Shown: positions 1 through 45,299 of the stretch, piece after piece | Numbering within the stretch: the first letter of the stretch is position 1 | Layout: every line of letters begins with the position of its first letter | DNA from: a candidate division TM6 bacterium GW2011_GWF2_32_72 | Lineage (GTDB): Bacteria > Babelota > Babeliae > Babelales > CAIQNR01 | Length of the DNA: 45,299 bases | Reading direction: 5' to 3' | Assembly: GCA_945882015.1 (NCBI GenBank) | Contig: CAMCVM010000006.1 | Span: 1-45,299 of the forward strand | Notes under the pieces: model-generated | Told to the model about the DNA's origin: nothing | Database searches by the model: none | Seen by the model: the letters and a program-made list of their open reading frames with translations, nothing else | Translations under genes and position numbers: made by a program

Positions 1-72
1 AAAATGGTAAGTCTTGTTTTTATAGTCAAGACCTTCTAAGCTCAACAGTATTATAAAAAAAGGAAAAACAGT

Positions 73-1494
73 ATGAAAAAAATATACTTATTGCTTTTAC
101 TTGCGCCATGCTTTGCAAAAGCAGAAATTATGACCAAAAAAACAAGCCAATCGTTTCTTTTTACTCGTCCGATTTTTAATAATATCCCTGCCTTTACCAG
201 TCTTTGGCACGATTCATGGTTTGATAAAGAGAAAAAAAATGCACTTCACGCAAGTGTACAATATCAGCATTCTTTTAATTCAGACAAACTTAAGCAATAT
301 TTTTTAATGGAAGACCGCGATGCTCTTAAAATACGAGGAACTGCGCACGCAAACTATGCAAATCTTGATACAGACATTCGTGCACAATGGTTAGGTCTGC
401 CTACAGATTTTGAAGGTACTTTAACCATTAAACCGGAACAGTCACAATTTTGTGTCAATATCAGTGGAAGAAGATCATTGCCTAAACTACTTAATAGCTC
501 TTTCTTTGAAAACATGTGGCTCTTTTTTGATGCTCCTGTTGTAATAGTGCGTAATACTTTAAATTTTAAACAAGAAGCTGTTTCTGGTGCAGCAGCAGCA
601 ACGGTTGCAGTCAGAGACATTGAAACTGCGTTTAATAACAGTGACTGGAATTACCAAAAAATAAAAACTACAAAACGCTCAACAACTAACTTAGGTCACC
701 TTCGTGTTGGATTCGGGACAACGTTTATTGCCGACGGACAAAAACTCGTTGCCACTTATTCAGCACTTTCTATCCCAACAGCAAAGACACAAAACAATCA
801 ATATATGTTCCAACCGCAAGTTGGTTTTAATGGACATTGGGCTATGGTTTGGGGCATACAAATGCAACTTCCTGTAACTCGCCAAACCGATCAAAATGCA
901 ACCTGCTTATTTTTAGAACTTGAAAATACCTGCTTAATTCGTAATGACCAGTACCGTACTTTTGATTTAAAAAACAAAGAATTCAGTAGGTTTTTATTAC
1001 TGCGCCAAAAAGATCAAATAACCAATACCACAACACCCGGTGTTAACATTTTAACACAAAGCGTTCGAGCATCGGCTTATGCATTAATCGATGCTTGTGC
1101 TGGGGTTCGTTTTAATGTTGGTTATGCACAAGCAGAATTAGGATTTGGAGCATGGGGCCATAACAAAGAATCGATTCGCCTTAACAAACCCTGGAAAGAA
1201 ACGTATGGTATTGCCGGAACAACAACCAATACATCCGCAAGCGCAAGTACTATAAAAACATTAGCGGCTAACGATGCTGTCTTTACACCAATAAAAGAAA
1301 CCGATTTAGATTTCACTTCGGCTTCAAGTTTGGCAACAGTTGTATATCGTGCCCATGCTTCCTTGGGAGCACGTGGACGGGGTCAAGATTCAAATGCATT
1401 ATTTGGATGCGGAGCATTTGTAGAAATACCGCGCAATAAAACAACTGCTTTTAGCCAATGGGGTGTATGGGTCAAAGCTGGTGGGGCCTTCTGA
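73..1494 (+). CDS. Outer-membrane beta-barrel (porin-like) protein
   Basis: The 473-residue product has a signal peptide (MKKIYLLLLLAPCFAKA, cut near residue 17). The body is rich in alternating polar and aromatic residues and ends in Phe (AGGAF), as expected for a BAM-inserted beta-barrel. It resembles the protein at 23914-25395 in length, in an NILTQ/NLLTQ segment, and in a C-terminal Ser-x-Trp-x-Val-Trp stretch, so the two look like paralogues. A Shine-Dalgarno-like AAAGGAAAAA precedes the ATG. Pore function is inferred; it could also be an adhesin or structural barrel. The last codons and the TGA stop lie inside the arm of an inverted repeat (1487-1499), so the C terminus may have been rewritten by an inserted repeat. 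A weak promoter (TTGTTT, 17 bp, TAAGCT) may lie at 15-43. Confidence 0.7.
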   Translation: MKKIYLLLLLAPCFAKAEIMTKKTSQSFLFTRPIFNNIPAFTSLWHDSWFDKEKKNALHASVQYQHSFNSDKLKQYFLMEDRDALKIRGTAHANYANLDTDIRAQWLGLPTDFEGTLTIKPEQSQFCVNISGRRSLPKLLNSSFFENMWLFFDAPVVIVRNTLNFKQEAVSGAAAATVAVRDIETAFNNSDWNYQKIKTTKRSTTNLGHLRVGFGTTFIADGQKLVATYSALSIPTAKTQNNQYMFQPQVGFNGHWAMVWGIQMQLPVTRQTDQNATCLFLELENTCLIRNDQYRTFDLKNKEFSRFLLLRQKDQITNTTTPGVNILTQSVRASAYALIDACAGVRFNVGYAQAELGFGAWGHNKESIRLNKPWKETYGIAGTTTNTSASASTIKTLAANDAVFTPIKETDLDFTSASSLATVVYRAHASLGARGRGQDSNALFGCGAFVEIPRNKTTAFSQWGVWVKAGGAF

Positions 1495-1590
1495 GCGCCT
1501 TACGCAGGCATTGCGGTAAAGGCGGTTATCACCAACCACCTTTACAATCCAGGTGCCAGGGCAAGCCCTTGGAACCCGACGCTCAGAATG
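1487..1590. repeat. GC-rich block bounded by inverted repeat
   Basis: Imperfect inverted arms at 1487-1499 and 1578-1590 (11 of 13 positions, core TTCTGAGCG/CGCTCAGAA) enclose sequence clearly richer in GC than both neighbours. Inside is a second hairpin, 1516-1527 against 1534-1545 (11 of 12). The CATTCTGAGCG core of the arms is related to the GTCATTCTGA start of the repeat at 21138. Short open frames cross the block on both strands, but none has a ribosome binding site or a recognisable domain. The composition stays unusual to about 1640. Confidence 0.55.
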
Positions 1591-1673
1591 TCCTATTCGC
1601 CTTTGCTGCGCACGGCTGCAAACGGCCACCGAGCTGGGTAAGTTAAATCATTATTAAAAAATATCCACCGCAT

Positions 1674-1821
1674 GTCATCCAGAGCGAAGCGTTCCACCGT
1701 CGCCAAGACTATGGCGCACGAGCCTATGAAAGCTGAGCGTACTTGTCCGCCGTAGTTTTACTTAAAGTCCGCAGTAGTTTTAACGAAGGTGGAACGTAGG
1801 CTGGAGGGATCCAGGATGATA
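1674..1821. repeat. Dispersed palindromic repeat, copy 1
   Basis: The element begins GTCATCC and ends GGATCCAGGATGAT. It carries exact inverted 9-mers CGTTCCACC (1690-1698) and GGTGGAACG (1788-1796), and a 22-nt tandem unit starting GTCCGC at 1745 and 1767. Its right half, from GTAGTTTTAACG to GGATCCAGGA, recurs at 21168-21200. No open frame looks coding. Together with the block at 1487-1590 it fills most of the 369-bp gap between the outer-membrane protein gene and mutL. The remaining bases up to 1863 hold no promoter I can support. Confidence 0.65.
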
Positions 1822-1863
1822 AAATAGAAAGACAAATCACTTTATTTTTGTTATTTTTATTGC

Positions 1864-3666
1864 ATGAAAATTCATGTATTAAATCCACAAGAAGCGCAAA
1901 AAATTGCTGCCGGTGAAGTAGTAGAACGCCCAGCTAATATTATTAAAGAGCTGCTTGAAAACAGTTTAGATGCTGGGGCAACGCATATCACGCTCACGGT
2001 AAAAGATGGCGGCAAGACCTTTATCCAGATTATTGACAATGGTTCAGGAATGTCTCCTGATGATGCACTGATTTGTTGCCATCGACACACTACCAGTAAA
2101 ATAGATTCGGTAGATCAATTAGAATCAATTACTACCTTTGGATTTCGTGGTGAAGCTTTAGCAAGTATTTGCTCTATTGCAAAGGTTACCTTAACTACCA
2201 AAACTGCTAATTCACTTGAAGGTACGCAACTTTTTATTGAACACACCAAAGTACAAACAAACCGTGTTGTAGCCTGTCAAACAGGAACAACGATAACTAT
2301 CGATGATATTTTTTATAATGTTCCGGCTCGTAAAAAATTTTTAAAAAGCACGCAAACCGAATGGAACCATTGCCTTACGTTATTTAAAGCTTTTGCTTTA
2401 GAACGGCCGGATGTTCACTTTAGTTTAAAACATGATGATGCACTGATTTACCATTGCCCACCAGTCTCAACCTTACAAGAACGTATTACACAATTGTTTG
2501 AAGCGCCATTGACCACAGCAGTTATTCCACTTATTACCTATAATCAAGATGATGTAACCGTAACAGGAGCAATTACCACACAGCAGTATGCACGTTATGA
2601 TAGAGGTGGCATCTTCTTTTTTGTAAATCATCGATGGATCAAAAATTACCAACTGATGCAAGCAGTTACCAAAGGGTATTTGAATATATTACCATCCGGT
2701 CGCTATCCAGCTGGGGTAATCTCTCTTACGGTTAATCCAAAAACAGTTGATATTAACGTGCACCCTAAAAAAGAAGAGGTTCAATTTTTGCATCCTAAAA
2801 AAGTTCAAGATGCAATCACCCATACCGTCAAAACAAGCCTTGAACAGAACCTTTCACAACAGCTCAAGCGACCTGTCACTTTTGCAACAACAACTGAACA
2901 TTTTACGCCAACTTTTGAAAAACCTTTTTTTATAATGCCCGAAGTAGCACATAATCAATCAATGACTTATCAGACAAGCACAGCTGGCGATATCAGTAAA
3001 CTGTTACCCCCTTTTGCCGAACCTTTTGATGATGCCGAGCCGTTTAGTTATTCAGATGAAAAAAAAGAGCAACAAGCGGTTGAACAGTTTGCGCATTGCA
3101 TAGGGCATTACCACAATACGTATCTATTACTTGAACATAAAGATGGTCTTTTATTTGTTGACCAACATGCAGCACATGAACGAATTTTATATGAAAAATT
3201 TGGACAGAATTTCCAAAACTTAGCAAAAATTAATCTGCTCTTTCCGCTTACTTTAACGTATAACCAAGAAACAATAGAACTACTGGCAAACCATTTCGAT
3301 CTTTTTAAAGAGCATGGAATTGAACTGGAACAAACCGGCAAAAATCAATTGAATATCACTGCCGTGCCGGTATTTTTAAATAATCAGCCAATCAATGAAC
3401 TGATAGAAGAAACTATTGGGTTAATTAAAGAGTTACAAGGTATTAACTCTGTAGAATTTCATAAAATTATTACAGAAAAATTGCGCGCCCAAATGGCTTG
3501 TAAAGCTGCAATCAAAGCTGGTGACCATTTAACTAAAGAAACTATTGACCAACTTTTAACAGATCTTGAAGCCACCAACAATCGCTTTACCTGCCCCCAT
3601 GGCAGACCAACAACCTGGCTTTTGCCCTTAAACGATATTGAACGAAAATTCAAAAGAAAACTGTAA
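1864..3666 (+). CDS. mutL: DNA mismatch repair protein MutL
   Basis: MutL couples mismatch recognition by MutS to strand incision and excision. The 600-residue protein has all GHKL ATPase motifs: ELLENSLDAGA with catalytic E32/N33, DNGSGM at 58-63, TSKI at 77-80 and GFRGEAL at 93-99. The C-terminal domain keeps the metal-dependent nicking motif DQHA-x2-E-x4-E (residues 433-444), an ACKAAIKAGDHL segment and CPHGRP (577-582). It is therefore of the endonuclease-active type, not the E. coli type that relies on MutH. Length is normal. No convincing Shine-Dalgarno precedes the ATG, and upstream lies the dispersed repeat, so its promoter is unclear. mutS is not in the window. Confidence 0.97.
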   Translation: MKIHVLNPQEAQKIAAGEVVERPANIIKELLENSLDAGATHITLTVKDGGKTFIQIIDNGSGMSPDDALICCHRHTTSKIDSVDQLESITTFGFRGEALASICSIAKVTLTTKTANSLEGTQLFIEHTKVQTNRVVACQTGTTITIDDIFYNVPARKKFLKSTQTEWNHCLTLFKAFALERPDVHFSLKHDDALIYHCPPVSTLQERITQLFEAPLTTAVIPLITYNQDDVTVTGAITTQQYARYDRGGIFFFVNHRWIKNYQLMQAVTKGYLNILPSGRYPAGVISLTVNPKTVDINVHPKKEEVQFLHPKKVQDAITHTVKTSLEQNLSQQLKRPVTFATTTEHFTPTFEKPFFIMPEVAHNQSMTYQTSTAGDISKLLPPFAEPFDDAEPFSYSDEKKEQQAVEQFAHCIGHYHNTYLLLEHKDGLLFVDQHAAHERILYEKFGQNFQNLAKINLLFPLTLTYNQETIELLANHFDLFKEHGIELEQTGKNQLNITAVPVFLNNQPINELIEETIGLIKELQGINSVEFHKIITEKLRAQMACKAAIKAGDHLTKETIDQLLTDLEATNNRFTCPHGRPTTWLLPLNDIERKFKRKL

Positions 3667-3706
3667 GCTTAGTTTGTTTAAAAATAAGCTCCCCATCAAT
3701 TTATTC

Positions 3707-3736
3707 TTGTTTTTCAAAGCTTTTTTTTGCTACATT
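3707..3736 (+). promoter_or_regulatory. Candidate promoter of exported-protein operon
   Basis: TTGTTT at 3707-3712 and TACATT at 3731-3736 are separated by 18 bp, about 50 bp upstream of the ATG at 3785. The -10 shares the TAC..T form of several other promoters in the window. Confidence 0.35.
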
Positions 3737-3784
3737 TTTAATAAGGTTAATGGTTACAAAATAAGTTAAAAAAAAGAGGTTTTC

Positions 3785-4396
3785 ATGAAATTTTTTAAAA
3801 TAAGTTTATTATTAAGTATAGGGTTTATTAGTTTTAATACGGTACCAACAAGTGTACTTTTGGACACAGGAAATCCTGAACTAGAAAGAATGGCAATGGA
3901 TGGGGTGGGCGCAACTCGAACAACAGCGATTCTTCCAGGTGTTGCAACTCCAAAAACAGCGATACTTCCTGGAATGCCAACTCCGCAAGTAATGTCAGGG
4001 ATAGCACAACAAACTATGGACTTAAGACCTGCAGCAACTACCATGCAAAATGCATTAGCAATTGATACAAATCTTCAAACATTTGCTAAAAATTTACGCG
4101 AAAAAATGAGAGTTCAAATAACTACTCTTGAACAAGCTGCTGCGCAAGAGTGTGTTAAAGCATTCGCTGATTACATTGTCAAAAACTACGGTCAAATGAT
4201 TGCAAAAGCGCTCGTTAATCAGATGTTCCCATCAGCTTCAAAAGTGGCTACTCCTTCAGCCTCAGAAAGAACAACGGCTCAAACATTACTCAATACGTTA
4301 ACTGTAACACTTGGCCAAGGAATGAAAGATGATATAGTTGCAGAACTTAAAAATAGATTCTACGCAAACCCTATGCAGATGTTGCGTTCAAAATAA
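3785..4396 (+). CDS. Exported protein of unknown function
   Basis: The 203-residue protein starts with a hydrophobic signal sequence (MKFFKISLLLSIGFISF) preceded by GAGG. A short internal duplication follows near residues 47-68: two units of the form TAILPG-x-x-TP. The rest is Ala/Gln-rich and predicted helical, ending in basic residues. I recognise no domain. It is the first of three small exported proteins read in the same direction (3785, 4421, 4768) with gaps of 24 and 26 bp, likely one operon ended by the hairpin at 5156-5220. The location is inferred to be periplasm or outside. Confidence 0.75.
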   Translation: MKFFKISLLLSIGFISFNTVPTSVLLDTGNPELERMAMDGVGATRTTAILPGVATPKTAILPGMPTPQVMSGIAQQTMDLRPAATTMQNALAIDTNLQTFAKNLREKMRVQITTLEQAAAQECVKAFADYIVKNYGQMIAKALVNQMFPSASKVATPSASERTTAQTLLNTLTVTLGQGMKDDIVAELKNRFYANPMQMLRSK

Positions 4397-4420
4397 ATAA
4401 GTTAAAAAAAGGAGTTTATA

Positions 4421-4741
4421 ATGAAGAATTTAAAAAAAATAATGTTTGGTCTTAGCTTACTTCTAGTTTCAGGTGCTTTTGCAGAATCTTTAGCAGAAAA
4501 AGTAGTTACTAAAATTGTAGAAAACGAAAAGAAAAAAATTGAAGAAGAAATTAGACAAGAAACAACAAAAGTTAACAAAGAAACAAGTCAAACATGGGCG
4601 GCATGGTTAATAAGCATGCTTGGTCTTGATAGAGCAGAAGAAGTTGCTAAAGTAATTGATTTTGCTTCTACAGAAGCAAAAAAAGAAATTAGTCCCGCAG
4701 CTGCAAAAAAAGAGGCTGAAGAAAAGAAAAAAAATAAATAA
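4421..4741 (+). CDS. Small exported Lys/Glu-rich protein
   Basis: The 106-residue protein has a clear signal peptide (MKNLKKIMFGLSLLLVSGAFA, cut before ES) and an AAGGAG site before the ATG. The mature part is a charged Lys/Glu helix, a short hydrophobic stretch (TWAAWLISMLGL), and a Lys/Glu/Ala tail. It could be an amphipathic, membrane-touching helical protein. No family is recognised. It sits in the middle of a three-gene run of exported proteins. Confidence 0.75.
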   Translation: MKNLKKIMFGLSLLLVSGAFAESLAEKVVTKIVENEKKKIEEEIRQETTKVNKETSQTWAAWLISMLGLDRAEEVAKVIDFASTEAKKEISPAAAKKEAEEKKKNK

Positions 4742-4767
4742 TATTATTTAAATAAAGAGAGTGTAGT

Positions 4768-5136
4768 ATGAATTCCATTAAAAAAGTGTTGGTTGTAATA
4801 GTATCATTACACACTCTTTTTGTCTCTTTTTCAATGCATGCGGCCCAAGCAGCAGAAAATGCTCAAGGATTACAGAAACTCCGAGCAACAAAAGTACAAA
4901 GAATAAAAACTAGGGAAGTATTAAAAGAGCTCTACGATGAGCCAGAAGGCTTTTTAAGTGCTTGCGCAACACTACTTTTAAAAACAGCTCGTACTGAAGA
5001 ACGAGCCCAAGCACTAATCAATTTATGTAAGTTATTAAAAGAAAATCCTTACATGAATTTGCAGCCTCTTTTTACTCTTCTTGAAAGCACTGATACTGAT
5101 ACGTTAAAAAGAATCTTTAGTAAGCTTTCTGAATAA
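4768..5136 (+). CDS. Small exported helical protein
   Basis: The 122-residue protein has an N-terminal signal sequence ending near SMHAAQA. The mature part is mostly helical, with an ARTEERAQALINLCKLL stretch that looks like one unit of a helical repeat. A GAGAG site precedes the ATG. It is the last gene of the exported trio, followed after 19 bp by a perfect 20-bp hairpin shared with the convergent membrane-protein gene. Function is unknown. Confidence 0.72.
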   Translation: MNSIKKVLVVIVSLHTLFVSFSMHAAQAAENAQGLQKLRATKVQRIKTREVLKELYDEPEGFLSACATLLLKTARTEERAQALINLCKLLKENPYMNLQPLFTLLESTDTDTLKRIFSKLSE

Positions 5137-5155
5137 CCATAAATTAAACAGTTAT

Positions 5156-5220
5156 ATAAAACTAATTTTTTAAAACTATTACTGCTTCCCTTTTTAATAC
5201 TTTTAAAAAATTAGTTTTAT
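5156..5220. terminator. Perfect 20-bp bidirectional hairpin terminator
   Basis: Arms 5156-5175 and 5201-5220 are perfectly complementary over 20 bp, with a 25-nt loop. The arms are AT-rich and carry A and T runs, so the hairpin can serve both the plus-strand genes ending at 5136 and the minus-strand gene. The right arm contains that gene's stop codon (5217-5219). Confidence 0.75.
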
Positions 5221-6044
5221 TTTAATTGTTTATAGACAGAAATCATACCAAGTAGCATTAATGGAGCTGTCAAAGCTGAAGCTACAAACTGAGAAAATCC
5301 TTGAACTGGAATAAATAGAGCAACTTTTGCTAATAAAAACACAGCAAGAAGATTAAAAATCGCTACAAAAAAAGATATTGCGATAAAAAATCCTACAATA
5401 CGGCCTAAATTCCCTGCTACAATTGCTTTACTTGCACCAAGAATCTCTAAAACCCCTTGTGATTTATCTACAAGGCAGATTTGAATAAATGCAAAATGCA
5501 CCATATAAACCATAAAGATCATAGCTAAAAGAGTCGCTATAAAAAACAGTACTGATTCTGGCAGTGCAAACCAATGCAATAAAGTCAATCCACCCATGAT
5601 TGCCAAAGCAAACCCAATTGTCATAGCAATAAGTGTTAATGTCGCACCCATAAAAATGAGGTAATCCGAAGGGGTAGAAATAAAATTCTGTAAACTTATT
5701 GTCCCTTTAGTTGCTGATTGAAAGCAAACTCTTACAAAACCAAGATGCAGATAAGTCAATAAAAGCAACATTAAAAGACCCATATAATTGCCTTTTAATG
5801 GATTATGTTTTTCACCTAATGCTTTTGCATAAGTTTTTACTGCTTCCCATGCTCCTTGAGCAGTTGGCTGGCTTTTCGCTGCTTCTTTAAGAGCTGCAAC
5901 TTCTTCAAGATGCTTATGAGTGTTGTAATCAATCAATATACCTACAGAAGCAATTGCACCTGCAACAATAAAAAATATGAAATTTTGACGATACTGTTTT
6001 ACTGTGTCTGCAAGTGCAAGATGTATAGAAAGTGACTTTGCCAT
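5217..6044 (-). CDS. Multi-pass inner-membrane protein, unknown
   Basis: The 275-residue protein has about five or six membrane segments: one near residues 20-37, one near 88-105, and a cluster from 130 to the end. A soluble 50-residue Lys/Ala-rich loop lies at about 40-85. The segment LVDKSQGVLEILGASKAIVAGNLGRIVGF resembles in layout the amphipathic loop of DUF975/YciC-like membrane proteins, but I cannot assign a family. The start is supported by AAGGAG nine bases upstream. It is probably transcribed with the 63-residue membrane protein just upstream (6111-6302). Confidence 0.75.
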   Translation of the reverse strand: MAKSLSIHLALADTVKQYRQNFIFFIVAGAIASVGILIDYNTHKHLEEVAALKEAAKSQPTAQGAWEAVKTYAKALGEKHNPLKGNYMGLLMLLLLTYLHLGFVRVCFQSATKGTISLQNFISTPSDYLIFMGATLTLIAMTIGFALAIMGGLTLLHWFALPESVLFFIATLLAMIFMVYMVHFAFIQICLVDKSQGVLEILGASKAIVAGNLGRIVGFFIAISFFVAIFNLLAVFLLAKVALFIPVQGFSQFVASALTAPLMLLGMISVYKQLK

Positions 6045-6110
6045 AGATTCTCTCCTTATAAAAAATAACGTAAAAAGGGAAGCAATAGAAATTTATAACT
6101 TTCTTACTAT

Positions 6111-6302
6111 TTAAAGCTCATTACAAAGACTTTTCAGAAGAACAAATAAAGAAGGTTTCCCCATAAGTTGTAATCCATAATTAATCATCACAATTGATGT
6201 GGTTGCTAAAAATAACGTAAAGAGCCCGATAATGAATGTTAGTAGCGTAACTCCAAGAACAATGGTACACAGGCCAAGAATTTTATTGATTTTCTGATCC
6301 AT
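6111..6302 (-). CDS. Small two-helix membrane protein
   Basis: The 63-residue protein has two hydrophobic helices joined by a very short turn (about residues 8-30 and 32-50) and a short hydrophilic tail. AAGGAA precedes the ATG. It lies 66 bp upstream of the larger membrane protein gene on the same strand and is likely co-transcribed. No family is recognised. Confidence 0.6.
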   Translation of the reverse strand: MDQKINKILGLCTIVLGVTLLTFIIGLFTLFLATTSIVMINYGLQLMGKPSLFVLLKSLCNEL

Positions 6303-6382
6303 AAAATTTCCTTAAAATAAAACTCAATTATAAGAACTGTCCTTAGTAAACCTTAAAAAAATAGCTTTGGTCAATAAAAAAG

Positions 6383-6411
6383 TTGTATTTCAAAAAGACA
6401 ACCCTTACACT
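6383..6411 (+). promoter_or_regulatory. Candidate promoter of the RimB-like/rimK pair
   Basis: TTGTAT (6383-6388) and TACACT (6406-6411) are separated by exactly 17 bp, about 40 bp upstream of the retropepsin gene start at 6450. A TATAAT-like string at about 6432 is an alternative -10 without a good -35. Confidence 0.4.
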
Positions 6412-6449
6412 AAAAAATAATATAAATAACTATAATAGGCTAATGCTCT

Positions 6450-6884
6450 ATGAAAAAATTAATTATTGGTTGGCGAGAATGGTGTTCTCTTGAGAAACTC
6501 GGGATCAATCGTATTGAATTTAAGACTGACACAGGAGCAACTTTGTCTGCACTGCATGCAACCCATATCACCACATTCTTTAAAGATGCTGTTGAATATG
6601 TTCAGTTTGTAACGCAACCACTTAAAAAAAAAGATAGCCATTATATTACCTGTGTTGAACCTATTATTAAAAGAAAAGTTGTAACAAGTTCAAATGGCAT
6701 GAAAGAAAAACGGATTGTAATTAGAACAATATTGACATTAGCAGGAAGAACCTGGCCTATTGATATCACCTTAACTAATCGAACAAAAATGACGTATCGA
6801 ATGCTTTTAGGAAGACAAGCTATGAAACAAATTTTAATTAACCCGAAAAAATCATTCTTTCTAGGAAAATTACCAATCTCTTAA
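6450..6884 (+). CDS. rimB: RimB-like retropepsin aspartic protease
   Basis: The 144-residue protein matches the small retropepsin-like family PF05618, once annotated as ATP-dependent zinc protease. It opens with IGWREWCSLEKLGI, has the catalytic D27-T28-G29-A30 followed by SALHA, and carries a LLGRQAM motif near residue 119. In Pseudomonas, RimB works with RimK, the ligase that adds glutamates to ribosomal protein S6. Here rimK follows after 15 bp, so the pairing is conserved. The Shine-Dalgarno is weak (AGG about 12 bases upstream). Catalysis on S6 or its tail is inferred from the family. Confidence 0.85.
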   Translation: MKKLIIGWREWCSLEKLGINRIEFKTDTGATLSALHATHITTFFKDAVEYVQFVTQPLKKKDSHYITCVEPIIKRKVVTSSNGMKEKRIVIRTILTLAGRTWPIDITLTNRTKMTYRMLLGRQAMKQILINPKKSFFLGKLPIS

Positions 6885-6899
6885 CTCAAAGGTATTACT

Positions 6900-7796
6900 G
6901 TGAAAATTGTTTTGCTTGCAAGCAATCCAGAGCTTTTTTCTAATAAACGAATTATGCAAGCTGCAAAAGCTCGCGGCCATGAAATAGATTTTATCAATAT
7001 AGAACATTGCTACATGAATATTTCTTCAGACAAACGGGAAATTCATTACCAAAAAGGTAAAATCTTAACTGAAGTTGATGCTGTTATCCCTCGACTAAAA
7101 CCTGCAATGACCTTTTACGGCAATGCAGTACTGCGTCAATTTGATTTAATGGGAGCATATTGTTTAAATAAACCAATAGCAATTAGCCGGTCCCGTGACA
7201 AATTACAAGCACTGCAAATTCTTTCAAAATATGGGATTGATATTCCAACCACTGGCTTTGCCCATTCGCCACAAACCACTAAAGATTTAATCAAAATGGT
7301 TGGAGGAGCTCCTTTAATTATTAAATTACTTGAAGGCACACAAGGTCTTGGTGTGGTGCTTGCCGAAACACAAAAAGCAAGTGAAAGCGTTATCAGAGCA
7401 TTTAAATTGCTCAAAGCAAATATTTTAGTACAAGAATTTGTCAAAGAATCAGCAGGTACAGATTTGCGCTGTTTTGTAGTCGGAGACAAAGTAGTTGCGG
7501 CGGTAGAACGTCGTTCTTCTGATGGAGACTTTAGAGCAAATGTCCATTTAGGTGGAACTGCACATGTAACAAAAATTTCTGCACAAGAACGTAAAATTGC
7601 AATTAAAGCTGCAAAAGCAATGGGTCTTGAAGTTGCAGGGGTTGATATTTTACGTTCAAACACCGGACCTAAAGTGTTAGAAGTTAACTCTTCGCCAGGC
7701 ATTGAAGGTATTGAAAAAGCAACAAAAATTGATATTGCAAGTTTAATGATTGAGCATGTGGAAAAAGAATTTGAAACACATTCTAAAAAAAAGTAA
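6900..7796 (+). CDS. rimK: RimK-type ATP-grasp glutamate ligase
   Basis: RimK enzymes ligate glutamate residues to the C terminus of ribosomal protein S6 using ATP. The 298-residue protein has the full ATP-grasp layout: an N-terminal domain (KIVLLASNP start), a [11 protein letters not shown] segment, the nucleotide-binding loop [10 protein letters not shown], the VQEFVKE hinge, [14 protein letters not shown], and metal/ATP ligands in VAGVDILRS and [13 protein letters not shown]. The start is GTG at 6900, because the RimK N terminus begins exactly there. Length is typical of E. coli RimK (about 300). It follows the RimB-like protease by 15 bp. Confidence 0.95.
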
Positions 7797-7800
7797 CTCA

Positions 7801-7989
7801 TGTTTAAAAAAGAGTGATTGCACTACGCTTTCAGAAATTGCTCTTGCTAACCGCAAACTTCTGCAAGACATCATGAAAAAATATGGTTTTACCGTTTTAA
7901 AAAGTGAATGGTGGCATTTTGACTATGAAAATGTTTTTGACTACCCAGTACTTGATGTCAGTTTTGAAGAACTTGCATTGATTGGGTAA
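7801..7989 (+). pseudogene. C-terminal remnant of VanX-type D-Ala-D-Ala dipeptidase
   Basis: About 55 in-frame residues directly after rimK match the end of D-alanyl-D-alanine dipeptidases (VanX/DdpX, peptidase M15D): an ANRKLLQDIMKKYGF helix, the signature SEWWHFDY with catalytic Glu and zinc His, then YPVLDVSF. The N-terminal two thirds with the other zinc ligands are missing. The only in-frame start is a TTG at 7750 inside rimK, giving a nonsense extension. It is therefore a remnant that cannot be active. It hints that an ancestor hydrolysed D-Ala-D-Ala. Confidence 0.75.
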
Positions 7990-7995
7990 ATAATA

Positions 7996-8586
7996 CTATA
8001 GCAATTTACACAAAGTATTATGCATTATATGTCGGTAAAGAGGAGCTAAATTACAAATCGAACGCCCACTCATATATCGATGTCTTGCATAACAATTAAG
8101 CATTCTTATTACATTGAAAGCAAAAGAAGTTTGTACATGATCTGACCCAAATCTTATTGATGCAAGAATAGGAATCAAACCTTGAAGATATTCTGGTTCC
8201 AAATTTCTATCAAGAAGTTGAGGATAATAAGTATAAAGAATTTCTTCTATGATAGGCACAACAAGACAAGATCTTATTATTGAAGATTGTGGTTCAGGCC
8301 CTACTCTTACATCTCCTAACGCCATTTCACCTAACATATAAGTTGCTAATCCATAACAAGTCAATCTTGCCCCGGCAGCTAGCTGTGATCCAAAAGTGTC
8401 ATGCTGTGTAACTTTGCCAAAACCAAAATCCGATTTAACCGTATCCAAAACATATCGTGGAGCTTGTTGTACTGATTGCAAAGCAGTTTGGCGTGGAGCA
8501 AAACCCTCATCAAAACATTCTGAAGATTTTATAATCTGATTTTGAGCGATAAAAAAAATTAAACATAACAATAATTTTTTAAACAT
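7996..8586 (-). CDS. CPBP-like membrane protein, degenerate motif (copy 1)
   Basis: The 196-residue protein begins with a signal or anchor sequence (MFKKLLLCLIFFIA). It has a CPBP (CAAX protease/Abi) pattern: an EE pair at 114-115 in IIEEILYTYYP, FGSDH with H150, and HIMHN (H186-x3-N190). The Arg of the usual EExxxR motif is replaced by Thr. It is a paralogue of the adjacent upstream gene, which shares the MFKKLL start, EE..YYP and FG..H elements. The genes overlap by 8 bp (stop within the start region), so they are translationally coupled. Proteolytic activity is doubtful. Confidence 0.6.
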   Translation of the reverse strand: MFKKLLLCLIFFIAQNQIIKSSECFDEGFAPRQTALQSVQQAPRYVLDTVKSDFGFGKVTQHDTFGSQLAAGARLTCYGLATYMLGEMALGDVRVGPEPQSSIIRSCLVVPIIEEILYTYYPQLLDRNLEPEYLQGLIPILASIRFGSDHVQTSFAFNVIRMLNCYARHRYMSGRSICNLAPLYRHIMHNTLCKLL

Positions 8587-9373
8587 AAGGCTCTCTATAT
8601 TTTAAAAATGCTTCTTCATCAGATAACAGCTCTATAGGAATAAAAGCTTTTGACGTTTCAATTTCCTGATTTTTTGTAAGATTGATAACAGAGTCAAACC
8701 TTATATGCGTTACATCAGAGGTACTAGCTAAAAAATTATAAACCCCATGCGCAATAAAGGGAAAAATAGTTACAATTCCATTCTGACTTAAATATTTATG
8801 ATTTAAATAACAACCAAGAGCCATTGTTCCTCTGATAGCAAAAGTGCTTTTTTGATGAATTGCTCCAAATGTTACTGCTGCTAGAATTGGAATAATTTCA
8901 CTATAGCCTCCAATAAAAGGCGCTGTTAATCGTCTTAATAGCTCAGGATAGTAGGTAAAAAAAGGTTCTTCAATAAGAGGAGCAATAATAGTTTTGTTAA
9001 AGAGCTTAGAATCAAATTTTGGAATTTTTCTTAACCATGATGCTTTGTAACATAACTTTATGCAATACCTGTCTCCTGCTATTTCAATTTCAATTTCATG
9101 GGGAATATAATCAGCTTTGATTAATTTTACCGTTAGCCACGTCGTAAAAGCATCATAACAAGCACGCCTACTGGCCGCCATCAATTGTCTTATTAATCGA
9201 TGCGGAACTACATTTGGAACAAGAGAAAGATCTGAAGCTACCGTTTGAGCTACGTAACCACCTGCTCTTAAAGCAAGCACTCCCGCTTGTCGCACAAACT
9301 CCATTGATATCGATTCAGTTGCCTGAGTTTGTGTCATGACAAGCAAAACGCAAACTAATAATTTTTTAAACAT
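8579..9373 (-). CDS. CPBP-like membrane protein, degenerate motif (copy 2)
   Basis: I take the start at 9373 because the sequence from there (MFKKLLVCVLLVM) matches the paralogue's start. The open frame extends to 9418, adding 15 polar residues before the signal sequence. The 264-residue protein has IEEPFFTYYPELL (E135, E136), FGAIH (H173) and HGVYN (H209, N213), the order of CPBP intramembrane proteases, again with Thr where EExxxR needs Arg. Compared with copy 1 it has an extra 50-residue N-terminal part and a C-terminal tail. Known family members process prenylated or peptide substrates, or act in bacteriocin immunity. The substrate here is unknown. Confidence 0.62.
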   Translation of the reverse strand: MFKKLLVCVLLVMTQTQATESISMEFVRQAGVLALRAGGYVAQTVASDLSLVPNVVPHRLIRQLMAASRRACYDAFTTWLTVKLIKADYIPHEIEIEIAGDRYCIKLCYKASWLRKIPKFDSKLFNKTIIAPLIEEPFFTYYPELLRRLTAPFIGGYSEIIPILAAVTFGAIHQKSTFAIRGTMALGCYLNHKYLSQNGIVTIFPFIAHGVYNFLASTSDVTHIRFDSVINLTKNQEIETSKAFIPIELLSDEEAFLKYREPYV

Positions 9374-9489
9374 AAGAGACACCCCATTTGCGCCAAGGCT
9401 TGGCCGACTAACACCCATTGATAAGAATAATAACCAGATGCAAGAGTACTTTAAATGGGCAGCTGTGTCAAAAGGGATAAAGTTTAAGC

Positions 9490-10155
9490 TTATCGATCAA
9501 TTAATTTTTTAATTTCTTTGGCTAACTCTTCAGAACTTTTTTGTTCCACTTGCAGCTCAAGATCATACTTAAGAGTGCTATAAACCGTATCATAATGGCT
9601 TCTTGCATGACCTACAGGAGAAGTTGCTCTTTCTTTTTCCCGTTGCTCAAGCGTTGCAAGGGGAATTTTTACAGCAATATAATAAGTTTTAATACCTGCT
9701 AATTTTTGTTGCAAATCTTCAAGCCATTCTGGTTTGTAAGCAATATAATCCACAATCACATTGCACCCTGCCTGAGCATACCCAGCAATTGCACTATTCA
9801 TACCATAGGCTACTTTTTCACCCTGAATTCCTGTATAAAGAGTTACTACGTTATGATTGTCTTTATCTTGGGTTGTTGTGACCCAACGAATTTCATTTGG
9901 ACTTTGCCAGCGTGCCAGTTCAGACATTTCAATATCAGGCATTGGTTTATCAAAAAGATTATCTATCCCTACTTTAATCCATAAATCAGGTGCCATAATT
10001 TTTTGAAAAGCTTTTTGCAAAGAGCTTTTTCCTGAAGCGGACGGTCCATTTAAAACAATTACTGTTCCAGCTTTTTGCGGTTGCTCTACATATTTTTTTA
10101 TCGCAAAAGCCGTTCCTATAATCAGAACTAATACTATTATTATTTCTTTAAGCAT
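9490..10155 (-). CDS. Membrane-anchored CPT-like P-loop kinase
   Basis: The 221-residue protein has an N-terminal membrane anchor (residues 4-19) followed by a P-loop domain of the chloramphenicol-phosphotransferase-like family (PF07931): VIVLNGPSASGKSS (Walker A), KVGIDNLFD, a GMNSAIAGYAQAGCNVIVDY segment, and the Arg-rich lid EQREKERA. Family members phosphorylate small hydroxylated compounds; chloramphenicol O-phosphotransferase is the studied case. The substrate here is unknown. An N-terminal anchor is unusual for this family and suggests a membrane-surface role. The gene overlaps the M48 peptidase gene by 8 bp, so the two are coupled. Confidence 0.72.
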   Translation of the reverse strand: MLKEIIIVLVLIIGTAFAIKKYVEQPQKAGTVIVLNGPSASGKSSLQKAFQKIMAPDLWIKVGIDNLFDKPMPDIEMSELARWQSPNEIRWVTTTQDKDNHNVVTLYTGIQGEKVAYGMNSAIAGYAQAGCNVIVDYIAYKPEWLEDLQQKLAGIKTYYIAVKIPLATLEQREKERATSPVGHARSHYDTVYSTLKYDLELQVEQKSSEELAKEIKKLIDR

Positions 10156-10855
10156 TTTTTTCTTTCATTTTTTTAAGATTTTCAATCCGATTTTCTTCTG
10201 TTGGATGATCTGCAAATAATGTTCTTAAGAAAGCTCTAAAAAGATTAATTGCATTTTCATTGTCACTATCACTATTTTCCAATAATTTTCGTTCTTGTAA
10301 AGCTGCAATTGCCGCATCGAGATTTCCAGTTACTTTCAGTCCAAATTCATCTGCAAAATATTCACCTTGTCGGGAAAGATATTGCACAGCAGCTAAACCC
10401 GCAACAAGTAATCCTGCCATTTTACACGTTCTTAATAAAATGTACGGCGAACGATTAACAAGCCCATAGGCACCATGTCCTACTGTTACCCCTGCTGCAG
10501 CTGCCAAAGCTAACCCAGGAAGTATCCCTGTTGCCCATAAGCGTGGATCATTAACATGTCCTAATTCGTGACACAGAATAAATTTAAGTTCTTCTGCAGA
10601 CAATCTTTGCCGATTAATTACCGCATCGCTAAAAACGATTATATGCTTAATGCCATCTGAGCTAACTTCAATCCGAGTTGCTCCTATCAATTTTTTTTCA
10701 TTGTTAATAACTTCAATAGTAAAGTTTTTTGATAGCTCCTTAAAATCTTTTGATGCAAAAAATGGAATCAATTCAGGATACTCTTTTTCAATGTCTGGAT
10801 GACACAACAAAGCGTGAGTAATAAAAAACAGAGAAAGTGTAAACTTTTTCAACAT
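10148..10855 (-). CDS. M48-family zinc metallopeptidase
   Basis: The 235-residue protein carries the HELGH zinc motif (H96, E97, H100) and the third ligand in EYFADEFGL (E165). These are the marks of M48 peptidases (HtpX, BepA, Oma1, LoiP). The N terminus is a signal sequence ending ALLC, possibly a lipobox, though with Leu rather than Gly or Ala before Cys. Hydrophobic stretches lie near 108-125 and 145-160. It may act in envelope protein quality control. It heads a coupled pair with the CPT-like kinase (8-bp overlap). The start has only a weak ribosome binding site. Confidence 0.82.
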   Translation of the reverse strand: MLKKFTLSLFFITHALLCHPDIEKEYPELIPFFASKDFKELSKNFTIEVINNEKKLIGATRIEVSSDGIKHIIVFSDAVINRQRLSAEELKFILCHELGHVNDPRLWATGILPGLALAAAAGVTVGHGAYGLVNRSPYILLRTCKMAGLLVAGLAAVQYLSRQGEYFADEFGLKVTGNLDAAIAALQERKLLENSDSDNENAINLFRAFLRTLFADHPTEENRIENLKKMKEKNA

Positions 10856-10898
10856 AGTTTTTGTCCATTGGGGGCTTTAAGGCAATAAGCTTTTCATG

Positions 10899-11306
10899 CT
10901 AGAGATAATAGCTCAAGTATAATACAAGAGTACTTACAGTACCAGATAAAAAACTGCCCCATGCGACATCAACAAAAGTCATAATCCAAGGCCAATCTTT
11001 TAAAGTTGCTTGATTGGTTAAATCATATGCTGCATAAGCAGTAAAGCCTAAAAATGCACCTCTTAAAAAAGTTTGTGTTAAAGAGAGTTGATAATTTTTT
11101 GCATCAAGTACAACAAAGAATATCAGGGCTATGGGATAGATAAGATAAAAAAGAACTGCTGGCAAGTACGAAACCTGTAAAGCCATAAGATGGCCTATTT
11201 GTTCTAAATAAAAATTCTTTGCAAAAAAAATAATCCAAGGAACATCTATAAGAGATAAAAAAAATAATGATAAAAAATACAATTTTAGTAAAAAAACATA
11301 ACTCAT
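10899..11306 (-). CDS. DUF2177 family membrane protein
   Basis: The 135-residue protein has four membrane segments and the diagnostic DUF2177 (PF09945) elements: GAFLGFTAYAAYDLTN, the ATLKDWPW motif, then VDVAWGSFLSGTVS. The family's function is not known. A GGGG site precedes the ATG. It is the first gene of the minus-strand run that continues with the M48 peptidase 43 bp downstream. Confidence 0.88.
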   Translation of the reverse strand: MSYVFLLKLYFLSLFFLSLIDVPWIIFFAKNFYLEQIGHLMALQVSYLPAVLFYLIYPIALIFFVVLDAKNYQLSLTQTFLRGAFLGFTAYAAYDLTNQATLKDWPWIMTFVDVAWGSFLSGTVSTLVLYLSYYL

Positions 11307-11416
11307 TCTTTCCCCTTTGTTATTATAAAAATAATACTTAACATAAAAAGATAGTTTTTCTAAAAGATATATTATTTAAAAATAAATGAGAAAATGCTTT
11401 AAATATACTATCATTA

Positions 11417-11442
11417 CCAGCTGTAGCCTTGGCGTAAGCTGG
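11417..11442 (-). terminator. Hairpin directly after tRNA-Glu
   Basis: The sequence pairs CCAGCT with AGCTGG, with an inner GCC/GGC pair, immediately beyond the 3' end of the tRNA. No long T run follows, so it may be a terminator or a processing signal. Confidence 0.4.
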
Positions 11443-11517
11443 CGTCCCCAAGGAGATTTGAACTCCTGTCTTCACCGTGAAAGGGTGACGTCCTGGACCG
11501 GGCTAGACGATGGGGAC
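11443..11517 (-). tRNA. tRNA-Glu (anticodon TTC)
   Basis: The minus strand reads as a complete cloverleaf. Acceptor GTCCCCA pairs with TGGGGAC, the anticodon loop is CTTTCAC with TTC at plus positions 11479-11481, and the T loop is GTTCAAATC. The discriminator is G at 11443. CCA is not encoded. It lies 102 bp downstream of tRNA-Lys and probably shares its transcript. Confidence 0.95.
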
Positions 11518-11619
11518 ATATAAATCAAAGATAAGAAGGAATTACAGTTTACATTAATTGAGAACTTAATCCAGGTTTTTGCTTATTTTTCACCATATTT
11601 TCCGGTTACAGAAAACTGG

Positions 11620-11692
11620 TGAGCCGCGTTGGATTCGAACCAACGACCCACAGCTTAAAAGGCTGTTGCTCTACCGACTGAGCTAGCGGCTC
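11620..11692 (-). tRNA. tRNA-Lys (anticodon TTT)
   Basis: Acceptor arms GAGCCGC/GCGGCTC, D arm AGCTCAGTCGGTAGAGC, anticodon stem ACAGC/GCTGT with loop CTTTTAA (TTT at plus 11657-11659), and T arm GTTGGTTCGAATCCAAC are all complete. The discriminator is A at 11620. CCA is not encoded. Confidence 0.96.
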
Positions 11693-11718
11693 GCTGAATA
11701 ATTCAAAAACGTTATTCT

Positions 11719-11747
11719 AAGGTATAAATTAAGACGTTTTTTGTCAA
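11719..11747 (-). promoter_or_regulatory. Promoter of the tRNA-Lys/tRNA-Glu unit
   Basis: On the minus strand a consensus TTGACA (plus 11742-11747) and TACCTT (plus 11719-11724) are separated by 17 bp, about 27 bp before the tRNA-Lys 5' end. The -35 overlaps the mgtE stop codon. Confidence 0.6.
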
Positions 11748-13102
11748 GCAAGAAAAAATAATTTACTTACATTACAATAAATTAAAAGTCCCAAGATATC
11801 AATCAATGTAGTTAAAAAAGGCCCGGCTGAATAGGCTGGATCGATATTAAGCCGCTTTAAAACAACCGGAATCACGCTTCCAATCGACATAGACACAATA
11901 ACAATAGAACTTAAAGCAAGGCTTACCACAAGGCTGCCTAAAATATTACCGCTGGTTACATAAACACGAGAAAAAGCCGTTATCCCCAAAATAAAAGCCA
12001 TTGAAAAAGCAAGCAAGAGCTCTCTTTTAAAGAATCTTCTCATATTACTTTTATTAATTTCCCCTGAAGCCATCCCCTGAATAATAATAGCAGAAGTTTG
12101 ACTACTTGCGTTGCCACCAGTACTAATCAGCATAGTCGTAAAAAGCATTAAAAAACCAGTTAATAGATCTTGATAATGCATCATAATAGAGCTAGAAAGG
12201 GATTGGGCAAGTAATAAAATAATCAATATATAACTGCGCTGATAGAGTAATTTAAAAAAAGGCATTTCAAAATAAGTACCCTTTACCGGTTCCATTGCAG
12301 ACATACGATAAACGTCTTCAGACGCTTCTTCTTCAAGAACATCAATAACGGTTGAGCTGGGAATAATGCCTAAAAAATAATGATCTTTGCCCACAACCGG
12401 AGCGATGGTTAAATTGTAATGGACCATTTTTTTAGCAATTTGTTCCTGATCTTCATCAGCAAGGATAATAAATTCATTATCTTGCATAAATTCTTTAATG
12501 CGGGTTAACGGCTTTTGAAGCACTAGATCTTCTAATTTAATAAAGCCAACCAACTGTTTTTTGTCATTAATAATAAAAATGCGCTGGTGCAAGTCTCGTT
12601 TGACATCCAAACGCTGAATAAGTTCAATTCCCTTTTTAACCGAGAAATCTTCATGCAGCGCCAAAACTTCGGTATCCATAATCCCGCCGGCAGATTCTGG
12701 ATCAAATTTTAAAAGTGAAAGAACCGCTTCACGGTCTTTTTTATGTAATAAATCAAGGTATTTTTTTAAATCATCATCTGAAAGATTTTCAAATAAATCG
12801 GTCATTTGATCAGTAGTTAAACAGTTAAGGGCATCAATACGGCTCATATCATTGAGTAAATCTAATGCTATAACCTGCATGCCTTCAGAAAGCTCTGCAA
12901 AAATGGCACATAATTTTTCACGGGGTAAGTTTTCTAAGATTTGCTTAAAATCTTCTTTTCGCAGCTCTGTAAGAAATTTTGCAATATCAGCAGGATGTAA
13001 TTCTATAAAACTTTCCCACAAAAATTTACCTAATGGTGCTTCTTGCTTTTTTAAAGCTTCTAAATTTTGTCGAACCTCTTTTAAGAGCTTTTCTGGATTC
13101 AT
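11744..13102 (-). CDS. mgtE: MgtE magnesium transporter
   Basis: MgtE is a dimeric Mg2+ channel gated by its cytosolic domains. The protein shows the acidic superhelical N domain (LHPADIAKFL onward), paired CBS domains with DVKRDLHQRIFIIND and a SVIDVLEEEASED linker, and a five-helix membrane domain with STGGNASSQTSAIIIQG. The start is placed at 13102, giving 452 residues. A GGGGGAG site lies six bases before this ATG, whereas the longer frame to 13135 would place that site inside the coding sequence. Length matches the family (about 450). Confidence 0.96.
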   Translation of the reverse strand: MNPEKLLKEVRQNLEALKKQEAPLGKFLWESFIELHPADIAKFLTELRKEDFKQILENLPREKLCAIFAELSEGMQVIALDLLNDMSRIDALNCLTTDQMTDLFENLSDDDLKKYLDLLHKKDREAVLSLLKFDPESAGGIMDTEVLALHEDFSVKKGIELIQRLDVKRDLHQRIFIINDKKQLVGFIKLEDLVLQKPLTRIKEFMQDNEFIILADEDQEQIAKKMVHYNLTIAPVVGKDHYFLGIIPSSTVIDVLEEEASEDVYRMSAMEPVKGTYFEMPFFKLLYQRSYILIILLLAQSLSSSIMMHYQDLLTGFLMLFTTMLISTGGNASSQTSAIIIQGMASGEINKSNMRRFFKRELLLAFSMAFILGITAFSRVYVTSGNILGSLVVSLALSSIVIVSMSIGSVIPVVLKRLNIDPAYSAGPFLTTLIDILGLLIYCNVSKLFFLA

Positions 13103-13211
13103 AACAAGCTCCCCCATATGTAATGAAGTTAACAATACAATTTTGACCCCTTAAATCTATCTCTTTTTAGGATACCTAACAAAACTAAATTCCTCAACAA
13201 CTCCTTTCTAT

Positions 13212-13239
13212 TTGACTTTTATCCCTAGACATTTACCCT
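13212..13239 (+). promoter_or_regulatory. Candidate promoter and palindrome before the RluD-type gene
   Basis: TTGACT (13212-13217) and TACCCT (13234-13239) are separated by 16 bp. An 8-bp inverted repeat ATCCCTAG (13221-13228)/CTAGGGAT (13244-13251) brackets the -10, so it could be an operator. Confidence 0.45.
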
Positions 13240-13271
13240 TGAACTAGGGATTTTTAACACTTTCACCTGAT

Positions 13272-14222
13272 ATGGAAAACAATTTGTCAACTACGCAAGG
13301 TATCATTAAGCCAGGAACCGTGTTCCATTTGATTGCTCCAGAAACAGGGGTGCGCCTTGACAACCTTTTGTCAGAGCAGTTTACCGATTATTCGCGCAGC
13401 TTTTTTAAAACACTGGTTGAACAAAAACTGATTCTGGTCAATGGAATTGTTGCAAAAAAAGCAGGCTTTGCCTTAAAAGAAGGTGACAAAATAACGGTTT
13501 CATTCCCTGGTCAAAGAATAGAAAAACGGTATGACCAAGCCGAACTTGATGCTTTAGGTATTGAAATTATTTTTGAACATAAAGATTTTTTAGTCATTTA
13601 TAAACCAGCTGGCGTTTTGGTCCATCCACCTTCTAATAAAAGTGAAACTATTTGCTTAACCGACTGGATTGTTGGTTCTTATAAAGATATTGAATTTGTT
13701 GGAGCTACAACACGTCCTGGAATTGTTCACCGTTTAGATAAAGATACATCAGGGCTTTTGCTGGTTGCCCTTAATAATGCTGCACACGCAAAACTTTCTG
13801 ATTTATTTAAAAATCGCACCATCTCAAAAACATATCTTGCTGTTGTAAAAGGTCACCCTGAACCAGAAGGAACTATTGATTTTCCTATTGGAAGACATCA
13901 AACATTACGCAACAGAATGACACTGCGTCAAGATGGCCGCCCTGCATTAACTCATTACAAAGTGCTTACATATTTTGAAGATTGTGCATTAGTGCAAGTA
14001 AAACCAGTAACGGGAAGAACGCACCAAATTCGTTTACATTTTGCACAAAAAGGACATCCTTTACTTGGTGATGTTTTATATGGAACAACTTCAAAACAGA
14101 TCAAACGCCATGCACTGCACGCGCACAAAATTAGTTTTGAATATGAAGGCAAGCCCTATTCTTTTGAAAAAGAAGCTCCAGAAGATTTTGTAAAACTATT
14201 GGACCAATTAAAAAAATTCTAA
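13272..14222 (+). CDS. rluD: RluD/RluA-family rRNA pseudouridine synthase
   Basis: The 316-residue enzyme converts uridines to pseudouridine in 23S rRNA. It has an N-terminal S4 RNA-binding domain (about residues 25-80, VRLDNLLSEQF start) and the catalytic domain with HRLDKDTSG (153-161, D156 the catalytic Asp), an R-L-U motif IVHRLD preceded by YKPAG, and the GRTHQIRLHF motif. RluC and RluD share this architecture; I favour RluD from length and the S4 domain. No good Shine-Dalgarno is visible upstream of the ATG. Confidence 0.9.
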   Translation: MENNLSTTQGIIKPGTVFHLIAPETGVRLDNLLSEQFTDYSRSFFKTLVEQKLILVNGIVAKKAGFALKEGDKITVSFPGQRIEKRYDQAELDALGIEIIFEHKDFLVIYKPAGVLVHPPSNKSETICLTDWIVGSYKDIEFVGATTRPGIVHRLDKDTSGLLLVALNNAAHAKLSDLFKNRTISKTYLAVVKGHPEPEGTIDFPIGRHQTLRNRMTLRQDGRPALTHYKVLTYFEDCALVQVKPVTGRTHQIRLHFAQKGHPLLGDVLYGTTSKQIKRHALHAHKISFEYEGKPYSFEKEAPEDFVKLLDQLKKF

Positions 14223-14266
14223 ATTAAATTTGCCTTTTAAGCCTAAATTAAGTAATATGCGTTCAG

Positions 14267-14308
14267 GCTAAGAAGGAATCGTGGTAGTGAAGCATTTCTT
14301 TTCTTAGC
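14267..14308. terminator. Weak hairpin between convergent genes
   Basis: GCTAAGAAGGAA (14267-14278) can pair with TTCTTTTCTTAGC (14296-14308) with one bulge, followed by T-rich sequence. It sits between the ends of the RluD-type gene and the PLD-like gene, and may terminate the former. Confidence 0.35.
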
Positions 14309-14329
14309 TATTTCTGTCTTTACCTTTTT

Positions 14330-15076
14330 TTATTTTTTTATCTGCGTAACATACCGAGCCATTTTTCCTGTTGCCAGCTTTTTAGCAATATGATCAGGAA
14401 TATCATAAGGCTCTTCTTGATCTTGATGTTCTTGTCGTGTTCTTTTTCGTTTTGTCTGTGGTTTTGTAGGGGATAAAATCAACCGATCACATTTTCCAAT
14501 CAAATCATGAAATTGCCGTGCATATTGAGCAATAATTTCAGATTTATTTCTCACGGTAAAATTTTCTGCATTACTAAATAACCCACTTTGTGTAAAATTC
14601 ATTGATCCAGAAACAACGACATCTCCAACTTTGGGCACATTCTTAAAAATCAGAAATTTATTATGCATCAATGGAGCAAAGCGTGTGCCATCAAATAAAA
14701 AGATTGGAACCCCTGCTCTGGGTAAAAACAAAAAATTTCCTGTATTACTCAGTGCTCCATTATCAATCACTAATTGAATCTCTATTCCTTTTTTGTGAGC
14801 AGCGATTAGTGCTTCAATAATTGTTTTTTGACTTAATAAATAAAGAGCACCATGAATTTTCTGAGCTGATAGTATCAGTGCTATAATTATTGATTCTATC
14901 GTTTCACCTTGGCCTGGACAGAAAAAAACTTTATCAACCTCATCTGAACCTTTTTTAATGAGGAAGTTTTCAATAACAGCTTCTTGAGTAAAAGCTGCAG
15001 GTTGAATCGGCACATATAAAAAAAGAAAAGATGCGAGCAAAGAAATCTTACTCACACCTTTTGTCCCGCACTTCAT
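14330..15076 (-). CDS. Exported phospholipase-D-like (single HKD) protein
   Basis: The start is taken at 15076 (ATG with AGGGGG four bases upstream); a GTG at 15088 is the alternative. The 248-residue product has a signal sequence (ISLLASFLFLYVPIQPAA) followed by one PLD domain: IDNGA strand, MHNKFLIFK with H138 and K140, GSMNFTQSG (157-165) and a downstream EN pair. This is the Nuc/Zucchini-like single-HKD layout. The Asp of HxKxxxxD is Lys here (K145), so activity is uncertain. A basic tail follows. If active it would act outside the cytoplasm on nucleic acid or lipid. Confidence 0.78.
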   Translation of the reverse strand: MKCGTKGVSKISLLASFLFLYVPIQPAAFTQEAVIENFLIKKGSDEVDKVFFCPGQGETIESIIIALILSAQKIHGALYLLSQKTIIEALIAAHKKGIEIQLVIDNGALSNTGNFLFLPRAGVPIFLFDGTRFAPLMHNKFLIFKNVPKVGDVVVSGSMNFTQSGLFSNAENFTVRNKSEIIAQYARQFHDLIGKCDRLILSPTKPQTKRKRTRQEHQDQEEPYDIPDHIAKKLATGKMARYVTQIKK

Positions 15077-15150
15077 ATGCCCCCTCACCCTTACTTAATT
15101 TAAGTTCATCAATCACTGTATGGCAAGGTTTAAGAGTAAATCAATATTTT

Positions 15151-17877
15151 TTAAAATTTAAATCGCATTTCTACTTCTGCCCCTAAATCGGAACGTTCAT
15201 CCTTGATTGCCTTAAAACTTATTTCGTCTGAAGCTAAATATTCAAATTCAATCCGAGTATCTTCTGATAAACTAAAATTCTTTTGCAATTTTGCATGAAG
15301 CTGTTCATTAACATCAATTTCTATTGCGCCTCTAAAACCTCCTCTGCCTGTTTGATCGATAAAACTAGGGATAAAGCGAATATTTTTCAAAGGACTTAAC
15401 CATGTGTCAGCAATACGATTATGAGCAGGCCCAAAAATAAATGATTCAATATTGCGCATAACCAAAGTAGGAACAAGGACATTTAAAGACTCATCAAGTG
15501 ATCCGGTAAACAATAAAGAAATAATTTGTTCTTCACTTAAAGCAGGAACAGAACTTACGGTAATATGTGGATCTTGTAGCGTACCGCTTACCAATAAGGT
15601 TACTCCGTATCGTTTTAAAGTTCCTTGAGCAAGTAACTGAACAAAAGGATCGTCAACCGTTTGTGTTGGTAAAAATTTAACTTCGGCACGGGTAATATAT
15701 AATGGCTTATAAGGAAAATAAATTTGCCCACCTAATAATCGTAATTTTCCTGAAAACTGAAAAATGCTTTGAAAATTTTCAAGGGTTAAATCGATAACAG
15801 CGCGAGATTCAATTTGAGGAGTTTTAATGTGCAATGGTTTTTCGGTCATGACCGTACATGTAATTTTAACTTTTTCTGGATCAAATAATGTAGTTGGTAA
15901 AAAAGATTGAGTAACTGCTTGTTGACCTGTTACAGAAAAAGGGTTTTCTTTTAACTGCCCCCGCTCAAGCACTAATAATGCTTCTATTACATAGGGCTCT
16001 GTTCCTTTTTTTTGGAGCAAACAAGAACCTGATGTAACGGCCAAAAAGATATCTTTCCAATTTAAAAAACATTTTTTAAAGGTAATAGGAATATGCATAA
16101 AGGTAAGATTGTAAGCATCGTCATAATCAATACGCGCTTTAGAAAACCCTACAAACCCTTTATGTAATTTTATTAAAAAATCTTCAAATAAAATTGTGCG
16201 CTGGCTGCTGTCAAAGGTGCAATTTCCCGTAATTACTGAAATAAAATTATAGGTTTCAGGTAGTTCAATGGTGCTATTATGTGTTTCAAGATGAGTCTTG
16301 AAAAGAGCATCTTTGCATGTTCCTGTTATATGGAAAGACCCTTGTCCTGAAACATTATATTCAAAATAATGCTGTAACAGTTTTTGAATCAACTCATATG
16401 AAATATCAGCTTCTATAATTTCATGTTCTGGCGATTGTAATTTCCAAGAAAGTAATTGAGTGTTTGCTGCATTAGAACAGCTGATGAACAACGGTTTTAA
16501 AAAAGGAATCAATTGCAGTTGGCTTGAATAAGTATAAACATCAATCATTCCATCTGCGACTAATAATCCAGAAGCATTGTATGACCCTTTGGTCGTAAAC
16601 GGTATTGATACATCTGTTTTAGAATTATGAACTGTTATAGCTGAGTCAAAGCTTGCTAACTGTGCTTTATGATCATACTTACCGACAAAAGAACCTTTGT
16701 ATGCAGGAATTTGCCAAGCAGTATTAAAGCCTAATGGCCAGTTGGTATGGTTAGTAAGATTAATTTCAAACTGTTGGGTAGGAAGATCGAAAGACCATGG
16801 GCCTGAAAAAAAACCTTCATTTTTATGCACTTCGAGTAATCCTCTAACAAGAGCTGTATCTTTTACAAATGAAAGCTTTACCTTTTCAAAAGCATGCCCT
16901 GCATACCCAAGATCTTGACTCACTAATTGCCCAGAAATTTTATCAATTGAACTGGTTACAAAATCTATAACACAGCTACCTCTTAAATCTTTACTTAACT
17001 GTTCAAGGCCAAAAAAAGTTGCAAAATACGTAGCAGGAATAACAATTTGGGCTTGGCACAAAACTTGATCATGCCAGGTAAGCGTTAAAGGATTAACTTC
17101 AAAAGACCGGTCTTGATTATATGCTTTACAAATTGCTTGCTGCTCTGTCCATATCCCTTCGCATCTAATATCTTGTTTTGATTGCTCAAGCCCTTCTAAC
17201 TTCATGGTTAAATCAGTATTAATCTGAAATTCTGTTTTTTGATTAACCTGAATTGTTCCTTGAAAAGAACCAAGCATTTTTGAAAGCAACAACCTATGAC
17301 CCACAACAACTGAACCATCGGTCACATAAAAACGAATTTTAAAAAGATCTGCAACTGCATTGCACTGGCCATTACACGTTACCCAAGTCCCTGCAAACAA
17401 AGGGTCATCAATCTTAGTCTGTGCCTGCTGCAGCGTAATACTATGCAAAATAATGGGCAATGACTCTTGCGAGCTATAGATTATTTTTTTAAGACTTTCT
17501 ATCAGCGTCAACGAGTTATTGGTAATACCTGACTTTGCATGTAATTTTTTACAGTTAATATTGATATAAAACTTTTTTGTGTACCATAATAAAAACCATG
17601 AAAAATTAACCAGACAGCTTTCTGCCCTGAAACTCCAATGCTCTGTTGTATCAACCGGAACGCATACTACATTTTCTATCACAATTTGGGCACGCAAGAG
17701 ATCAAGAGACTTTACCGTGCCTTGAAAAGTAATGTGCAATCTTTTATGTAGTTGCTCTTTTAATTGAGCATGCACAAAATTAATAAATCCTTGGTCATGC
17801 TGCACATACAGCAAAGTAGCATAAACCCCTAGACCAAGAGCAAAAATAATTTTTAAAAAAAATCTGCTCCCTCTCAT
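15151..17877 (-). CDS. tamB: TamB-family envelope protein (DUF490)
   Basis: TamB-like proteins span the periplasm as long beta-helical grooves and carry lipids or assist outer-membrane protein assembly. The 908-residue protein has an N-terminal anchor (residues 7-25), a long beta-rich body, and the conserved C-terminal TamB domain: LRLLGGQIYFPYKPLYIT, VDDPFVQLLAQGTL, SGTLQDPHITVSSVPALSEEQIISLLFTG, split here only to mark the parts. It ends in FKF. It is shorter than E. coli TamB (about 1250). No TamA (Omp85) gene is adjacent. It follows pilB by only 9 bp and is likely co-transcribed. Confidence 0.88.
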   Translation of the reverse strand: MRGSRFFLKIIFALGLGVYATLLYVQHDQGFINFVHAQLKEQLHKRLHITFQGTVKSLDLLRAQIVIENVVCVPVDTTEHWSFRAESCLVNFSWFLLWYTKKFYININCKKLHAKSGITNNSLTLIESLKKIIYSSQESLPIILHSITLQQAQTKIDDPLFAGTWVTCNGQCNAVADLFKIRFYVTDGSVVVGHRLLLSKMLGSFQGTIQVNQKTEFQINTDLTMKLEGLEQSKQDIRCEGIWTEQQAICKAYNQDRSFEVNPLTLTWHDQVLCQAQIVIPATYFATFFGLEQLSKDLRGSCVIDFVTSSIDKISGQLVSQDLGYAGHAFEKVKLSFVKDTALVRGLLEVHKNEGFFSGPWSFDLPTQQFEINLTNHTNWPLGFNTAWQIPAYKGSFVGKYDHKAQLASFDSAITVHNSKTDVSIPFTTKGSYNASGLLVADGMIDVYTYSSQLQLIPFLKPLFISCSNAANTQLLSWKLQSPEHEIIEADISYELIQKLLQHYFEYNVSGQGSFHITGTCKDALFKTHLETHNSTIELPETYNFISVITGNCTFDSSQRTILFEDFLIKLHKGFVGFSKARIDYDDAYNLTFMHIPITFKKCFLNWKDIFLAVTSGSCLLQKKGTEPYVIEALLVLERGQLKENPFSVTGQQAVTQSFLPTTLFDPEKVKITCTVMTEKPLHIKTPQIESRAVIDLTLENFQSIFQFSGKLRLLGGQIYFPYKPLYITRAEVKFLPTQTVDDPFVQLLAQGTLKRYGVTLLVSGTLQDPHITVSSVPALSEEQIISLLFTGSLDESLNVLVPTLVMRNIESFIFGPAHNRIADTWLSPLKNIRFIPSFIDQTGRGGFRGAIEIDVNEQLHAKLQKNFSLSEDTRIEFEYLASDEISFKAIKDERSDLGAEVEMRFKF

Positions 17878-17886
17878 AGTAGGTGC

Positions 17887-19593
17887 CTATTGCACAACCG
17901 TATCGTAAAGGGTTGCAACTGAAAGTACTTCTTCAACACTGGTTAGTCCTTGTTCTATTTTTGCAATACCATCTTGAATCAATAAGTCCATGCCATCTTT
18001 GGTTGCTTGTTTTCTGATAACTGTTGTTGATGATCGTTCCATAGTTAATCGAGAAACTTCATCGGACATTAACATAATTTCAAAAAGCGGCAATCTTCCT
18101 TTATACCCAAGAGAACTACAAGCATCACATCCTTGCGCTTTGTAAAAAGTAGGGATCTTACTTTTGCTTGAAATTCTCATTCCCAACATTGCAAGTTGCT
18201 CTGGAGCAGGTTCATATGCTTGTTTACATAAAGGGCATAACTTCCTTACCAATCGTTGAGCAATCACTCCTACAATTGAAGATGAAATTAAAAATGGCTC
18301 AACTCCCATATCAATCAAACGAGTAATAGAAGCAGGAGCGCTATTAGTATGTAATGTAGTCAAAACTAAGTGGCCCGTCAAAGCCGCTTGAATAGCAATT
18401 TGCGCAGTTTCATGATCTCGTGTTTCCCCAATCATGATAATATCAGGGTCTTGTCGCAAAATAGAACGCAAAGCAGCTGCAAAGGTAAGGCCTGCTTTTA
18501 CGTTTACTTGAACTTGGGCAATCCCGGCCATTTGGTACTCAACCGGATCTTCTACCGTAATAACGTTAACCGTTGGAGTACTTAATTTATTTAAAATTGA
18601 ATACAAAGTGGTTGTTTTACCAGACCCTGTCGGACCAGTTACTAAAATAATACCATTCGGTTTTGCTGTAATGCTATCAATTTTTTCCTTATCCCGGGGT
18701 GAAAAACCCATCGTTTCTAAGCTTGCAAAACTACGGTCTTTATTTAAAAGCCGCATAACCACATTTTCACCAAACTTAACCGGTAAGACCGAAACACGAA
18801 TATCATAATCTGTTTCTGCAACTTTAATTTCAATTCTTCCATCTTGGGGCTGACGCTTTTCTGCGATGTTTAAATTTGCCATAATTTTAAGACGAGAAAT
18901 TAAAGCACCTTGGGCTCGCTTTGGCGGTGTCATCACTGTGTGCATAATACCATCAATACGATAACGAACACGCACCTCTTTTTCTTGTGGCCCGATATGA
19001 ATATCAGATGCTTCCATCTTAACTGCTTGAAACAAAATATAGTTAACTAATTTAATGATGGGCGCATCATTGGCCGCATCCATAATATCTTTTTCATCAA
19101 TCTCTCCAAAAGAAAGGTCTGACATATCCCCTTCTTCTTCAAGATCTTCAATCATTTGCCCACTTTCAAGCGGATAGAAATGATTTAACGCATCAATAAT
19201 GACTTTACGTGTTGCAATAACCACTTTGGTACTATGATCAAAAATCATATCAAGCTCATCAAGCGGCTGAAATTCCATTGGATTTGCTGTTGCAATAACA
19301 ATCTCATTTGATTGCTTTAAGGGAATAACCCCATTTTCTCTTAAAAATTTCAAAGGAATTCTAGACAATACTTTTGGATCGGCCAGAATATCATCAATTT
19401 TTTCAAGATAGACAAGGCCCAGTTCTTGAGCATATACCTGGGCAATTACTCCATCTTCTAGTATTTTATTATCAATAAGATACTGCTCTAAAGAAATTTT
19501 TATTTTTTGAGCACCTTCTTGTGCTTCTTTAAGCTTATCTTCGGTAATAAATTTTTTATTGACCAGTAATTGACCTATCGATTTTTTTATCAT
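17887..19593 (-). CDS. pilB: PilB/GspE-type secretion ATPase
   Basis: This hexameric ATPase powers pilus or pseudopilus assembly at the inner membrane. The 568-residue protein has an N-terminal GspE_N/MshEN domain (1-140), the ATPase core with Walker A GPTGSGKTT (320-328), Walker B DIIMIGE (384-390), Asp/His-box residues, and a four-Cys zinc site (C453, C456, C489, C492). No other pilus or type II secretion gene is nearby, so pilus, competence or T2SS use cannot be separated. A CGGAGAAAG site precedes the ATG, and tamB follows directly. Confidence 0.93.
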   Translation of the reverse strand: MIKKSIGQLLVNKKFITEDKLKEAQEGAQKIKISLEQYLIDNKILEDGVIAQVYAQELGLVYLEKIDDILADPKVLSRIPLKFLRENGVIPLKQSNEIVIATANPMEFQPLDELDMIFDHSTKVVIATRKVIIDALNHFYPLESGQMIEDLEEEGDMSDLSFGEIDEKDIMDAANDAPIIKLVNYILFQAVKMEASDIHIGPQEKEVRVRYRIDGIMHTVMTPPKRAQGALISRLKIMANLNIAEKRQPQDGRIEIKVAETDYDIRVSVLPVKFGENVVMRLLNKDRSFASLETMGFSPRDKEKIDSITAKPNGIILVTGPTGSGKTTTLYSILNKLSTPTVNVITVEDPVEYQMAGIAQVQVNVKAGLTFAAALRSILRQDPDIIMIGETRDHETAQIAIQAALTGHLVLTTLHTNSAPASITRLIDMGVEPFLISSSIVGVIAQRLVRKLCPLCKQAYEPAPEQLAMLGMRISSKSKIPTFYKAQGCDACSSLGYKGRLPLFEIMLMSDEVSRLTMERSSTTVIRKQATKDGMDLLIQDGIAKIEQGLTSVEEVLSVATLYDTVVQ

Positions 19594-19696
19594 TGCTTTC
19601 TCCGCAAGATCATTTTACGCTGCTTTTTAAAACCTATCTTCTTTGTTGTATCAAAAGATAACAGGGTACGTCCATCATTGAAAAATTAAGGCTTAC

Positions 19697-19725
19697 TTGC
19701 CCCCCTGATACCAATATGATACTCT
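19697..19725 (+). promoter_or_regulatory. Candidate promoter of bamD-like/yraN/cdsA
   Basis: TTGCCC (19697-19702) and TACTCT (19720-19725) are separated by 17 bp, some 60 bp before the ATG at 19787. Confidence 0.4.
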
Positions 19726-19786
19726 TTGATCTATAAGTCTTCAAGGCATTTGCTCGTATGATTTGCAAAACCCACAAGGGGAAATT

Positions 19787-20749
19787 ATGAAAAAAAATGT
19801 GACCATCTATGCGTTAATGATAACTTCCGGACTCATCTGCTCTTTTATTCCATTGATAGCAAAATCAAAAAAAATAGTTGAAGCTCCATCTTTAGAATAT
19901 CAAAAACTTTCCTTTTCTGCTCCTATTGTATTTGATAAAGAAACGCTTAAAGCAGAAGCTCTTAATAACCCACACAGAAATGTTGTTAGAAATGCAACTA
20001 AGGCAGAACGTAAACAGATCAGAAAAGATTTTGAAACATTAGTGCATCATAAAGATGCCAAGTCACTTTCGGTTGAAGCATTACGTCAAGCTGTCGATTT
20101 CTGTTTACAACTTGAGTGGAATGAAAAAGCATTACTCTATTTACAAGAACTATTACAAAGAACAAAAGATGCTTTACTGATTGAATCTCTCAAACTTGAA
20201 ATTGCTGATCTTTTGTTCCAGATGGGTAATTTAATAAAAGCAGAAGAAGCTTTTGATGAATATTTGGACCTCTATCCTGGTTCACATTATGCAGAATATG
20301 CTCATTATAAAAAAACCATCTGTCTTTTTTACCAAACACTTAAAACAGATCAGGATCAAGGCCCAACTAAAAAGGCAATACAACTTGCAGAAAGTTACCT
20401 TGAAAAAGGACTTGCGTATAAACAGTATCGCAATCAAATGAGTGATATTCGTAAACAGTGTCAATTAATGCTTTTTGAGAACGAAAAAACTGTTTTTGAT
20501 TTTTATATGAAACGGAAAAGTTATGGTGCTGCAAACGGTCGATTAGCTTACTTAAAACAGCAATACTTACAAGAATTGCCTCATCTTGAACCAACTATTG
20601 TTCAATTAGAGTGCAAACTTGCTCAAGCACAAGGCAATACGCAAGTCTACCAAGAACGACTTGCATATTTTAACCAAAAGTTCCCTGAATATAATAAAAC
20701 AGTTAAAGTTGCTCAAAAGTCTTCTAAAAGTTACGCAACCAAATTCTAA
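19787..20749 (+). CDS. bamD: BamD-like TPR protein of outer-membrane assembly
   Basis: The start is placed at 19787, where AAGGGG precedes the ATG and a signal sequence (MKKNVTIYALMITSGLICSF) begins; the frame runs back to 19763. The 320-residue product is a run of TPR helices. The segments AEEAFDEYLDLYPGSHYAEYA, and FENEKTVFDFYMKRKSYGAA followed by NGRLAYL, resemble BamD, the lipoprotein that recruits outer-membrane proteins to BamA. No proper lipobox is seen (Ile precedes the candidate Cys), and there is a 60-residue extra N-terminal part. The stop overlaps the next start as TAATG. Assignment rests on pattern only. Confidence 0.6.
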   Translation: MKKNVTIYALMITSGLICSFIPLIAKSKKIVEAPSLEYQKLSFSAPIVFDKETLKAEALNNPHRNVVRNATKAERKQIRKDFETLVHHKDAKSLSVEALRQAVDFCLQLEWNEKALLYLQELLQRTKDALLIESLKLEIADLLFQMGNLIKAEEAFDEYLDLYPGSHYAEYAHYKKTICLFYQTLKTDQDQGPTKKAIQLAESYLEKGLAYKQYRNQMSDIRKQCQLMLFENEKTVFDFYMKRKSYGAANGRLAYLKQQYLQELPHLEPTIVQLECKLAQAQGNTQVYQERLAYFNQKFPEYNKTVKVAQKSSKSYATKF

Positions 20750-21114
20750 TGAAACACGCTTCAATAACAACTAAGACCATTGGTAATGAAGGCGAATTAT
20801 TAGTTGCTGTTTGGCTTATTAACCAAGGGTTTACCTTACTTGCAAGAAATTTTTCCGCTGCTCAAGGTGAAATTGATATTATTGCAACAAAAGAAAATGT
20901 TGTTGCATTTATTGAAGTTAAAACACGACAATCAATACACTTTCCATTATCTCAAGTAGTAACTCCCTCTAAACAACTTAAAATTATTAAAACTGCAAAA
21001 ATCTATTTAATGCGTAATCAGTTTGTTGATTCCATCTATCGATTTGATGTAGCATTGGTAAATAAAGAACAAGGCTCTCTTGAATATATTGAAAATGCAT
21101 TTCAAGGTGCTTAA
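20749..21114 (+). CDS. yraN: YraN (UPF0102) nuclease-fold protein
   Basis: The 121-residue protein has the YraN signature: GNEGELLVAVWLINQGFTLL, ARNFSAAQGEIDIIA with the GEIDII metal site, and FIEVKTRQS. The fold is of the restriction-endonuclease-like (Holliday-junction resolvase) type, but biological function is not established. It is translationally coupled to the upstream TPR gene by TAATG overlap. Confidence 0.92.
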   Translation: MKHASITTKTIGNEGELLVAVWLINQGFTLLARNFSAAQGEIDIIATKENVVAFIEVKTRQSIHFPLSQVVTPSKQLKIIKTAKIYLMRNQFVDSIYRFDVALVNKEQGSLEYIENAFQGA

Positions 21115-21137
21115 TTCGGGAAATTGTTACCCAGATT

Positions 21138-21203
21138 GTCATTCTGACCATAACGCGCGTGTTCGTTGTAGTTTTAACGTAGACTGAAGGATCCAGGACG
21201 AGT
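21138..21203. repeat. Dispersed repeat, copy 2, abutting cdsA
   Basis: It begins GTCATTCTGA and ends GGATCCAGGACGAG one base before the cdsA ATG. From 21168 it matches the right half of the repeat at 1774-1818, apart from loss of 11 bp that lay between two AACG repeats in the first copy. Its AGGA lies nine bases before the start codon and is the only visible ribosome binding site for cdsA. Confidence 0.65.
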
Positions 21204-21851
21204 ATGAAATTCTTACAATCAAATTTTTTTAAACGAGCTCTGACCTTTTTATGTGGTATTAGCCTTTTAACAATATTGTACACGAATGCACCAGAGGCAT
21301 TGATCTTCCTGTTTATCGGAGTCTTTGTATGGATTAGCGCTCTTGAACTACCACGTTTACTTTCTGTCAAAACCATCTGGTACTTTGTTGCATTATGTTT
21401 CTATCTAGGCTTACCGTTCTATTTGCTCCTGAGCCTTTATCAAAATCCAATAACACAATCTCTTGTCTTATGGTCTTTTGGTATCACGATTGTGCATGAT
21501 GCTGCAGCATATGTAATAGGAAAACTTTTTGGAAAGCATCTTTTAGCCCCCACACTTTCTCCTAAAAAAACATGGCAGGGATGCGCTGGTGGCTTTGTGG
21601 CACTTTTACTGTTTATGACATACACCACAAACTTTGTACTACCATTGTTATTCTTTGTCACCTTGATCTTAAGTTTTTTATGCGTAACCGGCGATCTGTT
21701 TGAGTCATGGCTTAAGAGAAACGCTGGAATTAAAGACTCAGGCAATGTATTGCCTGGTCACGGAGGTTTACTTGATAGAATAGATGCAGTATTATTTGTC
21801 ATACCGTTTGTTTATTATTATCAAGAACTTTTTCTTAAGGCATTATTTTAA
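21204..21851 (+). CDS. cdsA: Phosphatidate cytidylyltransferase (short form)
   Basis: CdsA makes CDP-diacylglycerol from phosphatidate and CTP, the branch point of phospholipid synthesis. The C-terminal signature is intact: VTGDLFESWLKRNAGIKDSG then PGHGGLLDRIDA, including the metal-binding Asp residues, plus SPKKTWQG earlier. At 215 residues it is shorter than usual (about 260-290), lacking some N-terminal membrane helices. The repeat just upstream ends one base before the ATG, so either the N terminus was lost to the repeat or the short form is ancestral. About six membrane helices remain. Confidence 0.93.
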   Translation: MKFLQSNFFKRALTFLCGISLLTILYTNAPEALIFLFIGVFVWISALELPRLLSVKTIWYFVALCFYLGLPFYLLLSLYQNPITQSLVLWSFGITIVHDAAAYVIGKLFGKHLLAPTLSPKKTWQGCAGGFVALLLFMTYTTNFVLPLLFFVTLILSFLCVTGDLFESWLKRNAGIKDSGNVLPGHGGLLDRIDAVLFVIPFVYYYQELFLKALF

Positions 21852-21879
21852 TCAATAACAACCTTAATATAAAGGTCTC

Positions 21880-21907
21880 TTGATTTTTCTTTTATTTACT
21901 CTATAAT
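21880..21907 (+). promoter_or_regulatory. Promoter of the exported zinc-finger-like gene
   Basis: TTGATT (21880-21885) and a consensus TATAAT (21902-21907) with 16 bp between them lie about 40 bp before the ATG at 21946. Confidence 0.55.
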
Positions 21908-21945
21908 TCAAATAGAATTATATATGTTTCATAATGGAGATTATC

Positions 21946-22449
21946 ATGAAAAAGTTTTTATTATTAAGTTTATTAAGTGTATCATTCGTATTGCAAGCTA
22001 GTGAAAACAGACCGTCACTTCCTGAAGTTAGGGATTTTGCGGCAATGATTACGCTCTTAGAGATAGCAGCCCAGCCGAGCCAATCCTCTAGCCAACCCAC
22101 TTCCGTTACAGGAAATCAATTTACTGCACCAATACAATCAACATCTGGCGCAGGTAAAAGATTAAAAAAACGACATGAATATGTAAAAATTTGGAGATGT
22201 AGCAAATGCGATAAAGAAGTTTTTGGCGGGCAAAAAGATGCTATCGCTAAACATAGAAATAGTGGATGCCAAAAAAATCATTTTAGATGTGATAGTTTAG
22301 GTCTTAAAGATGCTCGTAGTATATGTCCTTTAAAACATGCTGATTTAGAAAAATTTAATGCGCATCTACAAAAAATACATCCTGGACATAAATTTGATTC
22401 ACAAGAAGCGTATGATCAAGCAGTAGCTGAATATAACGGAAATGCCTAA
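21946..22449 (+). CDS. Exported zinc-finger-like protein
   Basis: The start at 21946 is chosen because TGGAGA precedes it and a signal peptide (MKKFLLLSLLSVSFVLQA) begins there; the frame extends to 21934. The 167-residue protein has a low-complexity Ser/Gln/Thr stretch and then two Cys/His clusters: WRCSKCDKEVFGG with a later His and Cys (C2HC spacing), and CPLKHADLEKFNAHLQKIH, which has the spacing of a C2H2 zinc finger. Such fingers are common in eukaryotes and rare in exported bacterial proteins, so a host-directed role is conceivable but unproven. It converges on hisS with no spacer. Confidence 0.7.
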   Translation: MKKFLLLSLLSVSFVLQASENRPSLPEVRDFAAMITLLEIAAQPSQSSSQPTSVTGNQFTAPIQSTSGAGKRLKKRHEYVKIWRCSKCDKEVFGGQKDAIAKHRNSGCQKNHFRCDSLGLKDARSICPLKHADLEKFNAHLQKIHPGHKFDSQEAYDQAVAEYNGNA

Positions 22450-22450
22450 A

Positions 22451-23704
22451 TTATCGGTTGATTAAAACAGAAACTGCTTGAATCTGTTTAACAGTTTCTT
22501 GGGTTCCTTTTACCATATCCTTGATTACAACGGTGCCATCTTGTTGTTCTTGTTCGCCTAAGATAAGACAATAAGCGGCACCTTTTTTGTGCGCTTTGCT
22601 CATCATCGTTTTAACTGACCCTTGGCACAAAACTTCTGTTTGCAAGCCTGCTTTAATCAATGTGTCAGCAAGCAAAAGTGCTAAACTGTGTTGCCCTTCA
22701 AAAGGAATAATAACATGCAATGCCGGTTCTTGTGGTAACGGTAACTTGTTACTGATCATTTCCAACAACAATAGCAGTCTATCAAAACCAATGGCTGCTC
22801 CAATTGATGGTTGATCAACTTTGCCCCCAATTTGAGAAACTAAACTGTCGTAACGACCGCCGCCACAAAAAGCACTTTGCGCACCCAAATCTGGTGAAAC
22901 AAACTCAAAAACTGTTTTATTATAATAATCAAGACCACGAACAAGTCGCGGATTGACTACAAACGAAACTGACAATAATTTCAGTTGCTCTTGTAAGGTT
23001 TTCCATTCCTGCTGCGATTCTTGTTCTAAACAATCAAGTAATTGTGGAGCTTTGGTGTAGATGTTTTGACATACTGGGGTTTTGCAATCAAACACACGTA
23101 AAATATTAGCTTCTTTACGTTTTAAACAGGTTGCACACAAATCAGTTTGCTTGTCTAAAAATAATTTTAAGGTTGCTTTAAAATGTGCCCGTTCTTGACT
23201 GGTTCCTAAAAAATTAATATGTAAAGCATAATTATCGAGATTAAACTGAGTTAAAAAAAGACGGTCAAGCATCGCTATAATTTGAGCATCTTGCGTCAAT
23301 GAAGCAGCGCCGATACATTCTATGTTAAATTGATAAAATTGACGATACCGCCCTTTTTGAGGCCTTTCATAACGAAACATCGGCCCAAATGAAAAAACCT
23401 TCCATGGCACTTGGTCAATTGAACCTTCAAGAAATGCTCGAATAGTTGCAGCCGTTGCTTCAGGGCGTAATGCAATTGATTCTTCCCCTTGTTCAACCGA
23501 AGAAGAAGTCACCACAAACATTTCTTTAGATACCACATCTGTTTCTAAACCTAATGAGCGTTTAAAAAGTTCAACCGGTTCTAAAACAGGTGTTTCTATC
23601 TGTTTAAAATGATAAAGTGCTACATAATGTTTAATGGTTTGTAATGCAAAATTAAATAATTTTAAATCTAAAATGTCACGAGTTCCTCGAACACGGCTAA
23701 TCAT
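22451..23704 (-). CDS. hisS: Histidyl-tRNA synthetase
   Basis: The 417-residue class II synthetase charges tRNA-His. It has RGTRDIL at the N terminus, motif 2 FRYERPQKGRYRQFYQFN, the His-specific LVRGLDYYNKTVFEF element, motif 3 GGGRYDSL with GAAIGFDRLLLL, and a C-terminal anticodon-binding domain. Length is normal. The stop codon lies one base past the end of the convergent zinc-finger gene, so no terminator fits between them. Confidence 0.97.
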   Translation of the reverse strand: MISRVRGTRDILDLKLFNFALQTIKHYVALYHFKQIETPVLEPVELFKRSLGLETDVVSKEMFVVTSSSVEQGEESIALRPEATAATIRAFLEGSIDQVPWKVFSFGPMFRYERPQKGRYRQFYQFNIECIGAASLTQDAQIIAMLDRLFLTQFNLDNYALHINFLGTSQERAHFKATLKLFLDKQTDLCATCLKRKEANILRVFDCKTPVCQNIYTKAPQLLDCLEQESQQEWKTLQEQLKLLSVSFVVNPRLVRGLDYYNKTVFEFVSPDLGAQSAFCGGGRYDSLVSQIGGKVDQPSIGAAIGFDRLLLLLEMISNKLPLPQEPALHVIIPFEGQHSLALLLADTLIKAGLQTEVLCQGSVKTMMSKAHKKGAAYCLILGEQEQQDGTVVIKDMVKGTQETVKQIQAVSVLINR

Positions 23705-23913
23705 AATAGGCCTTTTTTAATAAGAATTTTAGCTATTTTTTAGCAGTATAGCATAAAAAGAAAGTAACGAAAAAAACAAATGCGATGAAAAAATATTCAT
23801 GTTAAAATTTTAAGCCTCAAAAAAATAATTGCATTTTTGTAACTATTGCTGCTAAATTTAAAAATAGCCATTTTATCCACAACAAAAAAAGAATTTTTAA
23901 AGGAGAAAGAACA

Positions 23914-25395
23914 ATGAACAGATCCTTATCGCTACTGTTTCTATTATGCGGCGCAGGGGCAATGCGTGCAAATGACGTTTCTGGTATTTCATATTTTAAC
24001 GTCAGACCGGTTCAATCGCACCCAATGCAACAAAACCTTTTAGTAGACCAAGCAACTGACACTGGCCGGGTGCTTCGTATGAAAGGCATTCAAGCTACTG
24101 CATTTTTTGGGCAATCAACTGCAGCTGAAGAACTGGGTAAATATTTTGGTATTGGCGGAAAATCTGAAATGACCGTAAAAGAAACTGAAATAGCAGCAGA
24201 TGGCCCTACAGGAGAACTGACTCAAGACATTCTATCACTCAATTTCAACTTAAATACAAATGCTGGCGGGTTTCACTCAACTATTAAATTCCGCCCACAA
24301 CAAACATTTGGCGGTGTAGGGCTTTCTGCAAGAATGCATTTTAGAGACTGTTATTGGTTAATGGTAGAAGCTCCAATTGTGCATGTTAAAAATAATATGC
24401 ACTTAACCGAAACCATTATTAATAATGGCGGCGGGGTTACTGGAGGAGCAGGACTTAACAATTTCACATCGGCAACCACGATGAAAGATGCATTTAAACA
24501 AGCCGGTATGTTGTATGGAAAAATTGATGGCGCGCAAACTGCAACTGGTCTTGCTGATTTAACCATTAAATTTGGGTATGACAATCCATTTTTAAACAGA
24601 AAAGATCTGTTTATGAATATGTTTGTCGGAGTAGTACTGCCAACCGGTAATAAACCAAAAGCGGTTTACATGTTTGAACCAATTTATGGTAACGGCGGAC
24701 ATGCTGCATTTATGATGGGTTCTCACGGAGAAGTTGATTTAGGTAAATTCAAACAAGGTAAATTGTGGTTAAGCTGGAACGCACATACACAATACTTATT
24801 TGAAAACACACAAAAACGTTCTTTTGATTTAAAACATAATGGACCATGGTCACGTTATCTTTCTATGTTTGAAACACAAGCAAAAAGAACTGCTGCAGGC
24901 GTTACTAATGCCACATGGGGTATCAATTTATTAACACAAGATGCAAAAGTAACTCCTGGTTACAGCGGAACATTTGACACTATGATTTCTTACATGGGTT
25001 CAAAATATTACGGCGGTGCTGGATATTCAACCTTTGTTCGTCAAGCAGAAAAAGTTGAACTTGCAAAAGCATGGCAATATACCGAAAGTTGCATTACAGC
25101 TTATGATCAAGCAGGTGATGATATTAATAGATTCAGAACAATTGGAACAACATTTATTGATTTAGAAGAAAACGATCTTGCAACATTATTACCTATTGGT
25201 GAAATTGATATCAATTTAAATTCAGCAGCTCACCCAAGCTCAGTTTCTCATATGGTTCACGCAAATTTTGGCTATCATAACCAAGCAAGAAGCTATCCTT
25301 TTATTGTAGAAAGTGGAGCTTCTTATGAATTTTCTCGCCAAAATACTGCAATGAGCCGCTGGGCAGTCTGGGCTAATGTAAGAATATCGTTCTAA
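23914..25395 (+). CDS. Outer-membrane beta-barrel (porin-like) protein
   Basis: The 493-residue protein has a signal sequence (MNRSLSLLFLLCGAGAMRA) and a beta-rich body with Gly/aromatic alternation, and ends RISF, the C-terminal Phe signature of BAM substrates. It shares a SRWAVW C-terminal element and an NLLTQ segment with the protein at 73-1494. A strong AAAGGAGAAAG site precedes the ATG. The preceding 209-bp gap to hisS is very AT-rich, with only a weak promoter (TTGCAT, 17 bp, CTAAAT, near 23830). It is followed after 36 bp by the coiled-coil gene, so they may form an envelope operon. Confidence 0.72.
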   Translation: MNRSLSLLFLLCGAGAMRANDVSGISYFNVRPVQSHPMQQNLLVDQATDTGRVLRMKGIQATAFFGQSTAAEELGKYFGIGGKSEMTVKETEIAADGPTGELTQDILSLNFNLNTNAGGFHSTIKFRPQQTFGGVGLSARMHFRDCYWLMVEAPIVHVKNNMHLTETIINNGGGVTGGAGLNNFTSATTMKDAFKQAGMLYGKIDGAQTATGLADLTIKFGYDNPFLNRKDLFMNMFVGVVLPTGNKPKAVYMFEPIYGNGGHAAFMMGSHGEVDLGKFKQGKLWLSWNAHTQYLFENTQKRSFDLKHNGPWSRYLSMFETQAKRTAAGVTNATWGINLLTQDAKVTPGYSGTFDTMISYMGSKYYGGAGYSTFVRQAEKVELAKAWQYTESCITAYDQAGDDINRFRTIGTTFIDLEENDLATLLPIGEIDINLNSAAHPSSVSHMVHANFGYHNQARSYPFIVESGASYEFSRQNTAMSRWAVWANVRISF

Positions 25396-25431
25396 AATTA
25401 AAAATTTAGGGACTTAAAAAAGGAGTTTCTT

Positions 25432-26595
25432 ATGAAATCATTATTACAAAAAAGCATGGTACTTGCGTTAAGCGCATTACTTGTATCTGAAACTGCTCAA
25501 GCTGGAGCACCTCAACCTCTTAATCCACGAGCAGTGGGCCAAAGAAAAGATGCAGTGGAAAAAGCACTTGCAGCTTATAACCTTGCTCAACCTGACCTTA
25601 GAGCATTACCACAAATTATAGCTGATGCGCAAAGCATTAGAGATGCATATTCTCAAAAAGAATGGAAAGGCTTGACGGCTGATTTCTATACCAAAACTGG
25701 TGTAAATCTTGAAGCTAATCCTGCTGCAATGGTTAATGCATTAAGAACATTGATTCAAACATTGGGACTTAATGGTAATACAATTGTCGATCAGTTAGCA
25801 AGACAAACTTTGCAAAATGCACAAGATTTTCAAGCAGCATGGCAAGCATTTTTAGCTCTTGGTGGTAATGGTAGTTTATTCCCAAATGCGCAACAACAAG
25901 CTAGCGGACTTTTAGGAATAACAATTGCAGATCTTCAAAGAATAAGATCTAGCAGAGGAGAAGAAGTAAGAGAGTTGCAGAATCTGGTACAACGCATACA
26001 AAATGATCTTACAGGAACTCAATTCGATCGGGATGCTTTAGCAAAAGATCTTAAAATTATGCAGGAAAGACTTGCAACAAGCTTAAGAAAAACTGATAAA
26101 GATAGATCAGATTCAGATCAAGACGTGCAGACTTTAAGAAATCAAATTAAAGATCTACAAAGAAAACTTGACTTGAAAGAAGATGTTTTAAATATTGCAC
26201 GAGACAAAAGAGCTGAAGCAGAACAACAACTTGCACAATTACAACAACAACTTGCCGAAAATCAAAAAACTATTCAGATGAGAACAGGAGAAAGAGATTC
26301 TTTAAAAAGAGATGTTGCTGCGCAAAAAAAACAACTTGATGCTTGCCTTGCAAAAGATTCTTCTGGTCTAAACAAAGCAACGCAAGAACAGATTGCACAA
26401 TTACAACAACAACTTGCTCAAGCACAAACAACAAATGGACAAGTAAATGCCGCAAATGCACAATTACAACAAGAACATACAGAACTCCGTACTGCATTAG
26501 AGGGAACAACTAAGCATATTGCAGAATTAACAGCTCAATTACGAGCACTACAAGATGAAAATACGCAATTGAGAAATGCCAGGCAAGGCAAATAG
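25432..26595 (+). CDS. Exported coiled-coil protein, N-terminal part of a split gene
   Basis: The 387-residue product has a signal peptide (MKSLLQKSMVLALSALLVSETAQA), a helical domain (about residues 25-175) and a long Gln/Leu-rich coiled coil (about 180-385) with repeats of the type AQLQQQLA. It stops at TAG right after a GGCAAGGCAA tandem. One more GGCAA unit would join it in frame with the next open frame as ...ARQGKANSEDD. I read it as the N-terminal half of one protein of about 860 residues. An AAGGAG site precedes the ATG. The coiled coil could span the periplasm or project from the surface, but this is inference. Confidence 0.75.
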   Translation: MKSLLQKSMVLALSALLVSETAQAGAPQPLNPRAVGQRKDAVEKALAAYNLAQPDLRALPQIIADAQSIRDAYSQKEWKGLTADFYTKTGVNLEANPAAMVNALRTLIQTLGLNGNTIVDQLARQTLQNAQDFQAAWQAFLALGGNGSLFPNAQQQASGLLGITIADLQRIRSSRGEEVRELQNLVQRIQNDLTGTQFDRDALAKDLKIMQERLATSLRKTDKDRSDSDQDVQTLRNQIKDLQRKLDLKEDVLNIARDKRAEAEQQLAQLQQQLAENQKTIQMRTGERDSLKRDVAAQKKQLDACLAKDSSGLNKATQEQIAQLQQQLAQAQTTNGQVNAANAQLQQEHTELRTALEGTTKHIAELTAQLRALQDENTQLRNARQGK

Positions 26596-28021
26596 CGAAG
26601 ATGATCAAGGTGCGGCAGCTGCTGCACCGGCTGACCCAAAAAGTGACCTGACTGTTGCAAAAGTTGATGGTCAAGGCAATGTTATTACTCCTGCTGGAGT
26701 TCTAACATTGCGTGATCAAAGCCAGTTGACTTTACCAATAATTGCAAACAATCATGCTCCAGAGGCTCAACAATTGGTAATTGACTTACAATATCTTGTA
26801 CATGCATTACAAAATGCTCCAAAAGGGCAGCCGATTCCTCTTGATCCATCTCGATTTAATTTTAACAAAGAAGCATTTGATGTTTTATTACGAGGTTTAA
26901 ATCTGGATGACCCTACACAACAACTTGCATTGCAAGATAGACAACAGCTTCCAAATTTGCCTATTGTTTTACGTAATACTTTAGCAGTGGATCAAGGTGG
27001 GCATAATATAACACTTTTACTGCAATTTATAGCGACCTTAATGCAAAATCAGGGACCTATAAATCTGATTAATACAGGCACAGCCATTGAAGCTCAAAAT
27101 CAAAGCGGACGAAAAATCATAGTACTTCCTTTAGAAGTTCTTAATGCAATGAGACCGCTTACAGGAGCGCTGCAAAATGAAAAGCCTCTTGCATTAAACG
27201 TTGCTGTGCAAAATGCTTGCGCTGCTTTAGCAGATTTGACTCATAATGCTGTTCTCGCTGTCAACTATCAACCATGTACACACCTTGCACAAGCTGTTCA
27301 AGCAAATCCAATGCTTCCAGTAGCTTTATTTGTTATTCCTATGCCAATTATACAATCTCTTGCTGCTTTACAGCCAGGTCAACAACAAGAAGTTTATCAG
27401 TTTACTCCAGAATTAAGAGCAAGCTTATTAGCACAACTTAATATAAATGCAGTTTTACCAGCAGAACAACAGATAGCACAATTACAAAACCTTGCTAATC
27501 TTGTTAGAAAATATGCAGCAAGCAAACCGCAACAAGAACAACTTACTGCATTATTAGGTAGTGCTGATCGACAAGCTCTTGCTGTAATTCCATCAATAGC
27601 TGGTGGCGCAAACCAAGAAACTAATGAACAACGTCTATGGATAGCAGCTGTTTTTCTTGATGCTTTGGCTGCTCAACTAGCTAAACCGGAAGTTCCGCTC
27701 TCATTCTTTGTAATAAGAAATGCTCAGGGTCTATTTGATTATGGCTATGCTTCTGCCAATAGTAGACCTGCTGCTATTATGTTACAAGAAGGCATTTTTC
27801 ATGCTATAAGTCGAAACCAGATTAGATCATTAACTGATGAACAAGCAAAGCTGTTAGATTCGATAGGTAAGATGCCAAGGCAAGCTCTTGGTCAATCAAC
27901 ATCATCAGCTGGAAAACCTCAACAACCAGCGCCTCAACAAGGACAACCAGGATGGGGAGCTTGGTTTTACAATAATATAGCAACACAAAGACTTTTAACC
28001 GAACTCCTTAGACGGCTTTAA
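26576..28021 (+). CDS. C-terminal part of split coiled-coil gene
   Basis: The 481-residue frame overlaps the preceding gene by 20 bp. It has no ribosome binding site and no signal peptide, although all its neighbours are exported. This supports its being the downstream half of the coiled-coil gene rather than an independent gene. It begins with an Ala/Asp-rich linker and continues as an Ala/Gln/Leu-rich helical protein ending WFYNNIATQRLLTELLRRL. Residues about 40-120 have a hydrophobic pattern that faintly recalls Skp1/POZ domains; this is weak. A strong terminator follows at 28029. If translated alone it would be cytoplasmic. Confidence 0.6.
   Translation: MPGKANSEDDQGAAAAAPADPKSDLTVAKVDGQGNVITPAGVLTLRDQSQLTLPIIANNHAPEAQQLVIDLQYLVHALQNAPKGQPIPLDPSRFNFNKEAFDVLLRGLNLDDPTQQLALQDRQQLPNLPIVLRNTLAVDQGGHNITLLLQFIATLMQNQGPINLINTGTAIEAQNQSGRKIIVLPLEVLNAMRPLTGALQNEKPLALNVAVQNACAALADLTHNAVLAVNYQPCTHLAQAVQANPMLPVALFVIPMPIIQSLAALQPGQQQEVYQFTPELRASLLAQLNINAVLPAEQQIAQLQNLANLVRKYAASKPQQEQLTALLGSADRQALAVIPSIAGGANQETNEQRLWIAAVFLDALAAQLAKPEVPLSFFVIRNAQGLFDYGYASANSRPAAIMLQEGIFHAISRNQIRSLTDEQAKLLDSIGKMPRQALGQSTSSAGKPQQPAPQQGQPGWGAWFYNNIATQRLLTELLRRL
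26582..26591 (+). repeat. GGCAA tandem repeat at a reading-frame break
   Basis: Two GGCAA units lie just before the TAG of the coiled-coil gene. Three units would keep one frame open from 25432 through 28021. The unit is 5 bp long, so any gain or loss of one copy shifts the frame. Confidence 0.65.
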
Positions 28022-28028
28022 AACTAAG

Positions 28029-28077
28029 GCTTAAAATAAAAAGACCCTGGAAATTCCGGGGTCTTTTTATTTTAAGC
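28029..28077. terminator. Strong 22-bp bidirectional terminator
   Basis: Arms 28029-28050 and 28056-28077 pair over 22 positions with a single T/G wobble and a 5-nt loop. The GACCC core is flanked by A and T runs, which suits termination on either strand. It closes the split coiled-coil gene. Confidence 0.9.
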
Positions 28078-28201
28078 TAAAAAATTACGACTTTAAGCTA
28101 CAGATCATATTTCTCTTGATTTTTAACCCCTCTTTTTTATATGCTTAATACTGTGTTAAAACATCTATAATTACTGACAGCCTTATTAAATGGAGGCACT
28201 T

Positions 28202-28852
28202 ATGAAGCAATTGAATAATGTACTACGTTTTTTATTAACAATGCTTGTAGCAATAGGTTGTGTAACTGTTGCTGCTAAAGTTAAACCGGTTCGCGACATG
28301 AAAAGTGTAGACAAGTATGTTTCGCCAGATAATCTTGTAACCGTTATGGCTGCTTATACCCAACCTGATAAACCACCTAAAGATTTACTCCGACAAGTAC
28401 GAGAAGCTGAACGGGCTCTACGTGATATTTGTGAACATAAAGCGCACCGAAAAATTTCTATGGAATGCATTAAAGTAAATCTTTTTAAAGTCTCAACAGT
28501 AGCTGACGAATATAATCTTAAAAAAGATCCAGAAACACTCTTTATTCTTTTGTTTAAAAAGGGAAGATTAGTTACCAAAATCCCTGTTACATTAAACGAA
28601 GCTGATCGTGACTTTATTTACAAAACTATTAAAGAAGGTATTGAAGAACATTTAGGCGAATTTATTGATCAAAAGTTAGATGAGCTTAATGAACTTGAAG
28701 CCGATATTGCCCGGGCGCGCGCTGCTGCTCCGCAATACATTGTTGACCCTTATTATAATTCATTCTGGGATTATGCATATCACGGTTATTATAATTCTTA
28801 TCATAGACCTTATCCTTACGGAGCTGGATTTGGATGGTACTTTGGACGGTAA
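28202..28852 (+). CDS. Exported protein with Tyr-rich C terminus
   Basis: The start at 28202 follows a GGAGG site; the frame runs back to 28190. The 216-residue protein has an uncleaved or cleaved signal helix (LLTMLVAIGCVTVAA, perhaps a lipobox-like AIGC). It continues with a helical/charged domain containing FILLFKKGRLVTKIPV, thioredoxin-like in look but without CxxC. The C terminus is aromatic and His-rich (YHGYYNSYHRPYPYGAG). Tyr/Gly-rich tails of this kind suggest an envelope or aggregating surface protein. Function is unknown. Confidence 0.72.
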   Translation: MKQLNNVLRFLLTMLVAIGCVTVAAKVKPVRDMKSVDKYVSPDNLVTVMAAYTQPDKPPKDLLRQVREAERALRDICEHKAHRKISMECIKVNLFKVSTVADEYNLKKDPETLFILLFKKGRLVTKIPVTLNEADRDFIYKTIKEGIEEHLGEFIDQKLDELNELEADIARARAAAPQYIVDPYYNSFWDYAYHGYYNSYHRPYPYGAGFGWYFGR

Positions 28853-28942
28853 ACAACCTTAAAATTACTACCATTTGCCTATTTTTAAAGATACTCTAAA
28901 CTTAAACTAGAATTTAAACAATCTCGTTAAATGGAGTATTTT

Positions 28943-29296
28943 ATGAAAAAATTATTATTAGTTCTTATTACTTGCTTTGCAATTACACAAAATCTTAAAA
29001 GTGCTTTTTTAGTAGCTGGGTTCCAAGCTTTAAAAGGTAAAGTTTCTGGACGTTTTCCAACACAAGCGCCAAAAAATATTGTAGCTGCTGTAAAAGAAGT
29101 AATTGCAAAAGATAAAGAAGTTTTAGCACAAAAAGCGGCTGAACGCCAAGCTGTTATGGATAGACAAACAGCTATGGAAAATCTTCCAGTTAAACCTTCA
29201 AAAAATAGAATAGCTTTACATCATAACCCTTCTGAAAGATCAACAGCTGCTGTTGTAATGCTTAGAAGATTTGGTGCAAAATATCCACGAAAATAA
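28943..29296 (+). CDS. Small exported basic protein
   Basis: The start at 28943 is preceded by TGGAGT; the frame extends back to 28931. The 117-residue protein has a signal peptide (MKKLLLVLITCFAITQNLKSA) and a Lys/Ala/Arg-rich helical mature part ending in basic residues. No domain is recognised. It is followed after 23 bp by a perfect hairpin shared with the convergent secA. Confidence 0.7.
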   Translation: MKKLLLVLITCFAITQNLKSAFLVAGFQALKGKVSGRFPTQAPKNIVAAVKEVIAKDKEVLAQKAAERQAVMDRQTAMENLPVKPSKNRIALHHNPSERSTAAVVMLRRFGAKYPRK

Positions 29297-29319
29297 AAGT
29301 TAAAAGACTTTTTTTAAAT

Positions 29320-29357
29320 ATAAAAGAGGAATGAAATAATTTTCATTCCTCTTTTAT
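29320..29357. terminator. Perfect 17-bp bidirectional terminator
   Basis: Arms 29320-29336 and 29341-29357 match perfectly with a 4-nt TAAT loop. The GAGGAATG core has A and T runs on both sides, serving the small exported gene and the convergent secA. Confidence 0.88.
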
Positions 29358-29377
29358 GTAAGTTGCTTAAAATTATT

Positions 29378-31909
29378 TTATTGCCCGCAGCACTTTTTAT
29401 ATTTTTTGCCAGAACCACAAGAACAGTCATCATTGCGTCCAACTTTTGATTCATCTCGACGTCGTGGTTCAAGTGGCTCCGCTTGCCCTGCTGATTGGAA
29501 AGCAATTTCTTCAAGCTCCTGCTCTCGTCTTTGTTCAAGTGCTTGCGCATCAAAGTTTTCAAGATTCAAGCGGAATACATGATGCACAATTTCCCAACGG
29601 ATCTGTTGCATCATTTCTTTAAACATGCCAAATGCTTCTTTTTTGTATTCAATTAAAGGATTTTTTTGCCCCCAGCTGCGTAAATTAATACCTTCTTTTA
29701 AATGATCCAGGTTGAGCATATGTTGCTTCCAAGCCTGATCAATTGTTTCTAGCATTAACCATTTTTCTGCTTGAGCCATTTGCTCTTTATTGTGCGCTGT
29801 TCTTAATAATGCATACTGTTCTAAAATAAAGTTAGCGCTATCTTTTTCAAATTCGTTTACATTGGTCACATTAAATTGCTGACTTTTAAAAAATGCTTTA
29901 TCTATATGAGTCATTTTTGACAAAACATCAAAAACCGTTTCAGCAATCTCTGGAGTTACATTAAGTTCATATGCATGAGCAGCAAAAGCATCTTGAACTC
30001 CTGCAAGTATCATATCTCTGACTAACTCAAAAATCTGCTCTGAACCTTCAAGGACATTTCGACGATATTGATAAATAACTTTACGATGTTGATTCATTAC
30101 ATCGTCATATTCAAGCAAATGTTTACGGATTTCGAAATTATGTTTTTCAACTTTTTCTTGAGAATGTTCAATCGTTTTTGAAACAAAAGAAGATTCAATT
30201 GTTTCGTCTTCTGTCATACCCCAACTTTGCATTCTTTCTTTGAGTTGATCACCAGCAAATATACGAATTAATTGATCTTCTAAAGAAATATAAAAACGGG
30301 ATTCGCCAACGTCACCTTGTCGACCTGCACGCCCTCGCAACTGATTATCAATTCGACGACTTTCATGTCGCTCTGTACCTAAAATATAAAGACCGCCAGC
30401 TGTTAATGAATCTGCCGCTAATTTAATATCAGTACCACGACCAGCCATGTTAGTTGCAATGGTAATGTGACCTGGTTGCCCTGCTTTTTCAACAATTTCA
30501 GCTTCTCGTTCATGCTGCTTTGCGTTCAAAACTTCATGCATAATGCCTTCTTGGCGCAAAACAAGACTTAATCGTTCTGAAGTTTCAATAGCAATCGTAC
30601 CAATTAATACTGGCTGTTTTTTTGCATACCGTTCTTTAATGTCTTTCACAATTGCTTTGAATTTTGCTTTTTCGGTCAAAAAGATAATGTCTGGTTTATC
30701 TTGCCGAACCATCGCCTTATTAGTTGGAATAGCTATAACATCTAATTTATAAATATTATGAAACTCTTCTGCTTCTGTCTGAGCAGTACCGGTCATACCA
30801 GCAAGTTTGGTATATAATCTGAAAAAATTTTGTAAGGTAATAGAAGCAAGTGTTTGGCTTTCTCGTTCAACTTGAACACCTTCTTTTGCTTCAAGAGACT
30901 GATGCAATCCATCACTGTAACGTCTACCTGGCAAAATACGGCCAGTAAATTCATCAACAATTAATACTTGATTGTCTTTAACTACGTAATCAACATCCCG
31001 TTTAAAAAGAGCATGTGCTTTAAGCGCTTGAGTAACGTGATGTAAAATATTAATATTTTCAAGTGCATACATATTTTCAATGTTAAAAAATGCTTCTACT
31101 TTGTCGTTTCCTGATTCAGTTAATAAAACAGAGCGCTGTTTTTCATCAACTTCATAATCTTGGTCTTTGTGTAAATTTTTAATTGCATCGCGTGCTTTTG
31201 CATACAGATTACTACCTTCATCTGAGCCACCAGAAATGATTAATGGTGTTCGAGCTTCATCAATTAAAATTGAATCAACTTCGTCAACAATGGCAAAATT
31301 TAAATCGCGCTGCACATAATCTTCAAGACGGAACTTCATATTATCACGTAGATAATCAAACCCTAGTTCATTATTGGTAGCATACACAATGTCTGCTTGA
31401 TACACTTTTTTACGTTCTGCATCATGCATTGAGTTTTGCAAACAAGCAACAGTTAGTCCTAGAAATTCAAAAATAGGAGCCATCCATTGCGCGTCACGAC
31501 GAGCTAAGTAATCGTTAACCGTAACTAAAAAAGCAGTTTTACCTTCTAAGGCATTTAAATACAAAGCCAATGTTGCAGTTAAAGTTTTGCCTTCACCGGT
31601 CTTCATTTCAGCAATTCTACCTTGATGCATCACAATACCACCAATTAACTGTACATCGTAATGGCGTTGTCCTAATTTTCTATATGAAGCTTCTCTGACC
31701 GTTGCAAAAGCTTCTGGTAAAATATCGTCAAGTGTTTTACCTTCGCTTAATTGTTTGCGAAGTTTATTGGTTTGATGTGCAAGATCAGCATCAGAAAGAG
31801 CTTTTATTGAAGATTCAAAACTATTAATTGCTTGAATAAGTGGCTGAATTTTTTTAAGTTCGCGGTCATTACTGGTACCTAATATTTTTGCTATTAAAGA
31901 GGTAATCAT
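29378..31909 (-). CDS. secA: Protein translocase ATPase SecA
   Basis: SecA drives proteins with signal peptides through SecYEG. The 843-residue protein has Walker A MKTGEGKT (102-109), DEVD (209-212), the preprotein-binding region, the second nucleotide-binding fold (NMAGRGTDIKL), helical wing and scaffold domains, and the zinc-binding tail CSCGSGKKYKKCC (C829, C831, C840, C841). Length is near the norm. It would serve the many exported proteins of this window. An AAGGG site precedes the ATG. It lies 91 bp downstream of yfiH on the same strand and may share its transcript. Confidence 0.98.
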   Translation of the reverse strand: MITSLIAKILGTSNDRELKKIQPLIQAINSFESSIKALSDADLAHQTNKLRKQLSEGKTLDDILPEAFATVREASYRKLGQRHYDVQLIGGIVMHQGRIAEMKTGEGKTLTATLALYLNALEGKTAFLVTVNDYLARRDAQWMAPIFEFLGLTVACLQNSMHDAERKKVYQADIVYATNNELGFDYLRDNMKFRLEDYVQRDLNFAIVDEVDSILIDEARTPLIISGGSDEGSNLYAKARDAIKNLHKDQDYEVDEKQRSVLLTESGNDKVEAFFNIENMYALENINILHHVTQALKAHALFKRDVDYVVKDNQVLIVDEFTGRILPGRRYSDGLHQSLEAKEGVQVERESQTLASITLQNFFRLYTKLAGMTGTAQTEAEEFHNIYKLDVIAIPTNKAMVRQDKPDIIFLTEKAKFKAIVKDIKERYAKKQPVLIGTIAIETSERLSLVLRQEGIMHEVLNAKQHEREAEIVEKAGQPGHITIATNMAGRGTDIKLAADSLTAGGLYILGTERHESRRIDNQLRGRAGRQGDVGESRFYISLEDQLIRIFAGDQLKERMQSWGMTEDETIESSFVSKTIEHSQEKVEKHNFEIRKHLLEYDDVMNQHRKVIYQYRRNVLEGSEQIFELVRDMILAGVQDAFAAHAYELNVTPEIAETVFDVLSKMTHIDKAFFKSQQFNVTNVNEFEKDSANFILEQYALLRTAHNKEQMAQAEKWLMLETIDQAWKQHMLNLDHLKEGINLRSWGQKNPLIEYKKEAFGMFKEMMQQIRWEIVHHVFRLNLENFDAQALEQRREQELEEIAFQSAGQAEPLEPRRRDESKVGRNDDCSCGSGKKYKKCCGQ

Positions 31910-32000
31910 CTATTTTATTCCCTTATTCTAAGTAAGTAATAACAAGAACGTTTATACTTTATTTTATTCATTAAAAAGATAGTTTACTCCACACTTACTA

Positions 32001-32708
32001 CTATTTCAACGAAACAGATGTAATATTTCTCAATTGAGTGCCGTTCTGGCCCCGATAAGAGCAATAACCAGGAGTACAGATTGTACAGCGCTGTGCTTGG
32101 AAATTGAATACCTCTGGACTTATTCCCATTGCCTGAAGCGTTAACTGGTTATAATAAGTAACATCAAAATAGATTTTATGGTTTCTCTCTATTAATGACT
32201 TTTGCGCAAACGGATCTTGAGCTAAAGCCAGACTAAATGGTTGCTGAACTTCATAACAGCAGACTAATGCTGATGGTCCAAAAAAAACCTTTATATTTGA
32301 AAGCTCAGATCCAAATTGATCAGACATTGCCATAACTGTTTTTTGAGCAATCTTATTAACAGTTCCTTTCCAGCCAGCATGTGCAATTGCTATAACTTGC
32401 TTTTTTTTATCAATAAAAACTATGGGTAAGCAGTCTGCTGTTAAAACAGCCAAGGCTACCTGTTTGCAATCTGTTACTAAAAAATCTGCCTCTTGGCTGC
32501 GCAACAGTAATTGTGAAAGATCAGTTGATGGTTTTATACAGTACCCATTTGTGCCATGGACCTGATGCATCATAACACATGCCTTAAAACCCAACCGCTC
32601 TTGTAATGTTTTATATGGTTCTTGCATTAATACAGTTTCTGCAGTCACGTCACCCAATGTTTCAGGATCTATAGCGCTTGTTCTGTCGCCCCAAAAAATA
32701 GTTTCCAT
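32001..32708 (-). CDS. pgeF: YfiH/PgeF multicopper-oxidase-like purine nucleoside enzyme
   Basis: The 235-residue protein belongs to PF02578. It shows HQVHGT, the ligand-bearing DCLPIVFID, HAGWKGTVNKIA and a C-terminal CTICTPGYCSYRGQNG with the metal-binding Cys. Members cleave or deaminate purine nucleosides (adenosine phosphorylase/deaminase activity) or edit peptidoglycan precursors in E. coli (PgeF). Either role fits a cell that salvages nucleosides or makes little peptidoglycan. A GAGAG site precedes the ATG. The gene is divergent from the coiled-coil membrane gene at 32778. Confidence 0.9.
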   Translation of the reverse strand: METIFWGDRTSAIDPETLGDVTAETVLMQEPYKTLQERLGFKACVMMHQVHGTNGYCIKPSTDLSQLLLRSQEADFLVTDCKQVALAVLTADCLPIVFIDKKKQVIAIAHAGWKGTVNKIAQKTVMAMSDQFGSELSNIKVFFGPSALVCCYEVQQPFSLALAQDPFAQKSLIERNHKIYFDVTYYNQLTLQAMGISPEVFNFQAQRCTICTPGYCSYRGQNGTQLRNITSVSLK

Positions 32709-32729
32709 AGTTTACTCTCACAAACCTTC

Positions 32730-32757
32730 TTGCTACGATAGAGTATATACTTACATT
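32730..32757 (+). promoter_or_regulatory. Candidate promoter of the 159-residue protein gene
   Basis: TTGCTA (32730-32735) and TACATT (32752-32757) are separated by 16 bp, 20 bp before the ATG at 32778. Confidence 0.35.
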
Positions 32758-32777
32758 CAACAGGGAGTTATTCTACT

Positions 32778-33257
32778 ATGTCATATTATTACTTGTTAGT
32801 TTTTTGTTTTTTATCTGCAGACATTACTATTTACTGCAATAATACAGATAAGACTTCTTTAGCAAAACCTTTTTTATGTGGTGCAGCAACTGCAACAGCT
32901 TTACTGGTAATAGCAATCAAATCTAAGAGAGGATTGCCAAAACTTTCTACGTTATTTCAATTTAATCGCAATAAAGAAGTCTTACATACCCTTGAAAAAG
33001 ACATGCAAACCATAAAACAACAACTTGCTACTATAGAAACTAAGCAACAACAACAAGGCACTACACTGACTGAGCTTGTTAAAAAAACTGGTGACCTTGA
33101 AATGAAAGTAACTGATATTAGAAGAGATACCCACTTTACTGCTCAAGTACTGCAAGCTGCGCTTGAAAATAATAAAGGGATGATGGACAGGCTTCTTGTC
33201 TGGTTTAAAGGGAACAAGCTGATTGGACAAAAAGCTGAACAGAAAAAAATAGAATAA
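32778..33257 (+). CDS. Small membrane protein with coiled coil
   Basis: The 159-residue protein has an N-terminal signal or anchor (residues 3-20), a second membrane helix (33-47) and then a Lys/Gln-rich coiled coil (about 65-125), ending basic. The layout suggests a membrane-tethered oligomer. AGGGAG precedes the ATG. It is closed by a hairpin shared with ftsZ. No family is recognised. Confidence 0.68.
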   Translation: MSYYYLLVFCFLSADITIYCNNTDKTSLAKPFLCGAATATALLVIAIKSKRGLPKLSTLFQFNRNKEVLHTLEKDMQTIKQQLATIETKQQQQGTTLTELVKKTGDLEMKVTDIRRDTHFTAQVLQAALENNKGMMDRLLVWFKGNKLIGQKAEQKKIE

Positions 33258-33291
33258 AAAAGGGACGATTAATTTCGTCCCCTTTTTTATT
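33253..33291. terminator. Bidirectional terminator between coiled-coil gene and ftsZ
   Basis: Left arm 33253-33268 (A run, then GGGACGA) pairs with 33275-33291 (TCGTCCCC, then a T run), with one bulged base and a 6-nt loop. It serves the plus-strand gene and the convergent ftsZ. Confidence 0.8.
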
Positions 33292-33305
33292 ACTTGAGTT
33301 GATCT

Positions 33306-34838
33306 TTATTGTGGTCCACGCCCCTGCTGATTTGATTGATTTCCAAATCTGTGTTTATTTTTTTTGTTATGTTTTTTGTAGAAATTCCCTTGAAAATGAT
33401 TGTTTGGTTGTGGTTGCTGTGCTTGTTGAGTTTGCTGATTTTGAGATTGAGTTTCGGTGTGTCTTTGAACTTGTGGTTGCTGTGCTGCTTGTTGTTTACG
33501 CATAAACGTTGGAACATCCAAATCTTTTAAATGAATAATGTTTGAACCAAGTTCATTGGTTTGATGGCGCTCAAAATGCATTACTTCTTCTGATTCATCT
33601 TCTTGAAATGCCTCTTGGTTGTTAGTATGAACAACAGGTGCAGCTTGTAAAGGTACTTGACTATGGCATGCTACTGGTGCAACTTGTTGAGCAACCACTG
33701 GTTGAGGCTGCGCAACGTATTGTACTTTTTCTACGTGTGGGGCAATAGCTTCAACAACTGGTTGTGGTGCAGCTTGCACAATGACTTCTTTTTCTGGTAA
33801 AGGCATTGCTCCTGCTGGAATCTCTTTTACAAGGGTTGTCCCTTGTATTTTAAGTTCGGCTGTTTTTCCAGTAAATCCTGTAGCAATAACTGTTACCGCT
33901 ACTTCATCACCCAATGAATCATCAATAACTGAACCTAAAATGATATTTGCATCCGCATCAACTTGATCATAAATAACTGAAGCTGCTGCGCTAATTTCGT
34001 GAAGGCCAAGACCAGCGTTACCACTGATATTTAAAAGCACACCACGAGCTCCAGCAATTGACATATTTTCAAGTAATGGTGATGAAATTGCTGCAATTGC
34101 CGCTTTACGTGCTCTGTCTGGGCCAGAAGCTCTACCGGTACCCATAACAGCAAGGCCTTTGTCTTTCATAATTTCTCTGACATCTGCAAAGTCAACGTTA
34201 ATATGACCAGCTCGTGTAATAATATCAGAAACACCTTTAACTGATTGGTTTAATACTTCATTGATCATCTCAAAGCCTTGAATCATGGAAACTTTATCAT
34301 CAACCACTTCAAGTAGTTTTTGATTAGGAACAACTAATAATGTATCAGCATATTTTTTAACTTCTTCAATAGCTTTATCAGCAGAAGCTGCTCGTTTTCT
34401 TCCTTCAAAATCAAAGGGGCGAGTAACAACCACAATGGTCAAAATATTTTTTTCTTTTAAGGCTTTGGCGATAACCGGCAAGGCTCCTGAACCAGTTCCA
34501 CCGCCTCCGCCTGCTGTAAGAAAGACAATATCTGCGCCTTCTAATGCAGCAATTACTTTATCAAGATCTTCTTCAGCCGCTCGTTTTCCAATTTCTGGAT
34601 TTGCTCCGGCACCAAGTCCTTTAGTAGATTTTTGACCTATTTGAATCACATGGTCTGCTTTTGAAAGTTGTAACGCCTGTGAATCGGTATTAATTGCATA
34701 AAATTCAATACCTTTGTAATCAGATTGAACCATGCGATTAATGGTATTACCTCCGGCACCGCCAACTCCAACAACTTTAATTGAAGCTACAGGAATATGT
34801 TGTCCTTGTAATGCTTCTTCTCGTGCCAGCTCAATCAT
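33306..34838 (-). CDS. ftsZ: Cell division GTPase FtsZ with extended tail
   Basis: FtsZ polymerises into the division ring. The 510-residue protein has KVVGVGGAGGN, the tubulin signature GGGTGSG (112-118), a T7 region NVDFADVREIM, a Gln/Val/Pro-rich linker, and the conserved C-terminal core DLDVPTFMRKQ (about 439-449) that binds FtsA and other anchors. Unusually, about 60 further residues follow, first Gln/Asn-rich and then basic (KKHNKKNKHR). Most FtsZs end near the core. An AAAGGAG site precedes the ATG. ftsA lies 23 bp upstream in the same operon. Confidence 0.97.
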   Translation of the reverse strand: MIELAREEALQGQHIPVASIKVVGVGGAGGNTINRMVQSDYKGIEFYAINTDSQALQLSKADHVIQIGQKSTKGLGAGANPEIGKRAAEEDLDKVIAALEGADIVFLTAGGGGGTGSGALPVIAKALKEKNILTIVVVTRPFDFEGRKRAASADKAIEEVKKYADTLLVVPNQKLLEVVDDKVSMIQGFEMINEVLNQSVKGVSDIITRAGHINVDFADVREIMKDKGLAVMGTGRASGPDRARKAAIAAISSPLLENMSIAGARGVLLNISGNAGLGLHEISAAASVIYDQVDADANIILGSVIDDSLGDEVAVTVIATGFTGKTAELKIQGTTLVKEIPAGAMPLPEKEVIVQAAPQPVVEAIAPHVEKVQYVAQPQPVVAQQVAPVACHSQVPLQAAPVVHTNNQEAFQEDESEEVMHFERHQTNELGSNIIHLKDLDVPTFMRKQQAAQQPQVQRHTETQSQNQQTQQAQQPQPNNHFQGNFYKKHNKKNKHRFGNQSNQQGRGPQ

Positions 34839-34861
34839 TGTAATGCTCCTTTATTAAGACT

Positions 34862-36097
34862 TTAAAAAAAGTCTGATACCCATGACTTCATCCGTATTAA
34901 AAGGCCCGACATGCCTCTTTTATCTTGATCATCAAAATTAAATGAATGCTGTTGATGTGTTGCATGTAATAAAAGACCATATCCTGTTGCATAAATAGGA
35001 CTTTGCAGCATACTTGAAACGTCATGAATATGTGCTGGTCTTCCAATTCTTACTGGAATTTGAAAAATATCTTGTGCAACTTCTTGTAAACCATCAAGAA
35101 GTGCTCCGCCACCGGTAATAACTAATCCAGAAACCAATAAATGCTCTAGATTACGATGTAAAATTTCTTCATGAACCAAAGAAAGCAGTTCTTGTGCTCT
35201 TGGTTCAAGAATTGAAACTAATTGGCTTTGATGTACCATTCTGGTTTTACCCCCTTGGACCATCTCAACTTCTATCTCCTTATCTTGTTGTAGCAAACTA
35301 GAACACGCCAGTCCATATTCTCGTTTTATTCGCTCTGCATCACTGACTGTAGTGCGTAATCCGATAGCCAAATCATTGGTAAAATGATTACCTGCAATTG
35401 GAACAACCATGGTATGTCTAATGCTTCCTTTTTGATAAATTGCTAAATCTGCTGTTCCGCCTCCAATATCAAGCATTGCAACTCCGAGTTCCCGTTCATC
35501 ATCATTTAACACTGCTTGTGCCGAAGCAAGTTGCTCAAGAACAACATCTTGCACTTTAACTTCTGCCATTTGGCAACATTTTACTAAATCTTGGACCGAA
35601 GCAAACGAACCGGTAATAATGTGCACTTGCACCTCAAGTCGAATGCCATGCATACCTAGTGGGTCTGACAATCGCTCTTGCCCGTCTAAGCTGAAATATT
35701 GCGGCAAAACATGTAATACTTTTTGACCTTCTGCTAAAGGTATCGCTTTTGCTGCTGCGATAACCGCATTAATATCTTCTTGCCTTACTTGGCCATGTTC
35801 AAGTGGTACTGCGCCGTACGCATTGCGCGATTGAATATGCGCACCAGAAATCCCAACCGTTGCCGATTCAACTACCACATCAGCCATCATTTGCGCTTCA
35901 TTAACTGCTTTTTTGATTGATCTTGCTGCTTTTGCAATATCAACCACCACCCCTTTACGCAAACCTTCAGAGGGAACTTTGCCAATCCCTAAAATCTCAA
36001 CCTGTCCTTCTTCAAGTTTATGACCAATCAGTACGCAAATTTTGGTAGTTCCAACGTCAATAGCTGTCAAAATTTTGTTAGTAAATACTCTTTTCAT
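34862..36097 (-). CDS. ftsA: Cell division protein FtsA
   Basis: FtsA is the actin-like membrane tether of FtsZ. The 411-residue protein has the phosphate-1 motif AIDVGTTKICVLIG, the 1C domain (VVVESATVGISGAHIQSRN), phosphate-2 AMLDIGGGTADLAIY, the adenosine motif VITGGGALLDGL, and an amphipathic C-terminal helix (GLLIRMKSWVSDFF) for membrane binding. A GGGGGAG site precedes the ATG, which overlaps the end of ftsQ by 4 bp (ATGA). Length is usual. Confidence 0.97.
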   Translation of the reverse strand: MKRVFTNKILTAIDVGTTKICVLIGHKLEEGQVEILGIGKVPSEGLRKGVVVDIAKAARSIKKAVNEAQMMADVVVESATVGISGAHIQSRNAYGAVPLEHGQVRQEDINAVIAAAKAIPLAEGQKVLHVLPQYFSLDGQERLSDPLGMHGIRLEVQVHIITGSFASVQDLVKCCQMAEVKVQDVVLEQLASAQAVLNDDERELGVAMLDIGGGTADLAIYQKGSIRHTMVVPIAGNHFTNDLAIGLRTTVSDAERIKREYGLACSSLLQQDKEIEVEMVQGGKTRMVHQSQLVSILEPRAQELLSLVHEEILHRNLEHLLVSGLVITGGGALLDGLQEVAQDIFQIPVRIGRPAHIHDVSSMLQSPIYATGYGLLLHATHQQHSFNFDDQDKRGMSGLLIRMKSWVSDFF

Positions 36098-36801
36098 ACC
36101 CGCTCCCCCTTTTGATTAAAAAGAATTATTTGATTTTTAAATCTAACATCAAACCACCAGGCCTGTTTTTTCCCTGGCACTGTTTTTATCTTCTCTTTAA
36201 GCACCTGACAATGTTTTATTAAATCTTGCGAAAATACTGTTTGGTCAGATGCCAAAATAACATACTGGTTTTGTTTATCTTGTAATTCAATATGTGTAGG
36301 GTCATGCCATGTCACATGATAATCTTTACAAAGCTGTTGAGCATAGCGACTCATAAACCGACGAAATGGTAAACTAACTGCTCCCTCTTCTTGTTTAACG
36401 CTCACCATTGGAACTAAAGCTAAGCACTCTGCTGTAAAGAGATTACTTTCAACAATGTTGCCCGCTTTAGTTAACAATTTTGCATGATTAAGAATGACAA
36501 CTGGATCTTGAGCTGTCATTGAAACACTGATGTTTTTATCAGGAAATGTAAAAATTTTAACACTCTCAACAACGCAAAATTGATCTTTTATAATCTCAGC
36601 TAAAAGATAAGACGGCGTAGAAATTTTTTGTTGCTCTTCTAAAAAATTATTTATTGCCGTACGAAAAAGAACCGAAAACCGCTGATCAAAATGGGCTTTG
36701 ATTTTATGACAGGCAAAAAGACTCTTTTTTTTTTGCTGAGTAAAAAAAAAGTATGCTGTAGTAGTTATTATACAAAACATGACCATTATCTTGAACTTCA
36801 T
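36094..36801 (-). CDS. ftsQ: FtsQ/DivIB-like division protein
   Basis: The 235-residue protein has one N-terminal membrane helix (residues 5-20) and a periplasmic part with a POTRA-like stretch (FPDKNISVSMTAQDPVVILN) and a C-terminal WFDVRFKNQIIL strand, both typical of FtsQ. Overall identity to known FtsQ looks low, and the call rests on topology, these two elements and position directly before ftsA with a 4-bp overlap. It would link the divisome in the periplasm. No mur or ddl genes accompany it. Confidence 0.72.
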   Translation of the reverse strand: MKFKIMVMFCIITTTAYFFFTQQKKKSLFACHKIKAHFDQRFSVLFRTAINNFLEEQQKISTPSYLLAEIIKDQFCVVESVKIFTFPDKNISVSMTAQDPVVILNHAKLLTKAGNIVESNLFTAECLALVPMVSVKQEEGAVSLPFRRFMSRYAQQLCKDYHVTWHDPTHIELQDKQNQYVILASDQTVFSQDLIKHCQVLKEKIKTVPGKKQAWWFDVRFKNQIILFNQKGERV

Positions 36802-36859
36802 ACTACCCCTTAAAAAGTGTCCCCTCTTATTAAGATCTACTTTTTTTAAGGCAAAAGAG

Positions 36860-36878
36860 TCAATGATTCAGTCATTGA
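36860..36878. promoter_or_regulatory. Palindrome overlapping the -35 of the ftsQAZ promoter
   Basis: TCAATGA (36860-36866) and TCATTGA (36872-36878) form a 7-bp inverted repeat with a 5-nt spacer, 60-80 bp upstream of ftsQ. On the minus strand a TTGACT -35 (plus 36858-36863) overlaps it, followed 18 bp on by TAGATC. An operator is possible. Confidence 0.35.
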
Positions 36879-36893
36879 GTTAGATGCTCTCTG

Positions 36894-37631
36894 CTATTTT
36901 TGCTGGTATGCAATCATAAATAAAACAATCCCTGCTGCAACAGAAGCATTGTAAGAAACATCTTTAACCTGCTGTGGCAAAGTAATGACCGTTCCTGCTT
37001 TTAGAGCTTCTGGGCTTACCCCTTTACCTTCGCTACCAATAATAACGCACAAAGGCTTTTGATACTTTAAGGTAGTTGCATCTTGTTTTGCCCCAAGTGC
37101 TGTTACATAAACGGCATAACCTGATTCTTTTAATAATTGTAAAGCATGAGCAACAGAAGAAGCTTGAAAAATTGGCATTCTTTCGGCAAGACCGGCTGAA
37201 GCTTTTAAAGCAGCGCCACTTAATGGAGCAGCTTGGCGCGTACAAATAATAATTCCATTAACCCCGGTACAATAAGCAGTTCTGATAATTGCACCAAAAT
37301 TGCGAACATCTTGCACCCCATCAAGTAATACTAAAAATGGTTCTTTTGATGGATTAAAAAATGATTTACGAAAAGCAAACGGAGCTACTAAAGCAACAAC
37401 ACCTTGATGGTCAGTAGTACCTGCTTTATGACTCAACTGCTCTCTACTTAAATGGTGCACAGTAACCGGGTATTTTGGTAAAAAAGCTGCAATTTCTTTC
37501 CACACTTTTGGTTCTGGTTTTAAGGTATAAAGCTCTAAAACTTTACGTTGCTTTGCCTTAAGCAGTTCTAATAACGGATGCACTCCGTAAATAATTTCGC
37601 CAACGTGTGTAACCGGTTTTCTTTTGATCAT
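36894..37631 (-). CDS. rlmB: RlmB-type 23S rRNA 2'-O-methyltransferase
   Basis: This SPOUT enzyme (TrmH family) methylates the 2'-hydroxyl of a guanosine in 23S rRNA. The 245-residue protein has the N-terminal substrate-binding domain (YGVHPLLELL, HHLSREQLSHKAGTTDHQGV) and the knotted domain motifs DGVQDVRNFGAIIRTA, IGSEGKGVSP and LPQQVKDVSYNASVAAGI. Length is that of E. coli RlmB (243). AAAGGA precedes the ATG. It lies upstream of ftsQ on the same strand with a 92-bp gap that holds a palindrome. Confidence 0.95.
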   Translation of the reverse strand: MIKRKPVTHVGEIIYGVHPLLELLKAKQRKVLELYTLKPEPKVWKEIAAFLPKYPVTVHHLSREQLSHKAGTTDHQGVVALVAPFAFRKSFFNPSKEPFLVLLDGVQDVRNFGAIIRTAYCTGVNGIIICTRQAAPLSGAALKASAGLAERMPIFQASSVAHALQLLKESGYAVYVTALGAKQDATTLKYQKPLCVIIGSEGKGVSPEALKAGTVITLPQQVKDVSYNASVAAGIVLFMIAYQQK

Positions 37632-37676
37632 AAAATCCTTTAAATCATTATTTTAAAAGAGAGTATACCATATTTT

Positions 37677-37705
37677 TTGGACCATTGCGCACTTTTTGCT
37701 ATACT
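37677..37705 (+). promoter_or_regulatory. Promoter of the dNK-family kinase
   Basis: TTGGAC (37677-37682) and TATACT (37700-37705) are separated by 17 bp, 42 bp before the GTG at 37748. On the minus strand a TATACT (plus 37663-37668) may be the -10 for rlmB. Confidence 0.5.
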
Positions 37706-37747
37706 GCACTCTACTTTTTAAAAAAGTTACTACAAAAAGGAATAACA

Positions 37748-38458
37748 GTGTTTTTACTTGAAGGCAATATGGGAGCAGGCAAATCAACATTACTCAAACT
37801 TATTGCTCAGCACGCCCCAGAACTCACGATAGTTTTTGAACCTGTTACTGCTTGGCACAGCGATAATCAGAATCAATCAATCTTGACCCACTTTTACCAA
37901 GATCAAAATCGTTGGGCTTATACTATGGAAAAAGCTGCCTTACTAACACGGGTAAAAGAGTACCTTAAAGAACAACAAGATCCTACAAAGCCTAAAATTA
38001 TGGAACGTTCTTTATATTCTGGCTATTACTGTTTTGCAAGAAATGGCTATTTACAAGGAACTTTATCAGATATTGAATGGAATATTTACAACAATTGGTT
38101 CAATTTTCTTGTCACATCAAAATGCAAAAAACCATCAGGTTTTATTTATTTATACACAACCCCAGAAACTTGCTACACAAGAATGCACAAAAGAAAAAGA
38201 GCTGGTGAAGATATTGTCCCTCTTGCATACCTGATCCAGATTCATCAAGCTCATGAAAATTTTTTAAGACATAAAGATATTATGGCTGAACTTAAAACAG
38301 TGCCTGTCTTAGAACTTGATGGAACACAAGATTTTTCTAATAATTCTGAACGTATTGCCGACTTTATTCAAAAAATAAGAACCTTTATTCAAGCTCACCA
38401 GGCTCATCCCCCTTTTGAGTTACATTCACCAAAAAAATCAAGCCTTTTACAAGCCTAA
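37748..38458 (+). CDS. Deoxynucleoside kinase family protein
   Basis: I place the start at a GTG at 37748, seven bases after AAAAGG. The protein then begins directly with the beta strand and P-loop GNMGAGKS (residues 6-13), as in this family; the frame upstream to 37685 overlaps the promoter. The 236-residue enzyme has FEPV (E31), the ERS motif (86-88), a basic lid RMHKRKRAGED and a VLELDGTQDF C-terminal strand. This is the dNK/dCK/dGK family, which phosphorylates host-derived deoxynucleosides with ATP. Which nucleoside is used cannot be read. It suits a salvage-dependent parasite. Confidence 0.9.
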   Translation: MFLLEGNMGAGKSTLLKLIAQHAPELTIVFEPVTAWHSDNQNQSILTHFYQDQNRWAYTMEKAALLTRVKEYLKEQQDPTKPKIMERSLYSGYYCFARNGYLQGTLSDIEWNIYNNWFNFLVTSKCKKPSGFIYLYTTPETCYTRMHKRKRAGEDIVPLAYLIQIHQAHENFLRHKDIMAELKTVPVLELDGTQDFSNNSERIADFIQKIRTFIQAHQAHPPFELHSPKKSSLLQA

Positions 38459-38506
38459 ATAAGCTCAAAACAACGATTACTGGCTTAAGCTTAAACATGA
38501 CCCCTT

Positions 38507-38535
38507 TTGACAGTCCAACAGCTATGAATTATTCT
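38507..38535 (+). promoter_or_regulatory. Promoter of the 38.6-39.8 kb exported-protein operon
   Basis: A consensus TTGACA (38507-38512) and TATTCT (38530-38535) with a 17-bp spacer lie about 50 bp before the ATG at 38587. Confidence 0.55.
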
Positions 38536-38586
38536 TAATTGTAATAAATAAGAGGTTTTATTAAATGGAATGTTTTGGAGGTTATT

Positions 38587-39120
38587 ATGTCTTATATAAA
38601 AATGATAATTATGGCACTTACGTGTGTCATTTTTCAAGATGCAATACAAGCTACTTTGCCTGTAAGAGCAGGACTGAGTTATGTAAAAAGAGCAGGAGCA
38701 AGAAATCCAAATTATTTTTTAAATCCTATTATCAACAAACAAAGAATTGGAAGATTGCCGATTCCTGAAGGCGTTACACTGCATCCTCTTGATACCGTAA
38801 CAACACCAACAGCTTCAAGTAGCTCAGTTGTTACCACTACAGAGGAATCATCCTCAGCTAAAAAGGTTATTTTTTCACTGCTAGATCAACATAAAAAAAT
38901 CTTAGTAGATCTTGCAGTAGTTGTTGCTTCATTAAATTTAGATGGTGTAGATCTTACAGATTTATTAGCTATTAAAGATGCTTTTAGAAACAACCCTCTT
39001 TTACCAACAGCGTTATCTATAAAACTACAAACTATTATAGCAAAACAAGAAAGCCTTACTTTAAGGTCTAAATTTTTAAGAACTCAACAAAGCTTTAATG
39101 ACGCTAAAACATTAAAATAA
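38587..39120 (+). CDS. Exported protein of unknown function
   Basis: The start at 38587 follows a GGAGG site; the frame also opens at 38575. The 177-residue protein has a signal sequence (MIIMALTCVIFQDAIQA), a Ser/Thr-rich stretch around residues 75-95 and a helical C-terminal region. It is the first of three exported small proteins ending at the hairpin at 39868. No domain is recognised. Confidence 0.72.
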   Translation: MSYIKMIIMALTCVIFQDAIQATLPVRAGLSYVKRAGARNPNYFLNPIINKQRIGRLPIPEGVTLHPLDTVTTPTASSSSVVTTTEESSSAKKVIFSLLDQHKKILVDLAVVVASLNLDGVDLTDLLAIKDAFRNNPLLPTALSIKLQTIIAKQESLTLRSKFLRTQQSFNDAKTLK

Positions 39121-39134
39121 ATCAGGGAGATATT

Positions 39135-39419
39135 ATGTTTAAATTAAAAAAAATCATACTTTTTGCATTGGTAAGTTGTTTGACACAATCAACATACACC
39201 ATGCAACGCGCAAGAGGATTTATTCAAAGACAACGTGTCGTAGCACAAGCTATGAAACCATTTGCAAAAGAAACAGCACGTAATTTAACTGCAAGTTATT
39301 TAGTCACACAACAAATTGTAAGTACTCGAGCTGAAGGCATCGTGTTGCTTGACATTTTAAAAATGCAAGCACAAATAGCCGCTACAAAAATGAAAATCTT
39401 TCTATGGGGGAAAAATTAA
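39135..39419 (+). CDS. Small exported protein
   Basis: The 94-residue protein has a signal peptide (MFKLKKIILFALVSCLTQSTYT) and a basic, helical mature part rich in Ala, Arg and Gln. AGGGAG precedes the ATG. Its stop overlaps the next start (TAATG), so translation is coupled. No family is recognised. Confidence 0.7.
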   Translation: MFKLKKIILFALVSCLTQSTYTMQRARGFIQRQRVVAQAMKPFAKETARNLTASYLVTQQIVSTRAEGIVLLDILKMQAQIAATKMKIFLWGKN

Positions 39420-39841
39420 TGAAGAAATTATTATTTACAATAGCAATCTGCGCATCTTTTTTTAAAACACACACTGCTTTAAAACAAGTTACTCGTTTAG
39501 TAACTCCAGCAAGACATGCTTTAGTAACCTACCAATCAAAACCATCAACTGTGTCTAAGATTTATAGAAATCCAGTTACTGATTTTGTCAAGGAAATGAT
39601 CAGCCTAAGGGCTACACAAGAAGCATTTATAGAAAGCGCAAGAAATCTTAGAGTAGCAGTTGAAGAAGCTGCAAATGCTTATAGACAGCAAAGACTTTTA
39701 AGTAACGCACGAATTGAAGAACTCAAAGGATTTAAAGCTGCAAATGATACTGTTCAAAAATGTGGCAGATGGGCTACAAATGCCTTTGCTGGAATTATTG
39801 GATTTTTAACAGTAAAAAATGCTTTTCAAGAAAAGAATTAA
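39419..39841 (+). CDS. Small exported protein
   Basis: The start at 39419 overlaps the preceding stop; the frame opens at 39404, but the signal peptide (MKKLLFTIAICASFFKTHTA) begins at this ATG and the GGGGG at 39405 acts as its ribosome binding site. The 140-residue mature part is helical, with RATQEAFIESARNLRVAVEE, and has a hydrophobic C-terminal segment (AFAGIIGFLTV) that may insert in a membrane. Function is unknown. Confidence 0.7.
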   Translation: MKKLLFTIAICASFFKTHTALKQVTRLVTPARHALVTYQSKPSTVSKIYRNPVTDFVKEMISLRATQEAFIESARNLRVAVEEAANAYRQQRLLSNARIEELKGFKAANDTVQKCGRWATNAFAGIIGFLTVKNAFQEKN

Positions 39842-39867
39842 GAGTTCATAAAGAACTAATAGTTAAA

Positions 39868-39902
39868 ATAAAAAAGAGCCAAAAACTTTGGCTCTTTTTT
39901 AT
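39868..39902. terminator. Perfect 16-bp bidirectional terminator
   Basis: Arms 39868-39883 and 39887-39902 are perfectly complementary with a 3-nt loop. The AGAGCC core is flanked by A and T runs. It ends both the exported-protein operon and the convergent tyrS. Confidence 0.88.
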
Positions 39903-41086
39903 GTGAGTTTATAAATACGATGTTTGCCAACTTTAAGAACCATGCCCGATTGCCAGGTAATTAAAGCTTTAAAGTCAGAAACTGTTATTCCATCAATTTC
40001 AATTGCTTTTGATTCAATTAAACGTTTTACTTCTGATGAAGAAGTAACTGCATTAATTGTTTTAAGCAAATCAACAATCCATAAAGGGTTAGCTGTACCG
40101 GCAGGCAACGCAACTTCTTGCGCTTGTGATAAGTCTTTTTTCTGGAACAACGACTCAAATTGCTGTTGTGCACTGTCAGCTTCTTGTGCTGACCAGAACA
40201 GAGCAACAATAGCGTGCGCTATTTCTTTTTTGAGATTCATTGGATGCTCTTTTTGTTCAAAAACAGCCAATTTCCGTTGCGTAAGAACTTCATCTGACCA
40301 TAACAACAATACTTTTGCATAACGCCACATTAACTCATCTGAAATTGACATTAATTTACCAAATGCTTGCTCTGCTTTTTCAGTAAGCCCAATATAATTA
40401 TTCAGCGATTTAGACATCTTTTGCACGCCGTCAAGACCTTCAATTAACGGTGTGGTAAGAATCACTTGTGGCTCTTGGGCATATTGTTCTTGTAGCAATC
40501 TACCCATTAATAAATTAAAGGTTTGATCAGTCCCGCCTAATTCAATGTCTGCTGCAAGTTCAACTGAATCATACCCTTGCATTAACGGATACAGCAGTTC
40601 ATGGAAACTAATTGGCTGATTCTGTTTTAATCGATTTGCAAAATCTTCCCGTTCAATTAAACGAGCAACAGTAACTTTTGCACACAATCCTACAAAATCT
40701 CGTGCTGTTAGTTTATCAAGCCACTCAGAATTATAACGAATTTCTACTTTTTTTGAGTCAAGAATACGACCTACTTGTTCAAAATATGTTTGAGTATTTT
40801 TTGCAATAGCTTCTTTTGAAAGTGGCGGCCTTGTTTTTGATTTACCTGTTGGGTCACCGATTGCAGCGGTAAAGTCCCCAATTAAGAAAATAATTTTGTG
40901 CCCTAAATCTTGGAACTGTTTTAATTTTTTAAGTACCACAGCGTGACCAAGATGCAAATCAGGTGATGTTGGGTCCATTCCCAGTTTAATAACAAGTTTT
41001 TTACCAGAAGCCAATTTTTTTGCTAATTCATTTTCTGGTAATGCTGCAACCACACCTTGCATGAGCATATTTAAATCTTTATTCAT
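39899..41086 (-). CDS. tyrS: Tyrosyl-tRNA synthetase
   Basis: The 395-residue class I synthetase charges tRNA-Tyr. It has the HIGH-type motif HLGH (45-48) in DPTSPDLHLGHAV, the GDFTAAIGDPTG segment, KMSKS (223-227) and a C-terminal S4 domain (LIESKAIEIDGITV). The first motif and spacing resemble the TyrZ-like bacterial subclass. The start at 41086 is preceded by AGGTG; the frame to 41116 would overlap the upstream gene. No T-box leader is visible. It is downstream of the M50-like membrane gene on the same strand. Confidence 0.97.
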   Translation of the reverse strand: MNKDLNMLMQGVVAALPENELAKKLASGKKLVIKLGMDPTSPDLHLGHAVVLKKLKQFQDLGHKIIFLIGDFTAAIGDPTGKSKTRPPLSKEAIAKNTQTYFEQVGRILDSKKVEIRYNSEWLDKLTARDFVGLCAKVTVARLIEREDFANRLKQNQPISFHELLYPLMQGYDSVELAADIELGGTDQTFNLLMGRLLQEQYAQEPQVILTTPLIEGLDGVQKMSKSLNNYIGLTEKAEQAFGKLMSISDELMWRYAKVLLLWSDEVLTQRKLAVFEQKEHPMNLKKEIAHAIVALFWSAQEADSAQQQFESLFQKKDLSQAQEVALPAGTANPLWIVDLLKTINAVTSSSEVKRLIESKAIEIDGITVSDFKALITWQSGMVLKVGKHRIYKLT

Positions 41087-41094
41087 TTTTTCAC

Positions 41095-41814
41095 CTACCC
41101 TATAATGCCTATGCAATATGCTAAAATATATGCAATTAATGTTACAAAATTAATAATAGAATCCTGCACTACATAAATTAAAACATACAATAATAACAAC
41201 GGCCCAAACAACATAATCATGTCTGCATACTCATTATCTTGTAATGCATTTTCAAAAAAATAAAAGTACATAAAATGAAAACAGTTAATAATCAATCCAA
41301 ACGCGGACATAAGGGTTGCCATTAAAAAGAACGTCATTAAAAACCAAGTAGCAATCATACCTAATGTAGAAATATGAGGAGTGACAAGTTCAACGTTATG
41401 TAATGTCATTGCACGATTAAGTAAAAACAAAGCTTGTGCTCCGTGCAAAGCAATCAATCCAAAAAATGCAATAATTGCTATGATAATTGCTGCAAAACTA
41501 TCTGAAAAATAAACTGCCGCAAGCTTAAAACCTCTGTACCTACCCTGTATTACAACTGGATTAATAGGAATATAACGACCCAATCCAAATGGCATATAAA
41601 GATGAATTACCTGTAACCACACAATTAAAACAATCCAAATTCTACTGACATGAGCAAATGGATTTAAAGTCAAAAAACCAAAAGATTCAGGGGTATTGTC
41701 TCCCATTTTTTCAGCTACTAAAGCCCTTGTGTAACCTATAAGGGAAGAGCAAATAAAATAGGTAAACAATACAGAAACCATACTAATCAGAAGCTCAACG
41801 CCTTTTATTGTCAT
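41095..41814 (-). CDS. Site-2-protease-like (M50) membrane protein lacking catalytic residues
   Basis: The 239-residue protein has about six membrane helices. The segment AEKMGDNTPESFGFLTLNPF, then AHVSRIW and FGLGRYIPINP, parallels the conserved GD-T-x-GRLTLNP-x-HID and FGW-x-KPVPVNP elements of M50 site-2 proteases. However, the preceding zinc motif HExxHA is replaced by IGYTRA, and no second metal ligand motif (NPDG) is evident. It is therefore probably a pseudoprotease or a membrane scaffold. The start has AAGAGG upstream and a good promoter at 41850-41878. tyrS follows after 8 bp. Confidence 0.68.
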   Translation of the reverse strand: MTIKGVELLISMVSVLFTYFICSSLIGYTRALVAEKMGDNTPESFGFLTLNPFAHVSRIWIVLIVWLQVIHLYMPFGLGRYIPINPVVIQGRYRGFKLAAVYFSDSFAAIIIAIIAFFGLIALHGAQALFLLNRAMTLHNVELVTPHISTLGMIATWFLMTFFLMATLMSAFGLIINCFHFMYFYFFENALQDNEYADMIMLFGPLLLLYVLIYVVQDSIINFVTLIAYILAYCIGIIG

Positions 41815-41849
41815 AAAATACCTCTTATTTAAGCTCCCTCTTTTTAAAA

Positions 41850-41878
41850 AGTGTAATTTTATTTAAACAAAGGGTCAA
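41850..41878 (-). promoter_or_regulatory. Divergent promoter, M50-like/tyrS side
   Basis: On the minus strand TTGACC (plus 41873-41878) and TACACT (plus 41850-41855) lie 17 bp apart. The -35 forms one arm of a 7-bp palindrome (41873-41879/41892-41898) whose other arm is the valS -35. Confidence 0.55.
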
Positions 41879-41892
41879 ATCAAGGGATCTCT

Positions 41893-41921
41893 TTGACCAA
41901 AAAACTCTTTAAAGGTACCCT
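41893..41921 (+). promoter_or_regulatory. Divergent promoter, valS side
   Basis: TTGACC (41893-41898) and TACCCT (41916-41921) are separated by 17 bp, 45 bp before the valS ATG. It mirrors the minus-strand promoter 13 bp away. Confidence 0.55.
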
Positions 41922-41965
41922 AGAAAAGTACAAAGTGCTTTTACAAAGAGGATACAAAAACGGTT

Positions 41966-44443
41966 ATGGATACTCAATACGATCAAAAAAGGTTTGATGC
42001 GCAAGCTCAAGCCCAGTGGCAGAAAGAAAGAACTTTTACCTTTAATCCTGAACATCAGGGCCCTTTATTCAGTATTGACACTCCTCCGCCCACCGTTTCT
42101 GGTTCTTTGCATATTGGGCACATGTTTTCTTATACCCAAACTGACATTATTGCTCACTACAAACGCATGAGTGGTTTTAATGTTTTGTATCCGTTTGGCT
42201 TTGATGACAATGGCCTTGCAACCGAACGATTTGTTGAAAAAAAGCATTCAGTGACCGGTTACTCCATGAAACGCTCTGAATTTATCAAACTGTGTTTAGA
42301 GCAATCACAACAATCGGCACAAGAATTTACACATCTGTGGCAACGAATGGGAATTTCTGCCGATTTTAGTAATACCTATTCAACTATTGCACCTTTGGCC
42401 CAAAAAATTTCTCAAGCTTCTTTTTTAGCATTGCAAAAAAAGGGGCACATTTACCGCAAAGAAGAGCCTGCTTTGTACTGTACAACCTGCTGCACCTCTG
42501 TTGCTCAGGCTGAACTTGATGATATCGAAATGCCGTCCCATTTTAATGATATTGCATTTCATGCGCAAGATGGTTCTGAACTTATTGTTGCAACAACTCG
42601 TCCTGAACTACTGTATTCTTGTGTAGCACTCTTTTTTCACCCGGATGATCCACGTTACACGCATCTTAAAAATCAAACTGCAACGGTGCCTTTGGCCGGA
42701 TATCAAGTTCCTATTTTAACCGACACATTAGTTGAACCAACCAAAGGAACAGGGTTGGTTATGTGTTGTACCTTTGGGGACAAAAATGATATTGCCTGGT
42801 TTAAAAATTACAATTTACCGTATCGTCAATCAGTTGGTTTTGATGGCAAATGGAAACCAGAAACGGGTGAACTTGCTGGTCTACGTGTTACAGCCGCTCG
42901 ACAAAAAACAATTGAATTGTTGCAAGCAGCTGGTGCACTCAAAAACCAACGTGCAATCACCCATCCAGTTAACGTACACGAACGCTGCAAAAAACCAATT
43001 GAATATGTTGTTTTAAAACAATGGTTCTTAAATATTTTAGACAATAAACAAAACTTTTTAGACCAAGCTGACAAAGTGAGCTGGTATCCTTCGTTTATGA
43101 AATCTCGTTACCGTGATTGGGTTGAACATTTACAATGGGACTGGTGCTTAAGTCGACAACGTTTTTATGGCATCCCGTTTCCGGTTTGGCATTGTCTTGA
43201 TTGTAAAAAGATTATTCTTGCAACTGATGACATGTTGCCAATTGATCCGCAAGAAACCGCTTATAATAAACCGTGCCCGGATTGTTCAAGTACCAACATT
43301 AAAGGCGACACTGATGTTATGGATACCTGGAACACTTCATCATTAACTCCGTATATTTGTTCTCAATTAATGCATCCAACAGAAGGCAATCCTTTTAATT
43401 CAAAATTTTTAAAAGAATTTTTACCCATGTCAATGCGACCTCAAGCGCATGATATTATTCGAACTTGGGCTTTTTACACGATCATTAAAGGATATTTACA
43501 TGATGGAACGGTGCCTTGGAAAGAGATCGTTATTTCAGGACACGTGTTAAGTTCTGACCGCGATAAAATTTCAAAATCACAAGGCAATAACCCACTGGAA
43601 CCAGAAAAATTATTGGCTCAATATCCCGCTGATGCAATTCGCTATTGGACTGCCTCGGGCTCGCTTGGACAAGATGTAGCGTTTTCAGAAAATCAATTAA
43701 AAATCGGTTTAAAGTTACAAACTAAATTATGGAATGCTTTACGTTTTGTAAAAGAACATATTCAAAACGTAAAACCTGTACAACCTGAACAACTTGGCAC
43801 ACTTAATCAGTGGATTGTGCATCAAGCAAGTAGCACTTTTGTAAAATATCAAGAATGCCTTGAACGACACGAATTTGGCCATGCCCTGCAAGCAGTTGAA
43901 CGGTTCTTTTGGCAAGATTTTTGTGATAACTATTTAGAATTAGTCAAAGACCAATTATTCAATTCTAGTAATTATACCGCTGAAACGGTCGCTGCAACAC
44001 AGTGGACATTGCACCATGTGGGACTTCGTCTTTTACAATGTTTTGCGCCCTATATGCCACACATTACAGAAATTATGTACCAACAGGTATTTAACAAAAC
44101 AGATTCTATCCATTTAACACAATTTAAAGATGCGCAAACAGAACACACATACCCTGAAAGTGTTAAAACGGTTGAGTTACTGATTAAGATTGTCGCAGCT
44201 ATTCGTCGACTTAAAACAGAGCAACAACTTTCACTCAAAGTACCTTTAACTACTTTAACAATTTATTCGGTTGATCAAGCGATTTTAAAAGCACTAGTTC
44301 CTCATGAACAGCTACTAAAGGGCATTACCAAAGCTGAACTTATTTTGTATGCTTCAGGCGATAGTAAAAAATCTCAATTACAGCATATTAACGAATTATG
44401 GTCTGCTCAGCTTGACCTTGATCATCTCAATAAGGAAGCATAA
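41966..44443 (+). CDS. valS: Valyl-tRNA synthetase, archaeal/Rickettsia type
   Basis: The 825-residue class I enzyme charges tRNA-Val. It shows PPPTVSGSLHIGH (HIGH at 49-52), then FSYTQTDIIAHYKRM and GFDDNGLATERFVEKKH, the form seen in archaeal and Rickettsiales ValRS; ordinary bacterial ValRS has NVTGSLHMGHA. The editing domain carries zinc-type Cys pairs (YCTTCC), a second Cys cluster CLDC/CPDC lies near residues 409-451, and KISKS is at 534-538. The C-terminal coiled coil of typical bacterial enzymes is absent or short. AGAGGA lies upstream. ybeY follows after 2 bp. Confidence 0.95.
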   Translation: MDTQYDQKRFDAQAQAQWQKERTFTFNPEHQGPLFSIDTPPPTVSGSLHIGHMFSYTQTDIIAHYKRMSGFNVLYPFGFDDNGLATERFVEKKHSVTGYSMKRSEFIKLCLEQSQQSAQEFTHLWQRMGISADFSNTYSTIAPLAQKISQASFLALQKKGHIYRKEEPALYCTTCCTSVAQAELDDIEMPSHFNDIAFHAQDGSELIVATTRPELLYSCVALFFHPDDPRYTHLKNQTATVPLAGYQVPILTDTLVEPTKGTGLVMCCTFGDKNDIAWFKNYNLPYRQSVGFDGKWKPETGELAGLRVTAARQKTIELLQAAGALKNQRAITHPVNVHERCKKPIEYVVLKQWFLNILDNKQNFLDQADKVSWYPSFMKSRYRDWVEHLQWDWCLSRQRFYGIPFPVWHCLDCKKIILATDDMLPIDPQETAYNKPCPDCSSTNIKGDTDVMDTWNTSSLTPYICSQLMHPTEGNPFNSKFLKEFLPMSMRPQAHDIIRTWAFYTIIKGYLHDGTVPWKEIVISGHVLSSDRDKISKSQGNNPLEPEKLLAQYPADAIRYWTASGSLGQDVAFSENQLKIGLKLQTKLWNALRFVKEHIQNVKPVQPEQLGTLNQWIVHQASSTFVKYQECLERHEFGHALQAVERFFWQDFCDNYLELVKDQLFNSSNYTAETVAATQWTLHHVGLRLLQCFAPYMPHITEIMYQQVFNKTDSIHLTQFKDAQTEHTYPESVKTVELLIKIVAAIRRLKTEQQLSLKVPLTTLTIYSVDQAILKALVPHEQLLKGITKAELILYASGDSKKSQLQHINELWSAQLDLDHLNKEA

Positions 44444-44445
44444 TC

Positions 44446-44895
44446 ATGATCACCATTAAAAACAGTCAACGAACCATTGAAGTTGACACACAAAAACTTG
44501 AACAAAGCGCTCAAACTATTCTAAAAGAGTTGGGGTATGAAGGGTATGATTTGGGCATCTGGTTAACCACTAATAAAACAATTCACAGCTATAACAAGAC
44601 CTATCGAAAAAAAGACAAACCAACCGACATTCTGTCGTTCCCGTATCATCAACTGGAACCGGGCGAAAAAATTAAACCGCTTGATGATGAAGACAAAAAT
44701 GTGGGTGATTTGATTATCTCGCTTGAATTTGTGCAAGGGGTACTGCCACTTTATGATGTCACCCTTCAAGAACGCCTTAACACATTACTGATTCATGGAA
44801 TCTGCCATTTGCTTGGCTATTCACATTATGATGAAGAAAATGATAAAATTATGAGCAAGCTTGAAAAAAAATTAGCAAAAAAATTAGAAGCTTAG
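44446..44895 (+). CDS. ybeY: Endoribonuclease YbeY
   Basis: YbeY is a zinc-dependent RNase acting in 16S rRNA 3'-end maturation and ribosome quality control. The 149-residue protein has KPTDILSFPY and the metal motif HGICHLLGYSH (H117, H121, H127), with the usual Asp-His replaced by Ser-His at the end. Length is typical. An AGGAAG site precedes the ATG within the end of valS, so the two genes are coupled. Confidence 0.95.
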   Translation: MITIKNSQRTIEVDTQKLEQSAQTILKELGYEGYDLGIWLTTNKTIHSYNKTYRKKDKPTDILSFPYHQLEPGEKIKPLDDEDKNVGDLIISLEFVQGVLPLYDVTLQERLNTLLIHGICHLLGYSHYDEENDKIMSKLEKKLAKKLEA

Positions 44896-44928
44896 TATTC
44901 ATTCTTAAAAAAAAGAGAAGGCACAGGT

Positions 44929-45168
44929 ATGAAGTTACGATTAATCTTTAGTGGTATTTTATTAAGTTTATGTGGATATAGTTTTGGGGCTAATAGTAAT
45001 CTTATTCAATTTCCTGGAAAAGAATTTGCCAATCTTATACGTGTTTCTGATTATCTTCAAGCTGCTAAAGTTGTAGGACGGAAGCCTAATGGTGACCTTC
45101 ATATCCATTGCTTGAACAAAATATCAGATAACCATTTTCAATGGTTAAAAAAAAAGGGGCTGGCATAG
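44929..45168 (+). CDS. Small exported protein, 3' end replaced by an IS
   Basis: The frame encodes 79 residues with a signal peptide (MKLRLIFSGILLSLCGYSFGA) and a short mature part. The last four codons (from GGG at 45157) and the TAG lie in what looks like the left end of an insertion sequence, so the true gene was probably longer and has been cut off. AGAAGG precedes the ATG. Function is unknown. Confidence 0.6.
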   Translation: MKLRLIFSGILLSLCGYSFGANSNLIQFPGKEFANLIRVSDYLQAAKVVGRKPNGDLHIHCLNKISDNHFQWLKKKGLA

Positions 45169-45299
45169 TTAAGTAAAAAAAACTATGCTGGAAACATGTT
45201 AAAAAGAAAAAGAAAAATAACTAAAAAACAAATAGATAAATTGATAGAGCACTTTGTGGCTGGAACAACTGCAAGAACAGCAGCAGAGCTGGTAGGAGT
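45156..45299 (+). mobile_element. Left end of an IS1595-like insertion sequence
   Basis: The sequence from GGGGCTGGCATAGTTAAG onward leads into a transposase frame. An 8-bp inverted repeat GCATAGTT (45163-45170)/AACTATGC (45181-45188) with a 10-nt loop forms a hairpin just before the start codon. It might limit transposase expression from outside transcripts. The right end and target duplication are beyond the window. Confidence 0.55.
45196..45299 (+). CDS. IS1595-family transposase (N-terminal fragment)
   Basis: From the ATG at 45196, 34 residues run off the window edge: a basic start (MLKRKRKITKKQ), then IDKLIEHFVAGTTARTAAEL, a helix-turn-helix of the kind that opens IS1595-family transposases. 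The DDE domain lies outside, so family assignment rests on this N terminus alone. The start follows a hairpin at 45163-45188, and no strong Shine-Dalgarno is visible. Confidence 0.6.
   Translation, partial: MLKRKRKITKKQIDKLIEHFVAGTTARTAAELVG

Follow-up and report, generated by a model that had tools for sequence, protein, structure and literature searches.

Do the two adjacent open reading frames that occupy positions 25432 to 28021 of this stretch encode separate proteins, or are they the halves of one gene whose reading frame is broken and, if so, what broke it? A first-pass annotation had proposed a single large exported coiled-coil protein, split by a change in the number of five-base GGCAA repeats, and had offered phase variation, sequencing or assembly error, and early decay as possible causes. 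We examined the locus within the window (the whole 45,299-nucleotide stretch of DNA analyzed) and in related genomes. The features concerned are listed below.

23914-25395, + strand: outer-membrane-protein-like (OMP-like) gene, directly upstream of ORF A; conserved synteny anchor
25413-25431, + strand: Shine-Dalgarno region of ORF A, aaaaaaggagtttctt, with aaaaaaggag upstream of ORF A
25432-26595, + strand: ORF A, 387 aa, with a signal-peptide-like N-terminus, an N-domain at residues ~27-94 and a coiled coil at ~169-385; presumed 5' part of a gene termed X here
26573-26595, + strand: joining zone, the 23 bp between the last stop in the frame of ORF B and the TAG of ORF A
26576-28021, + strand: ORF B, 481 aa, rich in Gln, Ala and Leu, with no signal-peptide-like start and no coiled coil; presumed 3' part of gene X
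26582-26591, + strand: GGCAAGGCAA, two tandem GGCAA copies within a period-5 tract (26581-26591), at chance frequency
28036-28070, + strand: intrinsic terminator directly 3' of ORF B, strong (-22.2 kcal/mol, z -6.5)

The geometry of the junction is tightly constrained. Counted modulo 3, ORF A lies in frame 1 and ORF B in frame 2; the last stop in the B frame is a TGA at 26570-26572, and ORF A terminates at a TAG (26593-26595) immediately 3' of GGCAAGGCAA, leaving the joining zone as the only place where the two frames can meet. The ATG of ORF B, at 26576, is upstream of the stop of ORF A, giving an overlap of 20 bp. The split described at the first pass, with ORF A ending right after two GGCAA units, is confirmed apart from one detail, namely that three bases rather than four separate the TGA from this ATG. 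Also borne out are its observations that one further five-base unit would join the frames and that ORF B has neither a ribosome binding site nor a signal peptide: no AAGGAG-like Shine-Dalgarno sequence precedes ORF B, unlike ORF A, and a signal-peptide-like start, as judged by eye, is present in ORF A and absent from ORF B. Coiled-coil scores are positive for the former, with no coiled coil in the latter. Family searches with ORF A returned weak coiled-coil family matches only, and ORF B had no match in Pfam, NCBIfam or PDB; nor was there an Rfam match at the locus.

Codon scores trained on the undisputed genes of the window place the coding frame in that of ORF A until ~26560-26590 and in that of ORF B thereafter, with no uncoded gap. 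Sequences on both sides of the junction score like those undisputed genes, so that the locus displays the two coding flanks and one switch point expected of a single gene interrupted by a frameshift. Out-of-frame readings of ORFs A and B each contain 25-38 stops, while ORF B itself runs for 481 codons without a stop and has a normal GC content by codon position, which argues that it has undergone no decay. The two products also share an unusual composition. Among the 34 proteins of the window they rank first and second both in Gln (14.0% for A and 11.4% for B, against a mean of 5.5 and a maximum of 8.6 in the others) and in Gln plus Ala (27.6% and 25.6%, against a mean of 13.8 and a maximum of 20.2).

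ORFs A and B belong to one transcription unit with the upstream OMP-like gene. The stop of that gene is 36 nt from the start of ORF A, a consensus scan listed no + strand terminator between ORFs A and B, and the strong terminator follows ORF B directly. The OMP-like family has no match in Pfam or NCBIfam, and was found in all 49 of the 49 genomes searched, with 2-15 matches per genome that are often in tandem; a paralogue of the copy at this locus (27% identity) lies at 73-1494, near a mutL-like gene. On the other side of the locus, a small exported-looking gene (28202-28852) is situated between X and secA, and a similar-looking gene takes the same place in a genome of the sister genus (G001; contig L020, 2942-3601).

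That genome provides the closest comparison. The N-domain of ORF A is homologous to those of both X copies that G001 carries in the same hisS-secA interval (31% identity; for one copy, phmmer E 3.5e-8 and hhalign probability 94.6%). Like ORFs A and B, the G001 genes (contigs L006, L007 and L020) begin with a signal peptide and the homologous N-domain, continue through a coiled coil into a C-terminal region, and neighbor the same OMP-like gene; they differ in being present in two copies, each with an uninterrupted body, and in having C-terminal parts that are not detectably like ORF B. Each body, made up of the coiled coil and then the C-terminal region, is read as one ORF, of at least 837 aa in one copy and at least 677 aa in the other. 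The G001 assembly breaks inside X, between N-domain and body, owing to stretches that are identical in the two copies, and the X genes of that genome probably continue from the one into the other. The copies flank the OMP-like gene (L006, 9763-10047; L007, 1-4603; L020, 4725-6758), and their N-terminal parts are nearly identical before they diverge to ~30% identity; as read from these sequences, the pair suggests a constant N-domain joined to variable C-terminal regions.

In genomes of the same family the gene adjoining the OMP-like gene is likewise a single ORF, of 730 aa in G003, 773 aa in G004, 511 aa in G002 and at least 571 aa in G005, where it meets a contig end. The genes at this position in G003, G004 and G005 have no detectable homology to ORF A, so these are positional comparisons only. 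A break at the end of the coiled coil was seen in no relative examined. The sequence of ORF B did not significantly match that half of the X gene which is C-terminal in any relative; against the C-terminal half of G001, neither BLAST, phmmer and hhalign nor shuffled local and global alignments rose above shuffles. The quality of the AlphaFold models did not permit a comparison, their mean pLDDT being 39 for ORF B and 37 for the G001 C-terminal half. Across 101 genomes of the order, searches with ORF B yielded spurious matches and no convincing homologue; one candidate, an 858-aa ORF in G006, was rejected since it contains the DKTGTLT motif of P-type ATPases. Weak N-domain matches in other genomes fared similarly, the three inspected being long hydrophobic MATE-transporter-like proteins that by eye are spurious. 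No relatives were found among named bacterial genomes, viral contigs or plasmids, and the genomes searched included no other member of the genus. Whether homologues in relatives form a single gene, as had been asked at the first pass, thus has a divided answer: long single ORFs do occupy the syntenic place, and detectable homology is limited to the N-domain of ORF A, with none for ORF B.

Overall, these findings make it probable that ORFs A and B are parts of one gene, X, encoding an exported coiled-coil protein and containing one net frame change. Because ORF B lacks a detectable homologue, the case rests on synteny, the N-domain, coding statistics, composition and the structure of the transcription unit; the frame switch and the uninterrupted ORFs of relatives, together with these, uphold the central proposal of the first-pass annotation. 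Gene X would encode a Sec-exported protein of ~860-870 residues, predicted to consist of a signal peptide, a short N-domain, a long coiled coil, an acidic/alanine linker and a Q/A/L-rich C-terminal region. It would be transcribed with the upstream OMP-like gene, to end at the terminator 3' of ORF B, and in this assembly would be interrupted by a net frame change within the 23-bp zone, at the border of coiled coil and linker. A single ancestral gene would account for this arrangement, and its product may be made along with an OMP-like partner. Gene content and genome size suggest that the host lineage may belong to the Dependentiae/Babeliae. Many proteins of that phylum are predicted to be secreted, and a role in interaction with the host has been proposed for them (PMC4378268).

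The principal alternative is that ORF B is a real second gene, translationally coupled to the first by a restart at the ATG that precedes the stop of ORF A. The overlap of 20 bp is short, a second gene pair of the window has one of 22 bp (39899-41116 and 41095-41814, as listed from their longest starts), and several good genes of the window are likewise without a strong Shine-Dalgarno sequence. Yet export would then be lost to ORF B and kept by ORF A, and separate genes would have to share the unusual composition described above and stand where relatives have single ORFs; we regard coupling as unlikely. A programmed ribosomal frameshift at the end of ORF A, yielding the full-length protein, has a slighter chance still. 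Both frames do look selected, and a GC-rich hairpin (26609-26628; -15.2 kcal/mol, z -2.2, mildly stronger than shuffles), located in the region coding for the alanine-rich linker, begins 13 nt after the stop of ORF A. However, the shift required is +1 or -2, whereas -1 is commoner, and the predicted folding of the 141 nt around the junction does not exceed that of shuffles (z -0.53). Neither a prfB-like CUU-UGA site nor a poly-A slippery heptamer is present: ORF A ends GGC AAA TAG, CTT-TGA is absent and no Shine-Dalgarno-like element is evident upstream of the frame end, so that the junction lacks the shift-prone motif and stimulators of prfB-type +1 shifting. The arrangement, moreover, was found in no relative examined.

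Phase variation, in which the addition or removal of one GGCAA copy would switch the C-terminal half on and off, is the least likely of the three causes offered at the first pass, and appears highly improbable in absolute terms. The arithmetic is sound, in that the unit length is not a multiple of three and the tract is placed where a five-base change brings frames 1 and 2 together, and there is a precedent in Haemophilus influenzae, some of whose pentanucleotide loci vary between strains at unit counts down to one, two or four (hsdM) or between two and three (the hmg locus) (PMC2651432). The present case shares with the hsdM tracts a repeat unit of 5 bp located where a reading frame is broken, here that of a gene presumed to encode a surface or exported protein; the present tract differs in holding just two copies, at chance frequency, in a window where no tract of 5-bp units reaches three copies. 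Markov shuffles predict 51 +/- 7 tandem 5-bp duplications for the window, which contains 45; some tandem 4-, 5-, 7- or 8-mer pair is present in ~8% of 26-bp windows, and the 10-mer formed by the GGCAA pair occurs 3 times in the 819-kb genome, as against 2 for its reversed control. In H. influenzae itself such pairs are plentiful, with 1676 in the Rd KW20 genome, two units being the maximum length expected and three the threshold adopted in that study (PMC2651432). The window also contains a full-length mutL-like gene, which gives no sign of a loss of mismatch repair. The frames could be joined just as well by other small net changes within the 23 bp, and the evidence does not support a GGCAA unit as the cause of the break. 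We found nothing relevant in the literature on phase variation or frameshifting in Dependentiae. A broader variant, to which we assign an equally minimal probability, would make X a member of a fast-evolving exported family whose N-domain is common to all and whose C-terminal parts are exchangeable; the frame at the border of coiled coil and C-terminal part would differ among the cells of a population, some exporting the coiled coil alone and others the complete protein. Were the frame polymorphic in reads, this would be an initial indication that switching occurs in a lineage that has been little studied.

Returning to a single gene X with one net frame change, the break may be an error in the assembly consensus or a genuine mutation of very recent date, the two being about equally probable. 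These two possibilities together make up the probability that we give to the single gene, the remainder being divided among translational coupling of two genes, a programmed frameshift and phase variation. That the genome carries a continuous X, the frame being altered only in the consensus, is a serious possibility, if somewhat short of an even chance. Frameshifts introduced by assembly are well documented as a source of spurious pseudogenes (Cooley and Wright 2024, PMC11017572), and isolated ones are a known artefact; the interrupted genes of draft and metagenome assemblies described there resemble the present locus in their one net frame change, their coding-like halves and their otherwise healthy sequence, and ORF B is undecayed throughout. 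Against such an error, the frame is intact in every conserved gene of the window that was checked (secA, hisS, gspE/pilB-like, mutL, ftsA, tamB-like, class I tRNA synthetases and others), which argues that the assembly is not generally indel-ridden, and the 23-bp zone has no long homopolymer, its only runs being AAA. A real and recent frameshift, truncating X in the population and leaving its 3' part an incipient pseudogene, is almost as plausible, although still tentative. The loss may be tolerated, X being a fast-evolving and lineage-specific gene, and the sequence is otherwise intact; the complete lack of decay nonetheless demands a very recent event. Should the change be real, the N-domain and coiled coil would still be produced and exported, with little or none of the C-terminal part. 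For annotation, ORFs A and B are best treated as one probable exported protein with a frame break, and neither as two genes nor as a demonstrated phase-variable locus. Elsewhere in the window, positions 9490-10155 encode a chloramphenicol phosphotransferase-like (CPT family) protein, which adjoins an M48 peptidase-like gene.
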